A stretch of DNA of 64,000 nucleotides from Candidatus Gastranaerophilales bacterium (GTDB lineage: Bacteria > Cyanobacteriota > Vampirovibrionia > Gastranaerophilales > Gastranaerophilaceae), in assembly GCA_944325515.1 (NCBI GenBank), contig CALVAO010000005.1:1-64000 (forward strand), read 5' to 3'. The notes under the pieces are model-generated. The model worked only from the letters and a program-made list of their open reading frames with translations. It had not been told where the DNA came from and searched no databases. The translations under genes and the position numbers were made by a program. Numbering within the stretch: position 1 is the stretch's first letter; every line of letters starts with the position of its first letter. This document shows positions 1 through 64,000 of this stretch, piece after piece.

Positions 1-540
1 TGAGCATAGCTATCATCACAAGCCCGAATTGCTTCATCTACAAGTTTTGGCGTCAGCTTTTCGCCTTTGGCGAGTTTATTTTCCATATACTCTACCATTT
101 TTAAAGTATAATCGACTACCGCGCTATATGTTCCTTGAGATTCTTTTCGCATTTGAGAAATAACATCTTCTGAAAAACCAGCATTATCTAAGGTGCGTTT
201 TAAATTTGCCTCTCTTGTTGCTTTAGCTTCTGATTGAGTCAAAAACCGCCCCTCTTTATGATAAGCTTCTTTTAATTGTGTGCCTTTGTTCCAATATTTG
301 CCAAGAAATTCTTTTTGTATTTCTTGAAATGCAGAGCCATAACCAGGCTGAGCATAGCTATCATCACAAGCCCGAATTGCTTCATCTACAAGTTTTGGCG
401 TCAGCTTTTCGCCTTTGGCGAGTTTTTTTTCCATATACTCTACCATTTTTAAAGTATAATCGACTACCGCGCTATATGTTCCTTGAGATTCTTTCCGCAT
501 CTGTGAAATAACACCTTCTGAAAAACCTGCATCTTTTAGT
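1..540 (-). repeat. 348-bp in-frame tandem repeat (116 aa) inside the edge gene
   Basis: The sequence beginning at base 1 recurs beginning at base 349, so the period is 348 bp, or exactly 116 codons. About 190 bp of the second copy is visible, with only a handful of substitutions and no indels. The near-identity at third positions suggests recent duplication or ongoing gene conversion rather than old divergence. Confidence 0.9.
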
Positions 541-1856
541 AACTGCTCTCGTTTCGTCAGCTTTTTAGGTGCAGATTTAATCTGTTGAGATTTAGTATGC
601 GGTTGTTCCGTATTTATTTTTGTTTTAGCCTTTGCCTTTGGCATCAGACTCTTATCCGGATACATCTCTACTATTTTAGCCTGACTTGGTGTATTGATTT
701 CAGCAGGAGTTTCCTTTGCCGTTAAATTTACAGCTTCATTTGAGGGCTTAGCTTCCGATTTAGCTACATCTTCAGCATTTTTACTAAATTCCGTTTGTTT
801 TTGAGTCTGTTCCTGTTTTACCTTGCGTCCTTTTACACCGCTTCTGACAGAACCGACTGCACCGCCTGTCATAATAGCACCCATACCGACTTCAGATCCG
901 CCCGCGCGTACATCTTCTTTGGTATCAGCATTAACTATCTTCTCGGTGCCGTCTGCCATTAACATCGTACCTTCGACACCAAAATATGCCTGCATAGCTC
1001 CGCCTAATACAGGGGCTAATTTACCGCTTGCTTGAATAGCTTTGCTTGCTGTTCCTAAAACACCGCCCATCTCTAAACCTTGGGCTCCTATAAAGCTGTC
1101 GACAGCATCACCGACACCCTTTGTAAATTCCCATAACCCTTCCATAAACGTGATAGCATCAGTACCGTCGTCTACATTTTTGTCTATATATTCTACAAGT
1201 TTATCCAAATGTACAAACTCTTTTATTGATTGTTTGGCATCTGTTATACCAAGTTTGTCATCTATATACTGGCACATATAGGAATTGAATTCCCCTAAAG
1301 CGCTCATCATTGCACCTTTATCATTTTGATCATATGCACTTAGAAACTTTGATACTATATGTTTTTTGCGTGCATCGTGTGTCATTTGAGAAAATCGCTG
1401 GTTTTCTATTTGAGCGTCTATCTCGCGGGTCATTTCTGATACAGTTTTATTTTTATCTGCATCTGTTAGTTTGGTATCTTTCGTAAATTCCTTTACCTGT
1501 TTATTCAATTTTTTTAAATTCGATTTGCTTTGTTCTTTTAATGCCCTGTTCTTTGGGGTATCTTCATATTTCATACCAGCAATTTCAATTGTATCGGTCA
1601 TTGTATCAAGATAACTTTCCGTAAACGGTGTCTGGGATGCAAAAATACTTACTTTGCTCTTCTGCTGGCTCTGGAAGCCTTCATTGGTTCCCATCCAGGA
1701 TGCAAAATCGCTCTGGCTTAATTTGCCGGATGAGAGCATCTTCTGCGCGATGTCATACTTTGTTAACTTCTTACCTGTCTGAGCTTCTTCTTGTTTTAAC
1801 TCCTTTAAATGTGCTTTTGCATAAGAGTCAATTTTTTGAGAGATTGAGGTTGTCAT
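1..1856 (-). CDS. Large repeat-containing protein of unknown function (C-terminus cut by window edge)
   Basis: An open frame of 618 codons runs leftward from an ATG at 1856, preceded by an AAAGGA ribosome site, and is still open at base 1. No Sec signal is visible at the N-terminus (MTTSISQKID). The first ~200 residues are polar and helix-rich. A Gly/Ala-rich, moderately hydrophobic stretch follows (roughly residues 240-320), then a Lys/Glu/Pro-rich linker. After that comes a repeat unit of exactly 116 residues (348 bp): bases 349 to about 540 are nearly identical to bases 1 to about 192. The repeat contains motifs such as MRKESQGTYSAVVDY and GEKLTPKLVDEAIRAC, and more copies may lie beyond the edge. 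A sigma-28-type promoter lies far upstream, at 2368-2428, beyond an inverted-repeat cassette. The family is not recognised. A secreted or surface-acting protein is an inference from the promoter and repeat structure. Confidence 0.85.
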   Translation of the reverse strand, partial: MTTSISQKIDSYAKAHLKELKQEEAQTGKKLTKYDIAQKMLSSGKLSQSDFASWMGTNEGFQSQQKSKVSIFASQTPFTESYLDTMTDTIEIAGMKYEDTPKNRALKEQSKSNLKKLNKQVKEFTKDTKLTDADKNKTVSEMTREIDAQIENQRFSQMTHDARKKHIVSKFLSAYDQNDKGAMMSALGEFNSYMCQYIDDKLGITDAKQSIKEFVHLDKLVEYIDKNVDDGTDAITFMEGLWEFTKGVGDAVDSFIGAQGLEMGGVLGTASKAIQASGKLAPVLGGAMQAYFGVEGTMLMADGTEKIVNADTKEDVRAGGSEVGMGAIMTGGAVGSVRSGVKGRKVKQEQTQKQTEFSKNAEDVAKSEAKPSNEAVNLTAKETPAEINTPSQAKIVEMYPDKSLMPKAKAKTKINTEQPHTKSQQIKSAPKKLTKREQLLKDAGFSEGVISQMRKESQGTYSAVVDYTLKMVEYMEKKLAKGEKLTPKLVDEAIRACDDSYAQPGYGSAFQEIQKEFLGKYWNKGTQLKEAYHKEGRFLTQSEAKATREANLKRTLDNAGFSEDVISQMRKESQGTYSAVVDYTLKMVEYMENKLAKGEKLTPKLVDEAIRACDDSYA

Positions 1857-1992
1857 TGGTTTGTCCTTTCTTTATTTTGGTTATATTGAATGTAACTTAA
1901 TACATATTCTGTTACATTAGGTTTTTGTTTTTTAGGGTTTTTAGGGTGTGTATTGGCTTTCACCTTTTTTATTTACTCCTTTATTTACCCCT

Positions 1993-2037
1993 GTTCTTTT
2001 CTTTCTCTTTTGCGCATCAAAAGAGAAAGAAAAGAAC
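1993..2037. repeat. Perfect 20-bp hairpin
   Basis: Bases 1993-2012 are exactly the reverse complement of 2018-2037, around a 5-base loop CGCAT. The arms are purine-only or pyrimidine-only (GTTCTTTTCTTTCTCTTTTG). It lies inside the palindrome-bounded cassette. It could terminate transcription in either direction or be part of the element's structure. Confidence 0.85.
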
Positions 2038-2219
2038 GAAAAGAAAGAGAAAATAGCGGTTGTTTTCTATGCCCTTGCGGGCATTGGGGCTAATTTGGCG
2101 TTTGCCTCCGAGGCTGGACCGGCAAGCCGGTTCTCTTACGCTCGCTATTGGTGCTTACGCACCACGCTCGCGGTGTGCGCCTTGTTTTATCTTGCTTCTA
2201 TCTTGCAAGTCCCGCGTCT

Positions 2220-2257
2220 TCCCTCTCCACGGGGGAGGGTTAGGGTGGGGGCTGGTT
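2220..2257 (+). repeat. GC-rich REP-like dispersed repeat, copy A
   Basis: This copy begins CCCTCTCCACGGGGGAGGG and continues into a G-rich tail (TTAGGGTGGGGGCTGG). It shares with three other sites in the window the plan CCCTCTCC, short loop, GGAGAGGG, CTGGGG. Its G/C-rich composition contrasts with the surrounding genome. Confidence 0.65.
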
Positions 2258-2367
2258 TTTCTTTGCCTGTTTTAGAGCCAAATTGCACTCCTTTCATATC
2301 TTTTACCCCCAATGTAACAGAATATGTATTGTGTTACATTAGGAAATCGGTATCTTACTTAGTTTCT

Positions 2368-2428
2368 TTTACGGCATAATTGGATAAAAACTTTAAGATT
2401 TTATTTAAAATTGTTACAAAAAGTTACA
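2368..2428 (-). promoter_or_regulatory. Sigma-28 (FliA)-type promoter with upstream TGTAA pair (edge gene)
   Basis: Read leftward, the -35 TAAAGTTT (2388-2395) is followed by 12 bases and the -10 GCCGTAAA (2368-2375). Two TGTAAC boxes lie upstream at a 10-bp period, the nearer starting 23 bp before the -35. The same layout occurs at 20741-20800 and 61757-61816. The distance to the ATG at 1856 is about 512 bp, but about 60 bp if the 452-bp cassette is discounted. Confidence 0.7.
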
Positions 2429-2458
2429 TCCTGCTCAAAAATCTTATTATTAACAGGA

Positions 2459-2634
2459 AAAAATTTCGTGTTCGGTTCTAACAAGCCAAAATGGCAGGAA
2501 AGTGTGATACGCAATTCTGCTTTTGGATTCTGCGGGAAAATGTAAATTTTCCCGCGGACTCATATTTATTACCCTGTCAGTGATGTTAAAAAATTTTTAA
2601 TTGCGTATTCTGATTGTTGATAAAGGAGATTAAT
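2459..2634 (+). promoter_or_regulatory. Structured 5' leader region upstream of the HdeD-like gene
   Basis: The region contains AAATTTCGTGTTCG (about 2463-2476), a short hairpin and GGCAGGA, both sequence motifs shared with the leader of the transporter gene at 3815. A perfect 10-bp hairpin lies at 2532-2555 (GCGGGAAAAT, loop GTAA). A ribosome site AAAGGAG precedes the ATG at 2635. It could be a cis-regulatory RNA or an operator region. No known riboswitch consensus was recognised. Confidence 0.35.
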
Positions 2635-3162
2635 ATGACTGAAAAGAAATTTTTGAGCTGCGTTCTAGTCGAAGGAATTTTGTTAACAGCACTGGGACTT
2701 GCAATGCTTTTACTCCCCAAAATTACAACTATTACTTTCGGATTAATGCTATGCCTTGCTTTTATTATTTACGGCGGCTATAAGGCTATTAATGCATTTA
2801 TGACAAGAAATTATTCCAGACATTTTATTTTTAATATTATTCTGGGTTTAATTCTTATTGCAACAGGTGTTTTGCTGTATATGGCTCCGATGTTTAGTTT
2901 AGTATTAATTACAAGTATTATAGGCGTGTATTTTTTTCTGGAAAGTATATCCTCTATGGCATTTGCAGTGCAAAACAGAAAAACACTTTATTTCTGGTGG
3001 GCAGATATTTTTGTTTCAATAATGCAGTTTCTGCTGGGATTGATTATTATTGTCGGTCTGCCTTCTACAGCACTATGGGTTATCGGAGTTCTTGCAGGAA
3101 TTAATTTTTTAATAGCAGGAATGGTTATGATAACTATGTTTGTTTCAACAAGGTACATATAG
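2635..3162 (+). CDS. HdeD-like (DUF308) multi-pass membrane protein
   Basis: The 175-residue protein is almost entirely hydrophobic, with about six membrane segments in three paired blocks. This is the pattern of the HdeD/DUF308 family, whose E. coli member is linked to acid resistance. The ATG at 2635 is chosen over an in-frame TTG at 2614 because AAAGGAG precedes it at good distance. The gene is 10 bp upstream of a rhodanese gene and probably co-transcribed with it. The promoter region shares a motif with the formate/nitrite transporter gene downstream. An acid- or weak-acid-stress role is plausible from family and context, but substrate and mechanism are unknown. Confidence 0.75.
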   Translation: MTEKKFLSCVLVEGILLTALGLAMLLLPKITTITFGLMLCLAFIIYGGYKAINAFMTRNYSRHFIFNIILGLILIATGVLLYMAPMFSLVLITSIIGVYFFLESISSMAFAVQNRKTLYFWWADIFVSIMQFLLGLIIIVGLPSTALWVIGVLAGINFLIAGMVMITMFVSTRYI

Positions 3163-3172
3163 GGAGAATTTT

Positions 3173-3562
3173 ATGAAAGACGAAAAAATTAAAGAACTAA
3201 GAAGCAATACGGAAAAGGCTGCGTGCTATTTTTCCAAAAGATTAGCTTTTACGCTTGGTCCGGTAGAGCTGAAAGATATTACTGAACAGGAAGGCGATGT
3301 AAAAATTATTGATGTCAGAGATAAGGCAGACTATGAAGTCGGACATATTCCGCAGGCTGTTTCAATTCCTTACGAAGAATTAGAAAGTCAGCTGGAAAAG
3401 TTGAATAAAGATGAGCTGCATATAGTCTATTGTTATAATAATTACTGTCACTTAGGTTCAAGAGCAGCATTATTGCTTGCACGGAATAATTATCCGGTAA
3501 TGGAGCTGTCCGGCGGATTTAAAACATGGTCAGAAGAGTTTAGGTTTGCAGTTGTTCAATAA
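3173..3562 (+). CDS. Single-domain rhodanese-like sulfurtransferase
   Basis: The 129-residue protein has a rhodanese fold signature: IIDVRDKADYEVGHIP near residues 45-60 and a C-terminal GGFKTWSEEF. The strand ending IVYC puts the probable catalytic cysteine at 87. A second cysteine at 92 gives an extended active-site loop (CYNNYCHLGS) rather than the compact CxxGxR loop. The start at 3173 follows GGGAGAA and is preferred to an upstream in-frame codon inside the previous gene. It likely handles persulfide sulfur in the cytoplasm; the acceptor is unknown. A terminator follows at 3567. Confidence 0.85.
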   Translation: MKDEKIKELRSNTEKAACYFSKRLAFTLGPVELKDITEQEGDVKIIDVRDKADYEVGHIPQAVSIPYEELESQLEKLNKDELHIVYCYNNYCHLGSRAALLLARNNYPVMELSGGFKTWSEEFRFAVVQ

Positions 3563-3566
3563 TAGT

Positions 3567-3598
3567 AAAATACCGGATATTATCCGGTATTTTGTTTA
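3567..3598 (+). terminator. Rho-independent terminator after the rhodanese gene
   Basis: A hairpin (AAAATACCGGATA with its complement, 3567-3593) is followed by TTTGTTT, four bases after the rhodanese stop. Confidence 0.8.
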
Positions 3599-3701
3599 TA
3601 AAATAATATTTTTGCTTGCAATCATTTTTTCAAGTGATATTATCAATAAGGACTAAAGTCAGAACATTAAAATTAAGTTTTATATATAAATAGCCAGATT
3701 T

Positions 3702-3800
3702 ACTCAGCCGGTATAAATTTCGTGTTCGTTGAAATTTAGTTTTAAGTTGCGCAGCCAATACAGCTGTAACTTGAACGGCAGGAGAAGTAAATTATTTAAC
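3702..3800 (+). promoter_or_regulatory. Structured leader upstream of the formate/nitrite transporter
   Basis: The region shares AAATTTCGTGTTCG (about 3715-3728) and GGCAGGA with the leader of the HdeD-like gene. Pairings GCCG/CGGC, GTTC/GAAC and AAGTT/AACTT can be drawn into a small multi-branch fold. It could be a cis-acting RNA or a shared operator. No described riboswitch class was matched by eye. Confidence 0.3.
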
Positions 3801-3814
3801 AGGAGAAAGGAAAA

Positions 3815-4684
3815 ATGGAAGAAGAAAAGGTTATTTCCACAATTGACAGTCTTACGCCGAGTGCTACTGTTCATGAAATTAGTGATAATGTTATGACAGG
3901 CAAGGCTGATTATAGCAAAACAAAAATGTTTACACTGGCAATTGCAGCAGGTGCGTTCATTGCATTTGGTGCACAGGTTTCTTTAACAGTTATGACCGGT
4001 GACTCTAATATGGGCTGGGGGTTCACAAAGCTTATCGGAGCAATGACATTTGCTACAGGCTTGATGCTGGTTACACTAACCGGTGCCGAATTATTTACCG
4101 GTAATGTTATGATGACATTTGCTGTTTTAGAAAAGAAAATCAGCTTATTAAAACTATTAAGAAGCTGGACTGTTGTTTATATTGCAAACTTTTTAGGCTC
4201 AATCCTCGTTGCCGGTTTAATATACGGCGCAGGCATGGGACATAACGGCGGTGATGCAGTCGGAGTTACAGCAATGCAGACAGCATTTTCTAAAATTAAT
4301 TTAACATTCGGAGAAGCTTTCTTTAGAGGTATTCTTTGTAACTGGTTAGTTTGTTTAGCTATATTTATGGCATCAACTTCAAAACGTGTTATCGGTAAAA
4401 TTTTTGCAATATTCTTCCCGATAATGACATTCGTTGCTTCCGGTTATGAACACAGTGTTGCTAATATGTTTTTTATTCCTAACGGAATATTGATGAAACA
4501 TTTTCCGTCAATTGTTGCAGCTTCTGGCATGACTCCGGATCAGCTGGCTACTATGACATGGAAAGGCTTCTTTATCCACAATTTAATACCTGTTACCTTA
4601 GGTAATATTGTTGGAGCGTTTGTATTTGTTGTTCTGATTTTCTGGACAGCTTATTTAAGAGAAGAACATAGACAGCAAAATTAA
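3815..4684 (+). CDS. Formate/nitrite transporter family channel (FocA/NirC type)
   Basis: The 289-residue integral membrane protein has six membrane spans and the FNT signatures LVTLTGAELFTGN in the first half and GYEHSVANMFFIPNG in the second. The latter contains the conserved central-pore histidine. Family members are pentameric channels for formate, nitrite, hydrosulfide or acetate/lactate. The N-terminal tail (about 35 residues) resembles FocA-type proteins, but the substrate cannot be fixed from sequence. A strong AGGAGAAAGG ribosome site precedes the ATG. The gene is monocistronic, with terminators on both sides. Export or uptake of fermentation formate would suit an anaerobic gut organism. 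Confidence 0.9.
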   Translation: MEEEKVISTIDSLTPSATVHEISDNVMTGKADYSKTKMFTLAIAAGAFIAFGAQVSLTVMTGDSNMGWGFTKLIGAMTFATGLMLVTLTGAELFTGNVMMTFAVLEKKISLLKLLRSWTVVYIANFLGSILVAGLIYGAGMGHNGGDAVGVTAMQTAFSKINLTFGEAFFRGILCNWLVCLAIFMASTSKRVIGKIFAIFFPIMTFVASGYEHSVANMFFIPNGILMKHFPSIVAASGMTPDQLATMTWKGFFIHNLIPVTLGNIVGAFVFVVLIFWTAYLREEHRQQN

Positions 4685-4690
4685 TTATTG

Positions 4691-4732
4691 GAAAAGACCG
4701 GTCTTGTTAAGGCAAGATTGGTCTTTTCTTTA
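4691..4732 (+). terminator. Terminator after the FNT transporter gene
   Basis: The stem GAAAAGACC (4691-4699) pairs with GGTCTTTTC (4720-4728), with an inner CTTG/CAAG pairing. A T-rich tract follows. Confidence 0.75.
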
Positions 4733-4812
4733 TTAAGAATATTGAAAATTAAAAATCCCCGTACAACCTTTCCTTGATGGGTAAGGTAAAAAAAATAATA
4801 TAGAATGTAGTT

Positions 4813-6036
4813 ATGAAAAAGAAGATTTTACTGGCATTAATAGCATTAATACTGATTTCACCCGCAAGGGCATCTCAAAATTTTCCTAAAAAGGATGAAA
4901 ATTTAGATGAGATTGTTTTAGAAGATATTCTGGAAGAAGAAGATACGCAGACTCCGCAGGCTGTGAGTATATCTTCTGAAAAAATTCCTGCAGAAAAAAC
5001 TTTGAAAGAAAAACTACAGGATGTTTATCATCTTGAGGTAGATAAATATGATAAACCGACATATCTTTTGGAAAATGTTTTAACGCATAAGTTTGATGAA
5101 GATTCAATCTGGGACAGAACACAATTATGGGCTGGCTATAACGGAGATATAGGTCTGCAGTTTACTGAAGGCGGAATGGGGTCTGACCATACAACTAATC
5201 ATTATGATATTAATACTATAAATGTAGGTTTTGACGGTTTTTTAAAGAATAATAATGCTGATTTCCGCGTCATGATAAACATTTCTCCTTATTCTGAGAG
5301 AAATGTAATTCAAAATCTGTTTGCAGATATGTACATCGCAACCAACAAGATTCCACATCACAGGATTATGGTTGGGCATACCCGTCCGCCGGTCGGTATG
5401 GAAGGTGCTTATGGTCCTTTTGTTCTGCCATTTTTAGCACGTTCTCAAATTTCAAGAAATTTTGGAACTGTTCGTAAACTGGGTGCGCGGATAAGCGGAG
5501 ATTACAGCTTAATTGGATATGACTTTGGTGTTTATTCCTCTGATACATATTTTCAAGAATTCTTTCCTGGCGCAGAATTTATAGGCAGAGTCGATTTAAA
5601 ACCTCTGGGCAAGACTGACGGAAAGTACGGGAAACTGCTTATTGGCGGAAGTATGGATGCCGGACACAGAGATAATAATTTTTGTGTTGTAGGAGCACAT
5701 ATACAGTATGACTATAAACGTTTTATGGCAAACTTTGAATGGGCACAGGCAAATGGATATAATGGTCCGCTTGGACGCTCTGTTGATACTCACGCGAGCG
5801 GTTTTTATGCAACAATCGGTTATATGCTTACTAAAAAACTTCAAATACTTGCCAGATATGATGAATATGACCCTAATCATGAAATTGCGCATAATAATCA
5901 ACGGGAATATTCGGTTGGCTTAAACTACTTCATAAAAGGACAGGGATTGAGACTTATACTTAATTATGTATTCTGCCAGAATGATGCTGCAAAAGATTCC
6001 CACAGGCTTATGCTGGGAACGCAGATATTAATATAA
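4813..6036 (+). CDS. Outer-membrane porin, phosphate-selective porin O/P-like
   Basis: The 407-residue precursor has a Sec signal peptide (MKKKILLALIALILISPARA, cleavage before SQ) and an acidic linker. A beta-strand-rich body follows, ending in the hydrophobic alternating strand RLMLGTQILI typical of outer-membrane barrels. Motifs such as HHRIMVGHTRPPVGMEG resemble the porin O/P (phosphate-selective) superfamily. This implies a true outer membrane. The ATG lies six bases after a TAGAAT -10-like box with no ribosome site, so the mRNA may be leaderless. The solute is not predictable; the phosphate label reflects the family name only. Confidence 0.8.
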   Translation: MKKKILLALIALILISPARASQNFPKKDENLDEIVLEDILEEEDTQTPQAVSISSEKIPAEKTLKEKLQDVYHLEVDKYDKPTYLLENVLTHKFDEDSIWDRTQLWAGYNGDIGLQFTEGGMGSDHTTNHYDINTINVGFDGFLKNNNADFRVMINISPYSERNVIQNLFADMYIATNKIPHHRIMVGHTRPPVGMEGAYGPFVLPFLARSQISRNFGTVRKLGARISGDYSLIGYDFGVYSSDTYFQEFFPGAEFIGRVDLKPLGKTDGKYGKLLIGGSMDAGHRDNNFCVVGAHIQYDYKRFMANFEWAQANGYNGPLGRSVDTHASGFYATIGYMLTKKLQILARYDEYDPNHEIAHNNQREYSVGLNYFIKGQGLRLILNYVFCQNDAAKDSHRLMLGTQILI

Positions 6037-6206
6037 TTTTTGTCAATCTACTAAGTGTATCTATACATGAAAAAGGTTATTACAATGTCTTTAAAATCTC
6101 TGTTATTTTGCCGGATATTGACTTACAAGCTTCTTTAATGTAAAAATAATATTATGCAGTAATGGTTTAGGCAACTGCAGGCAAAAGTATATTAGAGAGT
6201 TTATAA

Positions 6207-6232
6207 ACTAAGCCCTGTGCTTAGCTTTTTTA
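6207..6232 (+). terminator. Terminator just upstream of the next start codon
   Basis: CTAAGC (6208-6213) pairs with GCTTAG (6219-6224), followed by CTTTTTTATTT. It ends only nine bases before the ATG of the gene at 6241. Confidence 0.7.
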
Positions 6233-6240
6233 TTTAAAAT

Positions 6241-7692
6241 ATGCATACAACTAAATATAAAAACGTTTTATATTACTTATCTCTGGGTCTTATATTTTTA
6301 TTAGGATTTTTTCTCCGAACAAAAATGTATCTTATAAGTAATGTTTTTGAGGATGATGAATGCAGACTAGCAATAACTCTTTTAGACAAAAATATGCTGC
6401 AAATGTTTTTACCACTTGGAGATGCACAGTCTGCGCCGCCTTTTTTTCTATGTATTGAAAAATTTATAACATACATTTTTGGCTACAAAGAGCAGGCTAT
6501 GATTTTTATTCCATACGTAGCAGGAATTTTAAACATCTTTATGATGTATAAGCTTGCTGAATCATATTTTAAAAAAAGGATTTCTGTTCTTATCAGCGTT
6601 TTAGTTTTTTCACTCAGCAGTCCATTAATTCTTTTTTCAACAATATTTAAACAATATTCTACTGATGTACTTATCGGGCTTTTATGCCTGTATTATTTAC
6701 CACGTATAAATATACGGGAGTTAAACCGAAATAAAATTGTACTTTTAGGCTTTTTACTAATTCTACTGCCTTTTATCTCACTTCCTTCCTTATTTTTTAT
6801 AGGTGCGTTTGCTCTTTTGAATTTCAAAGATTCTCCAAAGCGGATAGTATCATTATTTATACCTTTTGCAATTATTATGAGTATATATTATATTTTTAAT
6901 CTTGCGCCTTCAAAACTAAATCTTGATATGGTCTTTCCTAACTATTGGACGGATGGCTTCTTGAGTATTTCAGCTAAGGATTTTATACGCTTAGTGCTGA
7001 TTAATATTAAATTTGATTTTATACCCAATTCATTAAGCGCATTTTCCTTAATATTATTATTCTGGGGTGCAGTACTCTGCCTGCTTGACAGGATAAATAA
7101 AACCTCTATGTTTATACTGGTAACAATGGGGCTTGTATTATTTGCCGCCTTAATTAACTTATATCCATTAGTTGGAAGAGTTGGATTGTATTCAATAAGT
7201 ATGATTCTATTGCTTATGCTAAAACCGCTTGATAGTTATAATTATAAGCATCCGGCATTTACGGCAGCACTAATTTGTGTCTTTTTGAGTTTTTGTCAAT
7301 ATGATATTCAACACATACGCCACATAATGAATCCCGAAACAAGAATTCCGTATAATTCAAATCGTTTGGTTGAAATTATTAAAGAAAAATATAATCCGCA
7401 GACAGATGCAATAATATGTAATTCCGCCTCTACAGCCAGTTATATTTTCTATTCAAGCAAACTCGGATTTTATCCGGAAAACGCCTTTGAAATGCAGACA
7501 CATCCTAATACGCGGGAATCAGTTTTTAAATATTTAAATAACCTTAAAAAAGAACAAAAATACTGGTTTTTTCTAATCAAAGATTATGCCAAATGTCCGA
7601 TAAGACCTTTTATTCTTGAATGGATGTCAGATAAAAAAGTTCTATATACACAAAAGGACAATGATGCAACAATAATATACTTACAAAATTGA
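6241..7692 (+). CDS. GT39/PMT-like membrane glycosyltransferase
   Basis: The 483-residue protein has roughly ten membrane helices. A conserved acidic motif in the first periplasmic loop (FEDDECRLA, near residues 36-44) matches the Asp-Glu position of the PMT/ArnT/GT39 family. A soluble C-terminal domain of about 120 residues follows. Such enzymes use polyprenyl-phosphate sugars as donors to modify lipid A, protein or polymer at the periplasmic face. No clear ribosome site precedes the ATG, and a terminator hairpin lies directly upstream, so expression may need a promoter inside that hairpin or read-through. It leads into yraN. The sugar and acceptor are unknown. Confidence 0.75.
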   Translation: MHTTKYKNVLYYLSLGLIFLLGFFLRTKMYLISNVFEDDECRLAITLLDKNMLQMFLPLGDAQSAPPFFLCIEKFITYIFGYKEQAMIFIPYVAGILNIFMMYKLAESYFKKRISVLISVLVFSLSSPLILFSTIFKQYSTDVLIGLLCLYYLPRINIRELNRNKIVLLGFLLILLPFISLPSLFFIGAFALLNFKDSPKRIVSLFIPFAIIMSIYYIFNLAPSKLNLDMVFPNYWTDGFLSISAKDFIRLVLINIKFDFIPNSLSAFSLILLFWGAVLCLLDRINKTSMFILVTMGLVLFAALINLYPLVGRVGLYSISMILLLMLKPLDSYNYKHPAFTAALICVFLSFCQYDIQHIRHIMNPETRIPYNSNRLVEIIKEKYNPQTDAIICNSASTASYIFYSSKLGFYPENAFEMQTHPNTRESVFKYLNNLKKEQKYWFFLIKDYAKCPIRPFILEWMSDKKVLYTQKDNDATIIYLQN

Positions 7693-7700
7693 GAAGGCTT

Positions 7701-8045
7701 ATGAGTAACATAACAACAGGACGCAGAGGGGAGCAAATCGCTCTTAATTATTTAAAAAAACAAGGTTTTAAAATCCTTGAAACAAATAAACATTTTTCCA
7801 GATTATGCGAGGCTGATATAATTGCACTTGACAAAGACACCCTCGTGTTTGTTGAAGTTAAAACAAGAAATTCCGAAATATACGGTTTACCTATAGAATC
7901 TATAACGAGGAACAAATACAATAACATAAAAAAAGGGTTATATATGTATTTGCAGGAAAATCCTCAATACAAAAAATTTCGTATCGATGCGATTTCTATA
8001 CTTTTGAAACCGGAGCTTGAAATTAAGCACCTAAAAAATATTTAA
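7701..8045 (+). CDS. YraN/UPF0102 family nuclease-like protein
   Basis: The 114-residue protein has the family pattern GRRGEQIALNYLKKQGFKIL, then EADIIALDKDTLVFVEVKTR. This is a restriction-endonuclease-like fold with the Glu-Asp and E-x-K active-site residues present. The family is widespread beside rnh or rpl genes, and its cellular role is unsettled (Holliday-junction-like or DNA-uptake-related roles have been proposed). The ATG at 7701 with GAGAAGG is preferred to the TTG at 7689. It sits 8 bp after the GT39 gene and is convergent with the glycosyltransferase operon. Confidence 0.85.
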   Translation: MSNITTGRRGEQIALNYLKKQGFKILETNKHFSRLCEADIIALDKDTLVFVEVKTRNSEIYGLPIESITRNKYNNIKKGLYMYLQENPQYKKFRIDAISILLKPELEIKHLKNI

Positions 8046-8083
8046 GTTATTTAAGTTGAATAAAATGTTCCGCTGTACAATTC

Positions 8084-9034
8084 TTATGGCTGCCATTTTT
8101 TTGAACTAAGCTTTATTTTCAAGCCCAAAATTCTTAAAATTTTCGTTTTTGTTTTGCCTTGATATTCGTTTTTTATAGAAAAAAGCTGTCTCAAAAAGGG
8201 TTCATGATTATTCGGTTCAGCTGATTTTTCATAATCTTCAGCCAGTTCTTCATAAATAGATGTTCTGGCAGCATATTCCCACCATTCATCCTTAAATTTG
8301 TTGCCGCATCCTTTAAAGGCGGGTTTAAGACCGGTAAGGTGAACTATTAGCGGATTTTCGCGCGCTTCAAGATATTCTTCTTCCTCTTTACCATCAAACT
8401 CATAATACCCGCCTCTCCACCATGTATCCATGTAATTATATTTAGGACTGAGAACGAGTTTCTTTTCATCTGCAATTTTATTGATAGAATCTTGATCGCA
8501 AAATTCTATAATTTTTTCATTATTTCGGGCAAAATCCACAACTTTTTCAAAAAACTTTTCTTTTCTGCAATAATCACAATTAAACAAAAGCATGCCGGAA
8601 TTCACGTACACATCACTCTTCATGCCGAGCCGTTTTACGTATTTATTTACCCCCCAGACATCTTTTACACCTGCAAAAAATTTATCTGATAAATCAAGAG
8701 AGAATAATTCATCTAAATTTCCTCTTACTAAAGTATCGCAGTCCAGATACAAAATTTTATCCAGATCCGGACACATATCCGGAAGCTTAATCCTAAACCA
8801 CGCTTGAACAGTTACCCAGTGAGAAAGTGTAAGTGAAGAAAAATCTTCTTCATTCATTTTGAGTAATCTTAATTTTCCGCCTGCTTTTTTTAATTTTTCA
8901 ATATTCTCGTCAGTTAGTTTTGAATACATAATTATAAATTCAACATCGCTGTTGTGTTCCAGAGCGCTCTGCATTGAAACAATTGTTTGATTTACATATT
9001 TATCATCCGGCGCATAAGCTATATTTATTTTCAT
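8084..9034 (-). CDS. Family 8 glycosyltransferase (LPS galactosyl/glucosyl-transferase type)
   Basis: The 316-residue protein starts MKINIAYAPDDKY, as expected for GT8. It has the metal-binding DxD (YLDCDTL, residues 98-100), the NSGMLLFN motif near 147 and HLTGLKPAFKG near the C-terminus, the GT8 HxxGxxKP motif. These are retaining enzymes using UDP-sugars in LPS outer-core or capsule assembly. The start at 9034 overlaps the upstream stop as TGATG and has AAGGAG at the right distance. It is the last gene of a four-gene leftward glycan operon, so translation is probably coupled. The actual sugar is not predictable. Confidence 0.88.
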   Translation of the reverse strand: MKINIAYAPDDKYVNQTIVSMQSALEHNSDVEFIIMYSKLTDENIEKLKKAGGKLRLLKMNEEDFSSLTLSHWVTVQAWFRIKLPDMCPDLDKILYLDCDTLVRGNLDELFSLDLSDKFFAGVKDVWGVNKYVKRLGMKSDVYVNSGMLLFNCDYCRKEKFFEKVVDFARNNEKIIEFCDQDSINKIADEKKLVLSPKYNYMDTWWRGGYYEFDGKEEEEYLEARENPLIVHLTGLKPAFKGCGNKFKDEWWEYAARTSIYEELAEDYEKSAEPNNHEPFLRQLFSIKNEYQGKTKTKILRILGLKIKLSSKKWQP

Positions 9035-9933
9035 CAGCAAAACTCCTTAATAATATATTCGTAAAAAGTCCCCTCTGTTTTTATTTGTTTATCTTTAGTC
9101 AAAACCGACTGCTTGTGGGTAAGTTTGTGTACCCCGCTCATCTTCTTGATCTCCATCCAGCGCTCTTGAGAAAACGGTTTCAAAAGTTCGCCTTGAAACT
9201 GCTGAACCGGAAGAAAGCTAAAAAATGGAACTTTTGAGAAAATTTCTTTATTTCTTTGAGTAACCATCGTAAAAGTATGCAAAAAAGTAAAATAATTGAT
9301 TAAAAATCTGTTTTCCTTCCAGTAATATTTTAAGGCTTCAAGCGTCTGGTTAAGAATTACATTATCCGGTTTTGCCGAAATAAAATAACTTGCCATATTA
9401 AGCCCGTCAAGGTCGATTTTCAAATCGTTTTGAAAAACAAATAAATCCGCTTCTGTTATATAATTAGGAAGCTCCTCTGTTAATAATACAGTAGCATCAA
9501 TCCAAATTCCGCCATGCTGAATTAAAAGACAGGTTCTTAAAATATCTGAAAAGAATGCGGTTTTAATAATACCCTTTTCTTTTAATTTCCAAAATATTTC
9601 CGGTATTACAACATACTCTCTGACATTTTCCGGCGTAAGTAAAATTCTTTTTTGATTTCCTTTATATTTATCAACGCTGTTTAGACATGCTTGAACAAGA
9701 GGCGGAATCGTTCCGTCTTTGCTTTCCCAGTACTGCCAGATAGTCATAAGAGGCTCAGCCACAGTTTCTGCTTTTGGGGTTTGTTTACATGCTCTATTTA
9801 CATATTTCCGCAAATAAAATTTAGCCCAGTTTCCTTTAAGTATGCGTCTGATTTTCCTGTCAAAAACAAAAACCTCAAGACAAATTTTTATAATTGAATT
9901 CACTAACTGCCAGAACAAAGATTTTAAAATCAT
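9034..9933 (-). CDS. Capsular polysaccharide synthesis-type glycosyltransferase (GT32-like)
   Basis: The 299-residue protein matches the Caps_synth/GT32-like pattern: IWQYWESKDGTIPPLVQACLNS near residue 65, then AFFSDILRTCLLIQHGGIWI with DATV supplying the DxD-like metal site. Related proteins (mannosyltransferase OCH1-like) add sugars to capsule or LPS at the cytoplasmic face. It overlaps the upstream gene by four bases and the downstream gene by one. This tight coupling implies the four enzymes build one glycan. The N-terminal ~30 residues are hydrophobic/basic and could associate with the membrane. Confidence 0.78.
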   Translation of the reverse strand: MILKSLFWQLVNSIIKICLEVFVFDRKIRRILKGNWAKFYLRKYVNRACKQTPKAETVAEPLMTIWQYWESKDGTIPPLVQACLNSVDKYKGNQKRILLTPENVREYVVIPEIFWKLKEKGIIKTAFFSDILRTCLLIQHGGIWIDATVLLTEELPNYITEADLFVFQNDLKIDLDGLNMASYFISAKPDNVILNQTLEALKYYWKENRFLINYFTFLHTFTMVTQRNKEIFSKVPFFSFLPVQQFQGELLKPFSQERWMEIKKMSGVHKLTHKQSVLTKDKQIKTEGTFYEYIIKEFC

Positions 9934-10826
9934 TCCTCCTCCAGAATTGTAAGTATTTGTGGATACTGCTTAAGAATAATACTGTATGCTTCTTCCAACG
10001 AAGTGCCGGCTCCTTTTTTATTAATCTTGCAAAGTCCGTACTGCTGTGAATCTTCGACATAATCAATTGATTCAGAATACCCTTTAACAAGCCTTGTTTT
10101 ATATCCGTTCAAAACCGCCATCGCCCAGAGCCAGACATCATCATGAGTCGGAAGAAGTTTTTTAATTAAATTCTCATCGCAAACATCCTTATAGAAACAG
10201 TGCGGAGGATAGAGGACCGCGCCGTATCCGGTAAGTCTGTTCTTAAAGCTTGCCTTAACTCTGTTTTTATCTTGATATAATTCTCTGGTTTTTGCCCACA
10301 GGATTTTTCCGTTTTCTACTCTCAAAACATCGCACCTGTGTGCTTGAATCTCATTTTTATGTTCAAGATACGACTTATATAATGTTTCAACAGTATCTGC
10401 TGCATAATATATATCATCATCGGTCGTAATAATAACTGCTTCCGGGTATTTTTTTAATGCCGGAATAATTTTTTTATAAGAGCGGATATCTTTATACCAG
10501 TCTATTGTTAAACCGTACTTTTGTAAATCCAGAAGCTCCTGCGGCAAATCTTTTTCTCTATTAGGAAACTGTTCCGGTGCAAGCCAGAGAATTAGTTCAT
10601 CTGGCTTTACTGTTTGAGTTAACAGAGTTTTTATTGTTTTTGTTACAATATTTATTCTTTCCGGGAAACTGGTCAATGAAACAATAACCTGCTCATTCCT
10701 TTTTATATCGGTTATTCCTTTAGTGTTTAAGCTTATGTTTTTAGGCTTGCAATTCTTCTTTATCCTAATTATCAAACCGAAAAGATTGATAATAATATGA
10801 CCGTCAAAGTACTGTACAAACTTCAT
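9930..10826 (-). CDS. GT2-like glycosyltransferase
   Basis: The 298-residue protein has a GT-A-like core: VIVSLTSFPERINIVTKTI near residue 47 and the DDD metal motif in VIITTDDDIYYAADT near 135. Late motifs LPTHDDVWLWAMAVLNG and GYGAVLYPPHCF are typical of a small family often found in LPS/capsule loci. It overlaps the upstream GT9 gene by 23 bases and the downstream gene by four. The donor and acceptor are unknown. Confidence 0.72.
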   Translation of the reverse strand: MKFVQYFDGHIIINLFGLIIRIKKNCKPKNISLNTKGITDIKRNEQVIVSLTSFPERINIVTKTIKTLLTQTVKPDELILWLAPEQFPNREKDLPQELLDLQKYGLTIDWYKDIRSYKKIIPALKKYPEAVIITTDDDIYYAADTVETLYKSYLEHKNEIQAHRCDVLRVENGKILWAKTRELYQDKNRVKASFKNRLTGYGAVLYPPHCFYKDVCDENLIKKLLPTHDDVWLWAMAVLNGYKTRLVKGYSESIDYVEDSQQYGLCKINKKGAGTSLEEAYSIILKQYPQILTILEEE

Positions 10827-11754
10827 TGTTCAATTCCTTATAAGCTTTCATAATATCTTCCGGCGTAACATTTTCTCCCACAAGAGTTTTGGCAGGATAA
10901 AGTTTTTCATCAGAAGCCCAGGTTTCATCACATCCTGCATAAAAAATACCAACAACAGGAACTGACAAAGCATTAGCAAAATGCAGCGTACCTGTATCAA
11001 CAGTAATACATTTCCCGCATATTTTTAGAATATTTGCAAGCTCCGGAAAAGACGTACAGCCAACCAAATCAATATAATTAAAGCACCCTTCTTTTTTTAG
11101 ATTGTGTGAAAATTCTTCTGCGACTCTTCCTGCACCTGTCAAAACAGGAGTCAAACCTTCTTTTCGCATAAGCCTTACAAGTTCTGCACAATCATTGACC
11201 CCCATGTCTTTTTTATAAAAATTACTTGTCGTACATAGAACAACCGGATTTTTTAGAGTTCTAACCATATTTACAACAGGCGTTTCTGTGTTAGGAGGCA
11301 TGTATTTAATTGGAAGATTTTTATGTTCTCCGACTAAAGCCTCTATCATTCCGCCCCACCTGTCTTTCATATGAGTATAATCTTTTAGTTTATAAGGCTC
11401 CCTTGTATGCCATATAAAATTTTTGTTATGAGAAATAATATGTTTTGCTCCTATTAATCTGGAAATAATAAGATTTCTTTCATTTGCATATGTAACAAAA
11501 GATGCATAGGGTCTTTTGTAAGGAAAATTTTTAACAAATTTGAGGACGCCGCATAAACTATTATCCTTCTTCTTATCAAATACAATAACTTCATCCACAC
11601 CTTCTTGATATCTTGCAACATCAACATAGGGCTTGTCACACACAAAAATTATTTTAGAACTTTGATAATATTTCTTTATATTTTGCACCAGCGTATTTGT
11701 AACAAGCATATCGCCGATACAAGCCGTATTAAAAATAACAAACACCTTTTTCAT
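10804..11754 (-). CDS. GT9 heptosyltransferase-family protein
   Basis: The 316-residue protein has the GT9 two-domain pattern. It begins MKKVFVIFNTACIGDMLVTN with the early conserved Asp, has VVLCTTSNFYKKDMGVND at the domain junction and TVDTGTLHFANALSVPVVGIFYA at the C-terminal nucleotide-sugar site. GT9 enzymes such as WaaC/WaaF/RfaQ transfer heptose or related sugars to LPS inner core. It is the first gene of the leftward operon. A TAGAAT -10 with an upstream TG lies seven bases before the ATG and there is no ribosome site, so the operon mRNA may be leaderless. Confidence 0.82.
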   Translation of the reverse strand: MKKVFVIFNTACIGDMLVTNTLVQNIKKYYQSSKIIFVCDKPYVDVARYQEGVDEVIVFDKKKDNSLCGVLKFVKNFPYKRPYASFVTYANERNLIISRLIGAKHIISHNKNFIWHTREPYKLKDYTHMKDRWGGMIEALVGEHKNLPIKYMPPNTETPVVNMVRTLKNPVVLCTTSNFYKKDMGVNDCAELVRLMRKEGLTPVLTGAGRVAEEFSHNLKKEGCFNYIDLVGCTSFPELANILKICGKCITVDTGTLHFANALSVPVVGIFYAGCDETWASDEKLYPAKTLVGENVTPEDIMKAYKELNNEVCTVL

Positions 11755-11805
11755 AAATATAATTCTATCACAAAAATTTTAATTAATTTATTTGCTCCAT
11801 CCCCC

Positions 11806-11834
11806 TTTACAAATACTGTTTTTTTTAATACTAT
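11806..11834 (+). promoter_or_regulatory. Sigma-70-type promoter of the pyrH operon
   Basis: TTTACA (11806-11811), a 17-bp spacer and TACTAT (11829-11834). A ribosome site AGAGG sits six bases before the pyrH ATG. Confidence 0.6.
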
Positions 11835-11855
11835 TAACAAAAGAAGAGGTTTCTA

Positions 11856-12572
11856 ATGGCAGTAAAATATAAACGTGTGTTATTAAAAATCAGCGGGGAA
11901 GCGCTCTTAGGAAGCCAGCAGTTTGGCATTGACTATGACCCCGTAGTTATGATTGCAGATGAAATAAAATCAATTGCAGACATCGGAGTCGAAGTTGCAG
12001 TTGTAGTCGGCGGAGGAAACATTTTCCGCGGAATGAAAAACAGCGCAAGATTAGGTATGGACCAGGCGTCCGGAGATTATGTAGGAATGCTTGCCACTGT
12101 AATGAACGCAGTTGTTCTGCAATGCGCCTTGAAAAAAATTGACGTAGAATGCAGGGTACAGACAGCAATCTCAATGAATCAGATTGCTGAACCATACGTA
12201 AGACACCGCGCAATCAGACATCTTGAAAAAGGAAGAGTCGTAATTTTTGCAGGAGGCACGGGAAACCCGTTCTTTACAACAGATACCGCTTCCGCCTTAA
12301 GAGCTTCCGAAATAAACGCAGAAGTAATGCTTATGGCGAAAAACGGGGTAGACGGGGTTTATGACGATGACCCCAAAATTAATCCGAATGCAAAAAAATT
12401 AGATTATGTGTCATATGACGATATTATAAAAAATGAATTAAAAGTTATGGACACCTCAGCATGCGCGCTTTGCAAGCAAAATCATATTCCTATTATAGTT
12501 TTTGATTTTAAAGCAAAAGGCAGTTTGAAAAAAATCATGGACGGCGGAACAGTCGGAACGTACGTAAGTTAA
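11856..12572 (+). CDS. pyrH: UMP kinase
   Basis: The 238-residue amino-acid-kinase-fold enzyme phosphorylates UMP to UDP with ATP in the cytoplasm. Diagnostic stretches are [14 protein letters not shown] at the N-terminus, [11 protein letters not shown] near residue 50, [18 protein letters not shown] near 136 and the [10 protein letters not shown] segment near 166. Length matches bacterial hexameric UMP kinases. It heads pyrH-frr-cdsA-rnc, with a promoter at 11806. The pyrH-frr-cdsA linkage is common in bacteria; rnc in the fourth position is less usual. Confidence 0.97.
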
Positions 12573-12591
12573 TATATAAAAGGAGAAAATT

Positions 12592-13158
12592 ATGTCAGAA
12601 GCTCTTGAAGAGATGTATTTATTCGGAGAGGAAAAAATGGAAAAAGCAATCGCGCAGATGAAAAGAGAATTTGCATCTGTCCGCACAGGACGCGCAAATC
12701 CGGGCGTGCTTGATAAAGTTGTCGTTGAATACTACGGCGCTCCTACTCCCATCAGACAAATGGCACAGGTAAGCGTAAGCGAAGGCACCACGCTTGTAAT
12801 TACTCCTTTTGATAAAAGTATTATGAAAGAATTGGAAAAAGCTATTATAAAAGCAGAATTAGGCGTAGCTCCCAATAATGACGGAGTCTGCGTAAGACTT
12901 AACTTCCCGCCTCTTACTGAAGAAAGAAGAAAAGAAACAGCAAAAGAAGTTAAAAAATACGGCGAAGATGCTAAAGTTGCCGTAAGAAACGCAAGACGCG
13001 ACATGGTTGATCATCTTAAGAAAATCGAAAAAGATGAAAACATGCCGGAAGACGCTGTAAAAGACAACCAGGATAAAATTCAAAAATTAACTGATAAATA
13101 TGTAGGGATTATAGACGCTCAAGTCGCAGAAAAAGAAAAAGAGGTTTTAACAGTATAA
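12592..13158 (+). CDS. frr: Ribosome recycling factor
   Basis: The 188-residue protein contains FASVRTGRANPGVLDKVVVEYYGAPTP in its first half and the long coiled-coil helices (KEVKKYGEDAKVAVRNARRD) of RRF. With EF-G it splits post-termination ribosomes; fusA is also in this window, at 20964. AAAGGAG precedes the ATG. The stop overlaps the cdsA start as TAATG, implying coupling. Confidence 0.97.
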   Translation: MSEALEEMYLFGEEKMEKAIAQMKREFASVRTGRANPGVLDKVVVEYYGAPTPIRQMAQVSVSEGTTLVITPFDKSIMKELEKAIIKAELGVAPNNDGVCVRLNFPPLTEERRKETAKEVKKYGEDAKVAVRNARRDMVDHLKKIEKDENMPEDAVKDNQDKIQKLTDKYVGIIDAQVAEKEKEVLTV

Positions 13159-14033
13159 TGGCTTTAAGCAAAAGCATAACCCGTTTGATAACAGGGTTAG
13201 TAATTGGGTTTACCGGATTTTTTGCAATCTTATCCGGCGGTTTGTATCTTGTAGCATTAGTTCTGGCAATCGTAATACTGGCTTCAAAAGAATATACTTT
13301 GATTTTAAGGCATAAAGGATTTCTGCCGAGTTTTCGAGTTATCATAGCCTCAAGCATTATATTTGCGGCGCTGGCATATTTTAACAGATTTGACCTGGTA
13401 GCTCTCGCTTTTACTATTTGCTCTATTATGGCATTTATGTCTGTCTTATTTAGGGGAAGGCAGCCCTATATTGCTAATGTTGCAACGACAATTTTGGGAT
13501 TTGTATATTGCGGATGGTTTCCTCTTCACCTGCTCTTCCTCAGAGATTTGGGAAGCCAGCCTATATATAACGGATTAATTAAAGAAAATGTAACGATGGA
13601 AGGCGCCGGATATGCATTACTACTTCTTTTCTGCGTAATTTTAACTGATAGTTTCTGCTATTATGCAGGCTGTAAATTCGGAAAACATAAGCTATCCAAG
13701 GTAATCAGCCCTAATAAGACAATAGAAGGTGCTATTGGCGGGACTTTAACCTGTTTGATATTTTGTATGATTTTCTGCCATATGTTAGGAATTGCATGGT
13801 ATCATTCATTAATTTTAGGACTCTTAATTGCAGGTTTTGCACAGATTGGCGACTTATGCGAATCAATGATTAAAAGAGATGCAGGAGTAAAAGACTCCAG
13901 CAACATCCTTCCGGGTCACGGCGGATTTCTAGACAGAACGGACAGCTATATTCTTACTATTCCGGTTGTTCACTATTATCTTTATTTCTTTGTTGTAAAC
14001 AATTTTATGGATTTATTTAAAGGTATGTTCTAA
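13158..14033 (+). CDS. cdsA: Phosphatidate cytidylyltransferase
   Basis: The 291-residue membrane protein has about seven or eight spans. The C-terminal CDP-alcohol signature reads SMIKRDAGVKDSSNILPGHGG, then FLDRTDS. It makes CDP-diacylglycerol from phosphatidate and CTP at the inner membrane, the entry to phospholipid head-group synthesis. It overlaps frr by one base (TAATG) and rnc by one base, so all three are likely translated in a coupled way. Confidence 0.96.
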   Translation: MALSKSITRLITGLVIGFTGFFAILSGGLYLVALVLAIVILASKEYTLILRHKGFLPSFRVIIASSIIFAALAYFNRFDLVALAFTICSIMAFMSVLFRGRQPYIANVATTILGFVYCGWFPLHLLFLRDLGSQPIYNGLIKENVTMEGAGYALLLLFCVILTDSFCYYAGCKFGKHKLSKVISPNKTIEGAIGGTLTCLIFCMIFCHMLGIAWYHSLILGLLIAGFAQIGDLCESMIKRDAGVKDSSNILPGHGGFLDRTDSYILTIPVVHYYLYFFVVNNFMDLFKGMF

Positions 14034-14707
14034 TGCTTGAAAGTATTTTCGGAGAGCAAAACGAATTAATTAAACAGGCTCTTACACATCCTTCTTACAC
14101 AAAAGAAAATAATATTGATTCACTGGAAAGCTATGAAAGGCTGGAATTTTTCGGCGACTCCGTACTTAAGCTTTTTACATCAAAGCTTCTCTACGAAACT
14201 TATCCGGAAGCGCCGGAAGGTGAGCTTTCAAAAATCCGTTCCATTCTTGTATCGGATGCAATTCTTGCCAAAGCAGGAGAAAAAATCGGCATTGATGAAT
14301 TGATGCTTCTCGGTCCTGCGGAAGAAAAACAGGGCGGAAGAAAGCGTGAATCCAATATAGCCTGCGCCCTTGAGGCAGTTCTCGGGGCTTATTATCTGAA
14401 TGGAAGACAAAAAGAGATTGAAAATTTTATAAAAGATTATATTATGATTTATGCGGAAGATGTCGACAAGCATTTTGAAAAATACAATGCAAAAGATATC
14501 CTACAGCAGTACACACAAGGGGTAAATAAAACATTACCCGAATATCGTACAGTGGCTATAAATGGTCCTGCACATAAGCCGGAATTTATTGTTGAAGTGG
14601 AGTGGGGCGGAGAAATAATCGCTCAAGCTTCCGGAAAGTCAAAAAAAGAAGCACAGCAAAATTGCGCACTTAAAGCATGCCAAAATTTAGGAGTTATTAA
14701 GAATTAA
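14033..14707 (+). CDS. rnc: Ribonuclease III, with Cys at an active-site Asp position
   Basis: The 224-residue protein has an N-terminal endonuclease domain with the signature ERLEFFGDSVL (residues 35-45, including E38 and D42). A C-terminal double-stranded RNA-binding domain (from about 150, ending QASGKSKKEAQQNCALKAC) follows. RNase III cleaves dsRNA in rRNA and mRNA maturation. In the second acidic cluster the usual A-D-x-x-E-A reads ACALEA: the Asp that corresponds to E. coli Asp114 is Cys (codon TGC), while the following catalytic Glu is kept. Activity or metal use may therefore differ. The last four bases overlap the convergent regulator gene. Confidence 0.93.
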   Translation: MLESIFGEQNELIKQALTHPSYTKENNIDSLESYERLEFFGDSVLKLFTSKLLYETYPEAPEGELSKIRSILVSDAILAKAGEKIGIDELMLLGPAEEKQGGRKRESNIACALEAVLGAYYLNGRQKEIENFIKDYIMIYAEDVDKHFEKYNAKDILQQYTQGVNKTLPEYRTVAINGPAHKPEFIVEVEWGGEIIAQASGKSKKEAQQNCALKACQNLGVIKN

Positions 14708-15027
14708 AAAAGCAAAATATCATCAATTATTTTAGAAATTAATTTAACTTTATCAAGCTCCGCATTTTTAATTTTTTCACATAAATCTTTTATTAAATCT
14801 TCTTTTGTTACATCTTTTGGAAAATGAAATAATATTTCTAAAGGAACATTAAGAGCAGATGCTAACTTTGTAATAACATCAAAAGAAGGAGAAGATTTTC
14901 CGGTTTCAATTCTGCTTATATATTTAACATCCACACCAGCAGCTTCTGCCAACACTCGTTGTGTCATTTTACAATTTCTACGTAATTCCTTAAGTCTGTT
15001 TCCAAATTTTATTTTATAATTGTCCAT
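14704..15027 (-). CDS. XRE-family helix-turn-helix regulator
   Basis: The 107-residue protein has a Cro/C1-type HTH at residues 7-62: RLKELRRNCKMTQRVLAEAAG, then VDVKYISRIETGKSSPSFDV. A short C-terminal tail of about 40 residues is probably for dimerisation. It is convergent with rnc (4-bp overlap) and divergent from a glycosyltransferase gene 160 bp away, which it might regulate. A TAAAAT box ends six bases before the ATG with no ribosome site, so a leaderless mRNA is possible. The effector is unknown. Confidence 0.85.
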   Translation of the reverse strand: MDNYKIKFGNRLKELRRNCKMTQRVLAEAAGVDVKYISRIETGKSSPSFDVITKLASALNVPLEILFHFPKDVTKEDLIKDLCEKIKNAELDKVKLISKIIDDILLF

Positions 15028-15186
15028 TTAATAATTTTAAGGTTAAATATATTATTAAAAAACTGATACATAGATAGAATTCTATTGTTTTTATTCCAAC
15101 ATTATGGTATACTTTTAAACAAAAACACACACCATAAGTAGAAATATAAAGAATTTTTCTACCACAGAATCAGTAGGCGAATACTT

Positions 15187-16059
15187 ATGAATTATCAAAC
15201 ACCTAAAGTTTCAGTATTAATGCCTGTCTATAATACTAATGAAGACTACTTACGAAAAGCTATTGAAAGCATACTGAATCAAACATTTAAAAATTTCGAA
15301 TTCATTATTATAAATGACGGCTCTACTAATAATGCAGAAGATGTTATATTATCTTATAATGATTCTCGAATAAAATATTTAAAGCAAGAAAACCAAGGAA
15401 TTGTTTCAGCATTGAATAGCGGGTGGGAAGAAGCTCAAGGCGAATATATAGCCAGAATGGATTCTGACGATATTTCTTATCCGACAAGGCTAGAAAAACA
15501 AATAAATTTTATGGATAATAACCCTAATGTAGCGCTTGTAGGCTGTTTTGCAAGAATTATTCCTTCCGGTAAAATTATTATTCTTCCTAAAGAAATCAAA
15601 CTAATTGATTTACTTGCGGATTGCCCCTTAATTCATCCTACAATATTATTTCGAAAAACTGATTTTGAAAAATATAATTTAAAATATCGAGAAGGCTTTG
15701 AATATGCAGAGGACTATTATTTTTATGCACAAGCTCAGCGTTTTTTTAATATTGCAAATTTAGATGAAATTCTATGTGATTACAGGGTATATTCCACAAA
15801 TTCAAGTTCTAAAAATAAAGAAAAAAGAATTATAAGTAGTTTTAAAGTCCAGGATTTTATTCTTAATTCATTAAGTACTAATACAAAAATACGTAATCAA
15901 ATTTTGAACATTGCATACACTCAAAAAAACAAAACCTCATTTTTAACCGAAAAAATTTTTTCAGTTAAAAATCTATACAAAGACTGGACTAAATATAAAC
16001 TTATTACTATACTTGGTTTAGAATTGCAAATCAAATCAAAAAAATACAATAGGGAATAA
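15187..16059 (+). CDS. Family 2 glycosyltransferase
   Basis: The 290-residue protein has the GT2 GT-A fold: VSVLMPVYNTNEDYLRKAIES at residues 8-28, FIIINDGSTNNAEDV near 38 and the metal-binding DSDD (ARMDSDDISYP) near 95. It likely transfers a sugar to a lipid-linked glycan at the cytoplasmic membrane face. It is followed two bases later by a polysaccharide pyruvyl transferase-family gene, so the two form a surface-glycan pair. Lower GC than neighbouring housekeeping genes suggests lateral acquisition, as is common for surface-glycan genes. Confidence 0.88.
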   Translation: MNYQTPKVSVLMPVYNTNEDYLRKAIESILNQTFKNFEFIIINDGSTNNAEDVILSYNDSRIKYLKQENQGIVSALNSGWEEAQGEYIARMDSDDISYPTRLEKQINFMDNNPNVALVGCFARIIPSGKIIILPKEIKLIDLLADCPLIHPTILFRKTDFEKYNLKYREGFEYAEDYYFYAQAQRFFNIANLDEILCDYRVYSTNSSSKNKEKRIISSFKVQDFILNSLSTNTKIRNQILNIAYTQKNKTSFLTEKIFSVKNLYKDWTKYKLITILGLELQIKSKKYNRE

Positions 16060-16061
16060 CG

Positions 16062-17348
16062 ATGAACAAGGTATTATATTATTGTACTAAGAGTTGTTTT
16101 GAGTCAACAGACTATACAAACTTTGATTATGAATTTCGAAAAATTCATAATGCAGGAAATAAATTATTCCAATATTCAGTAGAAAAATTTTTCAGAGAAA
16201 ATAATGTTGAATATAAATGTACAATAGAACCCTCCGAAATTATAAATAATACATATAATAAACTTGTTATAACTCCTGCTAATATTTTTGGTAAACACGC
16301 AAAAAAACAACTCAAATTTTATACAGACTTTATAAGTAAATTGAAAGTACCGGTATATTTCTTAAGCTGCGGTATACAAAAAACAGACGACATTTCTATA
16401 AAAGATTTAACAAAAGAAATTGGAACGCTCTCAAAGAAGCTAATAAATGCAGTATATGAAACCGGCGGTGAATTTGCATTAAGAGGTAATATAACCAAAG
16501 AATTTTTTAATGCCATAGTGCCTAATAATACCGCAACAGTTACAGGTTGTCCGGCTATGTATATGTTTAAAAATTTACAAATACCTAATATAAAAGTGTC
16601 ATATTCTGAATTTAAACCGCTAATTAATGGAACAATAACGTATATCAAACAAAAAAATATATCAAAAATTTTTGATGAATTTCCTAACAGTGAATATTTT
16701 GACCAAGATGAATTCACAAATGTATTGCTTAAGGATTTATCAAATGCAAAAATAGAGGAATTATTAGAAACATACTCTTATATTGGTACAAAACTGCTTG
16801 CACAAAATCGTATTAAATTCTTTTACGATATCCCTGTATGGATGAATTACATTATAGATAATAATTTTAACTTTTCTTTCGGCTCACGAATCCATGGTAA
16901 TATTATATCTATTTTATGTAAAATACCTGCCGTCGTTAATTATAAAGATGACCGCGTTAAAGAAATATGTGAATTTTATGATATCCCCTGCTTTAAAGAT
17001 ACTGATAAAGAAATAAACCTATATGATATTTATCTAAATGCAGATTATAATAAATTCAATCAAAATTTTGAAAAACATTATAATAATTATGTTAATTTTA
17101 TGAAAAACTGCGGGTTTACAGGCAAAACCAATAAAATTAACAAATTAGAAGAAGCAGAATTTCTTTTATCCACACCAGTAAATGATACTTCTTATATTAA
17201 ACATAAACTGGCAAATTTTAATACTAAAGCTTATATAAAACGTGAGAAGCTTTTTAAATTAATGCATGCGATTTTACTTGGAAAAGCAAGAAGAAAAATG
17301 AAAAATAAATATATACTTGTTCAAGAATTAAAACATTTATCTATTTAA
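16062..17348 (+). CDS. Polysaccharide pyruvyl transferase-family protein (WcaK/CsaB-like)
   Basis: The 428-residue protein has the hallmark late motif FSFGSRIHGNIISILCKIPAV (near residue 280) of the polysaccharide pyruvyl transferase superfamily. A putative donor-domain start AGNKLFQYSVEKF lies near residue 35. Family members add ketal-pyruvate to surface sugars, and several are actually glycosyltransferases. It is adjacent to the GT2 gene and probably co-transcribed. The very AT-rich codon use (many AAT/ATA/TTA codons) resembles the GT2 gene and differs from pyrH-rnc. Confidence 0.75.
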   Translation: MNKVLYYCTKSCFESTDYTNFDYEFRKIHNAGNKLFQYSVEKFFRENNVEYKCTIEPSEIINNTYNKLVITPANIFGKHAKKQLKFYTDFISKLKVPVYFLSCGIQKTDDISIKDLTKEIGTLSKKLINAVYETGGEFALRGNITKEFFNAIVPNNTATVTGCPAMYMFKNLQIPNIKVSYSEFKPLINGTITYIKQKNISKIFDEFPNSEYFDQDEFTNVLLKDLSNAKIEELLETYSYIGTKLLAQNRIKFFYDIPVWMNYIIDNNFNFSFGSRIHGNIISILCKIPAVVNYKDDRVKEICEFYDIPCFKDTDKEINLYDIYLNADYNKFNQNFEKHYNNYVNFMKNCGFTGKTNKINKLEEAEFLLSTPVNDTSYIKHKLANFNTKAYIKREKLFKLMHAILLGKARRKMKNKYILVQELKHLSI

Positions 17349-17422
17349 TTCCACCAAACATATGATTGAAATTTTCTCATTCATAAATATAATTAAATTG
17401 TGTATTGGGAGAGGTTTTTTGA

Positions 17423-17746
17423 ATGAATAGACGCTGGTACGATTCAAACGAACATACTGAAAAAGCTTTAGCATTGCTTAAGGATATGGATGAAGAAAGG
17501 CGCAGGGCTTTGTCTAAAGACTTGACAAATTTTGTACGCCAGATTAAAGAAATGCATGAAGAAGACGAGGAACAGGATGTAAGTATCGGAATAGACCGCG
17601 TTTTAGGCTTATACAAACTCTCTAACTCCAGAAGATGGTATGACAAGGTAAGCATTCTCTCTTATGCCTTAAAAACAATGTCTACTCTTCCTAAAGAAGA
17701 TTTTTACAACATAATGGAAGGTCTTTCAACAAGCTTATCTGCATAA
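17423..17746 (+). CDS. Conserved-looking small protein of unknown function
   Basis: The 107-residue protein is charged, predicted mostly helical and probably cytosolic. It starts MNRRWYDSNEHTEKALALL, and a second RRWYDK motif occurs near residue 71, suggesting an internal duplication of a helix-turn unit of about 65 residues. GGGAGAGG lies upstream of the ATG. It sits alone between the glycan pair and tpiA. I do not recognise the family. Confidence 0.7.
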   Translation: MNRRWYDSNEHTEKALALLKDMDEERRRALSKDLTNFVRQIKEMHEEDEEQDVSIGIDRVLGLYKLSNSRRWYDKVSILSYALKTMSTLPKEDFYNIMEGLSTSLSA

Positions 17747-17810
17747 ACTGTATGTAAGATGGTCAAAATTTTTGATTTTGTGGAGTGCGACATTCCCTAA
17801 AGAGGCAGGC

Positions 17811-17837
17811 TCCCTCTCCTAACAGGAGAGGGCTGGG
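17811..17837 (+). repeat. GC-rich REP-like dispersed repeat, copy B
   Basis: CCCTCTCCTAACAGGAGAGG followed by GCTGGGA: a perfect 8-bp stem with a short loop and a G-rich tail, in the 254-bp gap before tpiA. It has the same plan as the copies near 2220, 39208 and 56446. Confidence 0.75.
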
Positions 17838-18000
17838 ACGAGATGTTAGTCTATTGATTCTCTACAAAGAAAAAATGAAGAGTTTTATCTGCATAAATAT
17901 TGATTTTACTCCCTGTTTATTCTAAAATCCTTATGGGGGTAAATGCTCTCGAATGTTGCACGTTATCCCTTTAGTTAGAAGTTAATAAGGGGGACAAATT

Positions 18001-18795
18001 ATGTCAAGAAAACCAATTATTGCAGGAAACTGGAAAATGAACTTACTTCAAGACGAAGCAAAAGCTTTGTTTGAAGGAATAGAAAAATTTACAAAAGATT
18101 TTACAGCACCGCAATTACCTACAATCGTAATCGCACCTGTATTTACTTCATTGAATGTTGTACATACAGTTAGATGTAACTGCGGATGCGGAGGCGATAA
18201 GATTGCTATTGCCGGTCAAAACTGCCACTGGGAAAAATCCGGCGCTTATACAGGTGAAATCTCTGTAGAAATGCTAAAAGATGCAGGATGCTCTTACGTA
18301 ATCATCGGTCACAGCGAAAGAAGACAATACTTCTCTGAAACAGACGAAATGATTAATAAAAAAGCAAAAGCAATTCTTGCAGGCGGTCTTATTCCTATTA
18401 TCTGCTGTGGTGAAACTCTTGAACAAAGAGAAGCTGGCGTAACAGACCAGCATATTGCAACTCAAATCAGAGCAGCATTAAACGGTTTATCAGAAGAAGA
18501 AATCGCAAAATCAGTTATTGCATACGAACCAATCTGGGCTATCGGTACAGGCAAAACTTGCGACAGCGTTGAAGCTAACAGAGTAATCGCTATGATTAGA
18601 AACGTTGTAAAAGAAGTATCATCTGAAAAAGCAGGCGATGCAATCAGAATTCTTTACGGCGGTTCTGTTAAACCTTCTACTATTGAAGAACAAATGTCAC
18701 AATCAGATATTGACGGCGCATTAGTAGGCGGAGCAAGCTTGAAAGCAGAAAGCTTTAATGAAATTATTGCTAATACTATGAAGGTTAGCGTATAA
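18001..18795 (+). CDS. tpiA: Triosephosphate isomerase
   Basis: The 264-residue TIM-barrel enzyme interconverts dihydroxyacetone phosphate and glyceraldehyde 3-phosphate. Catalytic residues are all present: Lys12 in GNWKMN, His104 in IIGHSERR and Glu176 in AYEPIWAIGTG; the phosphate loop LYGGSVKP is near 220. The protein is about 10-15 residues longer than typical because of an insert near 56-67 with three cysteines (RCNCGCGG). GGGGGA is the ribosome site. Two hairpins follow the stop. Confidence 0.96.
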   Translation: MSRKPIIAGNWKMNLLQDEAKALFEGIEKFTKDFTAPQLPTIVIAPVFTSLNVVHTVRCNCGCGGDKIAIAGQNCHWEKSGAYTGEISVEMLKDAGCSYVIIGHSERRQYFSETDEMINKKAKAILAGGLIPIICCGETLEQREAGVTDQHIATQIRAALNGLSEEEIAKSVIAYEPIWAIGTGKTCDSVEANRVIAMIRNVVKEVSSEKAGDAIRILYGGSVKPSTIEEQMSQSDIDGALVGGASLKAESFNEIIANTMKVSV

Positions 18796-18807
18796 CTAGG
18801 AAGATAA

Positions 18808-18897
18808 AAATAGAGTATCTTTTTTATAGATACTCTATTTAATGATATTTTATTAAAAACAGCAGATTATTACGGTTTAAACTGCTGTTTTTTCTTT
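18808..18897 (+). terminator. Tandem terminator hairpins between tpiA and the EF-hand gene
   Basis: The first hairpin has a perfect 12-bp stem (18808-18819 with 18829-18840). The second pairs AAAACAGCAG (18856-18865) with CTGCTGTTTT (18882-18891) and runs into TTCTTT. Together they separate tpiA from the convergent gene at 18903. Confidence 0.75.
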
Positions 18898-18902
18898 ATT
18901 AT

Positions 18903-20690
18903 CTATTCTTCAGCTTCTGACGCTTCTGATTCAACCCAAGCAGTATAGCTTTCTTGGAAATTTTTAATAAACTCTTCTATAAGCATCTGCGGATTGATAA
19001 TAGTTAGCAAACCGCCTAAAACTTTTTTGTCTGTAGCTCCGCCACTGTTTAATGCCGCTAATTTTGCATTGTTAAACATTGTACTAAAGACTGATGCATC
19101 AAAATCTATACCATTTGCTTCACACATTGTTTTAGCCTTTGTAAGTATTGAACTTTGAAGTCTATCTATCATTTTTTCCGCAGTATTATCTTCTTCATCT
19201 CTGCGAGTTAAGATTGTCACAGGTGTACCTGAATTCAAAGCTTCTGCCAACTTCTCATCTACTTTACCATTCTCATCTGTAACAGCAAGAGAATAATCAA
19301 TATCTTGGAAATTCAAATCTGACTCTGATGCGTTCATGTTATTAATTGCTTCTGCAATATTAGTATTGAAATTCGTAATAAAAGCAGATATAAGCACATC
19401 ATTTTTTACTATGCTGCTAAAACCAAGTTTAATAGAAATTCCATCTTGTTGTAAGGTTTCATTTATAGTCTGGTTATACACATTTTCAAAGACTGTGGCT
19501 ACTTTATCGAATGATATACCCTTTTCCTGCAGCATAGTTTCAATCTGACTTTTCATTTGTGATTTTAAAGCATCATTATTCAAAATCGGTCTGCATTTTT
19601 CATCAATAGATTTGTTTCCCAATGTTATCGTAATTGCATTATAATTATCTATTTTTGAGTAATCTATTAATGCTGGATCGATTGCATATTCTTCACCTTG
19701 TACCCCAATAAACTCTTGATAAGCGCTATTTTCCGCATTTTCCTGCTCTTCTGCAGCTATCTTGTTTATAAACGTTTCAGTATCCAGATTTGCTATAACC
19801 TCATCAAGTGCGGCTTTAAGTTCATTACTGTCTGAAAATTTATTTAATGCAGTAGTAATAGCAGCTTGTGTTTTTATTGTAGTACCCTCCAGTTTAATAG
19901 TTACCCCTTTTTCTAATGCGGCATTCAGAAAAATTTCAGCAAATTCCTTTAATGCTTTTAAATCATTTTTATTATCTAGATAACTACCAAGAGTTGCAAG
20001 GCTTGTATTATATTCTTCAACAGCACTGCTTAATTTTTCGGCATCAGATTGTTTCATATACTCTTGCAAATGCATTTTTAAGTCTTCTCTAAGATTGTTT
20101 CCTTGATAATTTTTGACAAACCTATCAGCCTCAGCTTCAATCTCTTTTCCTAGACGTGCAAGTAAATCTCCTGTTAAAGGATTGCCATTTTCATCTTTTG
20201 ATATTTCATCATATATTTCATCTATAACAGATGATTCTATTGTACTAGGATCATTCGCGAGTATAGTTTGTTTAAATTCTTCATATTTTTCCGGCAATGT
20301 CGCTTTAAAAATTTCTGCCATTACTGCTACATCACCAGTATAATTTGTGGCATATTCATCTATATAGTCTTTCAAAGCAGCACTTAGTTCTGCCAAAGCT
20401 TCAGTTTTACCTGCAAAATCTTTACTTATGGTCATTGACATTTCATTAACAGCATCCTGCATTTGTATTTTTTGTTCCCATACTGCAAATTCTTGTTCTG
20501 AAATAGTTTTATTTCCATCACTATCTACAGTTGCTAATTCAACAGAATCCAGATTTGTTTCTTTTAATACAGAATTATACTCTTCTTGGGAAATTTCTCC
20601 ATTTTTATCTTTATCAAAATCTTCAAATGTTAATTTCTGTCCATTTACATATAAACTCCCAAATTGATTAATTCCGCTAAATCCGCTCAT
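18903..20690 (-). CDS. Large EF-hand protein of unknown function
   Basis: The 595-residue acidic, helix-rich protein has no signal peptide and no membrane segment. Two canonical calcium-binding loops lie near the N-terminus, DKDKNGEISQEE (about 26-37) and DSDGNKTISEQE (about 55-66). The remaining ~520 residues match no family I recognise. The N-terminus (MSGFSGINQFGSLYVNG) is Ser/Gly/Asn-rich, like the other genes with the same promoter. A sigma-28-type promoter with paired TGTAA boxes lies 51 bp upstream (20741-20800). Export by a flagellar-type apparatus, or a motility-linked role, is an inference. Calcium binding is predicted from the loops only. Confidence 0.8.
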   Translation of the reverse strand: MSGFSGINQFGSLYVNGQKLTFEDFDKDKNGEISQEEYNSVLKETNLDSVELATVDSDGNKTISEQEFAVWEQKIQMQDAVNEMSMTISKDFAGKTEALAELSAALKDYIDEYATNYTGDVAVMAEIFKATLPEKYEEFKQTILANDPSTIESSVIDEIYDEISKDENGNPLTGDLLARLGKEIEAEADRFVKNYQGNNLREDLKMHLQEYMKQSDAEKLSSAVEEYNTSLATLGSYLDNKNDLKALKEFAEIFLNAALEKGVTIKLEGTTIKTQAAITTALNKFSDSNELKAALDEVIANLDTETFINKIAAEEQENAENSAYQEFIGVQGEEYAIDPALIDYSKIDNYNAITITLGNKSIDEKCRPILNNDALKSQMKSQIETMLQEKGISFDKVATVFENVYNQTINETLQQDGISIKLGFSSIVKNDVLISAFITNFNTNIAEAINNMNASESDLNFQDIDYSLAVTDENGKVDEKLAEALNSGTPVTILTRRDEEDNTAEKMIDRLQSSILTKAKTMCEANGIDFDASVFSTMFNNAKLAALNSGGATDKKVLGGLLTIINPQMLIEEFIKNFQESYTAWVESEASEAEE

Positions 20691-20740
20691 TTTTACTCCT
20701 TTCGTCTAACTTAGACAATTTAAATACATTTACTTACATA

Positions 20741-20800
20741 TTTACGGCATTTTTGATAAAAACTTTAATAATTAAAAGACAATTGTTACATAAGTTTACA
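20741..20800 (-). promoter_or_regulatory. Sigma-28 (FliA)-type promoter with TGTAA pair (EF-hand gene)
   Basis: Read leftward: -35 TAAAGTTT (20760-20767), 11 bases, -10 GCCGTAAA (20741-20748). The E. coli FliA consensus is TAAAGTTT, N11, GCCGATAA. TGTAAC and TGTAAA boxes lie 10 bp apart, the nearer starting 23 bp before the -35. Confidence 0.8.
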
Positions 20801-20963
20801 ATACACTGGCTTTAGATATCTATACTTGTGTATGATTTTTGTTTATGTGACAATAAAATTAAATCTTACTTCAAAATTTGTAATCAATTTTCAACCGAGA
20901 AGTAAATTATAACTGGTGACAGTATAAATAGTAGTAGTTAGAAATATAAAGGAAACTAAGACA

Positions 20964-23051
20964 ATGGCTAGAAAAACTCCATTAGAAAAAATCAGAAATA
21001 TTGGTATTGCTGCTCACATTGATGCCGGCAAAACCACTACAACTGAACGTATCCTGTTCTATACAGGTAAAACCCACAAACTCGGTGAAGTACACGATGG
21101 TGCAGCAGTAACCGACTTTATGGAACAAGAAAGAGAAAGAGGTATTACAATCCAATCAGCAGCTGTAACAGCTGAATGGAAAGGACACCAGATTAACATT
21201 ATTGACACCCCCGGTCACGTTGACTTTACAATCGAAGTTGAACGTTCACTCCGTGTATTAGACGGTGTTGTTGCTGTATTCTGTGCAGTAGGCGGTGTTC
21301 AATCGCAATCAGAAACTGTTTGGAGACAAGCTAACAGATACGAAGTTCCGAGAATGGTATTTGTTAACAAAATGGATAGAACAGGTGCTGATTTCTATAG
21401 AGTAGTTGACCAAATCAAAAACAGATTGGGCGCAAATGCATTCCCAATCAGACTTCCTATTGGTGCAGAAGACCAATTCAGAGGTTTAATTGATTTGTTT
21501 ACTATGAAAGCTGAAATTTATACAAACGACCTAGGTACTGATATCAGAGAAGAAGATGTACCTGCTGATATGCTTGAAATGGCACAAAAATACAGAGATG
21601 AACTCGTTGAAGCAATTGCCGCTGAAAATGATGATTTGATGGAAAAATATTTTGAAGATCCTTCTTCAATTACGGTTGATGAATTGAAAAAAGGTCTAAG
21701 AAAAGCAGTTTGCGATAACAAAATTGTTCCTGTAACTTGCGGTACTGCATTTAAGAACAAAGGTGTACAGCTGCTTCTTGACTCAATCGTTGAATTAATG
21801 CCATCTCCGGTTGACGTAAAAGCTATCGAGGGTGAATTAGAAGATGGTACTAAGACTGAAAGACATTCATCAGATTCTGAACCGTTCTCTGCTTTGGCAT
21901 TCAAAGTTATGACAGACCCGTTTGTAGGACGTTTAACATTCTTAAGAGTATACTCAGGCGTTATCACATCAGGTTCTTATGTTCTTAACTCAACTAACGG
22001 CAAAAAAGAACGTATTTCAAGATTGGTTCGTATGTACGCTGATCAGAGACTTGAAGAGTCTGAAGTATACGCAGGCGACATTTGCGCAGCTGTAGGTTTG
22101 AAAGATACTACAACAGGTGATACATTGTGTGATGAAAAAGCTCCTATTATCTTAGAAAGAATGAGCTTCCCTGAACCGGTTATCTCTGTTGCTATCGAAC
22201 CTAAAACAAAAGCTGACCAGGATAAGATGGGTATTGCCCTTCAAAAATTAGCAGAAGAAGATCCGTCATTCAGAGTTAAATCTGATACAGAAACAGGTCA
22301 GACAATTATCTCCGGTATGGGCGAACTTCACCTTGATATTATCGTAGACCGTATGTTAAGAGAATTCAAAGTTGAAGCTAACATCGGTAAACCGCAGGTT
22401 GCTTACAGAGAAACAATCAGAGGCAATGCTGATCAAGATTCTAAATTTGTACGTCAATCCGGTGGTAAAGGTCAATACGGACACGTTAAAATTAAGATTT
22501 CTCCGGCAGAAGAAAATGCAGGATTTGTATTTGAAAACAAAATTGTCGGCGGTGCTATTCCTAAAGAATACATCGAACCTGCAAGAAAAGGTATGGAAGA
22601 AGCTCTTGAAGGCGGTATCTTAGCAGGATTCCCAATGATTGACGTTAAAGTTGAACTTTACGATGGTTCATACCACGAAGTCGACTCTTCAGAAATGGCG
22701 TTCAAGATTGCAGGTTCTATGGCAATCAAAGATGGTGCTAAAAAAGCTCAGCCATGCATACTTGAACCTATGATGAAGGTTGAAATCGAAATTCCGGAAG
22801 AATTCACCGGTACAATTATCGGCGACATTTCAAGAAGAAGAGGTCGTGTAGAAGGTCAAGAACCTCAAGGCAATACCGGTAACGTAATTGTAAGAGCGGT
22901 TGTTCCTCTTGCTAATATGTTCGGTTATGCAACTGACTTGAGATCAAACACACAAGGACGCGGAACATTCTCTATGGAATTCCAAAAATACGAACAGGTT
23001 CCGGCAAATATCGAAAAAGAAATTATCGAAAAATCCGGTGCAAGTAAGTAG
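20964..23051 (+). CDS. fusA: Translation elongation factor G
   Basis: The 695-residue GTPase drives ribosomal translocation and, with RRF, ribosome recycling. G1 is AHIDAGKTT (17-25), the switch region carries [11 protein letters not shown]3 is DTPGHVDF and G4 is NKMDRTGAD. Domains II-V are complete, with the domain IV segment [11 protein letters not shown]. Length is normal. AAAGGA precedes the ATG. It stands alone here, without rpsL/rpsG/tuf neighbours. Confidence 0.98.
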
Positions 23052-23080
23052 AATTAAAACAATAAAATCATAAAAAACGA

Positions 23081-23110
23081 AAACGGCGAGAGTTTGAACT
23101 CCCGCCGTTT
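23081..23110. terminator. Hairpin after fusA
   Basis: AAACGGCG (23081-23088) pairs with CGCCGTTT (23103-23110), with an inner AGTT/AACT pairing. The T-rich flank is better on the leftward side, so it may act bidirectionally. Confidence 0.55.
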
Positions 23111-23204
23111 CCGTTAACATTTTAAAACTATTCACAACACACATAACTCATGCTAAAATAATAACTACAAACCATTAAAAGTAACGCTTATGAAAGGAAT
23201 GATG

Positions 23205-23915
23205 ATGAGAGAAAAGAGAGGCTTTACCTTAGCAGAAGTATTAATTACTCTGGGAATTATTGGTGTCGTTGCCGCACTAACTGCCCCGGCACTGGTTCAG
23301 AATGCAGGTACCGCTAAAATTGGTCCAACATTATCTAAAGTTGTTGCAACACTTGAGAACGCAAACGAACAAATGCTTCATGACAATGAGGCAACTAATA
23401 TAGCAAAAATTGCCGAGACTGAGTTAGAATACATGGAACTCTTATCAAAACAGATTCAAGGCAGTTCATATGAGTCTACCAAGATTGGTTCCGGCTCTTA
23501 TAAAACAACGTATTATGAGTATGACGGTACTACCGCACAAATATACGGATATGTATTCCACTTCGCTGATGGAATAGATCTTGTATATAATGATGTAGAA
23601 TCATATGTCAACGGAAATTATAGTTCTTATTCCCCAAAAGGAACTTTTAAAGGACCTTATTGTACTATATGGGTTGATGTAAATGGCTTTAATACTAAAC
23701 CAAATAGAAGCGGCAAAGATCGTTTTCTGTTTGTTCAAGATAAAGGCGGTTCTGTAATACCGAGCGGCGGACAAACTTCTGCCTGGTTGAACGATGAAGA
23801 GCAAGCCGGATACCTTGGAGAAGGTAACGCTGCTTGTAATGAAAATAAAGTCGGAACGGGTAACGGATGTGCAGGTTCTATCTTTGATAATAATATGAAG
23901 GTAATATATCAATAA
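23205..23915 (+). CDS. Type IV pilin/pseudopilin-like protein
   Basis: The protein has a class III (prepilin) leader MREKRG cleaved before FTLAEVLITLGIIGVVAALT. Phe+1 and Glu+5 are present, followed by the hydrophobic helix. The globular part (~180 residues) ends in a conserved ACNENKVGTGNGCAGSIFDN segment with two cysteines that could form a disulfide. Several in-frame ATGs exist from 23190; 23205 is chosen because AAAGGA lies six bases upstream and the short leader matches the paralogue at 38259-38996. The pilus/T2SS machinery is encoded just downstream on the other strand. It may be a minor pilin or pseudopilin. Confidence 0.85.
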   Translation: MREKRGFTLAEVLITLGIIGVVAALTAPALVQNAGTAKIGPTLSKVVATLENANEQMLHDNEATNIAKIAETELEYMELLSKQIQGSSYESTKIGSGSYKTTYYEYDGTTAQIYGYVFHFADGIDLVYNDVESYVNGNYSSYSPKGTFKGPYCTIWVDVNGFNTKPNRSGKDRFLFVQDKGGSVIPSGGQTSAWLNDEEQAGYLGEGNAACNENKVGTGNGCAGSIFDNNMKVIYQ

Positions 23916-23950
23916 TTTTGGAGTTATATTCTAGAATTCTATTTAGCAAT

Positions 23951-23990
23951 AGATAAGCCTTAGAATTAGTTCTAAGGCTTATCTATTTTA
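23951..23990. terminator. Bidirectional terminator between pseudopilin and SDR genes
   Basis: A perfect 15-bp stem (23951-23965 with 23970-23984) around the loop TTAG, followed by a T-rich tract. It lies between two convergent genes. Confidence 0.85.
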
Positions 23991-23998
23991 ATTATTTT

Positions 23999-24820
23999 TT
24001 ATTTTTTCATCCTATATTTCAATCCAAACTTAATTAAATTATTAATAAAACTTTGGGGTAATTTTGATATAATACTCGCTATAAACGCATCAAACCCCAC
24101 TGTATATGATAATTTTGGATGTCGTGCTCTATCAGCTTTTAATATCACATCTACAACCTTTTCAACAGAAAGCCCTCTGGTTTCGTTTTTCTGCGCATTA
24201 GAAATTAAATAGCGCATCTCATCTACATAATCCTTACAATTATCGAAATATTTTGAATTTTCCTGTATTGATTTTCCCCATAGGGGCGTAGCTATTACTC
24301 CAGGTTTTATTGATACAACTTGAATATTTTTCTTATTTTCTATCAATAGTGAGTTGAAAAACATGTCCAAGCATCTTTTTGATGCACAATACGGCGAAAT
24401 AAACGGAAAAATTCCAAAACTTGCCATTGAGCTTATATTAATAATCTTACCATCATTAAGAATATCCAGCAGCTTTCTTGAAAGTTCAAGGTGTCCGAAT
24501 ACATTAACATCAAACTGCCTTTTTATTTCATCCATCTCAATATTTTCTACAGGACCTGCAACTACACAACCTGCAATATTTATAAGAGTATCAACCTTAG
24601 TACACTTAGACAAAATATAGTCAGCTGCATACTTAATTGTTTCCGGTCGAGTATAATCAATATAAAATGGATAAATATTAGAAGAAATTTCTTTTAAAGT
24701 CTTTTCATGTTCCTGGTTCCTGTATCCAGCAAAGACAATATTATCTTCTGCTATTCTATTCAAAAGAGCTCTGCCTATTCCGGATGCTGAACCTGTAATC
24801 ACATACGTTTTAGTCTTCAT
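23999..24820 (-). CDS. Short-chain dehydrogenase/reductase
   Basis: The 273-residue classical SDR has the nucleotide site TGSASGIG (9-16), NIAG near 80, a catalytic Ser in NISSMASFG and the Y-x-x-x-K pair in SPYCASKRC. A C-terminal extension of ~60 basic/hydrophobic residues may contact the membrane. It overlaps the upstream 93-residue protein by 11 bases. The substrate is unknown; a lipid or sterol-like hydroxyl is possible given the extension, but this is speculative. Confidence 0.85.
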   Translation of the reverse strand: MKTKTYVITGSASGIGRALLNRIAEDNIVFAGYRNQEHEKTLKEISSNIYPFYIDYTRPETIKYAADYILSKCTKVDTLINIAGCVVAGPVENIEMDEIKRQFDVNVFGHLELSRKLLDILNDGKIINISSMASFGIFPFISPYCASKRCLDMFFNSLLIENKKNIQVVSIKPGVIATPLWGKSIQENSKYFDNCKDYVDEMRYLISNAQKNETRGLSVEKVVDVILKADRARHPKLSYTVGFDAFIASIISKLPQSFINNLIKFGLKYRMKK

Positions 24821-25091
24821 ATAAAGGTCTCATTAGGAGGATTGACGAAAGATTAACCTGCAAAAATTCGTGGGATTCAACTTCCCGCTGAGGAGTTAAT
24901 TTATACTCAAGAGTACAATTCTTAACTGCGATAAATTGTTTATTTGTATTCAAAATTTCGGATAACAAACGGTTTCGTTTTCCTATTTTAGGCATAAATA
25001 CGTAGCCTTTAATTATATGCTCAGCAGTTTCTATATATACTTTTTCCCGCCAGGCAGAAGTTGTTAACTCTAAAATTTCATTGTTATCCAT
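24810..25091 (-). CDS. Small uncharacterised protein upstream of the SDR gene
   Basis: The 93-residue soluble protein is beta-rich by appearance (KVYIETAEHIIKGYVFMPKIG, then EFLQVNLSSILLMRPL near the C-terminus). It lies between the pilus/T2SS operon (47 bp after PilC/GspF) and the SDR gene, which it overlaps by 11 bases. It may belong to the end of the secretion operon. The pattern loosely resembles small PilZ-like or FlbD-like barrels, but no family can be assigned. Confidence 0.65.
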   Translation of the reverse strand: MDNNEILELTTSAWREKVYIETAEHIIKGYVFMPKIGKRNRLLSEILNTNKQFIAVKNCTLEYKLTPQREVESHEFLQVNLSSILLMRPLYED

Positions 25092-25137
25092 TATTTATTC
25101 TCCGTGTTTGGTTTATAAGGAAAACTACTAAACCCTT

Positions 25138-26337
25138 CTAACTCATGTAAGACTGGAACAATGGTAAGTACAGAGCCAGTGCCATTACAAGTACAATACT
25201 ACCTATAACAATAAGCATAATAGGTTCTATCATTTTTGTCATTGTATCAATAATACCATCAAGTGTTTTATCAAGGAAATTTACACCTTTTTCCAGCATA
25301 TCACCTAAACGACCGGATTGTTCACCTGTTGCTATCATAAATAACAGCATCTTTGGAACAATTTTGGTTGACTTAAGCGCTTGAGATACCTGTAAACCTT
25401 GTTGAACCTTAACAATTGCGCCGCTCATTTTATTTCTTAACACAGAGTTTGTCAACGTAATAACTGCAAGGTGCAAACAGTCAACAACCGGAATACCTGC
25501 ATCATATGATACACTCATAACCGACAAAAAGTTAGAATAGTTTGAATACATTATAAGGTTATTCAGCAAAGGAATTTTCAATACAAGTTTATCTAACAAA
25601 TTCCTTGCCGGCTGCCAGTTTAACATTACAAAACAGAAAGCAATAAATGCAATTATAAATATCGGAATCGTAAACCAGTATGTTTTCAGATAATCACCGG
25701 CATTAATCATTAATGATGTTATAAGAGGTAAAGCTTTTTCCTGCTGTTCAAACATCTCTTTAAATGCAGGGAACACAAATACTAACATTATAATTGTTAT
25801 AATAAATGCAAGTACTACAACAAACATCGGGTACATTAGGGTTCCGATAACTTTCCCCTTGATATTTGCCTGCTTTGTAAGCAAATCTTTAATACGTCCG
25901 AGCGTTTTTTCCAATTCACCGGATTCTTCACCGGCTTTTACAAGACCAATAAAAATATATCCAAATATTTGAGGATATCTTCCAAGTGTATCAGCAAAAG
26001 TAGAACCAGCCATGATTTGTGTTTTTAAAACCTTTGACATATTTCTTATTTTTGCCTTAGCTGCTTCCTGCTCCATAAACATCAGCGATTCTACAGCAGG
26101 AATACCGGATGTAAGAAGGATTTGAAGAGTTGATATAAAATCTATTTTTTCGCTTAGACTAAGACTTGCAAGACGTGCTGCTTTTTTTTGTTTTGCATCT
26201 GAATATTCATTTATCTTCGTTGGCACAAGCCCCATTTTACGAATAACATCACGGGCGTCTTTAAGGTTAGAAGCAGTTACTTCTCCCTTTACAACCTCTT
26301 TTCCTTGTTTTAATGCTGTATAACTGTATATTGGCAT
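25138..26337 (-). CDS. Type IV pilus/type II secretion inner-membrane platform protein (PilC/GspF)
   Basis: The 399-residue protein has two repeated GspF domains, each ending in hydrophobic segments. It begins MPIYSYTALKQGKEVVKGEV, has the motifs SGIPAVESLMFM and GEESGELEKTLGRI, and a repeat of the latter as GEQSGRLGDMLEKG. It forms the inner-membrane platform that couples the ATPase to pseudopilin assembly. It lies 26 bp after the ATPase gene in the same leftward operon. Confidence 0.95.
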   Translation of the reverse strand: MPIYSYTALKQGKEVVKGEVTASNLKDARDVIRKMGLVPTKINEYSDAKQKKAARLASLSLSEKIDFISTLQILLTSGIPAVESLMFMEQEAAKAKIRNMSKVLKTQIMAGSTFADTLGRYPQIFGYIFIGLVKAGEESGELEKTLGRIKDLLTKQANIKGKVIGTLMYPMFVVVLAFIITIIMLVFVFPAFKEMFEQQEKALPLITSLMINAGDYLKTYWFTIPIFIIAFIAFCFVMLNWQPARNLLDKLVLKIPLLNNLIMYSNYSNFLSVMSVSYDAGIPVVDCLHLAVITLTNSVLRNKMSGAIVKVQQGLQVSQALKSTKIVPKMLLFMIATGEQSGRLGDMLEKGVNFLDKTLDGIIDTMTKMIEPIMLIVIGSIVLVMALALYLPLFQSYMS

Positions 26338-26363
26338 ATCAACCTCTTCTTATTTATTCTATT

Positions 26364-28400
26364 TTAATCACTAGCATAACCCAAAACTCTTATAAATTCA
26401 CTTGTCGTAGTTCTACCTTCAACAATATGATTTAAACAAGAGTATTTCAGTGTTTTCATACCTGCTGCAACTGCAGATTCTTCAATCTCAATATCATGCG
26501 CACCCTGGGCAATCAATTTTTTTATCTCCCTTGTAATAGGCATAACTTCATATATACCTAAACGTCCTGTATAACCCAGATAACCGCAATCTTTACATCC
26601 TTTTTTTCTGTAGAGCTTAGTTTTTAACAACTGTTGTTGTACTTCCGGACTTGTAGAAATATGCTGAACTTCTTCTTCCGTAGGGAAATACCCTTCTTTA
26701 CACTTATCACAAAGCCTTCGTACAAGACGTTGAGCAATTACACCCGTTAATGTAGAGGAAACAAGGTAATCTTTTGCTCCCATTTCTATCAAACGTGTAA
26801 CTGTTGCAGCAGCGGAATTTGTGTGAACAGTACTTAATACAAGGTGCCCTGTAAGAGCTGCAGAGATAGCAACTTCCAAAGTCTCAAAGTCACGGATTTC
26901 ACCGATTAATATAATATCCGGGTCCTGTCTTAAAATAGCTCTCATACATGACGCAAATGTAATATCTGCCTTCGGATTAACTTGAGATTGATTAATCCCT
27001 TCCAGTTTAATTTCTATCGGGTCTTCAATCGTTGTAATATTTACATCCTCTTTATTTAAGGATTTTAAAATGGTATAAAGCGTTGTTGTTTTACCGGAAC
27101 CTGTTGGACCGGAAGTTAAGATAATACCGTTAGGAGATTGAACCATATCATGTATTTTCTTTATATCATCGTCAGAAGCACCGGCAATAACCATTTTGTC
27201 TCCGGCAGCTTTCAAACTAACTGCAGGAGCAAGAATACGGATTACGACTTTTTCTTTACCGGATACAGGAAGTGTATTTATACGAAAGTCGTACATTCTA
27301 TCATTATATTTGATTGAAAAAGTACCATCCTGCGGGCGCCTGTGCTCTGCAATGTTCATTCTTGCAAGAACCTTGAAACGTGTAATAACTGCCTGTTCAA
27401 TACTTCCAGGAATTTCAAGCACTTTTTTCAAAATACCATCAGAACGCACTCTTACCACATAATATCCAATACGCGGTTCAATATGAATATCTGAAGCTTT
27501 TGCATCAATAGCATCTGTAATAATTTTATATACAAACTTTGCAACATTACCGCTTGCATCTTGAAGTTCTTTTTCAACCTGCGTCCATAAAGATTCTTCG
27601 TTGTTAAACTGGGCTGCTTCTTCTTCTATACTTTGAATAATTCTTTCAGTTTCTTTTGCGGCCTGTTCGCTTTTTTTTTGCATATAATATTCTTTTAAAT
27701 ACATGTCGTATTCAAAATATGGTATGCAATAAACATTTAGTGAACGACCTGTTGATAAAGATATTTCTCTTATAGTATATTTGTCTGTCGGGTTCACCAT
27801 TGCAACTGCAAGTTTATTACCCTCCATTGACATTATTACTGTTTGTTTCTTTTCAATAAAATCATCCGGAAGAAGTTTTAATATTTTGTTATCTACATTA
27901 ATATTATTTTTTGAAACAACTTCACAGCCGTATTTTTTCTTCAAATAAGACACAATTCTTTCATATGAAAGGTATTCTTTTTCATGAAAAACAGCATCCA
28001 GAGGAACATCTTTTTCTTTAGCTATATCAATGCATTCCTTAAGCTGCTCCTGCGTTATCCATCCAATACCGACAAGCATTTCTTCTGCAGTAGGCTCTGC
28101 TTTTGCCTCTCCCTCCTCTTGCTGTGCCGGCTCCTGTGAAACATTTAATGCATTAAAAATTTCATCAAAATCATTTCCTGGTATTGGGATGAACTGTGGA
28201 TTTAAACCATTAAATTTTTCTTTAATAATAGAGGCTATTTGCTCTTTATTAGAACTTCTTTCTTTATTTAATATTACATAAAAATCATTCTGTCTCTTAT
28301 CAACTGGAATAAAACCTGATGATTTCATCAGGTTTAATTCAAAGTTTTTGATATATTCCTTTTTTATACTATTTTTTAGTTTTTCCAGTTGATTAGACAT
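26364..28400 (-). CDS. Type IV pilus/type II secretion assembly ATPase (PilB/GspE)
   Basis: The 678-residue protein has an N-terminal MshEN-like domain and a C-terminal hexameric ATPase. The ATPase has Walker A GPTGSGKTTTLY, the Asp box, Walker B IILIGEIRD, the His box STVHTNSA and a zinc tetracysteine (CDKCKEGY with CKDCGYLGYTG). An N-terminal domain of about 110 residues, before MLVGIGWITQEQL, is extra and includes a Glu/Ala-rich linker. It powers pseudopilus or pilus extension from the cytoplasm. It lies 3 bp after the secretin gene. Confidence 0.96.
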   Translation of the reverse strand: MSNQLEKLKNSIKKEYIKNFELNLMKSSGFIPVDKRQNDFYVILNKERSSNKEQIASIIKEKFNGLNPQFIPIPGNDFDEIFNALNVSQEPAQQEEGEAKAEPTAEEMLVGIGWITQEQLKECIDIAKEKDVPLDAVFHEKEYLSYERIVSYLKKKYGCEVVSKNNINVDNKILKLLPDDFIEKKQTVIMSMEGNKLAVAMVNPTDKYTIREISLSTGRSLNVYCIPYFEYDMYLKEYYMQKKSEQAAKETERIIQSIEEEAAQFNNEESLWTQVEKELQDASGNVAKFVYKIITDAIDAKASDIHIEPRIGYYVVRVRSDGILKKVLEIPGSIEQAVITRFKVLARMNIAEHRRPQDGTFSIKYNDRMYDFRINTLPVSGKEKVVIRILAPAVSLKAAGDKMVIAGASDDDIKKIHDMVQSPNGIILTSGPTGSGKTTTLYTILKSLNKEDVNITTIEDPIEIKLEGINQSQVNPKADITFASCMRAILRQDPDIILIGEIRDFETLEVAISAALTGHLVLSTVHTNSAAATVTRLIEMGAKDYLVSSTLTGVIAQRLVRRLCDKCKEGYFPTEEEVQHISTSPEVQQQLLKTKLYRKKGCKDCGYLGYTGRLGIYEVMPITREIKKLIAQGAHDIEIEESAVAAGMKTLKYSCLNHIVEGRTTTSEFIRVLGYASD

Positions 28401-28403
28401 AAA

Positions 28404-30266
28404 TTATAAACTATCCGCAACAGAGCCTTCTCCGTCGTTAATGATTTTAGGTGTCAGCATTATAATAAGTTCATTCTTACTTTTTTCTGATCTAGAAGAT
28501 CTAAATGCGGCACCTATAATTGGCAAATCACCTAATACAGGAATTTTTGAAACAGTCTTCGTTTCTTCTTCTTGTATCAATCCGCCTATTACAAGAGTTT
28601 CACCATCTTTTATTCTAACATTCTTTAAATCAAGATTTCTTCTGCTTAAAAGTGTTGCTTCAATATCAGTACCCTGTCCTGTTTCACTAGGTGTTGTTAC
28701 TTGAGATGCTACTGTAGAGTATTCCGGTTTAACATTTAATGTAACATAACCGTCAGGTGAAATAAATGGAATAAGTGTAACCTTAATACCTAAATCGGAC
28801 CCGATAGAATATGTTTTCTGAGCTGTACCAGTAGCACCAACTCCGGCACCTGTTGAAGACAAGAACTCAGAAGTTACTTTTTCTACATAGTCTTGCGTTA
28901 AATCCAGCACTGATTCTTGACCATTGGTTATTAATAATTTTGGATTAGCTAATACACGTCCTTTATGGTTTTCAATCAAATAGTTCATTGTCCAGGTTAT
29001 GTATGCATTACTTCCATACCAATCTTTAGCTGACATATAAGAGTCTTGTAATTGTCCGTTTTCTAAAACCTTTATCGGAACAAATTTTCCTGCACCAGGA
29101 CCAGCTTCTCTGCCGCCGGTAGTATTTGAGCCGTCAAAGCTTACAAACCAGTTCTTGGAATCAATAGACCACTGGTTACTAAATTCTTTACTGCCGTCTT
29201 CTGTTAATTCGACAATAGATACCTCTAAATATGCTTGAGGCTGTTTTATATCATTTGACTTAATAAAGTTTTCTATCATATTCATCTGAGCTTCAGATCC
29301 GCCCATTAATGTAATCGTACCTCTTTGAGGGAAATATGAAATAGATAAGTTTTGAACTTCAAAAGGAGCTGCTGCTGTGCTTGAAGAAGACGGTGCTACT
29401 GTACAAGCAACAATACCTTCACCTAATTTTAATGTATCAGAACTACCACCGCCGGATGAAGAAGATGCTGCGCCACCTGTCATAATACCAGCAGCACCGC
29501 CGGTTGTACCCATTCCAGGAGTCGGAGGCATAAATCCTCCTGAGCTGCTATCACTTCCTGATGAACCGCGTGAAGGCAATAGCATTTCACATATCATATT
29601 TGCCATTTCAGCAGGTGTAGTATGGTTAACAGCAAAAGTCTTTGTTAATGGTTCTCTGTCAAGTTGTTCAATAACTTTTTGAACTATTGCTGCATCTGAT
29701 TCCATACCAAATATAATAATTTCGTTAGTTGCAGTATTTACAGTTGCAGCATCAACACTTGAAAGCCCCGCTTTTTTCATGCCAAATACATTCTTGTTTA
29801 AGAAATCTGCTATTTTTGAAGCACTAACATATTTCACAGGGAAAACCATCATTTCCTGCTTTGAGAATGAGGCATTGTCGGCGTTATCTTTTGCAATTAC
29901 TACCATAGTGTTATTCTGAGTATAATAATTCAGACCAGCCACCTGTAATACAAGATTAAACGCATCATTAATCGGCATGTCTACTAAATCCAGTGTCACT
30001 TTTCCATCAACTGAAGAATGGAAAACTACGTTCAGACCGGCTTTATCAGCAAACATTCTCAAAACTTGTTTTACATCAGAATCACGCAGACTCAACGTAA
30101 TTTTATCATTTTTAGGCGTAAGTTTCACATCACCGGATAAAACCATAGAACTTGTATATGGAGCACTGCTTACTGTATCGTAAGCCGAAGCAGTAAGACT
30201 AGAAGGTGCCGTAAACGCTAATAATAACGCTGCTGACAAAAATCTTTGTATATGATTATACTTCAT
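28404..30266 (-). CDS. Secretin (GspD/PilQ family)
   Basis: The outer-membrane channel precursor has a signal sequence at the N-terminus. An STN-like domain (ITLSLRDSDVKQVLRMFADK) is followed by N-domains and a low-complexity Gly/Ser/Met linker of about 70 residues. The C-terminal secretin core contains RIKDGETLVIGGLI and IPVLGDLPIIGAAF. The start ATG at 30266 overlaps the upstream stop as TGATG and has GGAGG about eight bases away. It forms a multimeric pore for a pseudopilus or pilus and shows that the cell has an outer membrane. Confidence 0.95.
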   Translation of the reverse strand: MKYNHIQRFLSAALLLAFTAPSSLTASAYDTVSSAPYTSSMVLSGDVKLTPKNDKITLSLRDSDVKQVLRMFADKAGLNVVFHSSVDGKVTLDLVDMPINDAFNLVLQVAGLNYYTQNNTMVVIAKDNADNASFSKQEMMVFPVKYVSASKIADFLNKNVFGMKKAGLSSVDAATVNTATNEIIIFGMESDAAIVQKVIEQLDREPLTKTFAVNHTTPAEMANMICEMLLPSRGSSGSDSSSGGFMPPTPGMGTTGGAAGIMTGGAASSSSGGGSSDTLKLGEGIVACTVAPSSSSTAAAPFEVQNLSISYFPQRGTITLMGGSEAQMNMIENFIKSNDIKQPQAYLEVSIVELTEDGSKEFSNQWSIDSKNWFVSFDGSNTTGGREAGPGAGKFVPIKVLENGQLQDSYMSAKDWYGSNAYITWTMNYLIENHKGRVLANPKLLITNGQESVLDLTQDYVEKVTSEFLSSTGAGVGATGTAQKTYSIGSDLGIKVTLIPFISPDGYVTLNVKPEYSTVASQVTTPSETGQGTDIEATLLSRRNLDLKNVRIKDGETLVIGGLIQEEETKTVSKIPVLGDLPIIGAAFRSSRSEKSKNELIIMLTPKIINDGEGSVADSL

Positions 30267-30931
30267 CACTTTTTCCCTCCGAATTTTTTACTTAAATTTG
30301 AAACGTCATTATAATTTACTGCCCCTTCGGTTAATATTTCACCGATACCGGCTTTATAAACGTTATTGCCCAATTTAACAGTGACACTGTCCTGCATTAT
30401 ATTGACAACTTTATAGTTATTAACAACGTCGCCTTTCTTAACAAGATAATCATTACCTTCAATATTTAATATAGCAGAAGGGCTGTACTTGTCATATAAA
30501 ATACCGGATACTATAGTATCCATAACCCTGGCTGCTTCAGAACTTTCATCCACTACTTCCGGCGGTTCTATCAAATCAAACTTAGGAACATCACTTACAG
30601 AATTACCGATATCCCTATATGGCAAAAATGGGTTTGCTTTTACTGTTCCTGCCGGAATCGAAATAAGATCTTTTTTAGCCGCAGCAGCTGCAGCCGGAGC
30701 CGAAGCCAACTGTATAGTACCGTTTTCTCCCAGCTCTTCTATATTTGCTGCAGTATTGTTAAGTGCAAAAGCTATACAAGCAACGGGGATACCTATACAT
30801 AAAACAACCAGACTTTTCAATCCTAATTTTGAAAAGCCTCTGCTTCTTCTTACGGTTTTTGATATAAGTTCGTCTGCCGTAATATCAGCTAAATTAACTT
30901 TCTTTTCTTTTTTCTTCATATAATTGCGCAT
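30266..30931 (-). CDS. GspC/PilP-like inner-membrane protein
   Basis: The 221-residue protein has one membrane anchor (about residues 35-57: LKSLVVLCIGIPVACIAFAL), an Ala/Pro-rich linker and a C-terminal beta domain. The beta domain reads ILYDKYSPSAILNIEGNDYL and VKKGDVVNNYKVVNI, like the HR domain of GspC/PilP that touches the secretin. The ATG at 30931 is preferred to a GTG at 30937 because of an AGAAG site. It starts the operon GspC-GspD-GspE-GspF; PilM/N/O or GspL/M genes are absent nearby. Confidence 0.75.
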   Translation of the reverse strand: MRNYMKKKEKKVNLADITADELISKTVRRSRGFSKLGLKSLVVLCIGIPVACIAFALNNTAANIEELGENGTIQLASAPAAAAAAKKDLISIPAGTVKANPFLPYRDIGNSVSDVPKFDLIEPPEVVDESSEAARVMDTIVSGILYDKYSPSAILNIEGNDYLVKKGDVVNNYKVVNIMQDSVTVKLGNNVYKAGIGEILTEGAVNYNDVSNLSKKFGGKK

Positions 30932-31125
30932 ATTCACTACTTCTAACTATAAATTGTTTCTCTCTTTTCTCAAACTATACAATAACGAACAACTCTTGAA
31001 ATCCTATGTTTATACTATTAATTTCAAATTTTCATCAATATTCATACACAATGTTTATACCAACCTAATTTAATCATACCATACTTTCTGAATATTGCAA
31101 TTATCAATTTATATTTAATATTATA

Positions 31126-31695
31126 TTATTTATATTGCACAAAAGCAAACGCATTAAAATCCAGAGAGCCGAATATTATTTTGACAAAATTGTCGTTGTA
31201 AGGCAAAAGCTCCACAAAATCCAAATTTTCTTGATTATAATCTTCATGAGTTTCATTTGCCTTAACTTTTCCTTTAAAATATTGCGACTGGTAAAACAGC
31301 AAATAAATATCCCCGTTTTTATCCTTTTCTGCCATAACTTTATAAAAACCTTTTTCCAGCGGGGTTTTATTTATGATGAGATTTACCGGCACATTAAGCA
31401 GCATACCGTCATCATTTTCTCTAAGAGGTGTAATAGATTTTATCTCACTATCCGGACTCAAATCCGGATGCAGGCTTGTACCGCCTCCACCAATTTTCTT
31501 TATTAATTTTTTTCGCTGTTTTGCCTCTTTTTTCTTTTTGTTTCCTTCCAGAGTATCTATAGCCTCTTCAAACTCTTTATTGGTAATAGATTTTTGTCCG
31601 TCCCATGCTCTGTCTAAGTCGGAAAAGTTATCCCACTCATCTGCATAAACAGGCAGCAATAAAAAAATAAATAATATCAAAAGCAGCTTTCTCAT
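31126..31695 (-). CDS. Exported protein of unknown function
   Basis: The 189-residue precursor has a clear signal peptide (MRKLLLILFIFLLLPVYA, cut before DEW). A Lys-rich segment (KKKKEAKQRKKLIKKIGGGG) and a beta-rich C-terminal half follow. It lies upstream of the secretion operon on the same strand, with a 188-bp gap. A TATAAT box is about 25 bases before the ATG, and there is no clear ribosome site. It is presumably periplasmic. The family is not recognised. Confidence 0.7.
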   Translation of the reverse strand: MRKLLLILFIFLLLPVYADEWDNFSDLDRAWDGQKSITNKEFEEAIDTLEGNKKKKEAKQRKKLIKKIGGGGTSLHPDLSPDSEIKSITPLRENDDGMLLNVPVNLIINKTPLEKGFYKVMAEKDKNGDIYLLFYQSQYFKGKVKANETHEDYNQENLDFVELLPYNDNFVKIIFGSLDFNAFAFVQYK

Positions 31696-31810
31696 AATAT
31701 AAATATATAACTAAAATTATACTAAAGTAAACTGCTTGTTTTAAAAACTTTTATTTTTCATAATAATCGTGTATAATAATGTTAGCTTTATATGTAAGAA
31801 AGAGAGTTTA

Positions 31811-33472
31811 ATGTCTGATACAAATTTTATTATAATTATTGTTGCGTTTGTAGTGGCAATAGCAGCAATATATATATTGTATTCGATTATATTGTACCAG
31901 GGCGGATCTTCAAAGAACGGAGAAGAGCTACAGCTTTCGACCAAAAATATTCTTGAGCAGGTTGAAGTTTTATTTGATAAAAAAGAATACGGTCTGGTAC
32001 AGCTTCTGGCATCAAAATACCTTGACAGGGTTCCTGGACACATAGAAGTCAGAATTTATCTTGCACGTGCATATTATGAAGATAGAAAATACAATCAAGC
32101 TATTAAGCAATGTTCAATAATTTTAAAGAAAAAGCCGAGCAGTGTGGAAACAAGACAAATCCTCGGGGATTGTTACATAAAAAAACAAATGCCTTCTAAA
32201 GCGATAAAAGAATACGAGTACGTATTTGACCACAAGAAAACTGATAAACACGTTGTACGTACCCTGGCAGAATTATACAAAGAAGCTGACCAGCTTTTTT
32301 CTTCCATTAGTGCATATGAAATACTCTCGGATCTCATGGATTTAGATGAAGATGTTGCGGATATTCAGTCGATACTTGCCGAACTTAATGAAGAAGTTCA
32401 TGACTATCCTGCGGCATTTGAAGCATATAAAACAAGACTCGGCATATATCCAAATGATATTGTTACAAATAGAAAGCTGACTGAACTGTATATTAAAATC
32501 AAAAACTATCCTGTAGCAATAGAAACTTTATTATACATGTTAACTTTTGTTACAGATGCAAAAACTCTGTTATGGATATATGAAACTCTGGTAGCTTTAT
32601 ATGTAGAATCAGAAGATTACGAAAAAGCAATCGAATACTCAGAAAAACTTCTTGATATACAAGGTTCTGATAAATTTAAAGTCAGAAACGATATTGCGAA
32701 CTTTAATATTAAACTCAACCGTATGGGAGAAGGTGTTGCCATACTGGAAGATTTAGCCATGATGTCGCAGAACGGATTTGATGTAACATTAGAGCTAGCA
32801 GATGCTTATATACAAACAAAAGAATACCAGAAAGCTCTTGAAAGATACAATATTTTAATGGATAAGGCTACGCCTAGAGAAGCTAAAACAGTCAACTTGC
32901 TTCTATGTGAACTATATATTAAATGGGCTGTAGATATGGCGGGACAGCAAAAATTTGATGAATCTTTTGAATTACTAAAAAATGCAACCCAGTATAATGC
33001 AATAAATTCTGAAATTTATTACAATGCTGCAAACAATTATTACAAACTCAAAAATTACACAAGTACAGTCGAGTCTTTAAACAAAGCACTTGAATATGAT
33101 AAACAAAATGAATATAAAGCAAAGTATTTATTGCTGTTATCAGAAGCGCATCACCAGCTGGGTAACTTTTTTGAAGAAAAGAAAGCGCTTACGGATTTGT
33201 TAAAATTTGACGAAAAAAATCCAAACGGTCTATATAGAGTTGGTTTAATGTATGCAGCCCAGCATGACATCAAAAATGCAGAAGAAGCTTTCAAAAAAGC
33301 TATTATGTATGATCCGGAACTAATTCCTGCCAAATATAATCTTGCTCTGTTATATGAAAATAACAACAGGGATAAAGCAAAAGAATTATATATGGAAATT
33401 CTTGAACAGGATCCCGCTTACGAAGAAGCAAAGAATGCGCTTGCGGATTTATCCACATCTGATTTTTATTAA
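31811..33472 (+). CDS. Membrane-anchored TPR protein
   Basis: The 553-residue protein has an N-terminal membrane helix (FIIIIVAFVVAIAAIYILYS, about residues 5-30) followed by at least ten TPR-like units, e.g. RIYLARAYYEDRKYNQAIKQ-type helices. ATG 31811 with AGAGAG is preferred to an upstream in-frame ATG at 31769, which lies at the TATAAT box. The solenoid probably faces the cytoplasm as an assembly scaffold, similar in plan to LapB/YciM-like proteins. Partner unknown. Its stop codon abuts that of the convergent small gene. Confidence 0.85.
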   Translation: MSDTNFIIIIVAFVVAIAAIYILYSIILYQGGSSKNGEELQLSTKNILEQVEVLFDKKEYGLVQLLASKYLDRVPGHIEVRIYLARAYYEDRKYNQAIKQCSIILKKKPSSVETRQILGDCYIKKQMPSKAIKEYEYVFDHKKTDKHVVRTLAELYKEADQLFSSISAYEILSDLMDLDEDVADIQSILAELNEEVHDYPAAFEAYKTRLGIYPNDIVTNRKLTELYIKIKNYPVAIETLLYMLTFVTDAKTLLWIYETLVALYVESEDYEKAIEYSEKLLDIQGSDKFKVRNDIANFNIKLNRMGEGVAILEDLAMMSQNGFDVTLELADAYIQTKEYQKALERYNILMDKATPREAKTVNLLLCELYIKWAVDMAGQQKFDESFELLKNATQYNAINSEIYYNAANNYYKLKNYTSTVESLNKALEYDKQNEYKAKYLLLLSEAHHQLGNFFEEKKALTDLLKFDEKNPNGLYRVGLMYAAQHDIKNAEEAFKKAIMYDPELIPAKYNLALLYENNNRDKAKELYMEILEQDPAYEEAKNALADLSTSDFY

Positions 33473-33640
33473 TTAAACATCTTCCGGTACATATATAACA
33501 GTATCACTCAGATAGTTCCTTGCCTCTTCGGCGGAAGAAAATCTGGGGACTATTCTTTGGTAGTCCTGAATAATAGAGATAATATCGTCCACAGACATCT
33601 TAATAAGCCTTCTTCCGCCGGATTCAATAATTCTTGCCAT
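33473..33640 (-). CDS. 55-residue small protein under a sigma-28-type promoter
   Basis: A short frame starts at an ATG at 33640, seven bases after AAAGGA, and ends with a TAA abutting the TPR gene stop. The protein begins MARIIESGGRRLIKMSVDDI and ends VIYVPEDV. It is a compact, charged, likely soluble protein with no cysteine. Its promoter (33663-33689) matches the FliA consensus at all eight -35 bases and seven of eight -10 bases, with an 11-bp spacer, so the gene is very likely real. Function unknown; an accessory motility or anti-sigma-like role could be tested. Confidence 0.7.
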   Translation of the reverse strand: MARIIESGGRRLIKMSVDDIISIIQDYQRIVPRFSSAEEARNYLSDTVIYVPEDV

Positions 33641-33662
33641 ATAACATTCCTTTCGTTATATG

Positions 33663-33689
33663 TTATCGACAAAATTATTAAAAACTTTA
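33663..33689 (-). promoter_or_regulatory. Sigma-28 (FliA)-type promoter of the 55-aa gene
   Basis: Read leftward: TAAAGTTT (33682-33689), 11 bases, GTCGATAA (33663-33670). Unlike the other three, no TGTAA pair is present upstream, where the phosphopantetheinyl transferase gene ends. Confidence 0.75.
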
Positions 33690-33695
33690 AATAAA

Positions 33696-34229
33696 TCAAA
33701 TATTCGCGTTAGGAAAAACATTTCCGCTTTGAATGTAAATTTCAAAATCTTCGTGTATATTCACACTTGCAGCAGTTATGATATAGTCCTCAAAATGAAA
33801 CTTTTTGAAATTTTGAGCCGGCTTACCCAGTTTATACTCGGCTTCATATTTTGTCCATTCGTTATAAAAATCTTCCAAAGTATTACAATTGAAGCCCATT
33901 CTTTTTGAAATTTCTTCAAAATCCCTAAGTTTAATTTTTTCAATATCAATTCCGCAGTCATAGTCCGAAAAAGCAAGAGCGATAAAATCCCCGCTATGGC
34001 TTATGCTGAAAAATTTCTGCCTGTTTTTCAAAAACGGTTTCTTTCCGTTAAAAATAACTTCTCTGTCTTCTATGTGATAAAATTCTCTCAAAATTCTATC
34101 GACCATAAGATAAGATAAGCAATGCTGGTTCCACTTTTTAGGATCAGAAATCTCTTTTTTTTGAAACTCTTTTAAAAGTTCCATGTGAACATTGTCAGCA
34201 TCAACTATTTCTATAACAAAAATATCCAT
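33696..34229 (-). CDS. 4'-phosphopantetheinyl transferase (Sfp-like)
   Basis: The 177-residue protein has FFSISHSGDFIALAFSD followed by CGIDIEKI (the Asp and Glu bind magnesium), then the late motif EWTKYEAEYKL. This corresponds to W-T-x-K-E-A with Lys replaced by Tyr. It transfers phosphopantetheine from CoA to acyl- or peptidyl-carrier proteins. It is shorter than Sfp (~225) and nearer single-domain or truncated members. The target carrier protein is not in the window. Confidence 0.8.
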   Translation of the reverse strand: MDIFVIEIVDADNVHMELLKEFQKKEISDPKKWNQHCLSYLMVDRILREFYHIEDREVIFNGKKPFLKNRQKFFSISHSGDFIALAFSDYDCGIDIEKIKLRDFEEISKRMGFNCNTLEDFYNEWTKYEAEYKLGKPAQNFKKFHFEDYIITAASVNIHEDFEIYIQSGNVFPNANI

Positions 34230-34285
34230 AACCTAATTCTAGCATAAATTTGAGTAATACCGCAAATTACCCTCAAATAACCTAT

Positions 34286-34765
34286 TTATGCGTTCCGCTC
34301 GACTTTTATCTCCGGAAGGTTAATATTAATACCGGAATAGCTGTTCAAAGCTTTTCCGATATTACGAATAACAAGCCCCGCATCTTCGTGCTTAATTTCC
34401 GCAGAAGAAGAGAATGCGCCTGCGCTCTGATTTTGCTCGCAGTATTCCATATACTCATCATACGAAAAACTGTTTTCTTGCTCCGAACTGCCCGTATTGC
34501 GCTCCAACATCGCATCAACTTTATTCTGAACAGTCTGGATTTGCTCTTCTTCAGTATTGATATTGTTTGCCTCACAATACTTTTGATACTCTTCCATCGT
34601 TACAATTCCGTCTTTGTCCGCATCCATCTCTTCATTATAATTCGGATCGCCCTCTTTTGCATAAACTGCAGGCTCATTATTTTGCCGGGGCATATTGCTG
34701 TTATTGGCGGACATATCAGAAATCCCCTGGAGTAACTGTAAATTCAACGATAAATTAGCCGTCAT
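34286..34765 (-). CDS. Small EF-hand protein
   Basis: The 159-residue acidic protein (MTANLSLNLQLLQGISDM at the N-terminus) has one clear EF-hand loop, DADKDGIVTMEE, near residue 48. A degenerate second segment (NSFSYDEYMEYCEQN) lies near 98. There is no signal peptide and no membrane helix. The style resembles the 595-residue EF-hand protein at 18903, but its promoter is sigma-70-like (34793-34820). Function unknown; calcium binding is predicted only. Confidence 0.75.
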   Translation of the reverse strand: MTANLSLNLQLLQGISDMSANNSNMPRQNNEPAVYAKEGDPNYNEEMDADKDGIVTMEEYQKYCEANNINTEEEQIQTVQNKVDAMLERNTGSSEQENSFSYDEYMEYCEQNQSAGAFSSSAEIKHEDAGLVIRNIGKALNSYSGININLPEIKVERNA

Positions 34766-34792
34766 TAAAACCTCACTTAAACAGACACTTAA

Positions 34793-34820
34793 ATTATAAC
34801 CTATTTTTTCAACTTTTCAA
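34793..34820 (-). promoter_or_regulatory. Sigma-70-type promoter of the small EF-hand gene
   Basis: Read leftward: TTGAAA (34815-34820), 16-bp spacer, TATAAT (34793-34798). The leader is about 25 nt, with GAGG before the ATG. Confidence 0.55.
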
Positions 34821-34824
34821 GTCT

Positions 34825-34858
34825 AAGGCGCCGAAATCTTAAAAGATTTTGGCGCCTT
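34825..34858. terminator. GC-rich hairpin after alaS
   Basis: AAGGCGCC (34825-34832) pairs with GGCGCCTT (34851-34858), with an inner AATCTT/AAGATT helix, starting six bases after the alaS stop. There is no long T-run, so termination strength is uncertain. Confidence 0.55.
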
Positions 34859-34863
34859 TAGAG

Positions 34864-37509
34864 TTATTTTAAATCATTTTCAACTTTGGCAAGAATTTCA
34901 TCCAGCTTAGATGCATCCTTTATACCGCCCTGTGCAAAATTAGGACGTCCGCCGCCATTTGCTCCTGTAAAGCGGGCAATTTCTCCAACAATTTTGCCGG
35001 CATTAACGCCCTTCTTGACAAACCCGTCGGTAGCTTTTGCGACAACCATTCTTTCATTTGCAAGAACAATTATGCATTCGCCTAATTTATTTGCTAACAT
35101 CTCAATACCTGCTTTGACTGCATCTGCATCAAAATTTTCAATTTTTGATATAAATAATTTTCCGCCTTCAATTTCTTGAGCTTTTGATACAAATGTTGCA
35201 AATTTGCTTCTCGCCATATCAGCTTTTGTTTGTTCCAACTCTTTTAAAAGCGCCTTATTTTCGTCCGCAAGCTTATCTATACGTTCAATGACCTCATCCG
35301 TATGAACTTTAAAACGAGCTTCCAGAACATTAGAAATTTCAGCTTTCTTATTCAAGTAATCAAGCGCAGCTTTTGATACAACAAGTTCTATCCTTCTTGT
35401 ACCTGCTGAAATTGCACCTTCTGATACAATTTTTACAAGTCTTAAATCACCTGTATTTCTTGCATGAGTTCCCGCACAAAACTCCATAGAAATAACATCG
35501 TGAGCTTTATTGTGCTGTCCTTTACATTTGTCTTCTCCGCATCCGCATTTTTGAGCTCCACCAATTGATACTACCCTTACTTCATCTTCATATTTCTCGC
35601 CAAATAAAGCCGTTGCACCCGTTAGTTTTGCCTCCTCTATTCCCATAACTTCCGTATGAACCGGAAGCTTTTCGGCAATCCATTCATTCATAATATCTTC
35701 TGTTTTTTGAATTTCATCCGGAGTCATCGCGCGTGAGAAAGTAAAATCAAATCTCATGCGGTTTTCTTCGACTTGAGAACCTGCTTGATGTACTTCATCA
35801 CCCAGAACTTTAATCAATGCTGCCTGTAAAAGGTGAGCGGAAGTGTGATGAACTCTGATTTCTTCACGGCGTGCTAAATCAATTTGAGCGGTAACCTCAT
35901 CTCCAATATTGATTTCACCATTAACCATCTGACATCTGTGTACAAATAGATGATTTACTTTAAATGTAGTTAACACTTCTAATTTCAAATTATCATTAAA
36001 GATTACACCGCTGTCACCGACCTGTCCGCCGCATTCTGCGTAAAACGGAGTCTTATCAAGGACTACATCAACAAAACCTTCACCTTCTATTGTTGCGAGA
36101 ATTTTTGCCCTACATTCGTTTTCTTCATAACCGGCAAAATCTGTTGAACCTACTTCGTCTTCTACTTTTGCATATTTAATATCGCCTGTTACGGAAATCT
36201 TAGCTGCAGCGGCTTTTGCACGGTCTTTCTGTTCCTGCATAGCAGCCTTAAATCCTTCTTCATCAACTTTTAATCCGTTTTCTGAAGCGATTTCTTTTGT
36301 TAATTCAAACGGGAAGCCGTACGTATCATAGAGCTTAAACGCACTTTCTCCGTCTATATCTTTTTTGTCCGCAATAAACTCATCAAGCATTTTATATCCT
36401 CTATCAAGAGTTTTTGCAAATCTTTCTTCTTCCTTCTTAATTACATCAATAACTTTTGCTTTGTTTTTAACAAGTTCCGGATATGCTTCACCGTACATAT
36501 CAACTACCGTATCAACGAGCTTGTATAGAAACGGTAATTCCATGCCTAATATTTTTCCGTGGCGGAGAGCACGTCTTAAAATCATTCTTAGTACATAGCT
36601 TCTGCCTTCATTTCCCGGGATTACACCGTCTGAAATAAGGAAAGTTACACATCTTGCATGGTCAGTGATTATTCTTAAAGAAATATCTGTTTTTTCGGAT
36701 TTTTTATAAGCAACACCGCTCATTTCCGAAACTTTATCTAAAATAGGCTTCAAAAGGTCTGTTTCAAAAGTTGAAGCAACTCCCTGACAAACCATTGTAA
36801 TACGTTCTAAGCCCATACCCGTATCAACATTTTTCTTTTCTAACGGGGATTGGTTGCCTTCTTCGTCTTGATAAAGTTCAGTAAATACAAGGTTCCAAAT
36901 CTCAACCCATCTGTCGCATTCACATGTATCAATACCGCAATTATCAGAGCATTTGTACTGTTCGCCTAAATCATAATGGATTTCAGAGCAGGGACCGCAT
37001 GAACCGGATGCCCCCGGAGGTCCCCAGAAATTATCTTTTTTACCTTTTCTTTTTATTCTCTCTGCCGGAACTCCGATACTTCTCCAGATATCATAAGCTT
37101 CGTCATCCGTTTCAAAAATGGTAATCCAGAGTCTGTCCTTATCAAGTTTAAGAATTTCAGTTACAAATTCCCACGCCCACGGTATAACTTCTTTTTTATA
37201 ATAATCTCCGAAAGAAAAATTTCCCAGCATTTCAAAGAAAGTATGATGTCTTGGAGTTCTACCAACGTTTTCAATATCCGAATCTTTCCCGCCTGCTCTG
37301 GCACATTTCTGGCAAGAAGTTGCTCTTGCAGGCTCATAAGGACATTTTTGAATTCCTAAAAATATCGGCAGAAACTGCAGCATGCCGGCAGTTGTTAATA
37401 AAACTGTCGGGTTATCCGGCACAAGACTAGAACTTTCTACAATTGTATGCTGATGTTTATCTTTAAAATAATCTAAATATAATTTTCTGATTTCATTTCC
37501 AGTTAACAT
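34864..37509 (-). CDS. alaS: Alanyl-tRNA synthetase
   Basis: The 881-residue class II synthetase is complete: catalytic core (NPTVLLTTAGMLQFLPIFLG near the start, the GNFSFGDYYK motif), editing domain with HHTSAHLLQ and the distal CAGTH zinc residues, and C-Ala domain with NGGGRPNFAQGG. The ATG at 37509 with GAAGGGA is chosen over an in-frame TTG at 37524. An unusual Cys-rich insert (KCGCGEDKCKGQ) lies just before the ISMEFCAGTH motif of the editing site and may add a metal site. Regular length for bacteria. Confidence 0.96.
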   Translation of the reverse strand: MLTGNEIRKLYLDYFKDKHQHTIVESSSLVPDNPTVLLTTAGMLQFLPIFLGIQKCPYEPARATSCQKCARAGGKDSDIENVGRTPRHHTFFEMLGNFSFGDYYKKEVIPWAWEFVTEILKLDKDRLWITIFETDDEAYDIWRSIGVPAERIKRKGKKDNFWGPPGASGSCGPCSEIHYDLGEQYKCSDNCGIDTCECDRWVEIWNLVFTELYQDEEGNQSPLEKKNVDTGMGLERITMVCQGVASTFETDLLKPILDKVSEMSGVAYKKSEKTDISLRIITDHARCVTFLISDGVIPGNEGRSYVLRMILRRALRHGKILGMELPFLYKLVDTVVDMYGEAYPELVKNKAKVIDVIKKEEERFAKTLDRGYKMLDEFIADKKDIDGESAFKLYDTYGFPFELTKEIASENGLKVDEEGFKAAMQEQKDRAKAAAAKISVTGDIKYAKVEDEVGSTDFAGYEENECRAKILATIEGEGFVDVVLDKTPFYAECGGQVGDSGVIFNDNLKLEVLTTFKVNHLFVHRCQMVNGEINIGDEVTAQIDLARREEIRVHHTSAHLLQAALIKVLGDEVHQAGSQVEENRMRFDFTFSRAMTPDEIQKTEDIMNEWIAEKLPVHTEVMGIEEAKLTGATALFGEKYEDEVRVVSIGGAQKCGCGEDKCKGQHNKAHDVISMEFCAGTHARNTGDLRLVKIVSEGAISAGTRRIELVVSKAALDYLNKKAEISNVLEARFKVHTDEVIERIDKLADENKALLKELEQTKADMARSKFATFVSKAQEIEGGKLFISKIENFDADAVKAGIEMLANKLGECIIVLANERMVVAKATDGFVKKGVNAGKIVGEIARFTGANGGGRPNFAQGGIKDASKLDEILAKVENDLK

Positions 37510-37554
37510 AATTAATCCCTTCAAATATATTACTAAATTAATTATATCTCAAAA

Positions 37555-37587
37555 AAAAGCGGGTTGGAAAAATTCCAACCCGCTTTT
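37555..37587 (-). terminator. Terminator after the rubrerythrin gene
   Basis: A perfect 15-bp stem (37555-37569 with 37573-37587). Read leftward it ends in a run of eight T, a strong Rho-independent terminator. Confidence 0.9.
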
Positions 37588-37603
37588 AAATCTCAATTAA
37601 ATC

Positions 37604-38149
37604 TTATTTTCCAAAATATCTTGCAAGCAACCCATCAAAGCCGCGTCCGTGGCGTGCTTCATCTTTTGCCATTTCGTGAACTGTATCGTGAATAGCATCA
37701 AGACCTAAAGCTTTTGCTTTTTTAGCAATTTCCATTTTTCCGGAGCAAGCACCGAATTCTGCTTCTGCACGTAATTCAAGGTTTTTCTTTGTTGAATTTG
37801 TAACAACTTCGCCTAACAATTCAGCAAATCTTGATGCATGGTCTGCTTCTTCAAAAGCATATCTCTTAAATGCTTCTGCAATTTCCGGATAACCTTCTCT
37901 GTCAGCCTGTCTAGCCATTGCAATATACATACCGACTTCTGTGCATTCGCCCATAAAGTTTGCTCTCAAACCTTCAAGAATTTCAGCATCAACATCTTTA
38001 GCAACACCAATTCTGTGTTCATCTGCATAATTCTTTTCACCTTCTGCCATCAAAATAAAAGCTTCTTTTCCGGCACCGCAAACAGGGCATTTTTCTGGAG
38101 CTTCGCCTTCTGCTGTATAACCGCATACTTTACATACGTATTTTGCCAT
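37604..38149 (-). CDS. Reverse rubrerythrin (rubredoxin domain first)
   Basis: The 181-residue protein has an N-terminal rubredoxin-like CxxC pair (CKVCG at 6-10 and CPVCG at 21-25). A ferritin-like diiron four-helix domain follows, with [18 protein letters not shown] and [10 protein letters not shown] supplying the Glu/His ligands. This domain order is that of reverse rubrerythrins, which reduce hydrogen peroxide and oxygen in anaerobes. The protein supports an anaerobic lifestyle. The gene is monocistronic, with a strong terminator. Confidence 0.93.
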
Positions 38150-38258
38150 AATTAATTCCTTTCATTTACATAAGTTCTTCTTCTCTAACAGAGGCATTAT
38201 AGCACGTATGCTCATGCTATTCAATTGTAATTACAACAAAATGAGAACAAATATTCTA

Positions 38259-38996
38259 TTATTGATAAATAACTTTAAAGTTATTTTCAAAAATAGACCC
38301 TGCACAACCTGTACCACGTCCTACTTCCGTTTCATTACAGGCATAATATCCGCTACTTGTATATTTGTATTCTTCATTATCATAAATCCAAGCAAAAGTA
38401 GAACTACCCATAGGAATAACTTGTCCACTTCTATCCAAACGGAAAAGGAACAAGTCTTTACCAAGTACATTGGGTTTATTTTTTGTACCATTGATATCTA
38501 TCAATATATTACCCAAATTTCCTTTAAAAGAGCCTTTCCTCCCTTGATTTGCAGCATCAACATTTTCTCTATTAAAATTTGCGACAGTAAAAAGAAGCTC
38601 TATATTATCAGCAAATATAAATTTTATAGGATATCTAGCTACCATAGCACTGGCAGAAGCTTTATCATAATATTGTGCTGTAGGATTCCACCAAGTACTC
38701 CTATCTGTTGTATCTATTGAACTGCCTTGAATATATGCACTGAGTTTTTCAATATATTCATTCGCATCAGTAGTTCCATCGCCGACATGGCTTATACGAA
38801 GTAAGTCATTTATTTCTTCATCGTGCATCATTTGTTCATTAGCATTTTCTAAGGTTGAAACTACTTTGGATAATGTCGGTCCTATTTTTGCAGTACCAGC
38901 ATTTTGCACAAGAGCCGGAGCCGTTAATGCTGCAACAACGCCTATAATACCTAATGTGATTAAAACTTCCGCTAACGTAAATCCAGATTCTTTCAT
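38259..38996 (-). CDS. Type IV pilin/pseudopilin-like protein (paralogue of the one at 23205)
   Basis: The 245-residue protein has prepilin leader MKESG, cut before FTLAEVLITLGIIGVVAALT. The first ~55 mature residues are almost identical to the paralogue at 23205 although the DNA differs at many synonymous sites. The C-terminal ACNETEVGRGTGCAGSIFEN motif is also shared, while the middle domain has diverged. AGGAGAG is the ribosome site. The region upstream (39023-39343) is a palindrome-bounded cassette that may affect expression. Probably a pseudopilin or minor pilin. Confidence 0.88.
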   Translation of the reverse strand: MKESGFTLAEVLITLGIIGVVAALTAPALVQNAGTAKIGPTLSKVVSTLENANEQMMHDEEINDLLRISHVGDGTTDANEYIEKLSAYIQGSSIDTTDRSTWWNPTAQYYDKASASAMVARYPIKFIFADNIELLFTVANFNRENVDAANQGRKGSFKGNLGNILIDINGTKNKPNVLGKDLFLFRLDRSGQVIPMGSSTFAWIYDNEEYKYTSSGYYACNETEVGRGTGCAGSIFENNFKVIYQ

Positions 38997-39022
38997 ATTT
39001 TTGCTCTCCTATTTAAGTTTCT

Positions 39023-39343
39023 AATGTAACACAATAGGTATTGTGTTACATTGAGAGTGCATTTTGGGGCGGTCATTAAGTAATAGTGCTTGTTTTAAAG
39101 TTTTATAAATTAAAAAAATTTTCGAATAATTTAAAAGATATAACCAAAACGCTCAAATACAGATTAACACTAGAAAACAACCTGTATTTATAAATTCTTT
39201 TAACAATCACCCCACCCCAGCCCTCCCCGTCCAAGGAGGGCGTTTGCGCCATATTTAATGTTGAATTTCAAATTTAAGTTGCAAAACCCCTGTAAAATAT
39301 GATATTATAACACAATGTAACACAATACCTATTGTGTTACATT
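39023..39343. mobile_element. 321-bp cassette bounded by 30-bp palindromic sites
   Basis: Each end is a 14-base arm AATGTAACACAATA and its perfect reverse complement around a 2-base core. The core is GG at the left site and CC at the right, making the two sites exact reverse complements of each other. Both are followed by GAGAGT on their right side. The inside is AT-rich apart from one GC-rich REP-like copy. The arms match those at 1889-1918 and 2311-2340. It lies directly upstream of a pseudopilin gene. It could be an invertible segment, a MITE or a pair of operators. Confidence 0.55.
39208..39242 (-). repeat. GC-rich REP-like dispersed repeat, copy C
   Basis: On the leftward strand it reads CGCCCTCCTTGGACGGGGAG, then GGCTGGGGTGGGG. 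It has the same stem and CTGGGG tail as copies A, B and D, and lies inside the cassette at 39023-39343. Confidence 0.6.
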
Positions 39344-39617
39344 GAGAGTTAAAATCTCACTATTTTTTGCTCGTTATACAAGAATCACAAGATGGGGTGG
39401 ACATTTTAATCCAACCCATCAATAACTTTATTTAGATATTAAGTTTTCAGAAAAAATATTTCTTGAAGTTTTGCTACATGATGAACTGTAATACTTAATT
39501 TAATAGTTTTTATTCCAATATCAAAAAGCTAACCACTTGTATAAATTAGACCATTACTTGATTTATATATTTATCATCCTTTAGTTGTTTATATGATTAA
39601 AATTAAGCAAATTTACA

Positions 39618-39647
39618 TTGACAGAGCGGTAAATAGTAACATATAAT
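39618..39647 (+). promoter_or_regulatory. Consensus sigma-70 promoter driving a leaderless helicase gene
   Basis: Perfect TTGACA (39618-39623), 18-bp spacer, perfect TATAAT (39642-39647). The ATG begins seven bases after the -10 ends, at the expected transcription start. Confidence 0.8.
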
Positions 39648-39653
39648 CAGTCT

Positions 39654-41663
39654 ATGGAAAGATTTGATTTTTCTAATCCAACTGAAACACTAAAAACGCT
39701 GACTTCTGAAAATATAAACTACAGGGATTTGCAAGAAACGGCTGAGAAACTTATGTCGTCGCTTTCTGCTATGCATGTAAATCAAGACGGAAGAAGATAT
39801 CAGTCAATAACACAATGCATACTTGATTGTTTGAAAAGAATCTACGGGTTTAAATCAGCCGAATGGATTTCTGAAAACAAGTTAACTTATGAACTTAAAT
39901 TAGGAGAAAAACCTATAAGCTTTAAGCGGATTAATTCTAATCAAGAACTCTGCTTGTACAACATTGTAAATTTTGACCAGATAGATTTTTCAAAAGAAAT
40001 TGAATATGCTGATGAATACGAAGTTATAAAACATGCAACACCGCAAATAAAACATGAAGAAGAAAATGATAACACCTTTTCTAATGTTTTAACTTTGCTG
40101 CAAAATGGTGAAAATGTATTTTTAACAGGTTTTGCTGGAACAGGAAAAAGTTACATTCTAAATAAATTAAAAGAAAAACTAAAGAAAAAACTTACAATTA
40201 CAAGTACAACAGGTATTGCTGCTGTAAATGTAAAAGGGCAGACTCTTCATTCCTGGGCGGGAGTCGGACTTTGCAGAAATACGATATCTAACACAGTTGA
40301 AAAAATCAGAGGTCGTAAAACCCAGCTTAATCAGATTTTGAAATGTAAAATTCTTGCAGTTGATGAGATTTCAATGCTTAATATTGAGGCTTTTGAATAC
40401 ATAAATGAGGTTTTGAAAGCTTTAAGAGAGAATGACAAACCTTTTGGCGGAATACAGGTTCTTTTTATTGGTGATTTTTTTCAGCTTCCTCCTGTTGAAA
40501 ATAATACAGAGAGTTCTCTGGCTGCAGAACGGCGATATTGTTTTGATTCTCCTCTATGGGAAGAATTTAATTTGAAAAATGTTATCTTAAAAAAGAATTA
40601 TCGCCAAAATGAAGAAAATTTTATAACAGCGCTTGCGCATATGAGAGAAAATTGTCTTGACGCGGCTGATATTAAACTACTAAATGGAAGATGTACAGAT
40701 CTTGACACTTATGAAACAGATATACTACACATATTCTCTACAAATGAAGAAGCTAACAGGTATAACAATATAAAATTTAATATGATAGAAGAACCTATCC
40801 GAATTTTTACTGCTGAAGACGGTGTATACAGAGGTACTAAACTTGTATCAGAAAACTTAACCGAAAGTGAAAATTATATTCTTGAAATCTTTTCAAAAAA
40901 CTGCCGTGCAGAAAAAGATATTCCTCTCAAGCTCGGAGCAAAGGTCATGCTTCTTATAAATATGGATTTTAATAAAGGGCTGATAAACGGAGCATGCGGA
41001 TTTATCCAGCAGTTTTATGAAAACAGTATAGAAATAAAATTTGATAATGGTGTGACAGCATCAATTCCGCGTCATAAATTTGAATATTATTATAATGACA
41101 GGGTTGTAGCAGAAAGAATGCAGTATCCGCTTAGACTGGCATACGGAATAACAATACACAAATCACAGGGAATGACTTTAGATAAGCTTGTTGTAGATTG
41201 TTCGAGAATTTTTGAAAGAGGACAGGCATATGTTGCCATGAGCCGCGTTAAGACTTTAGACGGATTGTTTATTAAAAACTTTGAGCCGCAAAAAGTGCTG
41301 GTAGATTCCAGAGTAGCAGATTTTTACGAAAAGCTGGAAGAAACAAAAAATGTTGAATTAGTCAGTAAACCATTAGAAGATACAGGGAAATTCACCGGAA
41401 ACGCGGAAGAAACTGTTTTGGACTGTATAAAAGAATTCAGCGGTTTATACGGCAAAAGCGGATTTTGTAAAATTTTAACAGGCAGCAGGCAGATAAAAGC
41501 AAACGGCTATAATGATAATGTTGTCGGTTCAGAATATTTTGGGGCTTTAGAAGGATACAGCCAGAAGGCGGTTGGAGACATTATAGAAGAACTGGCAGCG
41601 GATAATAAAATTGAAATAAAAAAGATAAGCTTTGGACGTCCGGTTTTGTGTGCAAAAAACTAG
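39654..41663 (+). CDS. PIF1-type SF1B helicase with C-terminal RQC-like winged helix
   Basis: The 669-residue protein has a ~145-residue N-terminal domain, then the helicase core. Walker A is GFAGTGKS (159-166), Walker B is LAVDEIS (to 240). FIGDFFQLPPV, the KNYRQNEENF motif and the late AYGITIHKSQGMTLD, with YVAMSRV, follow. The C-terminal ~85 residues (SGLYGKSGFCKILTGSRQIK, then EGYSQKAVGDII) resemble the RQC winged-helix of RecQ. PIF1-like enzymes unwind DNA 5' to 3', including G-quadruplexes and R-loops. The gene stands alone with a strong consensus promoter and appears leaderless. Confidence 0.85.
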   Translation: MERFDFSNPTETLKTLTSENINYRDLQETAEKLMSSLSAMHVNQDGRRYQSITQCILDCLKRIYGFKSAEWISENKLTYELKLGEKPISFKRINSNQELCLYNIVNFDQIDFSKEIEYADEYEVIKHATPQIKHEEENDNTFSNVLTLLQNGENVFLTGFAGTGKSYILNKLKEKLKKKLTITSTTGIAAVNVKGQTLHSWAGVGLCRNTISNTVEKIRGRKTQLNQILKCKILAVDEISMLNIEAFEYINEVLKALRENDKPFGGIQVLFIGDFFQLPPVENNTESSLAAERRYCFDSPLWEEFNLKNVILKKNYRQNEENFITALAHMRENCLDAADIKLLNGRCTDLDTYETDILHIFSTNEEANRYNNIKFNMIEEPIRIFTAEDGVYRGTKLVSENLTESENYILEIFSKNCRAEKDIPLKLGAKVMLLINMDFNKGLINGACGFIQQFYENSIEIKFDNGVTASIPRHKFEYYYNDRVVAERMQYPLRLAYGITIHKSQGMTLDKLVVDCSRIFERGQAYVAMSRVKTLDGLFIKNFEPQKVLVDSRVADFYEKLEETKNVELVSKPLEDTGKFTGNAEETVLDCIKEFSGLYGKSGFCKILTGSRQIKANGYNDNVVGSEYFGALEGYSQKAVGDIIEELAADNKIEIKKISFGRPVLCAKN

Positions 41664-41766
41664 ACCGCGTTCTTTCAATGTTAATAATTTTTGTAATTTT
41701 GATTAGATAAAGAAAGTATTATCTGGAGCTTTTAATTATTCTTTGAATTACTATTTGTGATTGAAC

Positions 41767-42477
41767 TTAATTACTTTTACCGGCTCTATAACCGCAATAT
41801 GCAAATATGAACGGAAGCAATCTTTCAAAATGCAGTTTATCCGCACACGGGAATTTTGCAAGAACCAGAACACCCAATGCATCATCAATATTTATCAAGC
41901 AATCTTTCAATGTTAATTTTCTGTCCGGCTGTTTATCATGCGGATCGCATATTAGGTTAGAAACTGAAGCTGCACCATACATCCCGACAATCAAAGCTCC
42001 TGCTATAGATAAAATTTTCCCCGGAATATTATTAAAATTTTTGCTGGACTCACATAATTTCAAAACACCTGCAACAAGCCAAGTAGGTATTGATGCATTA
42101 AGAAATTGAAAAAGCCCTTCTTTTATTTTGTTTTCATTTGTTTTTTTGTTTTCCCCTATCATACCAGCACAAACACCGCCTGTTACGGATGCTCCGGAAA
42201 GCAGAATAATTTCTTTAAGTCCGTATTCCAGTTTCATTGGATTTTTTATCTTTTGTTTCTTCATCATAAAAATCATAGGAATAACAGTACCTGCAATAGC
42301 TCCGATACCAGCTTTCAGCTTATCTGTATTTGTGATTTTCCTTTCATAAGCACGATGTCTGTTTGCCACAAGCGGTGTTACGACATTCTGCTGGTTTTTA
42401 AAACGTCTGTCACCATACTCGGGGTAAGAATCTAATCGTTCAAGACTGGGATATCTGCTATTAATACTGTAATTCAT
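41767..42477 (-). CDS. Multi-pass membrane protein of unknown function
   Basis: The 236-residue protein has a polar ~55-residue N-terminal tail (MNYSINSRYPSLERLDSYPE) and about four hydrophobic segments (AGIGAIAGTVIPMIFMM, ILLSGASVTGGVCAGMI, ILSIAGALIVGMYGAAS and one near the C-terminus). ATG 42477 is chosen because GGACGGAAG precedes it; an upstream in-frame start at 42525 falls inside the promoter. It is divergent from another small membrane protein gene at 42620. No family recognised. Confidence 0.75.
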   Translation of the reverse strand: MNYSINSRYPSLERLDSYPEYGDRRFKNQQNVVTPLVANRHRAYERKITNTDKLKAGIGAIAGTVIPMIFMMKKQKIKNPMKLEYGLKEIILLSGASVTGGVCAGMIGENKKTNENKIKEGLFQFLNASIPTWLVAGVLKLCESSKNFNNIPGKILSIAGALIVGMYGAASVSNLICDPHDKQPDRKLTLKDCLINIDDALGVLVLAKFPCADKLHFERLLPFIFAYCGYRAGKSN

Positions 42478-42487
42478 ACTTCCGTCC

Positions 42488-42530
42488 ACCACTTGGATTA
42501 TAACGTACTTATTCAGCTTTAGCAAGTGGT
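42488..42530 (-). promoter_or_regulatory. Promoter with flanking inverted repeat (possible operator)
   Basis: Read leftward: TTGCTA (42520-42525), 17-bp spacer, TATAAT (42497-42502). The inverted repeat ACCACTTG (42488-42495) and CAAGTGGT (42523-42530) brackets the promoter. Three TGTAA boxes at a 10-bp period (42537, 42547 and 42557) follow on the + strand, toward the divergent gene. Confidence 0.5.
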
Positions 42531-42619
42531 ATAAATTGTAAAAATTTGTAAATTACTGTAATTTATTAAGCAATTTTCTAAAGACTTTCGTTTTAGAAAA
42601 GGTAAAAGGAGTGTGTACT

Positions 42620-42997
42620 ATGGCTGCATCTGCAAAAGTATCAAAACAACTCGATAATAATTATGTTCAAATTGATATAACATCAAAAAATATGAAGCCC
42701 AAATATTATAAAGTGCCTGTCAAAAAAGCCGATTACTTTGTAAATGAATATAAAAAACAAAGTAAAAATATTTCCATAGTTACAAATACTGTTTTTGTCG
42801 GTTCAATCCTTGCGGGCGTTTTAGCGACAAGCTTTTTTACAAAAAAATTGGGAACACTTTCAAAATTCTTTCTTAATTCTGTCGGAGGTGTAATTGGTGC
42901 AGCAATTGGTACATATGGAACTACGAAATATACAGAAAACCAACAAAATAAACTTCTAAAAGATACTAATGCGCAGGAAATATACTACTTAGGTTAG
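42620..42997 (+). CDS. Small membrane protein of unknown function
   Basis: The 125-residue protein has a polar N-terminus, then two hydrophobic segments (VTNTVFVGSILAGVLATSFF and FFLNSVGGVIGAAIGTYGTT) and a charged tail. AAAGGAG lies eight bases before the ATG at 42620, which is preferred to an in-frame GTG at 42611. Its upstream region carries three TGTAA boxes at a 10-bp period and a TAAAG element, recalling the sigma-28-type promoters, but lacks a GCCG box. Similar in plan to the 100-residue protein at 48684. Unknown function. Confidence 0.7.
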   Translation: MAASAKVSKQLDNNYVQIDITSKNMKPKYYKVPVKKADYFVNEYKKQSKNISIVTNTVFVGSILAGVLATSFFTKKLGTLSKFFLNSVGGVIGAAIGTYGTTKYTENQQNKLLKDTNAQEIYYLG

Positions 42998-43045
42998 AAT
43001 AATATTTTATTGATATTTATTTTACCCTATTTACCCTATTTACCC

Positions 43046-43957
43046 CTATCCATTTACGCCCTGGGCACCGGATACAATTTCTACAAGCTCTTGAGTAATT
43101 GCTGCTTGACGTGCTTTGTTATAATCGATAGTTAAAGTATTAATCATTTCTTCCGCATTATTTGATGCTGCAGACATTGCTGTCATTCTGGAAGCAAGTT
43201 CACTTGCATTTGCTTCTAATAAAGCTTGGAAAATAGAATTTGAAATATACATAGGAACAAGCTGCTGTAAAACACTATGCGGTGACGGCTCAAATTCCAT
43301 AACAGGATCTATTTCATGCGTTTCTGCTTTTTCTATTTTTACAGGAAGAATTTCCCAATCTTGAACACTGTATGACATCATATTATTAAAGCGTGTTGTT
43401 ATAATATCAATTCTATCAATAATTCCGTTTACGAAATCTTCTGCAATATCTTCTGCAATAATATTAGCACCTGTAGCAGTCGGGTCGTTAGCTACGCTTA
43501 TATAACCTTTCTTAAGTTCATAATCGCCAGCTTTATGTTTAAAAGCAGAAACTGCTTTCTGTCCTACAGGATAAATTACAGTCTTAATCCCTTTTTCTGA
43601 ATTTTCCTTAACCCGCTTTAATGCAGCTTTAACAACATTAGCGTTATAAGCACCTGCCAAACCTTTATTAGATGTGATAACCAGCAGTCCCTCGGATTTA
43701 ACTTCCCGTTCTTTTAAAAGTTCCGGATAATTGTCTAAACCTCTTTCGACTTTCAAGCCGGTCGCAGACTCATCTCCAACAGTTGCAAGCATTTTTCTAA
43801 ATAAAACCATAAGCTCTTCAGCAAACGGACGTGCTGCTTTTACTGTACTTTCAGCCTTTTTTACTTTTGCTGCTGCAACCATCTTCATTGCTTTTGTAAT
43901 CTTTTTTGTATTTTGAACACTTGAGATTCTGCTTTTTATATCTTTTGTATTTGGCAT
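43046..43957 (-). CDS. atpG: ATP synthase gamma subunit
   Basis: The 303-residue central-stalk subunit has N-terminal IKSRISSVQNTKKITKAMKMVAA and C-terminal MTAMSAASNNAEEMI, both diagnostic. It connects the F1 catalytic head to the c-ring. It is the last gene of the a-c-b'-b-delta-alpha-(orf)-gamma operon. Beta and epsilon are not here, as in cyanobacteria where they form a separate operon. Confidence 0.96.
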   Translation of the reverse strand: MPNTKDIKSRISSVQNTKKITKAMKMVAAAKVKKAESTVKAARPFAEELMVLFRKMLATVGDESATGLKVERGLDNYPELLKEREVKSEGLLVITSNKGLAGAYNANVVKAALKRVKENSEKGIKTVIYPVGQKAVSAFKHKAGDYELKKGYISVANDPTATGANIIAEDIAEDFVNGIIDRIDIITTRFNNMMSYSVQDWEILPVKIEKAETHEIDPVMEFEPSPHSVLQQLVPMYISNSIFQALLEANASELASRMTAMSAASNNAEEMINTLTIDYNKARQAAITQELVEIVSGAQGVNG

Positions 43958-43994
43958 TTTAATTTTCCTTTACCATACGCGGTATAACCAGTGT

Positions 43995-44348
43995 TTATTT
44001 AAATTTTAAATCCATACCCTTTTTAATAAGTATTATCGCAAGTAATACTAATAATACGGTTTCCAGAATCGGACAAGGAACCATGAAAAACCATAAAGAT
44101 TTTACAAGTACATAAATGAACAAGAAAGCTCCAATAAGTAAAAATGCAATTCTATTAAACATCCATGCACTTTCAGAATTATCTTTAAAATATGTTACGT
44201 ATTCAACATCAGCAATATGCTTGCATGCTGGAGAGTCTTTACATACATAAAAACCTCTGTATTTTTCTGCACATTCCAAGCATAAAGCCTTGCCGCAGGA
44301 TTTACATACTGCAAAAGCATCTCTGTCATGGTGATTGTAACATTTCAT
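43995..44348 (-). CDS. B-box-like zinc-binding membrane protein within the ATP synthase operon
   Basis: The 117-residue protein has an N-terminal zinc-finger-like block (MKCYNHHDRDAFAVCKSCGK followed by ALCLECAEKY and two further cysteines; seven Cys in all) and two membrane helices in the C-terminal half. It lies between atpA and atpG with gaps of 41 and 37 bp, on the same strand, so it is almost surely co-transcribed. Such B-box/zinc-ribbon plus two-helix proteins are widespread but uncharacterised. A role in ATP synthase assembly is suggested only by position. Confidence 0.8.
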   Translation of the reverse strand: MKCYNHHDRDAFAVCKSCGKALCLECAEKYRGFYVCKDSPACKHIADVEYVTYFKDNSESAWMFNRIAFLLIGAFLFIYVLVKSLWFFMVPCPILETVLLVLLAIILIKKGMDLKFK

Positions 44349-44389
44349 AGTTTATCTCCTTTTGCCGTTTAATTATCCGGTTTGATTTA

Positions 44390-45901
44390 TTATAAAGTCT
44401 TTCCGTAAGCTTCAAGCTGGCTTCTTAAAGCATTCATATCTTCATCAGACAATTTAGCTCCTTCATTCAAAGCCTTGCTTAAATCCGGCATATTAGCTTC
44501 AAAGTATTCAAACCAGCCTGTCTTATAATCTGCAATCTTCTTATTATCGATTTCATCTAAGTAACCTTCGTTTACTGCAAACAGAATTGTTACCTGCTGT
44601 GCAACAGTAAGCGGTTTATATTGAGGCTGTTTCAAAACTTCCATCAACTTTTGACCTCTTAGAAGCTGCTTCTTAGTAGCAGGGTCTAAGTCTGACGCAA
44701 ATTGAGCAAATGCTTCCAATTCTCTGTATTGTGCCAAATCAAGACGAAGCTTACCGGCAACTTGCTTAATACCCTTTGTCTGAGCCGCACCGCCTACACG
44801 TGAAACCGAAATACCCGCATTAATCGCCGGTCTTACACCAGAGTTAAACAGTGCTGATTCCAAGAATATCTGACCGTCCGTAATTGAGATTACGTTTGTC
44901 GGAATATATGCTGAAACGTCACCTGCTTGAGTTTCAATAATAGGAAGTGCTGTAATACTTCCGCCGCCAAGTTCGTCATTAAGCTTAACAGCTCTTTCAA
45001 GAAGTCTTGAGTGAAGATAGAATACATCACCCGGATATGCTTCACGTCCCGGCGGTCTTTTAAGAAGCAAACTCATTGCACGATAAGCTTGAGCATGCTT
45101 GGTCAAATCATCATATACTATAAGAACATGTTTTCCCTGTTCCATAAATTCTTCTGCAATCGCAACACCTGCAAACGGTGCGATATATTGCAAAGGCGCA
45201 GGCTCGTTTGCATTAGCTGCTACAATAATTGAGTAATCCATTGCACCGTGTTTTTCTAATGTCTTAGCTAACTGTGCTACAGTTGAAGCCTTTTGACCGA
45301 TAGCAACATAAATACAGATTACATCTCCGCCCTTCTGGTTCAAGATAGTATCGATTGCAATAGCAGTCTTACCTGTTTGTCTGTCGCCGATAATCAATTC
45401 TCTCTGCCCTCTTCCTATTGGAGTTAAAGCGTCGATAGCTGTCAAACCTGTTTGAAGAGGCTGGTGAACAGAGCGTCTTGCAACAATACCCGGAGCTACT
45501 CTTTCAATCGGTCTTGTTTTATCGGTAATAATTTCGCCTTTACCATCAATCGGACGTCCTGTCGGATTTACAATTCTTCCGATTAAAGCATCACCTACTG
45601 GAACAGAAGCGATACGACCGGTTGTTTTTACTGTCATACCTTCTTTAATGTGGGTATATTCACCTAAGATTACAACACCTACGTTATCCTCTTCAAGGTT
45701 CAGAGTAATACCTAATGTACCTTTTCCATCCTCAAATTCTACAAGCTCGTTTGACATAACATTTCTAAGCCCGTAAATTCTAGCAATACCGTCACCTACT
45801 TCAAGAACGCTTCCGATATTTGAAACTTCCGCTCTTGCTTCGTAATTTCGGATATTCTCTTTTAATATTGAACTAATTTCATCCGGATTAATTACTGCCA
45901 T
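44390..45901 (-). CDS. atpA: ATP synthase alpha subunit
   Basis: The 503-residue protein has P-loop [13 protein letters not shown] near 169. Its segments [20 protein letters not shown] and [16 protein letters not shown] are the typical alpha signatures. It is the non-catalytic nucleotide-binding subunit of the F1 hexamer. It is 9 bp after atpH. The catalytic partner, beta, is not encoded in this window. Confidence 0.98.
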
Positions 45902-45910
45902 TTTCCACCT

Positions 45911-46471
45911 CTATTTTATAATGTTTTTACTTAAATTCTCTAATCTGTGTCTGATACTGTTATCAACAATCGTTTCATTTATATTTAACACCAGACCACC
46001 TATTATATCACTATCTACACCCCAATTTACAATTACATCTTTTTGGAGTTTATCTGCAATTCTGTTTCTTATATCGTTTTTGCGCTCATCGTTTAGTTCA
46101 ATTGCCGATGTTACATCTACTCTAACGATATTTTTCATTTCTTCCAGCTCTTTCCGGAATTCTTGAGCTATTTCTCCGATAATATTTAATCTCTTTTTTA
46201 AATTTAGAGAGAATAAAAAGTTATAAACAACCGGCATAACTCTATTCTGGAAGAGTTTGCATATTACAATCTGCTTTTCTTCGACAGAGACAGAAGGGTT
46301 ATTAACTAAATCTGATAATTCTTTAGACCCTTCAATAGTTTGTGCAATATCATTAAGATTGCTTAAGATTTCTTCTTTTGAAATGCCGCCGTCTTCTTGA
46401 GCTAAATCCATAAGAGCCTTAGCCCATCTTCTTGCAACAAGTTCGGAATTATGATTTGAAGCAACTGCCAT
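45911..46471 (-). CDS. atpH: ATP synthase delta subunit
   Basis: The 186-residue peripheral-stalk protein has the OSCP/delta pattern: ARRWAKALMDLAQEDGGISK at the start and the C-terminal VNWGVDSDIIGGLVLNINE block. It ties the b/b' stator to the top of F1. It follows atpF by 15 bp, in standard order. Confidence 0.93.
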   Translation of the reverse strand: MAVASNHNSELVARRWAKALMDLAQEDGGISKEEILSNLNDIAQTIEGSKELSDLVNNPSVSVEEKQIVICKLFQNRVMPVVYNFLFSLNLKKRLNIIGEIAQEFRKELEEMKNIVRVDVTSAIELNDERKNDIRNRIADKLQKDVIVNWGVDSDIIGGLVLNINETIVDNSIRHRLENLSKNIIK

Positions 46472-46486
46472 TATTATTTAATCCCC

Positions 46487-46996
46487 TTATCCCTCTATAC
46501 CGTTAATAGCCTCAATACTTTCATCAATTAATTTCTGATGCAAACCATCGTTATCTCTTAGCTCGTTTATAATATGATTTCTTGCAACATCAATCGAAGC
46601 CTGTGATGCTCGTCTTAAAATATCATTCTTTAAAAGTGCCGATTTGTTTTCAACAACTTTTCTTGCGTTGTCTCTGATACCTTCTGCCATGTTGCCGGCA
46701 TCTTGAAGTATCTTTTCACCAACTAATTTAGCATTATCTTCTGACTTCTTAATCAGACCTTCAATCTCTTCACCGAGATGAGAAACAGTTTCTTCAATCT
46801 GTTTTAAATGGTCTTCAGAGTCTGCCTTCTTAGTTTTAGAATCTTCGATATGGTCAATAACGCTCTGTTTTGCCTTTTCAAGCATATCGCCAAGTTTTGC
46901 CATTTTCCAGATAAGAATAAATACAGAAAGAAATATTATAAAGTTGAACAAATTTGTTCTGCCTATATATTCCCATATTAATCTTATGCTTTCCAT
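46487..46996 (-). CDS. atpF: ATP synthase b subunit
   Basis: The 169-residue protein has one N-terminal membrane helix (LFNFIIFLSVFILIWKMAKL) and a long charged coiled coil. It forms a heterodimeric stator with the b' protein encoded upstream. Two diverged b-type genes are characteristic of cyanobacteria and some other phototroph lineages. Confidence 0.9.
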   Translation of the reverse strand: MESIRLIWEYIGRTNLFNFIIFLSVFILIWKMAKLGDMLEKAKQSVIDHIEDSKTKKADSEDHLKQIEETVSHLGEEIEGLIKKSEDNAKLVGEKILQDAGNMAEGIRDNARKVVENKSALLKNDILRRASQASIDVARNHIINELRDNDGLHQKLIDESIEAINGIEG

Positions 46997-47018
46997 AATT
47001 TACCTCTTACCCTGTTGC

Positions 47019-47489
47019 TTATTGATAAAGTATTCTGTTTACTTCATCATTATCAAAACCTTGAACTTCGCTTCTGTAGCCTAAAACTTTTTCGACAATA
47101 TCGTTAGCTAAATCGGTCATTCTGCCTTTTAAGCCTTCTTTTGTATCGTTTGAAATATTATTAAGCTTCTGATATTCTTCTTCAAGTTCTGCATTAGTCT
47201 TATCCTGTGCCTGTTTCAGAATATCAGCTTTTTGAGCCTTAAAACCGTTTACGGAATCATTGTATTTTGAACGAGCCTCATTCTTAGCACCAACAAGCTT
47301 TTCTTCTCTTTGATGCTCCAAGCCGTCTGCTTTTTTATAATTCTCATCAGCACTATTGAAATTCTCATCAATAAACTTTTGTCTTTCTTTTACAATTTTC
47401 TCCATAGGAGAATAGAGTATTTTATTCATCAAGAAAACAAATACCAGAAAAGATATTATTGATGCTAAAAATGTTGCATTAAATTCCAT
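47019..47489 (-). CDS. atpF': ATP synthase b' subunit
   Basis: The 156-residue protein has an N-terminal membrane helix (FLASIISFLVFVFLMNKILY) followed by SPMEKIVKERQKFIDENF and a long coiled coil. The pattern and position between atpE and atpF mark it as b' (atpG in cyanobacterial naming). It pairs with b to make the peripheral stalk. Confidence 0.9.
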   Translation of the reverse strand: MEFNATFLASIISFLVFVFLMNKILYSPMEKIVKERQKFIDENFNSADENYKKADGLEHQREEKLVGAKNEARSKYNDSVNGFKAQKADILKQAQDKTNAELEEEYQKLNNISNDTKEGLKGRMTDLANDIVEKVLGYRSEVQGFDNDEVNRILYQ

Positions 47490-47504
47490 AATTTATACTT
47501 CTTC

Positions 47505-47747
47505 TTACCAAATACCTACAAGTTTCAAAGCAATAACCAACGCATAAATTGCACAAGCTTCTGATAAAGCTGCACCAACCATGAAGAATACAAGAGCTTT
47601 ACCGAAGATTTCAGGCTGTCTTGCAATTGATTCCAAGAAACCTTTAGTAGCGATACCGATACCAACACCGGCACCGATTGCACCAAAACCCATTGCAACA
47701 CCTGCGCCTAATTGCGCTAAGTCTGAAATTGTTTTAACTTCTTCCAT
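47505..47747 (-). CDS. atpE: ATP synthase c subunit (H+-type ring)
   Basis: The 80-residue hairpin of two membrane helices is joined by the polar loop ARQPE. The ion-binding carboxylate is Glu63 in ALSEACAIY. The residues that make sodium-type rings (Gln in helix 1, Ser/Thr after the Glu) are Ile30 and Ala64 here, so proton coupling is predicted. It is preceded by a ribosome site and follows atpB by 39 bp. Confidence 0.95.
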   Translation of the reverse strand: MEEVKTISDLAQLGAGVAMGFGAIGAGVGIGIATKGFLESIARQPEIFGKALVFFMVGAALSEACAIYALVIALKLVGIW

Positions 47748-47786
47748 TTTTTAATCTCCTTCTCAATTAATATTAAAACTTATTGA

Positions 47787-48485
47787 TTAATGTTCGCCTT
47801 CTTCTATTGCAGATGAAATATAAACCGTTGTAAGAAGCGCAAAAACGAGTGCCTGTACACACGCAACCAGAACTTCAAAGAACATCACAGGAAGCGGAAG
47901 CACATATGCGCAAATCCCTAACAGAGCGGTCATTAAGCATTCACCTGCCAGTATATTACCGAATAAACGTAAAGCCAGCGTGAGCGGTCTTGTTATCATA
48001 TCCATAATTTCCAGTATCGCCATAAAGAATGACATCGGGCTGAAATCGTGCAGGAAGAACTTGAATTTCTTTTTCATAAACCCTGCGCCGACATAATAAA
48101 CAAGAACAATAATCGCTAAAGCGGCAGTTAAGTTTATATCGTTTGTCGGAGAAGCCATTTCTCCTGTTTTTAATTCAATCATTCTGAGAGGTAACTGTCC
48201 CATCAAGTTTGCAGTAATAATAAATAAAAATAATGACGCAATAAGAGGAACATGCTTTCTGCCCTCTTTTGGCATCAAACTGTCCACAAGCCCCCAGAAC
48301 GCACTCAGTATCCCTTCAAATGCAAGCTGCAGCTTTGTCGGGAAAATAGTAAGCTTTCTGGTTGCAATAAAAGATACAATGAGCAAAAACGCCATAGCCG
48401 CCCACATAGTAATAAGTGTATCCATATTAAAAGCCATTGTATGTCCGGCTATTACTTTATTTACAATCCAATGTCCTTCACTCAT
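47787..48485 (-). CDS. atpB: ATP synthase a subunit
   Basis: The 232-residue membrane protein has five or six helices and the essential Arg in LTLALRLFGNILAGE. QALVFALLTTVYISSAIEE closes the protein. It forms the ion half-channels against the c-ring. It is the first gene of the operon; no atpI is seen upstream. AGAGAGG precedes the ATG, with a promoter at about 48513-48541. Confidence 0.96.
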   Translation of the reverse strand: MSEGHWIVNKVIAGHTMAFNMDTLITMWAAMAFLLIVSFIATRKLTIFPTKLQLAFEGILSAFWGLVDSLMPKEGRKHVPLIASLFLFIITANLMGQLPLRMIELKTGEMASPTNDINLTAALAIIVLVYYVGAGFMKKKFKFFLHDFSPMSFFMAILEIMDMITRPLTLALRLFGNILAGECLMTALLGICAYVLPLPVMFFEVLVACVQALVFALLTTVYISSAIEEGEH

Positions 48486-48512
48486 TGAATAACCTCTCTC
48501 TTTTCCAAGTCG

Positions 48513-48541
48513 ATACTAGCACAAAAATTTGAGATGTGCAA
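48513..48541 (-). promoter_or_regulatory. Candidate promoter of the ATP synthase operon
   Basis: Read leftward: TTGCAC (48536-48541), 17-bp spacer, TAGTAT (48513-48518). The -35 is weak. The leader is about 20 nt with AGAGAGG. Confidence 0.4.
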
Positions 48542-48683
48542 GTAGGAGGGGAAAAATAAATTACAAAATAGCATATTTTATCAGTTTTTACATTTCAACC
48601 AATTTATGCTAATCTTTAAGATATGATGTGTGTTTATTCGTAAATATTTATAAAAAAGATGGGATAACCATAAGGAGAAATTT

Positions 48684-48986
48684 ATGCAAATAAGTTCTGT
48701 ACAAACTTTTAATAATACCTATTTTAAAAGTAATGATATAAAACAAAGAAGGTACTTAGAAAAAAGGGGGTATATTGATAAAAAAGTAGAAACTTTAGAG
48801 GATTTGTCTACAGCAGCCTTCTTTGGAGCGCTGCTTACCGGTGCAATGAATGTTGATTTATCAAAGAAATTAAAAACCATGGAAAAAGTAAGCATAGGAC
48901 TTATGACATTGGCTTGTATACTCATTGGAACCAAATGGATCAAACAATACCAACTTTCTAAGGAATATGATAAAGAGAATGCATAG
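48684..48986 (+). CDS. Small membrane protein of unknown function
   Basis: The 100-residue protein has a polar N-terminus (MQISSVQTFNNTYFKSNDIK) and two hydrophobic segments (TAAFFGALLTGAMNV and VSIGLMTLACILIGTKWI). AAGGAG lies upstream of the ATG. It is divergent from the ATP synthase operon and convergent with the Ycf46 module. The size and two-helix plan resemble the protein at 42620. Function unknown. Confidence 0.7.
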   Translation: MQISSVQTFNNTYFKSNDIKQRRYLEKRGYIDKKVETLEDLSTAAFFGALLTGAMNVDLSKKLKTMEKVSIGLMTLACILIGTKWIKQYQLSKEYDKENA

Positions 48987-49006
48987 TGATTCAAAACATT
49001 TCTAAC

Positions 49007-49219
49007 TTAATCTAATCTTATTTCCGCGTTATCAGTAGTTACAATTTCATTTTCAGTTTCGTAATATTCCTGCGAAAGCTGTGTATCGGTTATTTTTACA
49101 TCAACAAGCTTTTTCAAGATTTCTATATAATCCAGACACTTCTTACCTTTTACTCCCTGTGTTTCCATTTGAATTTCGCCATTTGGAAGCAATCTTATTT
49201 TTAATTTTTTACCACTCAT
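49007..49219 (-). CDS. DUF2997-like small protein of the Ycf46 module
   Basis: The 70-residue protein has the DUF2997-type start KLKIRLLPNGEIQMETQGVK, followed by GKKCLDYIEILKKL. In cyanobacteria small DUF2997 proteins are encoded with Ycf46 and Ycf35/DUF1257. The same order here, 9 bp from the DUF1257-like gene, supports the assignment. Likely cytosolic. Biochemical role unknown. Confidence 0.75.
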   Translation of the reverse strand: MSGKKLKIRLLPNGEIQMETQGVKGKKCLDYIEILKKLVDVKITDTQLSQEYYETENEIVTTDNAEIRLD

Positions 49220-49228
49220 AACAAACCC

Positions 49229-49768
49229 TCAATCTATGTTTACCGTAAGAACAATAGTATTATCATCCGTAACTTCTTCGTTTTCTATTTGCATATTATT
49301 TTCTTTGAGTTTATCAATAATATTTAAATATGCTTCTTCTTGAACATTTAGTGCATATTCCGAATTTAAATCATTCAATTTTTCTTCTGCATTATCTGTT
49401 TCAAGACATGAGATTTTAAGAAAATACGGTTTATCTGCTTCTAATTTTTCAAATGTAAGAGTGTAATTATCAACCGCACCGCAGATTTTACCGAACTCAT
49501 CTTCTGAAATACTTCTTACACCGTGTTCTTCCAGAGTTTTTATTAAAATATCTTTATCCATAAAAGCTGTTTCAAAGCTTTTTTCTATAAAATGCCTATC
49601 TGTAATAACAGTAACGTCCTCACAAGGCGCCTGAATGTTGTTTAAGCTCTTCAAATCAATATCCGTATCAAGTCCGCCGACTTCATCTCTGGATTGTATA
49701 GCTCCTACTACAACAGAACCTATAACCCAGGCGAGTGCATAAGGTAGTGCAAATACCGTACATGACAT
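49229..49768 (-). CDS. Ycf35/DUF1257-like protein
   Basis: The 179-residue protein has a hydrophobic N-terminal stretch (FALPYALAWVIGSVVVGAI) that is atypical for DUF1257. A soluble domain with the pattern FMDKDILIKTLEEHGVRSIS and a C-terminal IVLTVNID strand follows. In cyanobacteria DUF1257 (Ycf35) proteins co-occur with Ycf46 and DUF2997, matching this locus. It lies 20 bp after the Ycf46-like gene. The N-terminal segment may anchor the complex to the membrane. Confidence 0.65.
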   Translation of the reverse strand: MSCTVFALPYALAWVIGSVVVGAIQSRDEVGGLDTDIDLKSLNNIQAPCEDVTVITDRHFIEKSFETAFMDKDILIKTLEEHGVRSISEDEFGKICGAVDNYTLTFEKLEADKPYFLKISCLETDNAEEKLNDLNSEYALNVQEEAYLNIIDKLKENNMQIENEEVTDDNTIVLTVNID

Positions 49769-49788
49769 ATAAAAATCTCCTATCTATA

Positions 49789-51399
49789 TTAAAAATCTAA
49801 AGTTCTACCGCCTCTTGAAGCTGTAATGTTTTCTTCACTAACATCTTTTGTATATTGTTTCAAATTAGATGTTTTTGTTGCAGACACAGCTCTTACATTA
49901 GCCCATGCTCTCAAAGAAAGAATTTGTTCGCGCTGTGTTGTGGAAAGCGGCACAGTTGTTGCTATATTTTTTGCTAAATCTTCAAATTTTAACGGACGGT
50001 TCTCAAAAAACGCATCATATAAAGCAGAAATAACAACCTGCTCTATTTCAGAACCGATAAAGCCTTCTGTCATTTTAGCAAGTTCAGTACATATATTTTT
50101 TACGCCGGTAATTTCGCTTGCTACTTCTTTATTTTTAAGACGCTTTTCCAGATGAAGTTTGAAAATTTCCTTTCTTTCAGCAAGAGTCGGCAAATCAACA
50201 AAGAATATTTCATCAAAACGTCCTTTTCTTAACAGTTCCGGCGGCAAGGTACTAATATTATTAGCAGTTGCAATAACAAAAACCGGTGCTTCTTTTTCCT
50301 GCATCCAGGTCAAAAACTGCCCGAATATTCTTGAAGAAACTCCGCTGTCACCGTTAGAGCCAAGACCGCTTAAGCCTTTTTCTATTTCATCTATCCAGAG
50401 AATAGACGGAGCAACTGCCTCTGCTGTTTGTAATGCTTTACGCATGTTTTCTTCAGAACTTCCGACAAGACCGGAAAAAACTTTTCCAAAATCCAATTTC
50501 AAGAGCGGAAGCTGCCATATTGTACTCATAGCCTTTGCCGTTAAACTTTTTCCGCAGCCCGGAACTCCTGTTACAAGAACTCCCTTAGGAGCTGGCAGAC
50601 AGTATTTTTTTGCCTGCTCTGACCATGAATTATTACGTTTCAAGAGCCAGTTTTTCAGATTATCAAGCCCGCCTATATCTTTTATTGAATATTCTGAATT
50701 TATAAATTCCAAAATTCCCGTCTTTTTGATTACTTGAACTTTTTCCTGCAAAATTACCGGTAAATCTTTTATATCAATTGTTCCGTCATTTACCATCGCT
50801 AAAGCAAATGCACTTTCTGCTTCCTGCAGAGTAAGACCCAATGCAGCTTTGCAGAGTTTATCTTTTTCATCTTCTGTCATATTAGTCTGAACAGACTTAT
50901 TCTGATTCAGCATACTGTCAAATTTTGCACGAATTTCTTTCAAAGTCGGAAGCGGAAAATCAAAAATTGTAATCTCTTTTTGCAGCGCTTCCGGAATAAT
51001 AAGCTCCGGAGCTACAAAAAAGACAGTTTTCCTTACAGCTCCAAGTTTTAAATCCGGTATAATATCTCGAATTTTTCTGATTGCTTCATTATTGGGAGTC
51101 CTATTTTTTTGACCGAAATTTACATGAAAATCATATATTATAAAAACTGAATCTTTGTCGTAACGTCTTATATACTCAAGCATTTTATTCGGACAGGACG
51201 TATCCGCAACCGACTTTTTCTGCGTGTCATTATAAAGCCCGTTTGTTTGAGTCCAGGTAAAAACTTCACGCTCAAATTTAACCTGTTTAACATCCGTTAC
51301 TACAGATTTAATGTATTTAGTAACTCTGTCTTCTTCAAAAGTTGTTATATAAATAAGCGGAAACCTTGCTCTTATAAGATTAGATAATTTGTAAACCAT
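49789..51399 (-). CDS. Ycf46-like AAA+ ATPase
   Basis: The 536-residue protein has a Ycf46-type N-terminal domain (IRARFPLIYITTFEEDRV at 9-26) and a C-terminal AAA+ module. Walker A is GVPGCGKS (278-285), Walker B is ILWIDEIEKGL near 334-344; the sensor region reads IATANNISTLPPELLRKGRF with arginine fingers. Ycf46 occurs in cyanobacteria and algal plastids and has been linked to inorganic-carbon-related regulation of photosynthesis. Its presence in a genome window without photosynthesis genes implies an older, general role. Confidence 0.85.
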   Translation of the reverse strand: MVYKLSNLIRARFPLIYITTFEEDRVTKYIKSVVTDVKQVKFEREVFTWTQTNGLYNDTQKKSVADTSCPNKMLEYIRRYDKDSVFIIYDFHVNFGQKNRTPNNEAIRKIRDIIPDLKLGAVRKTVFFVAPELIIPEALQKEITIFDFPLPTLKEIRAKFDSMLNQNKSVQTNMTEDEKDKLCKAALGLTLQEAESAFALAMVNDGTIDIKDLPVILQEKVQVIKKTGILEFINSEYSIKDIGGLDNLKNWLLKRNNSWSEQAKKYCLPAPKGVLVTGVPGCGKSLTAKAMSTIWQLPLLKLDFGKVFSGLVGSSEENMRKALQTAEAVAPSILWIDEIEKGLSGLGSNGDSGVSSRIFGQFLTWMQEKEAPVFVIATANNISTLPPELLRKGRFDEIFFVDLPTLAERKEIFKLHLEKRLKNKEVASEITGVKNICTELAKMTEGFIGSEIEQVVISALYDAFFENRPLKFEDLAKNIATTVPLSTTQREQILSLRAWANVRAVSATKTSNLKQYTKDVSEENITASRGGRTLDF

Positions 51400-51431
51400 A
51401 TAAAACCCTCATTCTTTTAGTCATTTTACCA

Positions 51432-52022
51432 TTATATAATCTTTTCCAAATCAATCTTTTGCAGTATCTCTCGGAAATTCCCCATACCATTCATAAAAAC
51501 AACACCGTTTTTAGAGATATTAACCTCCACTTTGTTTTTATACTTTGTAAAAATTTCCTCATTATATCTATCAGTAAGAAAATGATACCGCTGGTTTGAA
51601 GAACCGCACCACGGGCGTGAATAATCTATTTTATCGATTTCAAACGGACCGTCAATTAAAAGATCGGTATTTTCTAAAAGCAGCCTGTTTTTCTCTTCCA
51701 TCCTTAAATCCTCTAAATACCCGCCCGTAAAACATAAAACGCTTAAATCACTTTTCTTAATCTCTCTTGCAATAAGTCCGCATGCTTCAGCCTGCTCAAA
51801 AGGTTCGCCGCCTAAAAAAGTAATGCCTTCAATATCTTTTTGTTTAAAAATATCTGAAATTATATCTTGAACTTCTATAAGAACTCCTGCTTCATGTGAC
51901 CACGTATGAACCGCCTGACAGCCTCTGCAATGTCTTGAACAGCCTTGAGTCCATATACAATAGCGCCTCCCCGGACCTTCAACTTTTGTGTTTTTAATTA
52001 TATTAAAAATCCGGAGTCTCAC
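51432..52022 (-). CDS. NrdG-like radical SAM activating enzyme
   Basis: The 196-residue protein has the radical SAM cluster motif CSRHCRGC (C-x3-C-x2-C) near residue 30, then FLGGEPFEQ. These are typical of the short NrdG/4Fe-4S single-cluster family that activates glycyl-radical enzymes. Initiation is GTG at 52022, overlapping the upstream stop (four bases) with GAGAGG nearby. No glycyl-radical partner such as NrdD is in the window. Co-location with the Ycf46 module suggests an alternative substrate. Confidence 0.75.
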   Translation of the reverse strand: MRLRIFNIIKNTKVEGPGRRYCIWTQGCSRHCRGCQAVHTWSHEAGVLIEVQDIISDIFKQKDIEGITFLGGEPFEQAEACGLIAREIKKSDLSVLCFTGGYLEDLRMEEKNRLLLENTDLLIDGPFEIDKIDYSRPWCGSSNQRYHFLTDRYNEEIFTKYKNKVEVNISKNGVVFMNGMGNFREILQKIDLEKII

Positions 52023-52717
52023 AAATCAACCTCTCTATCTTCGTGCTTTATTTCCGTCATTGTTGTATTTACACCAGAAGAATTGTTTTTTTCTTCCAAT
52101 GATGAGTTATTAATATCTGATTTTTTCTTTTCCGCCTTATTAATAGATGGAGAAGCTGAAATAAGAGAATCATTAACATATATAGAATAATATCTTTTAT
52201 CTAATGACGACAGATTTGTATTCATATATTCATTCATATATTCATTTATATATTCTAATATGGATTTTGCATCTGTAGTCTTATTCAACTTGTTGTTGCG
52301 AATTAATATTTGGAATATCTTGAATACATCAACTTTAAAAAAAGGTGTGAAAACACGTATTAAATAATTAAATATTGGATATTTTGCTTCTATTTCAAAT
52401 AACAATTTGCCGTTTTGATAACAAGTCAGCTTCTTCAACCATACTAATTTAATGCTGCAATTTTTATTTTTAAAACATAAACACCAATTTTCTATTATTA
52501 AATTTTTTTCCAAAAATAACTTAAATAATGAAACACAAAAAGTCATATCGATTAGCATAACAAAACATAAAACGATTAATGAACCGCCTAACACAAATAC
52601 AAATATACCAATTATTGGAACAGTTAAAAGTAGTTCACTGGAAAACAAAAAATGTATTAAAAAAGCTCCTGTTATACCAAATATTAAGGCACACACTAAT
52701 TCTAATAGATATGTCAT
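52019..52717 (-). CDS. Membrane protein of unknown function
   Basis: The 232-residue protein has three N-terminal hydrophobic segments (to about residue 70), then a soluble region with an INEYMNEYMNT direct repeat, and a Ser/Asn/Lys-rich tail. It overlaps genes on both sides by four bases, so it belongs to the operon of the HhH protein and the radical SAM protein. No family recognised. Confidence 0.65.
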   Translation of the reverse strand: MTYLLELVCALIFGITGAFLIHFLFSSELLLTVPIIGIFVFVLGGSLIVLCFVMLIDMTFCVSLFKLFLEKNLIIENWCLCFKNKNCSIKLVWLKKLTCYQNGKLLFEIEAKYPIFNYLIRVFTPFFKVDVFKIFQILIRNNKLNKTTDAKSILEYINEYMNEYMNTNLSSLDKRYYSIYVNDSLISASPSINKAEKKKSDINNSSLEEKNNSSGVNTTMTEIKHEDREVDL

Positions 52718-53502
52718 AAATCAACACTTCTTTCTTGAGATCTTTCGATATTCAAAAAACCTTTCATTTTATTCGCACACACAAGAGAGTTCAATTGATT
52801 TTGGATATGCGGTTTTAGTTTCAAATATAAAAATAAATCATTTATATTCTTAAATCCTCCGATTTCCTCACGTTTTTTTATAATCTTCTTAGCCATAACA
52901 ATACTTATTCCGGGGAGCTCTGTTAATTCAATTTCAGAAGCATTGTTTATATCTGTTTTTTTGCAGATTGGTTTTTCGGTGATATTTTCTTTTCTTTGTT
53001 TCCATGTTCTTGCACAGGGGGTTTCTATAACATCTTCTTTTATTATTGTCTGATAGAGCCTGCAATCGTCAACAAGTCCGTCATAAGTAGTATTATGGCT
53101 GAAGCTTAGACAAAACATATCCCATAGGTCCAGCATTGAATGGACTTTTGAACTGACAATCCTAAAAGTTCTGTATGAGAGCAAATCCTTGCCTTTTTCT
53201 TTTGCTATAATTGTCATTCCGTCCGTTCCAAGTTTAAGAGTACAAAATTTGTTTGAAAGCTTTAGATTCCGCCAGATATCTTTATAGGGAGAAAGATATA
53301 TTTTTGCAGCATTCAAAGCTTCTCTACGCCTGTATTCTTGCCCGTTATCTTCTATTTTTTTGGCTGATAGTCGTGTAAATAAGATGTAACCTAGAAGTAA
53401 AACAACTGATGTTACTATTGCCGGAATAGGATAATTTATAAACATATATATGATGGCTATGCATACTAATGCTATTAATCTGCTAAAATAACGATATCGC
53501 AT
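52714..53502 (-). CDS. Membrane-anchored helix-hairpin-helix protein (ComEA-type HhH)
   Basis: The 262-residue protein has two N-terminal membrane segments (to about residue 45), a central domain and a C-terminal HhH unit. The HhH unit reads DINNASEIELTELPGISIVM followed by AKKIIKKREEIGGFKNINDL (about 185-225). This unit resembles the DNA-binding HhH of ComEA, but here it appears cytoplasmic and is not preceded by a signal peptide. It overlaps the next gene by four bases and heads the putative operon that continues into the radical SAM and Ycf46 genes. DNA binding is predicted; role unknown. Confidence 0.7.
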   Translation of the reverse strand: MRYRYFSRLIALVCIAIIYMFINYPIPAIVTSVVLLLGYILFTRLSAKKIEDNGQEYRRREALNAAKIYLSPYKDIWRNLKLSNKFCTLKLGTDGMTIIAKEKGKDLLSYRTFRIVSSKVHSMLDLWDMFCLSFSHNTTYDGLVDDCRLYQTIIKEDVIETPCARTWKQRKENITEKPICKKTDINNASEIELTELPGISIVMAKKIIKKREEIGGFKNINDLFLYLKLKPHIQNQLNSLVCANKMKGFLNIERSQERSVDL

Positions 53503-53514
53503 AATTCCTACTCC

Positions 53515-54642
53515 TTAGCAGATTGTAAATACTTTCCTGTAGTATAATCCGGCACCGGCAACAGATAAAATAATATTAGGCATAAATGCAGCAAGCGCAG
53601 GAGCAAGAGAACCTGCTTCACCAAAAGATATCGATAATGCCCTTATTAAATAATATGCAAAAATAATCAGAATACTAAATAAAAACCCTCTGTTATACCT
53701 TACTCTTGGCGGAGTTATTGCTAATGGAACCCCGATAAGTACAAGAACGATTGTCGTTAAAGGAAGTGCTATTTTATCAAACAGGCTTATTTTCAATACA
53801 TGTTTATCCGGTATATCCGGATTTGCAAGATATTTGCATAATTGTATAAAATTATACTCATTTGCAAGATTTCTGTTCATTTCTTTCGACAAATCCATAC
53901 CGAACTTAATTGTAGAATCTTCAAACAGAGTTGTATCCAGAGTTTTTCCGCTGTCAGTTACGGTATAAATAGCGCCTTTCTGGAATTTCCACCCTTCCGG
54001 AGCTGTCGCACCTTCCTTTGCCTGCAAAATTTGAATTGTACCGTCTTTTGAGGCATCCAGAACCGTTATATTATGAAGCTGTTTATCGGTGCAGTCACCT
54101 ACATAGAAAAGGCGTTTCAACAACCCGTCTTCTTTTGTTTCTTTAAATGTAAAATTATGTTTTCCTTCCGGAATATTTTTTTTACTGAAAGCATATAATG
54201 CTAAATCAGTAGACTGCTTCGTCATAACTGGCACAACAGTTTCGTTTAAAACAAAACTAACACATGCCATCACAATAGAAAAAATAAATATGGGTTTAGC
54301 AATTCTATTTAAACCTATTCCGCAAGCTCTCATAACAGTTATTTCCGAACTCAAGCTCAAACCGTTAAGAGTCATAACAGTTGCAAGCAATACCCCCATA
54401 GGAATTGTCATTACAAAGACAGCCGGCAGGTGTAAAATTATTATCAAAAATGCTATTTTAAACGGAATTCCGTACATAGAAATCTGTTTTATTAATGTTA
54501 TGAAAGTGTCTGATGCAAAAATAATTGATGTAAAAACAAGAACACCCATAATAAACATTTCAATAACCTGCTTAAGAATATATTTATCAAGCAGTTTCAT
54601 TGTTTTAATTTGATATATTATATTTTTAATAAACTTTTTCAT
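53515..54642 (-). CDS. LptF/LptG (YjgP/YjgQ) LPS-export permease
   Basis: The ~375-residue protein has three N-terminal and three C-terminal membrane helices with a periplasmic domain between. It has the family start MKLLDKYILKQVIEMF, ITVMRACGIGLNRI near 100 and PLAITPPRVRYNRGF near 330. With LptB it extracts LPS from the inner membrane, so this supports an LPS-bearing outer membrane. Start is uncertain: 54642 follows a TATAAT (54656-54661) by 13 bases without a ribosome site, and 54600 (MKLLDK) is the family-typical start. Confidence 0.85.
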   Translation of the reverse strand: MKKFIKNIIYQIKTMKLLDKYILKQVIEMFIMGVLVFTSIIFASDTFITLIKQISMYGIPFKIAFLIIILHLPAVFVMTIPMGVLLATVMTLNGLSLSSEITVMRACGIGLNRIAKPIFIFSIVMACVSFVLNETVVPVMTKQSTDLALYAFSKKNIPEGKHNFTFKETKEDGLLKRLFYVGDCTDKQLHNITVLDASKDGTIQILQAKEGATAPEGWKFQKGAIYTVTDSGKTLDTTLFEDSTIKFGMDLSKEMNRNLANEYNFIQLCKYLANPDIPDKHVLKISLFDKIALPLTTIVLVLIGVPLAITPPRVRYNRGFLFSILIIFAYYLIRALSISFGEAGSLAPALAAFMPNIILSVAGAGLYYRKVFTIC

Positions 54643-54679
54643 TAACCCGCATTCTATTATACCAGAAAATTGTTTTAAA

Positions 54680-55846
54680 TTAATTTTCACTCTTCAAATA
54701 TTTAACAAAATAAGAAGTTAAAGCAGGGATAATGCTTAGCATAATCAATACATTAATAATTCCGTATCTCTGAGCAATTGTACCAAGAACAGATAAGCAT
54801 AATGCCACAATTCCCCAGCAGAAACCATTGATAAATCCTGCTACAATGCTTTTGTATTCCGGCAGAGTTCTCTGCGCCCAAACAACAACAATCGGCTGCG
54901 CCAGCATGGTTGTAAAACCTATAATAAAAAATATGATAAGTGATAAAATCGAATGTTTTTGATATGTTAGTCCGAATAATACCATCATCGGGAATGTTGC
55001 CCACATAGAAAAATAAATAACCGGCTTTGAGCCGAAAAGTTTTTCAACACGCGGACTCATAAAAGACCCTATGGCGCCGGCAAAAACGAATAAAAACAAT
55101 GCACTTCCTATATAAAAAGGTGAGTAGTCCATAGACTTCCACAAAAATGGAAGTAATATACAGGAACTGTTTGTAATCAATGATTTCATCATTGCAATCA
55201 GCATCAAGTAATTCATCTGTCTGCAGTTTAATATTTCCTTAAATGATTTGAAGAATTCCTTATGCTTTGGCTTTTTTTCGATTTTAGAGAGCTTCGGCAC
55301 ACAGAAAAACATTGTAAGGGCAAGCGTTATACCGATTATAGAAGTATAAGAGAGCATTTCCAATCCGAGAACCTGTGTAATCAGAGCTGCCAGCAGAGGA
55401 CCAAAAGCAAACCCTAATGAACCCATACTCATAAAAATGCCCATATTAACAGAACAGTTCTGTTTGGAGAAATAGTTTATAAATCCCATTGCCTGCGGAT
55501 GAAAAAAGCTTCCGCCCAGACTGCCCAATATCATAAAAATCAATAATACCGGAATATTAGGTGCAGAAGGTGTCAGCGGAATAAATACCGAAGCCATTAT
55601 AACGCCCCAGAAGATAAAAAACCTTTTAAGCATATTATCGGCAAAGAAACCAAAAACCGGCTGCATCATAGAAGAGCATATATGCGAAATACTTATTACA
55701 ACCGTCGCTACAGCCATAGTAAAACCGAGCTTTGATGCGATAAACGGCATAATCGGATTAAGGAATCCGCCGTACACATCACAGATGAGATGCGCAAGAC
55801 AAAGCCATACTACAGCATTTTTTGTATTCTGTATCCCTTTTTCCAT
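54680..55846 (-). CDS. Fsr-like MFS exporter
   Basis: The 388-residue major facilitator transporter has about 12 helices. Its segment GGSFFHPQAMGFINYFS near residue 120 and the N-terminal HLICDVYGGFLNPIMPF match the fosmidomycin-resistance (Fsr/YdeE-like) branch. Such proteins export small molecules, sometimes drugs. The substrate here is unknown. It is upstream of the LptF/G gene on the same strand, and the promoter of that gene appears to lie inside its 3' end. Confidence 0.8.
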   Translation of the reverse strand: MEKGIQNTKNAVVWLCLAHLICDVYGGFLNPIMPFIASKLGFTMAVATVVISISHICSSMMQPVFGFFADNMLKRFFIFWGVIMASVFIPLTPSAPNIPVLLIFMILGSLGGSFFHPQAMGFINYFSKQNCSVNMGIFMSMGSLGFAFGPLLAALITQVLGLEMLSYTSIIGITLALTMFFCVPKLSKIEKKPKHKEFFKSFKEILNCRQMNYLMLIAMMKSLITNSSCILLPFLWKSMDYSPFYIGSALFLFVFAGAIGSFMSPRVEKLFGSKPVIYFSMWATFPMMVLFGLTYQKHSILSLIIFFIIGFTTMLAQPIVVVWAQRTLPEYKSIVAGFINGFCWGIVALCLSVLGTIAQRYGIINVLIMLSIIPALTSYFVKYLKSEN

Positions 55847-55889
55847 AATGAATATTATAGTGCAACCCTGGTGTATTAATCAAATAAAC

Positions 55890-55918
55890 TTCCCAAAATA
55901 AGAATTTAGAGTTATAAT
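55890..55918 (+). promoter_or_regulatory. Promoter of a leaderless HTH-type gene
   Basis: TTCCCA (55890-55895), 17-bp spacer, TATAAT (55913-55918). The ATG starts at 55925, the expected +1. GAGG lies between. Confidence 0.6.
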
Positions 55919-55924
55919 GAGGTC

Positions 55925-56239
55925 ATGAGTTCGGAAGCTGAAGATAAAAATCTGAAGATGGTCGGGCTGGAACTCATGTTCCTTACCCCGGAGAAATACA
56001 GTCATGCTGACGGCATCACTGCTGTTGAGCTGGCTAAGCTTGTCGGACTGCCTCTTGAAGAAGTTAAAAAGAAACTGCAGATTTTGAAAGAAAAAAATGT
56101 TGTAAGAGTCAGAGGCATTAACCCCAAATACTGGTTGTTTGACGAATACAACTTTCAGCGTCTTGATGATGATGACGATTTATTCCATCTTTTATGCAAC
56201 TTTGAAGACGTTGATTTTGACAGATATTTTACATACTAA
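55925..56239 (+). CDS. Small winged-helix-like protein
   Basis: The 104-residue protein has an HTH-like core (DGITAVELAKLVGLPLEEVK, then KKLQILKEKNVVRVRG) near residues 29-65. A very acidic tail (RLDDDDDLFHLLCNFEDVDF) follows. It looks like a small transcriptional regulator or adaptor. The gene is probably leaderless. It is convergent with the Cys-rich protein gene (11-bp overlap). Confidence 0.7.
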   Translation: MSSEAEDKNLKMVGLELMFLTPEKYSHADGITAVELAKLVGLPLEEVKKKLQILKEKNVVRVRGINPKYWLFDEYNFQRLDDDDDLFHLLCNFEDVDFDRYFTY

Positions 56240-56435
56240 GTTCTTTTTGCATAACTTCTATAAAATATTCTACCGACCTGTCGTGTTTTAATTCTGCACT
56301 TTTCGGGAAAAAGCACCCCGGAATCTGCCCCATCTCGCGGTGATGTCTTACGCATTCACAGCATATTCCTCTGTTTTTACAGGTCATCGCAGAACATGTA
56401 CATTCTAAAATATTTTCTTCTTTTTTACATTCCAT
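56229..56435 (-). CDS. DUF6485-like Cys-rich small protein
   Basis: The 68-residue protein has eight cysteines in a C-x-C-x4-C-x5-CC-x-C pattern with CVRHHREMGQIPGCFF at the end. It matches a family of anaerobe zinc- or cluster-binding small proteins (DUF6485-like). The ATG at 56435 uses GGAGGTG as ribosome site, which is part of the flanking GC-rich repeat (copy D). Role unknown. Confidence 0.8.
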   Translation of the reverse strand: MECKKEENILECTCSAMTCKNRGICCECVRHHREMGQIPGCFFPKSAELKHDRSVEYFIEVMQKELSM

Positions 56436-56445
56436 AATTAACACC

Positions 56446-56476
56446 TCCCCCCAGCCCTCTCCTATAAGGAGAGGGA
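56446..56476 (-). repeat. GC-rich REP-like dispersed repeat, copy D
   Basis: On the leftward strand: TCCCTCTCCTTATAGGAGAG, then GGCTGGGGGG. A perfect 9-bp stem with loop, followed by the G-rich tail that also supplies the ribosome site of the DUF6485-like gene. Confidence 0.75.
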
Positions 56477-56480
56477 ACGC

Positions 56481-57032
56481 TTATCTCTTTGCAAACTCGC
56501 ACCCGCAGTAATTTTGGCGGTATATTCCCAATTCTTTGGAAAGATTATTTGTCTTTAAAAATCCGTCTTTTTTCTTAAAATCTATTGCAATATACTCAAG
56601 CTCTCCTGCAAGACTTTTTCCGATTTCTGTTATTTTTTCAAAGTTTTTATGCGGACTTATAACAAGAGAGGTTGTAAACCTTTTAATTCCTAGGTCCCGC
56701 GCTTTTTCAACAGTTTTCATCAGCCTCTGCCTAATACAGACATCGCACCTACTGCCTCTTTCCGGTTCTGTTTCTAAGCCCTTTACCGCATTCAAATATT
56801 CTTCATGGTTATACTCTTCAGCAATCAATTCAACCCAATGATACATACAGACAATTTTTTGAGCTTCTAAACGCCTTTCATATTCTTCTTTTGTATCCAA
56901 ATTCGGATTGCAGAAATACACAACAGGAGTATATCCCATATCGCGCAGAAGCTCTATGGGATATCCGGAACAAATTCCACAGCAGGCGTGGATTAAAATT
57001 TTATTGTCTGTATTATCTGTGTTTTGCACCAT
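56481..57032 (-). CDS. queH: Epoxyqueuosine reductase QueH
   Basis: The 183-residue protein has the QueH (DUF208) cysteine pairs: HACCGICS at 15-22, GSRCDVCIRQR near 93 and RQNYCGCEF at the C-terminus. QueH reduces epoxyqueuosine to queuosine in tRNA wobble position 34, replacing the unrelated B12-dependent QueG. It overlaps the upstream VKOR-fusion gene by 20 bases, so its ribosome site lies inside that gene. Confidence 0.92.
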   Translation of the reverse strand: MVQNTDNTDNKILIHACCGICSGYPIELLRDMGYTPVVYFCNPNLDTKEEYERRLEAQKIVCMYHWVELIAEEYNHEEYLNAVKGLETEPERGSRCDVCIRQRLMKTVEKARDLGIKRFTTSLVISPHKNFEKITEIGKSLAGELEYIAIDFKKKDGFLKTNNLSKELGIYRQNYCGCEFAKR

Positions 57033-58200
57033 GTTTGATTAAAATTTCCTTTAGTTCGTAATACGGTTTTACGCCGACAACTTTTTCACCGTTAATAAAC
57101 ATTGTAGGAGTACTATCCAGTTGAAGAGCGTACGCCTTTGAAAGCTCGTCTTCGATTTCTTTAGCCGTTTTTTCTGAATTGAAATCTTGAATAAATTTTC
57201 CTTCATTAAATCCGAGCTGTTTAGCAAGCTTTAGCATATCATCCATTTTTACGGGTTGACTTTCATACAATAAAGAACTCATTTCCCAGTAATTTCCTTG
57301 ATTTCTTGCGGAAATTGCGCCCTTTGCCATAAAGCAGGCATTCGGATGCATATTTACACTTATATAAGGATTGCATTCCTTATCAAACGGGAAGTTGTGG
57401 TGTACAACCTTGATATTTGAAAACTCTTTTGCAGCTTGATGAAGCATTATATTATTAATGTAACAGAGCGGGCATACATAGTCAGAATACAGCTCAATTA
57501 CAACATCAGCCTTTTCCGCGCCCAAAGTATTTCCCTTTACTCTATACGGATTAAATTTTATATCGCGGTATTTTAAAATAGCTTTCTGTCTCTTTATATG
57601 CGGAACAAAATTATAAGTCATTCCGCTGTAGCAGAGAAATGAAACAGCAAGTATCAGCAAGACGATAAATGTTTTTGTATACTTTTTAGCACCGTCTATA
57701 AAGTCTATAAAAGCGGTTTTAAAATCATTTACAATAACTTTAAATTTACCGGAAGACGCAACAAGAGCTATAATTAAATCAATAACATATGTTATAACGC
57801 ACAAAACACACAATTTATGAATTTTAAACAGACTCAAGCCCGCAAGCACCATAGAGCAGGCAAAAGCAATTGTTCCTAAAAAAGTTATATATGACATCGG
57901 ATTTTTAAACACTTCAAGGAACTTAAGCAGTTTAAATTTCTTAAGCTTATCGACAATTGTTAAGAAAAATACTGTTATATAGAAAAACATTCCCCAGTAA
58001 GCCAGCGGAATACCCCAAAATTGTGATACAGAGGATTTTGCGGCGCCGTCACAGTCAATAAATTCATTTATTGAGCAGAAGCTTGAGAGGGCATATTTTT
58101 CGTAATTTGCAACATAATAAATACATGCAAGTTTAATTGTCAGAGCAAAACCGATTAGTATTAATATTTGAACGGCAATCTTTTTTTTGTCTATATTCAT
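57013..58200 (-). CDS. VKOR-DsbA-like fusion protein
   Basis: The 395-residue protein has a VKOR domain (about five helices) with loop cysteines C42 and C50 and the active site CVLC (131-134). A C-terminal periplasmic thioredoxin-like domain follows with CPLC (243-246) and a cis-proline in DSTPTMFING. It oxidises protein thiols in the periplasm and passes electrons to quinone, replacing DsbB/DsbA in one chain. VKOR-thioredoxin fusions are typical of cyanobacteria. It leads into queH by overlap. Confidence 0.9.
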   Translation of the reverse strand: MNIDKKKIAVQILILIGFALTIKLACIYYVANYEKYALSSFCSINEFIDCDGAAKSSVSQFWGIPLAYWGMFFYITVFFLTIVDKLKKFKLLKFLEVFKNPMSYITFLGTIAFACSMVLAGLSLFKIHKLCVLCVITYVIDLIIALVASSGKFKVIVNDFKTAFIDFIDGAKKYTKTFIVLLILAVSFLCYSGMTYNFVPHIKRQKAILKYRDIKFNPYRVKGNTLGAEKADVVIELYSDYVCPLCYINNIMLHQAAKEFSNIKVVHHNFPFDKECNPYISVNMHPNACFMAKGAISARNQGNYWEMSSLLYESQPVKMDDMLKLAKQLGFNEGKFIQDFNSEKTAKEIEDELSKAYALQLDSTPTMFINGEKVVGVKPYYELKEILIKHGAKHR

Positions 58201-58446
58201 AATAAAAACTCCACTCCCGTCTAGTCTACATTACTAATTCTAGTATATAATAATCTTTTTTCAATAATAGAAATACCTAGGAGAACCAGCCGAAAGGTTC
58301 TAGCCGGACTAAACTATAAAAAAGTTCACTAAAATAATTGTTAAGATTCTTTACAAAATCATACATTCTCATGATTTTATTTAAAAAACATACTGTTAAT
58401 ATATAACTATACTCCTTAAAAAACGACGATACACATATCCCTAATC

Positions 58447-58480
58447 AACAGCTATGCACGAAAGTTCATAGCTTTTTCTT
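58447..58480 (+). terminator. Orphan rightward terminator
   Basis: AGCTATG (58450-58456) pairs with CATAGCT (58467-58473), followed by TTTTTCTTTT. No annotated rightward gene precedes it: the gap 58201-58491 lies between two leftward genes. A TATAAT-like box occurs at about 58244-58249, and a hairpin with AGAACC/GGTTCT arms lies near 58270-58290, so a small RNA of about 220 nt is conceivable. Confidence 0.45.
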
Positions 58481-58491
58481 TTGCTGATATA

Positions 58492-59013
58492 TTAAAAACA
58501 GCTTATAATTACGCCGATAACAGCAGATATTAAAATATAAAACAATGGGTCGCGCTTGGATTTCCAGCTAAAAATAAGAAGCATTGCTATTAATATTAAA
58601 GCCTTAATATCATTAATCTCCGGCTTCAAAAGCCCTATTGCGACAGAAGTAAGAAGTGCGCAGGATATAGGTTTCAGAGTCTGAATCAAAGATTTTACAT
58701 AAAAATTATCGCTGAATTTTTTTAGGAGTTTTGAAACAATAATTACCAGAACCAATGAAGGAAGCATTTCCGAAAGTGTAGCCAGCGCAGAGCCTAAAAT
58801 TCCGGCGCTTTTTAATCCTGCATAAGTCGCAACATTTATCCCGACAGGTCCCGGGGTAATAGATGCAACAGCTGTCATCTGCGTTAATTCATCGAGCGAA
58901 TACCAGTTATAGACCTGTGATATATGGTATAAAAAAGGAATAGTAGCGTACCCTCCGCCAAAAGAGAACATTCCTATCTTAAAAAATTCCCAGAAAAGAT
59001 GAAGGTAAATCAT
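58492..59013 (-). CDS. Chromate transporter family protein (second half, ChrA short-chain)
   Basis: The 173-residue CHR-domain membrane protein begins YLHLFWEFFKIGMFSFGGGY, then ATIPFLYH, and has VASITPGPVGINVATYAG, diagnostic of the CHR family. Short CHR proteins work as pairs; the partner gene is directly upstream with a four-base overlap. The family name comes from chromate resistance, but in gut anaerobes the anion may be another oxyanion or sulfate. Confidence 0.88.
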   Translation of the reverse strand: MIYLHLFWEFFKIGMFSFGGGYATIPFLYHISQVYNWYSLDELTQMTAVASITPGPVGINVATYAGLKSAGILGSALATLSEMLPSLVLVIIVSKLLKKFSDNFYVKSLIQTLKPISCALLTSVAIGLLKPEINDIKALILIAMLLIFSWKSKRDPLFYILISAVIGVIISCF

Positions 59014-59576
59014 TTATTACCCTCCTTTTTTCCGGAAACAATACGCTTAAAACCGACACCCCCGACTGAAAACAATAATATTGTCTGTATCGGAGAAAGT
59101 TTAAATATCAATAGTGTGAGCAGAGTCAGCATAAAAATAGTATAAAAAAACGCATCCCTGTTTGATTTCTGCCACATTTCCCTAACTGTAAGAACGATCA
59201 ATGCAATAACTGCAGCTCCTACACCCCACAATGCTCCCTGCACATAACTGTTTTCCGTTAAAGAGTCTATTACGGAGGCAAGAAGCACGATACTCCAGAA
59301 AGGAATAAATGTTACTCCTAGCATTGCAATAACGGCACCCCATTTCCCTCTGAGTTTATACCCTATAAACATTGACATATTGGCTGCAATAATTCCAGGT
59401 AAAGACTGAGCCAGTGCAAAATAATCAACGACATCGTCATGTGATACAAGGTTTCTTTTATCAACAAATTCGCTTGTCATAATGGGCAGAATTACATACC
59501 CGCCTCCAAGCAGAATAGCGCCTATTTTGGCAAAAATTAAGAAAAGTTTATAAAGCGGTATTTTATTCTGCTCCAC
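59010..59576 (-). CDS. Chromate transporter family protein (first half, ChrA short-chain)
   Basis: The 188-residue CHR-domain membrane protein has LFLIFAKIGAILLGGGYVIL at the start and FALAQSLPGIIAANMSMFIG later. With the gene downstream it forms a bipartite CHR transporter. It overlaps bioB by 14 bases, so it may belong to the bioB transcript although the functions seem unrelated. Confidence 0.88.
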   Translation of the reverse strand: MEQNKIPLYKLFLIFAKIGAILLGGGYVILPIMTSEFVDKRNLVSHDDVVDYFALAQSLPGIIAANMSMFIGYKLRGKWGAVIAMLGVTFIPFWSIVLLASVIDSLTENSYVQGALWGVGAAVIALIVLTVREMWQKSNRDAFFYTIFMLTLLTLLIFKLSPIQTILLFSVGGVGFKRIVSGKKEGNK

Positions 59577-60480
59577 TTAATTTTCTCCCTGCTTCTCTTA
59601 CTAATCTTGCATCTTCCTGCGGAGTAAAACCCGTAGTTGTCAAGTAATTGCCCACTATTGCCGAATCCGCACAGTATTTAAAAGCTTTCATAATTGTTTT
59701 TTCTGACAATCTTGCTTTTTTACCACCGGCAAGCCTTATTGAAGCATTCGGACACGCTATTTTAAATATCGCAAGAGTCCTTAATACATTCTCTTCATCT
59801 ATTTTGTTCCCATAGCTTTCAAAAGGCGTATTCTTTATCGGAGTTAGAATATTTACAGGAATGCTGTCCGGATTAATTTCTGCAAGCTCCACCGCCATTT
59901 CAACTCTCTGTTCTACAGTTTCTCCCATACCTATAATCACACCGCAACAGAGTTCCATACCGTATTTTTTAACAAGCCTTACTGTATTTATGCGGTCGTC
60001 ATAAGTATGTGTTGTACAGATTTGAGGATGATAAGATCTGCAGGTATTAATATTATGATGAAATCTTACAAGCCCTGCTTCTGCAAGTTTTTTTGCCTGT
60101 TCTTCATTTAGAATCCCTATGCTTGCACAGCTTTTAATACCTTTGCTGTTTAAAGCCCTTATCATTTCAAGCATTGTATCGAAATCGCTCTCATCCGGAG
60201 TTTTCCCTGATGTAACTATTGCAACTCTATCCGCTCCGTTATTTATACTGTCCAGCCCTGCTTTTACTATAGTTTCAACATCCATTAGGGGATAAGTTTC
60301 TATATTGGTATTGTAATGCGAACTCTGCGCGCAATACTTGCAGTTTTGGGAGCATTTGCCGGAACGGGCATTGATGATTGAACAAAATTCAACCTCTTCT
60401 TTTAAATACTTTTTAGACTCATTCAATAAATCTTCTAAATCCGCATTATATAAATTTAATAACTCTTGCTTTGTTTTCAT
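59563..60480 (-). CDS. bioB: Biotin synthase
   Basis: The radical SAM enzyme inserts sulfur into dethiobiotin. The cluster motif is CSQNCKYC in ARSGKCSQNCKYCAQSSHY (near residue 45). INARSGKC, GVIIGMGE and the Arg of SIRLAGGK supply the auxiliary 2Fe-2S environment. The ATG at 60480 lies beyond the upstream stop and is taken over a GTG at 60498. The rest of the bio operon (bioA/D/F) is not here. The SDR upstream overlaps closely and may serve a pimeloyl step, but this is unproven. Confidence 0.93.
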   Translation of the reverse strand: MKTKQELLNLYNADLEDLLNESKKYLKEEVEFCSIINARSGKCSQNCKYCAQSSHYNTNIETYPLMDVETIVKAGLDSINNGADRVAIVTSGKTPDESDFDTMLEMIRALNSKGIKSCASIGILNEEQAKKLAEAGLVRFHHNINTCRSYHPQICTTHTYDDRINTVRLVKKYGMELCCGVIIGMGETVEQRVEMAVELAEINPDSIPVNILTPIKNTPFESYGNKIDEENVLRTLAIFKIACPNASIRLAGGKKARLSEKTIMKAFKYCADSAIVGNYLTTTGFTPQEDARLVREAGRKLSGAE

Positions 60481-60484
60481 AATA

Positions 60485-61174
60485 TTAATACCCGACACTC
60501 AATCCAGCACATAGATTTATCGACTGCCCCGTAACACCTTTTGCCTCATCGGAAATCAAATATTTTACCATGCCGGCGACTTCCTCCGGTGTAACAAAAC
60601 GCTTCTGGGGAATACATTCAATAATCTCGTCTTTTGTAAAATCACCTTCCTCCGCAGAAGAGTTTCCCATCTCTGTATCAACCCATCCGGGATTAATTGT
60701 ATTTACAGTAATTCCAAATTCGGCAAGTTCAAGCGCAAGAGCCTTGGAAGCGCCGATTAAACCGGCTTTTGAAGCTGAATACAAGCTTGCGCCCGCTTCT
60801 CCCATTACTCCGCTTATTGAACCTATATTAATTATCCGCCCCCATTTTTTTGATTTCATATAAGGAACCGCTTTTGAAATCAAATATAATGGTGCCTCAA
60901 GATTCACCTTGAGAATATGCTCTAGCTCAGGCTTAGTTATATTCTCGATAGGCGAATATATATACTCGCCGGCATTATTAATCAAAACATCAATTTGATT
61001 TTCTTGAATATATCTGCCCAGCCTCTCTGCTTCTAATGCCAAGTCGCAGACACAATAATTCCTATAATGCTTCAAAAGATCCTCTGACCTTGCAGAAACA
61101 AATATATTCCCGTCCAGTGTTTCAGCTATTGTTTTTCCAATTCCCCTGCTTGCGCCGGTTACAAGTATATTCAT
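60485..61174 (-). CDS. FabG-like SDR reductase upstream of bioB
   Basis: The 229-residue SDR has VTGASRGIG (5-13), NNAGEY near 66, SISG and the catalytic Y-x3-K (YSASKAG) near 131-137. INPGWVDTEMG and the C-terminal SINLCAGLSVGY follow. It resembles 3-oxoacyl-ACP reductase. It ends four bases before the bioB ATG. A housekeeping fabG would normally sit near acpP/fabF, so this copy may be specialised, perhaps for pimeloyl-ACP, but no data show it. Confidence 0.82.
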   Translation of the reverse strand: MNILVTGASRGIGKTIAETLDGNIFVSARSEDLLKHYRNYCVCDLALEAERLGRYIQENQIDVLINNAGEYIYSPIENITKPELEHILKVNLEAPLYLISKAVPYMKSKKWGRIINIGSISGVMGEAGASLYSASKAGLIGASKALALELAEFGITVNTINPGWVDTEMGNSSAEEGDFTKDEIIECIPQKRFVTPEEVAGMVKYLISDEAKGVTGQSINLCAGLSVGY

Positions 61175-61206
61175 AATTTGATTATACTACAAAAAAATCA
61201 TACAAA

Positions 61207-61234
61207 AAGGCACAGCCCATATCTAAGCTGTGCC
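61207..61234 (-). terminator. Terminator after the small orphan gene
   Basis: GGCACAGC (61209-61216) pairs with GCTGTGCC (61227-61234); read leftward it runs into TTTTT. Confidence 0.75.
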
Positions 61235-61255
61235 GAAAATTGAATAATCAAACGC

Positions 61256-61726
61256 TTATCGCATAAACTGGGCTTGATAAGCTTGATAAGAAATCGGTGC
61301 ATCCGGCTGTGACGGCTTGTTAGATAAGCCAAATGCATGCGACGCTTCAGTCTTTAAACCTGCAAAATATGTCATAGCCTGACCGTCAATAGCACTCTGG
61401 CTCAAAAGATTAATAGCATTATTAAATGCCGCATAATCTTTATCATAATCACCGGTTGCTTGAATACCGATTTGTGCGCATAGACTTGCCCACGGGATTA
61501 CTTTCTGGTTATTTTGATTATCAATCTGTTCTTGAACCTGCTTTGAGTATTCTTCATACATAGCAGAATTCAACTTTTTCAAATCATCCGTTGAACCCGT
61601 AGGAGTTATGTCAAAATCATCGAAAGCACGTTCCAACGCACGCGAATTAACAGGTACCCTGCCCAGATATGAGTAGATGTTTGCGCTTGTGTAAGAATAT
61701 ACTCCGTTTACTGTGAAGTTTGACAT
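61256..61726 (-). CDS. Protein of unknown function under a sigma-28-type promoter
   Basis: The 156-residue protein has no Sec signal and no membrane helix. It starts MSNFTVNGVYSYTSANIYSY and has a Gln/Asn/Ala-rich body. It ends DAPISYQAYQAQFMR. The Ser/Tyr/Asn-rich unstructured N-terminus resembles flagellar-export substrates in style, an inference. ATG 61726 with GAGGTG is preferred to a GTG at 61735. Its promoter (61757-61816) is the closest match to the FliA consensus of the set. Confidence 0.78.
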   Translation of the reverse strand: MSNFTVNGVYSYTSANIYSYLGRVPVNSRALERAFDDFDITPTGSTDDLKKLNSAMYEEYSKQVQEQIDNQNNQKVIPWASLCAQIGIQATGDYDKDYAAFNNAINLLSQSAIDGQAMTYFAGLKTEASHAFGLSNKPSQPDAPISYQAYQAQFMR

Positions 61727-62050
61727 GATACACACCTCATATATGATATATAATGTATATCGGCATTTTTTCTAAAAACTTTAGGTTTTTTGGAAAAACA
61801 TTTACAAAACTTTACAAAAATGGACTACAAATCAGTTATATCTTGATTTTATTTTTAAACTTATATTAATACAATGTTAAGAATTGTAACAAACAAAAGA
61901 AGTTGTGAAATTTGAAAAATTTTATATACTTTATATATATGTAAGACAAATATAAGAGAGTAAATAATTTAAGATGCAGTCTGAATTATCATTCAGCAGG
62001 TCTTCTATAAGCCTGTGCTTGATAATCCGGATTGAAGGCGAGGTATAAAG
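61727..62050. other. 324-bp intergenic region
   Basis: The left part holds the leftward sigma-28 promoter with its TGTAA pair (61757-61816). The right part (about 61980-62032) has consecutive small hairpins before the 57-aa ORF: CTGAAT/ATTCAG, CAGG/CCTG and AATCCGGATT. Between them (61817-61975) the sequence is very AT-rich with no gene that I can support. Confidence 0.6.
61757..61816 (-). promoter_or_regulatory. Sigma-28 (FliA)-type promoter with TGTAA pair (orphan gene)
   Basis: Read leftward: -35 TAAAGTTT (61776-61783), 11 bases, -10 GCCGATAT (61757-61764), seven of eight to consensus. Two TGTAAA boxes lie 10 bp apart, the nearer starting 23 bp before the -35. Confidence 0.85.
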
Positions 62051-62224
62051 ATGGCATTACTGCAAAGTTACGACATCAATGCGATGGCGACTAATATTTC
62101 ACGAGAATTTTACATAAAGGAGAATCCGGAGGTAGATAAATCATACGTACTGATGGATGAAATGCGATTATTTGCGATGGATATGAAATCGCGGGTCACA
62201 TTTATATCGCGGACGAAGAATTAA
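62051..62224 (+). CDS. 57-residue small ORF of unknown function
   Basis: The short frame begins MALLQSYDINAMATNISREF and ends RVTFISRTKN. It is charged, helix-prone and lacks a signal. GAGG is eight bases before the ATG and a strong terminator follows at 62291. The leader has three small hairpins. The codon use looks coding, but no homologue can be named. It may be a genuine small gene or a leader peptide. Confidence 0.55.
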   Translation: MALLQSYDINAMATNISREFYIKENPEVDKSYVLMDEMRLFAMDMKSRVTFISRTKN

Positions 62225-62290
62225 CCCCAATATAATACCAAACTTAATCTTACTTACTAATTTAATTCCCCAACTTACTTATCTACAAGC

Positions 62291-62325
62291 GCCTAATTCA
62301 AAAGATTAGGCTTTTTTTTTGCATT
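62291..62325 (+). terminator. Terminator between the 57-aa ORF and nadD
   Basis: GCCTAAT (62291-62297) pairs with ATTAGGC (62305-62311), followed by nine T. Confidence 0.85.
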
Positions 62326-62358
62326 TATTTATGCTAGATTTGACTTGGAGGTACAAAA

Positions 62359-62907
62359 ATGAGTATCTGTATATTTCCCGGGACTTTCAATCCGATACAT
62401 ACAGCTCATATAAAAATGGCGGAATTCGCTCTTAACCATTATGGTTTCAGCAAAGTTATTTTTATTCCGGCATACATACCGCCTCACAAAGAAATAAAAA
62501 AAGATTTGGCATTACACAGATTTAATATGGTTAAAATTGCAACTGCCAATAATCCCAGATTTACGGTTTCAGATATTGAATACAAGTCTGAAGGGAAATC
62601 TTATTCTTTAATAACCGTAAAAAAGATTATAGAAGAATATAATATCAAAGGGAAATTAAATTTTCTTATAGGAACGGATGCTTTTGAAAAAATTGACAGC
62701 TGGTACAAGGCTGATGAATTAAAAGAACTTGTGCATTTCATTGTATTTCCGCGCGGAAATATATTAAGCCACAAAGCAGGGTTTGATTATGAAATAGCTC
62801 CTATGGAATATATAGACATCTCTTCTACTGAACTTAGAAACCATCATAAAAAAGAAACTATTGAAGAAGTAAAGGAATATATCAGCAAAAATGACTTATA
62901 CTTATGA
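62359..62907 (+). CDS. nadD: Nicotinate-nucleotide adenylyltransferase
   Basis: The 182-residue nucleotidyltransferase has FPGTFNPIHTAHIKMAEFAL at the start (H-x-G-H variant HTAH), IPAYIPPHKE near 38 and the C-terminal YIDISSTELRNH. It adenylates nicotinate mononucleotide to deamido-NAD. GGAGG is the ribosome site. It overlaps yqeK by 17 bases, the common nadD-yqeK pair. Confidence 0.93.
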   Translation: MSICIFPGTFNPIHTAHIKMAEFALNHYGFSKVIFIPAYIPPHKEIKKDLALHRFNMVKIATANNPRFTVSDIEYKSEGKSYSLITVKKIIEEYNIKGKLNFLIGTDAFEKIDSWYKADELKELVHFIVFPRGNILSHKAGFDYEIAPMEYIDISSTELRNHHKKETIEEVKEYISKNDLYL

Positions 62908-63460
62908 ACAAATTATGAGCTGGCTTAAGGCGAACTTGACGCCGGAGCGGTATGAACATTCTATAGGCACGGCAGAGTGCGCATCAGAACTTGCCGAAAA
63001 ATTCGGTTGCGATAAGGATAAAGCATATTTTACCGGATTAATACACGACTGCGCAAAATGTCTTCCTAAAGACGAAACTATTGATATTATCAATAACCAT
63101 GTAACTCTTGAAGAAGGCGAATTATGCAGTCCAAAAACACACCACGCTCCTGCCGGCGCTTACATTGCACAAAAAGTTTTCGGAATAAGTGATGAAGAAA
63201 TTCTATCTGCAATAAGATGGCATACTATAGGCAAAGTTAATATGACAACTTTTGAAAAAATCATATTTCTTGCAGATAAAATAGAAACCCGCACCCGCCC
63301 GTGCGAAAGATGCGAGCCTGTAAGAGAAGCCTTAAATGACGCAGATGGGCTTAATAAAGCATTGTTAATCTGCTACAAAAATACTATAAAAAGCCTTGTA
63401 GACAGAGATTTAAGAATTTGCACGCTTACTGTTGATATATATAACAGCCTTTTACAATAA
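62891..63460 (+). CDS. yqeK: YqeK-type HD phosphohydrolase
   Basis: The 189-residue HD-domain protein has YEHSIGTAECASELAEKFG with the first His, GLIHDCAKCLP with the HD pair and later HHAPAGAYIAQKVFGI and KIIFLADKIE. YqeK hydrolyses diadenosine tetraphosphate symmetrically in Firmicutes and is often linked to nadD and rsfS. It overlaps nadD, so translation is likely coupled. Confidence 0.92.
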   Translation: MTYTYEQIMSWLKANLTPERYEHSIGTAECASELAEKFGCDKDKAYFTGLIHDCAKCLPKDETIDIINNHVTLEEGELCSPKTHHAPAGAYIAQKVFGISDEEILSAIRWHTIGKVNMTTFEKIIFLADKIETRTRPCERCEPVREALNDADGLNKALLICYKNTIKSLVDRDLRICTLTVDIYNSLLQ

Positions 63461-63489
63461 TTTACTTATAGTACAAAAGATAGTATAAT
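63461..63489 (+). promoter_or_regulatory. Promoter of the truncated exported-protein gene
   Basis: TTTACT (63461-63466), 17-bp spacer, TATAAT (63484-63489). The ATG at 63497 starts seven bases later with no ribosome site, again suggesting a leaderless mRNA. Confidence 0.6.
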
Positions 63490-63496
63490 TAATATT

Positions 63497-64000
63497 ATGA
63501 GGAAGAGGTTAGCAGGAATATTAATAAGTCTTATGCTCGCAAATACGGTACTTGCAGATGTACCGTTTCAAGGTCATGCAGAATTCGATGATGAGTATAC
63601 AGAGCCGGATAAAGAGCTTTTTACAGGTAAAAAAGAAACTTTAGAGAAAAAAGATATAATAGAAATGACTGTTTCTCAAGTTCTCGACGGAACATTTTCC
63701 CTTGAGGGCGATGAATTTTTTGCCGAAGTAACAAGCGATGTTATCGGAGATAAAGGCGTCATTATCCCCAAAGGTACTGTTGCACACGGGACTATTACAC
63801 AAACCAGCTCTGCAAGAAGATTGGGAAGAGACGGCTATTTAAACTTGAGCTTTGACTATCTTGTAACACCGGACGGAAGAGAAATCCCTATCGAAGGGAA
63901 AATGTCTACCAAATTACATCCGCTTAAAGCTGCAACCAAAATCGTGGCAACTGATATCGGGTATACTGCCGTCGGCGGAGTTGCCGGAGGTATATTTGCC
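63497..64000 (+). CDS. Exported protein, C-terminus cut by window edge
   Basis: An open frame of 168 codons runs to the window end. A Sec signal (MRKRLAGILISLMLANTVLA, cut before DVP) is clear. The later stretch VIIPKGTVAHGTITQTSSAR and SFDYLVTPDGREIPIEG has the pattern of beta-domain proteins distantly like VirB10/TrbI. A Gly/Ala-rich hydrophobic region is reached at the edge. Probably periplasmic or outer-membrane associated; family uncertain. Confidence 0.65.
   Translation, partial: MRKRLAGILISLMLANTVLADVPFQGHAEFDDEYTEPDKELFTGKKETLEKKDIIEMTVSQVLDGTFSLEGDEFFAEVTSDVIGDKGVIIPKGTVAHGTITQTSSARRLGRDGYLNLSFDYLVTPDGREIPIEGKMSTKLHPLKAATKIVATDIGYTAVGGVAGGIFA

Follow-up and report, generated by a model that had tools for sequence, protein, structure and literature searches.

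The window, i.e. the whole 64,000-nt stretch of DNA analysed here, belongs to a Gastranaerophilales genome of 2.1 Mb in 34 contigs (G000) and carries four palindromes arranged as two inverted pairs (Table 1). The right-hand pair lies between a prepilin-like gene and a PIF1-like helicase gene, and its spacing of 291-292 bp is the same as that of the C16 and C3 pairs of G000. The ATG of the pilin gene (38996) is 26 bp from the left site and has an AGGAG ribosome site (39006-39010). On the other side, the helicase gene has its own promoter and therefore need not depend on a switch in the element. No terminator was found in the window element, and its interior gave no Rfam match to a structural RNA. 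In helicase-anchored relatives, neither the pilin gene nor the sites were found upstream, where synteny is lost, and the window element was found in no second genome. For the second element, no promoter was found at either end of the interior.

Table 1. Features of the two palindrome-bounded elements of the window and of their neighbouring genes
Feature	Position	Strand	Remark
Gene of unknown family, ~455 aa	489..1856	-	Starts 33 bp from second element; possible target
Left site of second element, core ACAT	1889..1918		Sequence
Interior of second element	1919..2310		130-bp repeat core at 2058-2186
Right site of second element, core ATGT	2311..2340		Sequence; inverted match
Prepilin-like gene, 245 aa	38259..38996	-	Predicted switch target; N_methyl and prepilin-type cleavage domain matches
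Left recombination site, AATGTAACACAAT-AGGT-ATTGTGTTACATT	39023..39052		Sequence; member of a family of ~31 sites
Putative invertible segment, 261 bp	39053..39313		Between inverted sites; inversion seen in sister elements
Putative outward promoter, TTGCAA-18-TATTAT	39279..39308	+	Ends just before right site; same position in sister elements
Right recombination site, core ACCT	39314..39343		Sequence; exact reverse complement of left site
Perfect sigma-70-like promoter of the helicase gene	39618..39647	+	Sequence
PIF1-like helicase gene	39654..41663	+	Other side of element; probably not target

A sequence-only reading of the window had described the sites at 39023 and 39314 as exact reverse complements with 14-bp arms around a GG or CC core, and the sequence bears this out. 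For the pair at 1889 and 2311, it had proposed the same arms around CA and TG. These cores are indeed inverted, but the arms of this pair are not all identical to those of the other sites: AC is replaced by TT or AG in some.

The AATGTAACNNAATANNTATTNNGTTACATT pattern has four matches in the window versus none across 100 dinucleotide shuffles, and 23 exact matches across G000 versus none for the backwards control. When as many as three mismatches to a single full 30-mer are allowed, G000 contains about 31 copies, the backwards control again giving 0. Almost all of them form inverted pairs (16 pairs) with spacings of 291-292, 392-422, 1150 or 1283 bp, the unpaired ones being a decayed copy (C4:5455) and copies at contig ends. 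Genome-wide, the arm is thus found in sites that are nearly always paired and not in isolated single palindromes, and the segments are bounded by inverted repeats as those of invertons are. Pairing with a strict score yielded 42 pairs over seven genomes. The two copies of a pair have an identical core in inverted orientation in 39 of these 42 pairs, and the core varies among elements: ACAT and ACCT are the commonest, and ACGT, ACTA, ACCC and others occur once each. The architecture is best described as a core of 4 bp between a 13-bp arm AATGTAACACAAT and its inverted copy. The consensus is matched by 89% of the interior-facing arms versus 44% of the outward-facing ones, as expected if inner arms move with the interior and outer arms remain with the flank.

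Other features of the sites were also observed. At L006 (C1) and L015 (C10), the 12 and 13 bases just inside the left site (AGGGGCTTAGTT and AGAAAATAAATTT) are the same as those just outside the right one, and in the window element GAGAGT (6 bp, 39053-39058) is repeated in the same arrangement at 39344-39349. Simple inversion does not explain these direct repeats. Half-degenerate extra sites (TAGCACCACAATATGTATT..) are located 113 bp outside some invertons of G007, G060 and G073 (L243, L244, L245, L246, L255 and L269) and are repeated twice in places. In G007, G060, G067 and G073, many sites seem to be no more than a few hundred bases away from a contig end, which is what mixed orientations or repeats would be expected to produce in an assembly.

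The sequence-only reading had also proposed that inverted pairs flip the DNA that they enclose. Comparisons of genomes and of loci support this for sister elements of the window pair. Between G060:C3:30567 and G073:C56:98, the left flank is 100% identical over 127 bp and the right flank 98.8% identical over 934 bp, and the 294-bp interior, 99.3% identical, is in opposite orientation. The outer arms have variants (ATGTAACTTAAT for the left side; ATGTAACATAAT or AGGTAACATAAT for the right side) that keep to their flanks when the interior is turned around, and this places the exchange within the central AAT-ACAT-ATT. Within the right flank, these two loci differ in the first 15-27 bases, which probably reflects conversion from the leader of another pilin. 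Likewise, the 371-bp interiors of G060:C14 and G073:C224 are 99.7% identical and adjoin, in reversed orientation, a flank whose homology extends over 1.5 kb. Within G000, C7 and C8b share flanks (96.8% identity over 434 bp and 100% over 254 bp) around an interior that is 96.6% identical and inverted. Both orientations therefore exist between genomes as well as between duplicated loci, and this supports the view that the palindromes are recombination sites of inverting segments.

A strict sigma-70-like promoter (TTGNNN-17/18-TANNNT, directed outward and commonly 6-7 bp from the site) is present at one end in 19 of the 42 pairs and at both ends in none, versus about one in all for shuffled ends. 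Hence, as a sequence match, these segments contain the outward promoter expected of an inverton. No recognisable promoter was found in five of the 16 pairs of G000, among which is the element at 1889. A prepilin gene starts within 300 bp and faces outward at 20 of the 42 pairs (on both sides in seven), the control for the prepilin motif giving 0 in 480 kb of strand. Pilin-type genes, already suspected as targets from the window alone, are therefore the main neighbours of the sites. Other putative targets encode unknown proteins (489-1856 of the window and the C4 duplicates). Two divergent prepilin genes are located on either side of the cassette at C3, C16 and C19, so that inversion would swap one for the other.

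Some of the neighbouring genes have an unusual organization. For instance, a gene adjoining an inverton at L011:1975-3000 (G000:C7:13374-14399), found also at the C8 end and at the C15 start, encodes a protein with a prepilin N-terminus and, after it, YadA-head repeats, an unusual pilin-like/trimeric-adhesin combination. The divergent paralogs of L020 (G000:C19:13956-17118) and L009 (G000:C4:160602-164581) are identical in their 5' parts and vary in the middle or at the end, as if segments had been swapped between the two inverted genes. Divergent paralogs around a cassette could trade segments in this way (mosaic genes at C19 and C4b) and diversify the surface. In addition, a small ORF (L020:2182-2523) within the 1283-bp inverton of C19 has a product that seems to resemble DUF559-type endonucleases.

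In the window element, the putative promoter points away from the pilin gene, which would thus be OFF in the assembly. Flipping of the segment would set this promoter ahead of the AGGAG and of the pilin ATG. According to a model based on the window leader and on a junction of the C7 type, the ON-state transcript would have the palindrome as a leader hairpin.

With PF00589, ten proteins of G000 were detected as tyrosine recombinases, and six have about 182-190 aa. One of these, a 183-aa protein, is encoded by a one-copy gene in a conserved locus (G000:C10:41736-42284). It matches Phage_integrase and, when aligned to XerA, has the R..HxxR..H..Y residues; both the profile and these residues are those of tyrosine recombinases. 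A search of the PDB returned only Xer-type and integrase relatives. Orthologs (at least 75% identity, one being partial) are found in 14 of the 65 genomes of the genus, all 14 of which have at least two sites. At least six sites are present in 13 genomes with the ortholog and absent from one, versus one and 50 for the ortholog-free genomes (p=1.2e-11, a value that ignores shared ancestry); six ortholog-free genomes have 2-6 sites. The loci of the closest recombinase relatives belong to MAGs that bear the label Candidatus Gastranaerophilales or Melainabacteria, which assigns the window to this group. The 183-aa clade is monophyletic (100/100), and the same 434-aa gene is located upstream in 12 of the 12 members examined. 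Furthermore, distant relatives (41-58% identity) are encoded inside elements that have matched-core palindromic ends of the same kind, in G008 (decayed), G009, G014, G043, G059, G074 and a Lachnospiraceae genome, which connects enzymes and sites at the level of families. Co-occurrence and this location inside like-ended elements thus support small tyrosine recombinases as the enzymes associated with the sites. In G000, the gene of the 183-aa recombinase adjoins none of the sites, and its product is likely to be the enzyme that flips the cassettes, acting in trans.

Alternatively, the inversions would be real but made by another small tyrosine recombinase of G000, of which there are five (C16:562, C27:34, C9:16751, C8:23564 and C26:14031). 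These proteins belong to the same family as the 183-aa enzyme, and a palindrome at the contig start of C16 lies some 0.5 kb away from the C16:562 gene. However, their relatives are present in many site-free genomes, other inverted repeats are found near some of them (C8, C26, and C16 with TTCTATACAC repeats) and the distribution of the sites is tracked by the 183-aa clade only. This attribution therefore seems unlikely.

Repeats of other types were noticed near small tyrosine recombinase genes. A second family has inverted repeats (GCACCATTTTATTAAAAATGATGCA-like) just upstream of the gene (L037:1223-1251 and 1382-1410, i.e. G000:C8:23325-23353 and 23484-23512; also L107 and L117), which are possibly its own switch. 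Palindromes TTCTATACACA..TGTGTATAGAA are found near a third subgroup (L102:1314 and L116:2840).

Many of the ~400-bp cassettes have in common a 130-bp interior core, with 13 near-full-length copies, 11 of which are inside pairs; this repetition indicates that the cassettes have multiplied. They are thus repeated short elements with terminal inverted repeats, as MITEs are, and the palindromes could be the terminal repeats of a small transposon, opposite orientations resulting from independent insertions. The sequence-only reading had named MITE ends as an alternative, and its part concerning a repeated interior and the spread of cassettes stands. Independent insertion does not, since identical flanks around inverted interiors of 96-99% identity would require two insertions at one base; moreover, neither a target-site duplication at the outer ends nor a cognate transposase with such ends was found. 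We thus consider it quite improbable that these elements are simply MITEs. Spreading and inversion are compatible with each other, and one may speculate that the near-symmetry of the site permits rare excision and reintegration.

The serine recombinase with a 2-bp crossover core that had been proposed from the window is still harder to reconcile with the data. Four proteins of G000 match PF00239, two of which have the size of invertases. However, the matched core varies over at least 4 bp and not 2, the enzymes tied to the sites and contained in like-ended elements are small tyrosine recombinases, and PF00239 matches are not associated with the sites: no such match was found in G012, which does have sites, whereas most site-free genomes have one. 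This enzyme class was rejected as very improbable. Paired operators of a regulator, also put forward earlier, would suit strongly palindromic sites located upstream of genes but would explain neither inverted interiors between identical flanks, nor element-specific matched cores, nor recombinase genes inside pairs, and they can hardly be what the palindromes are.

Our preferred reading, to which we give a probability of about 0.85, is that the palindrome pairs are invertons flipped by a small tyrosine recombinase and that they switch mostly prepilin-like surface proteins. The enzyme would bind the 13-bp inverted arms, and strand exchange in the short core between them would flip the segment. 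In many cassettes, inversion would shift the outward promoter between the two flanking genes, or away from the sole one, leading to ON/OFF or A/B switching of mostly prepilin-like surface proteins. The 183-aa recombinase would act in trans on about 16 dispersed cassettes. We infer the identity of the enzyme, promoter function, the flipping of the window element itself and the ON/OFF effect. It is very likely, judging from the sequences, that this bacterium turns surface proteins on and off by promoter flipping.

As for its history, the system is likely to have begun as a self-inverting recombinase element, from which a trans-acting enzyme at a fixed locus and dispersed cassettes arose. A more specific scenario is tentative, and we would rather bet against it than for it: the self-inverting element would have given rise both to a domesticated master recombinase acting in trans and to a mobile, non-autonomous promoter cassette, whose spreading would have placed pairs of prepilin genes under one inversion regime. 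In this scenario, the variable but pair-matched core could hold each cassette to recombination with itself. The relatives form a series in which the recombinase is encoded within the element at one extreme and at a fixed locus, with its cassettes dispersed, at the other; this series suggests how inversion systems with several loci may arise.

Gastranaerophilales, which are related to cyanobacteria, are common in the gut and mostly uncultured and, to our knowledge, their surface biology is hardly known. If true, a genome-wide network of prepilin phase variation would be a main route of surface variation in this group. No report of inversion systems in Gastranaerophilales was found in the freely accessible literature searched.

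Various known systems resemble the one proposed here. In the E. coli fim switch, tyrosine recombinases of about 200 aa (FimB/FimE) act on a promoter segment of about 300 bp ahead of fimbrial genes. The sizes of the recombinase and of the promoter segment are similar here. However, the 183-aa recombinase is not adjacent, many loci are concerned and the targets are of the type IV prepilin kind. Furthermore, this protein matches the NCBIfam model of tyrosine-type DNA invertases (NF007371) weakly, at 49.7 bits, below the cut-off of 222, and is therefore not assigned to the FimB/FimE-type invertases.

Piv of Moraxella is an IS110-type enzyme. As cited in PMC5903667 (reference 19 there), DNA inversion in this system switches the expression of type IV pilin. 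Genes of the type IV pilin kind are thus affected by inversion in both cases, but in Moraxella the pilin genes themselves are inverted, whereas here a promoter cassette would flip between genes.

In Clostridioides difficile, one small tyrosine recombinase, RecV, inverts several dispersed segments located upstream of surface or motility genes (PMC5903667, PMC5386303), and the inverted repeats are mostly unrelated to one another (PMC5903667). A single small tyrosine recombinase would likewise act on several dispersed segments here but, unlike those of RecV, these share a single family of palindromes and a repeated interior cassette, used at about 16 loci, most of which have prepilin genes. In Bacteroides fragilis, Tsr19 (BF2766) and Mpi are single recombinases that invert distant promoters, Mpi being a serine enzyme that acts on 13 regions (PMC4747536). 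Inversion of distant promoters by one recombinase is common to these systems and to ours. They differ in recombinase sequences, in host phylum and in their targets, which are capsule and outer-membrane genes, whereas here a tyrosine-class enzyme would serve many loci, and some cassettes have divergent pilin genes on both sides. Hence, the cassette system is a variant of the known promoter-inversion systems governed by a master recombinase, new in its palindrome family with repeated cassettes, its prepilin targets and its host group.
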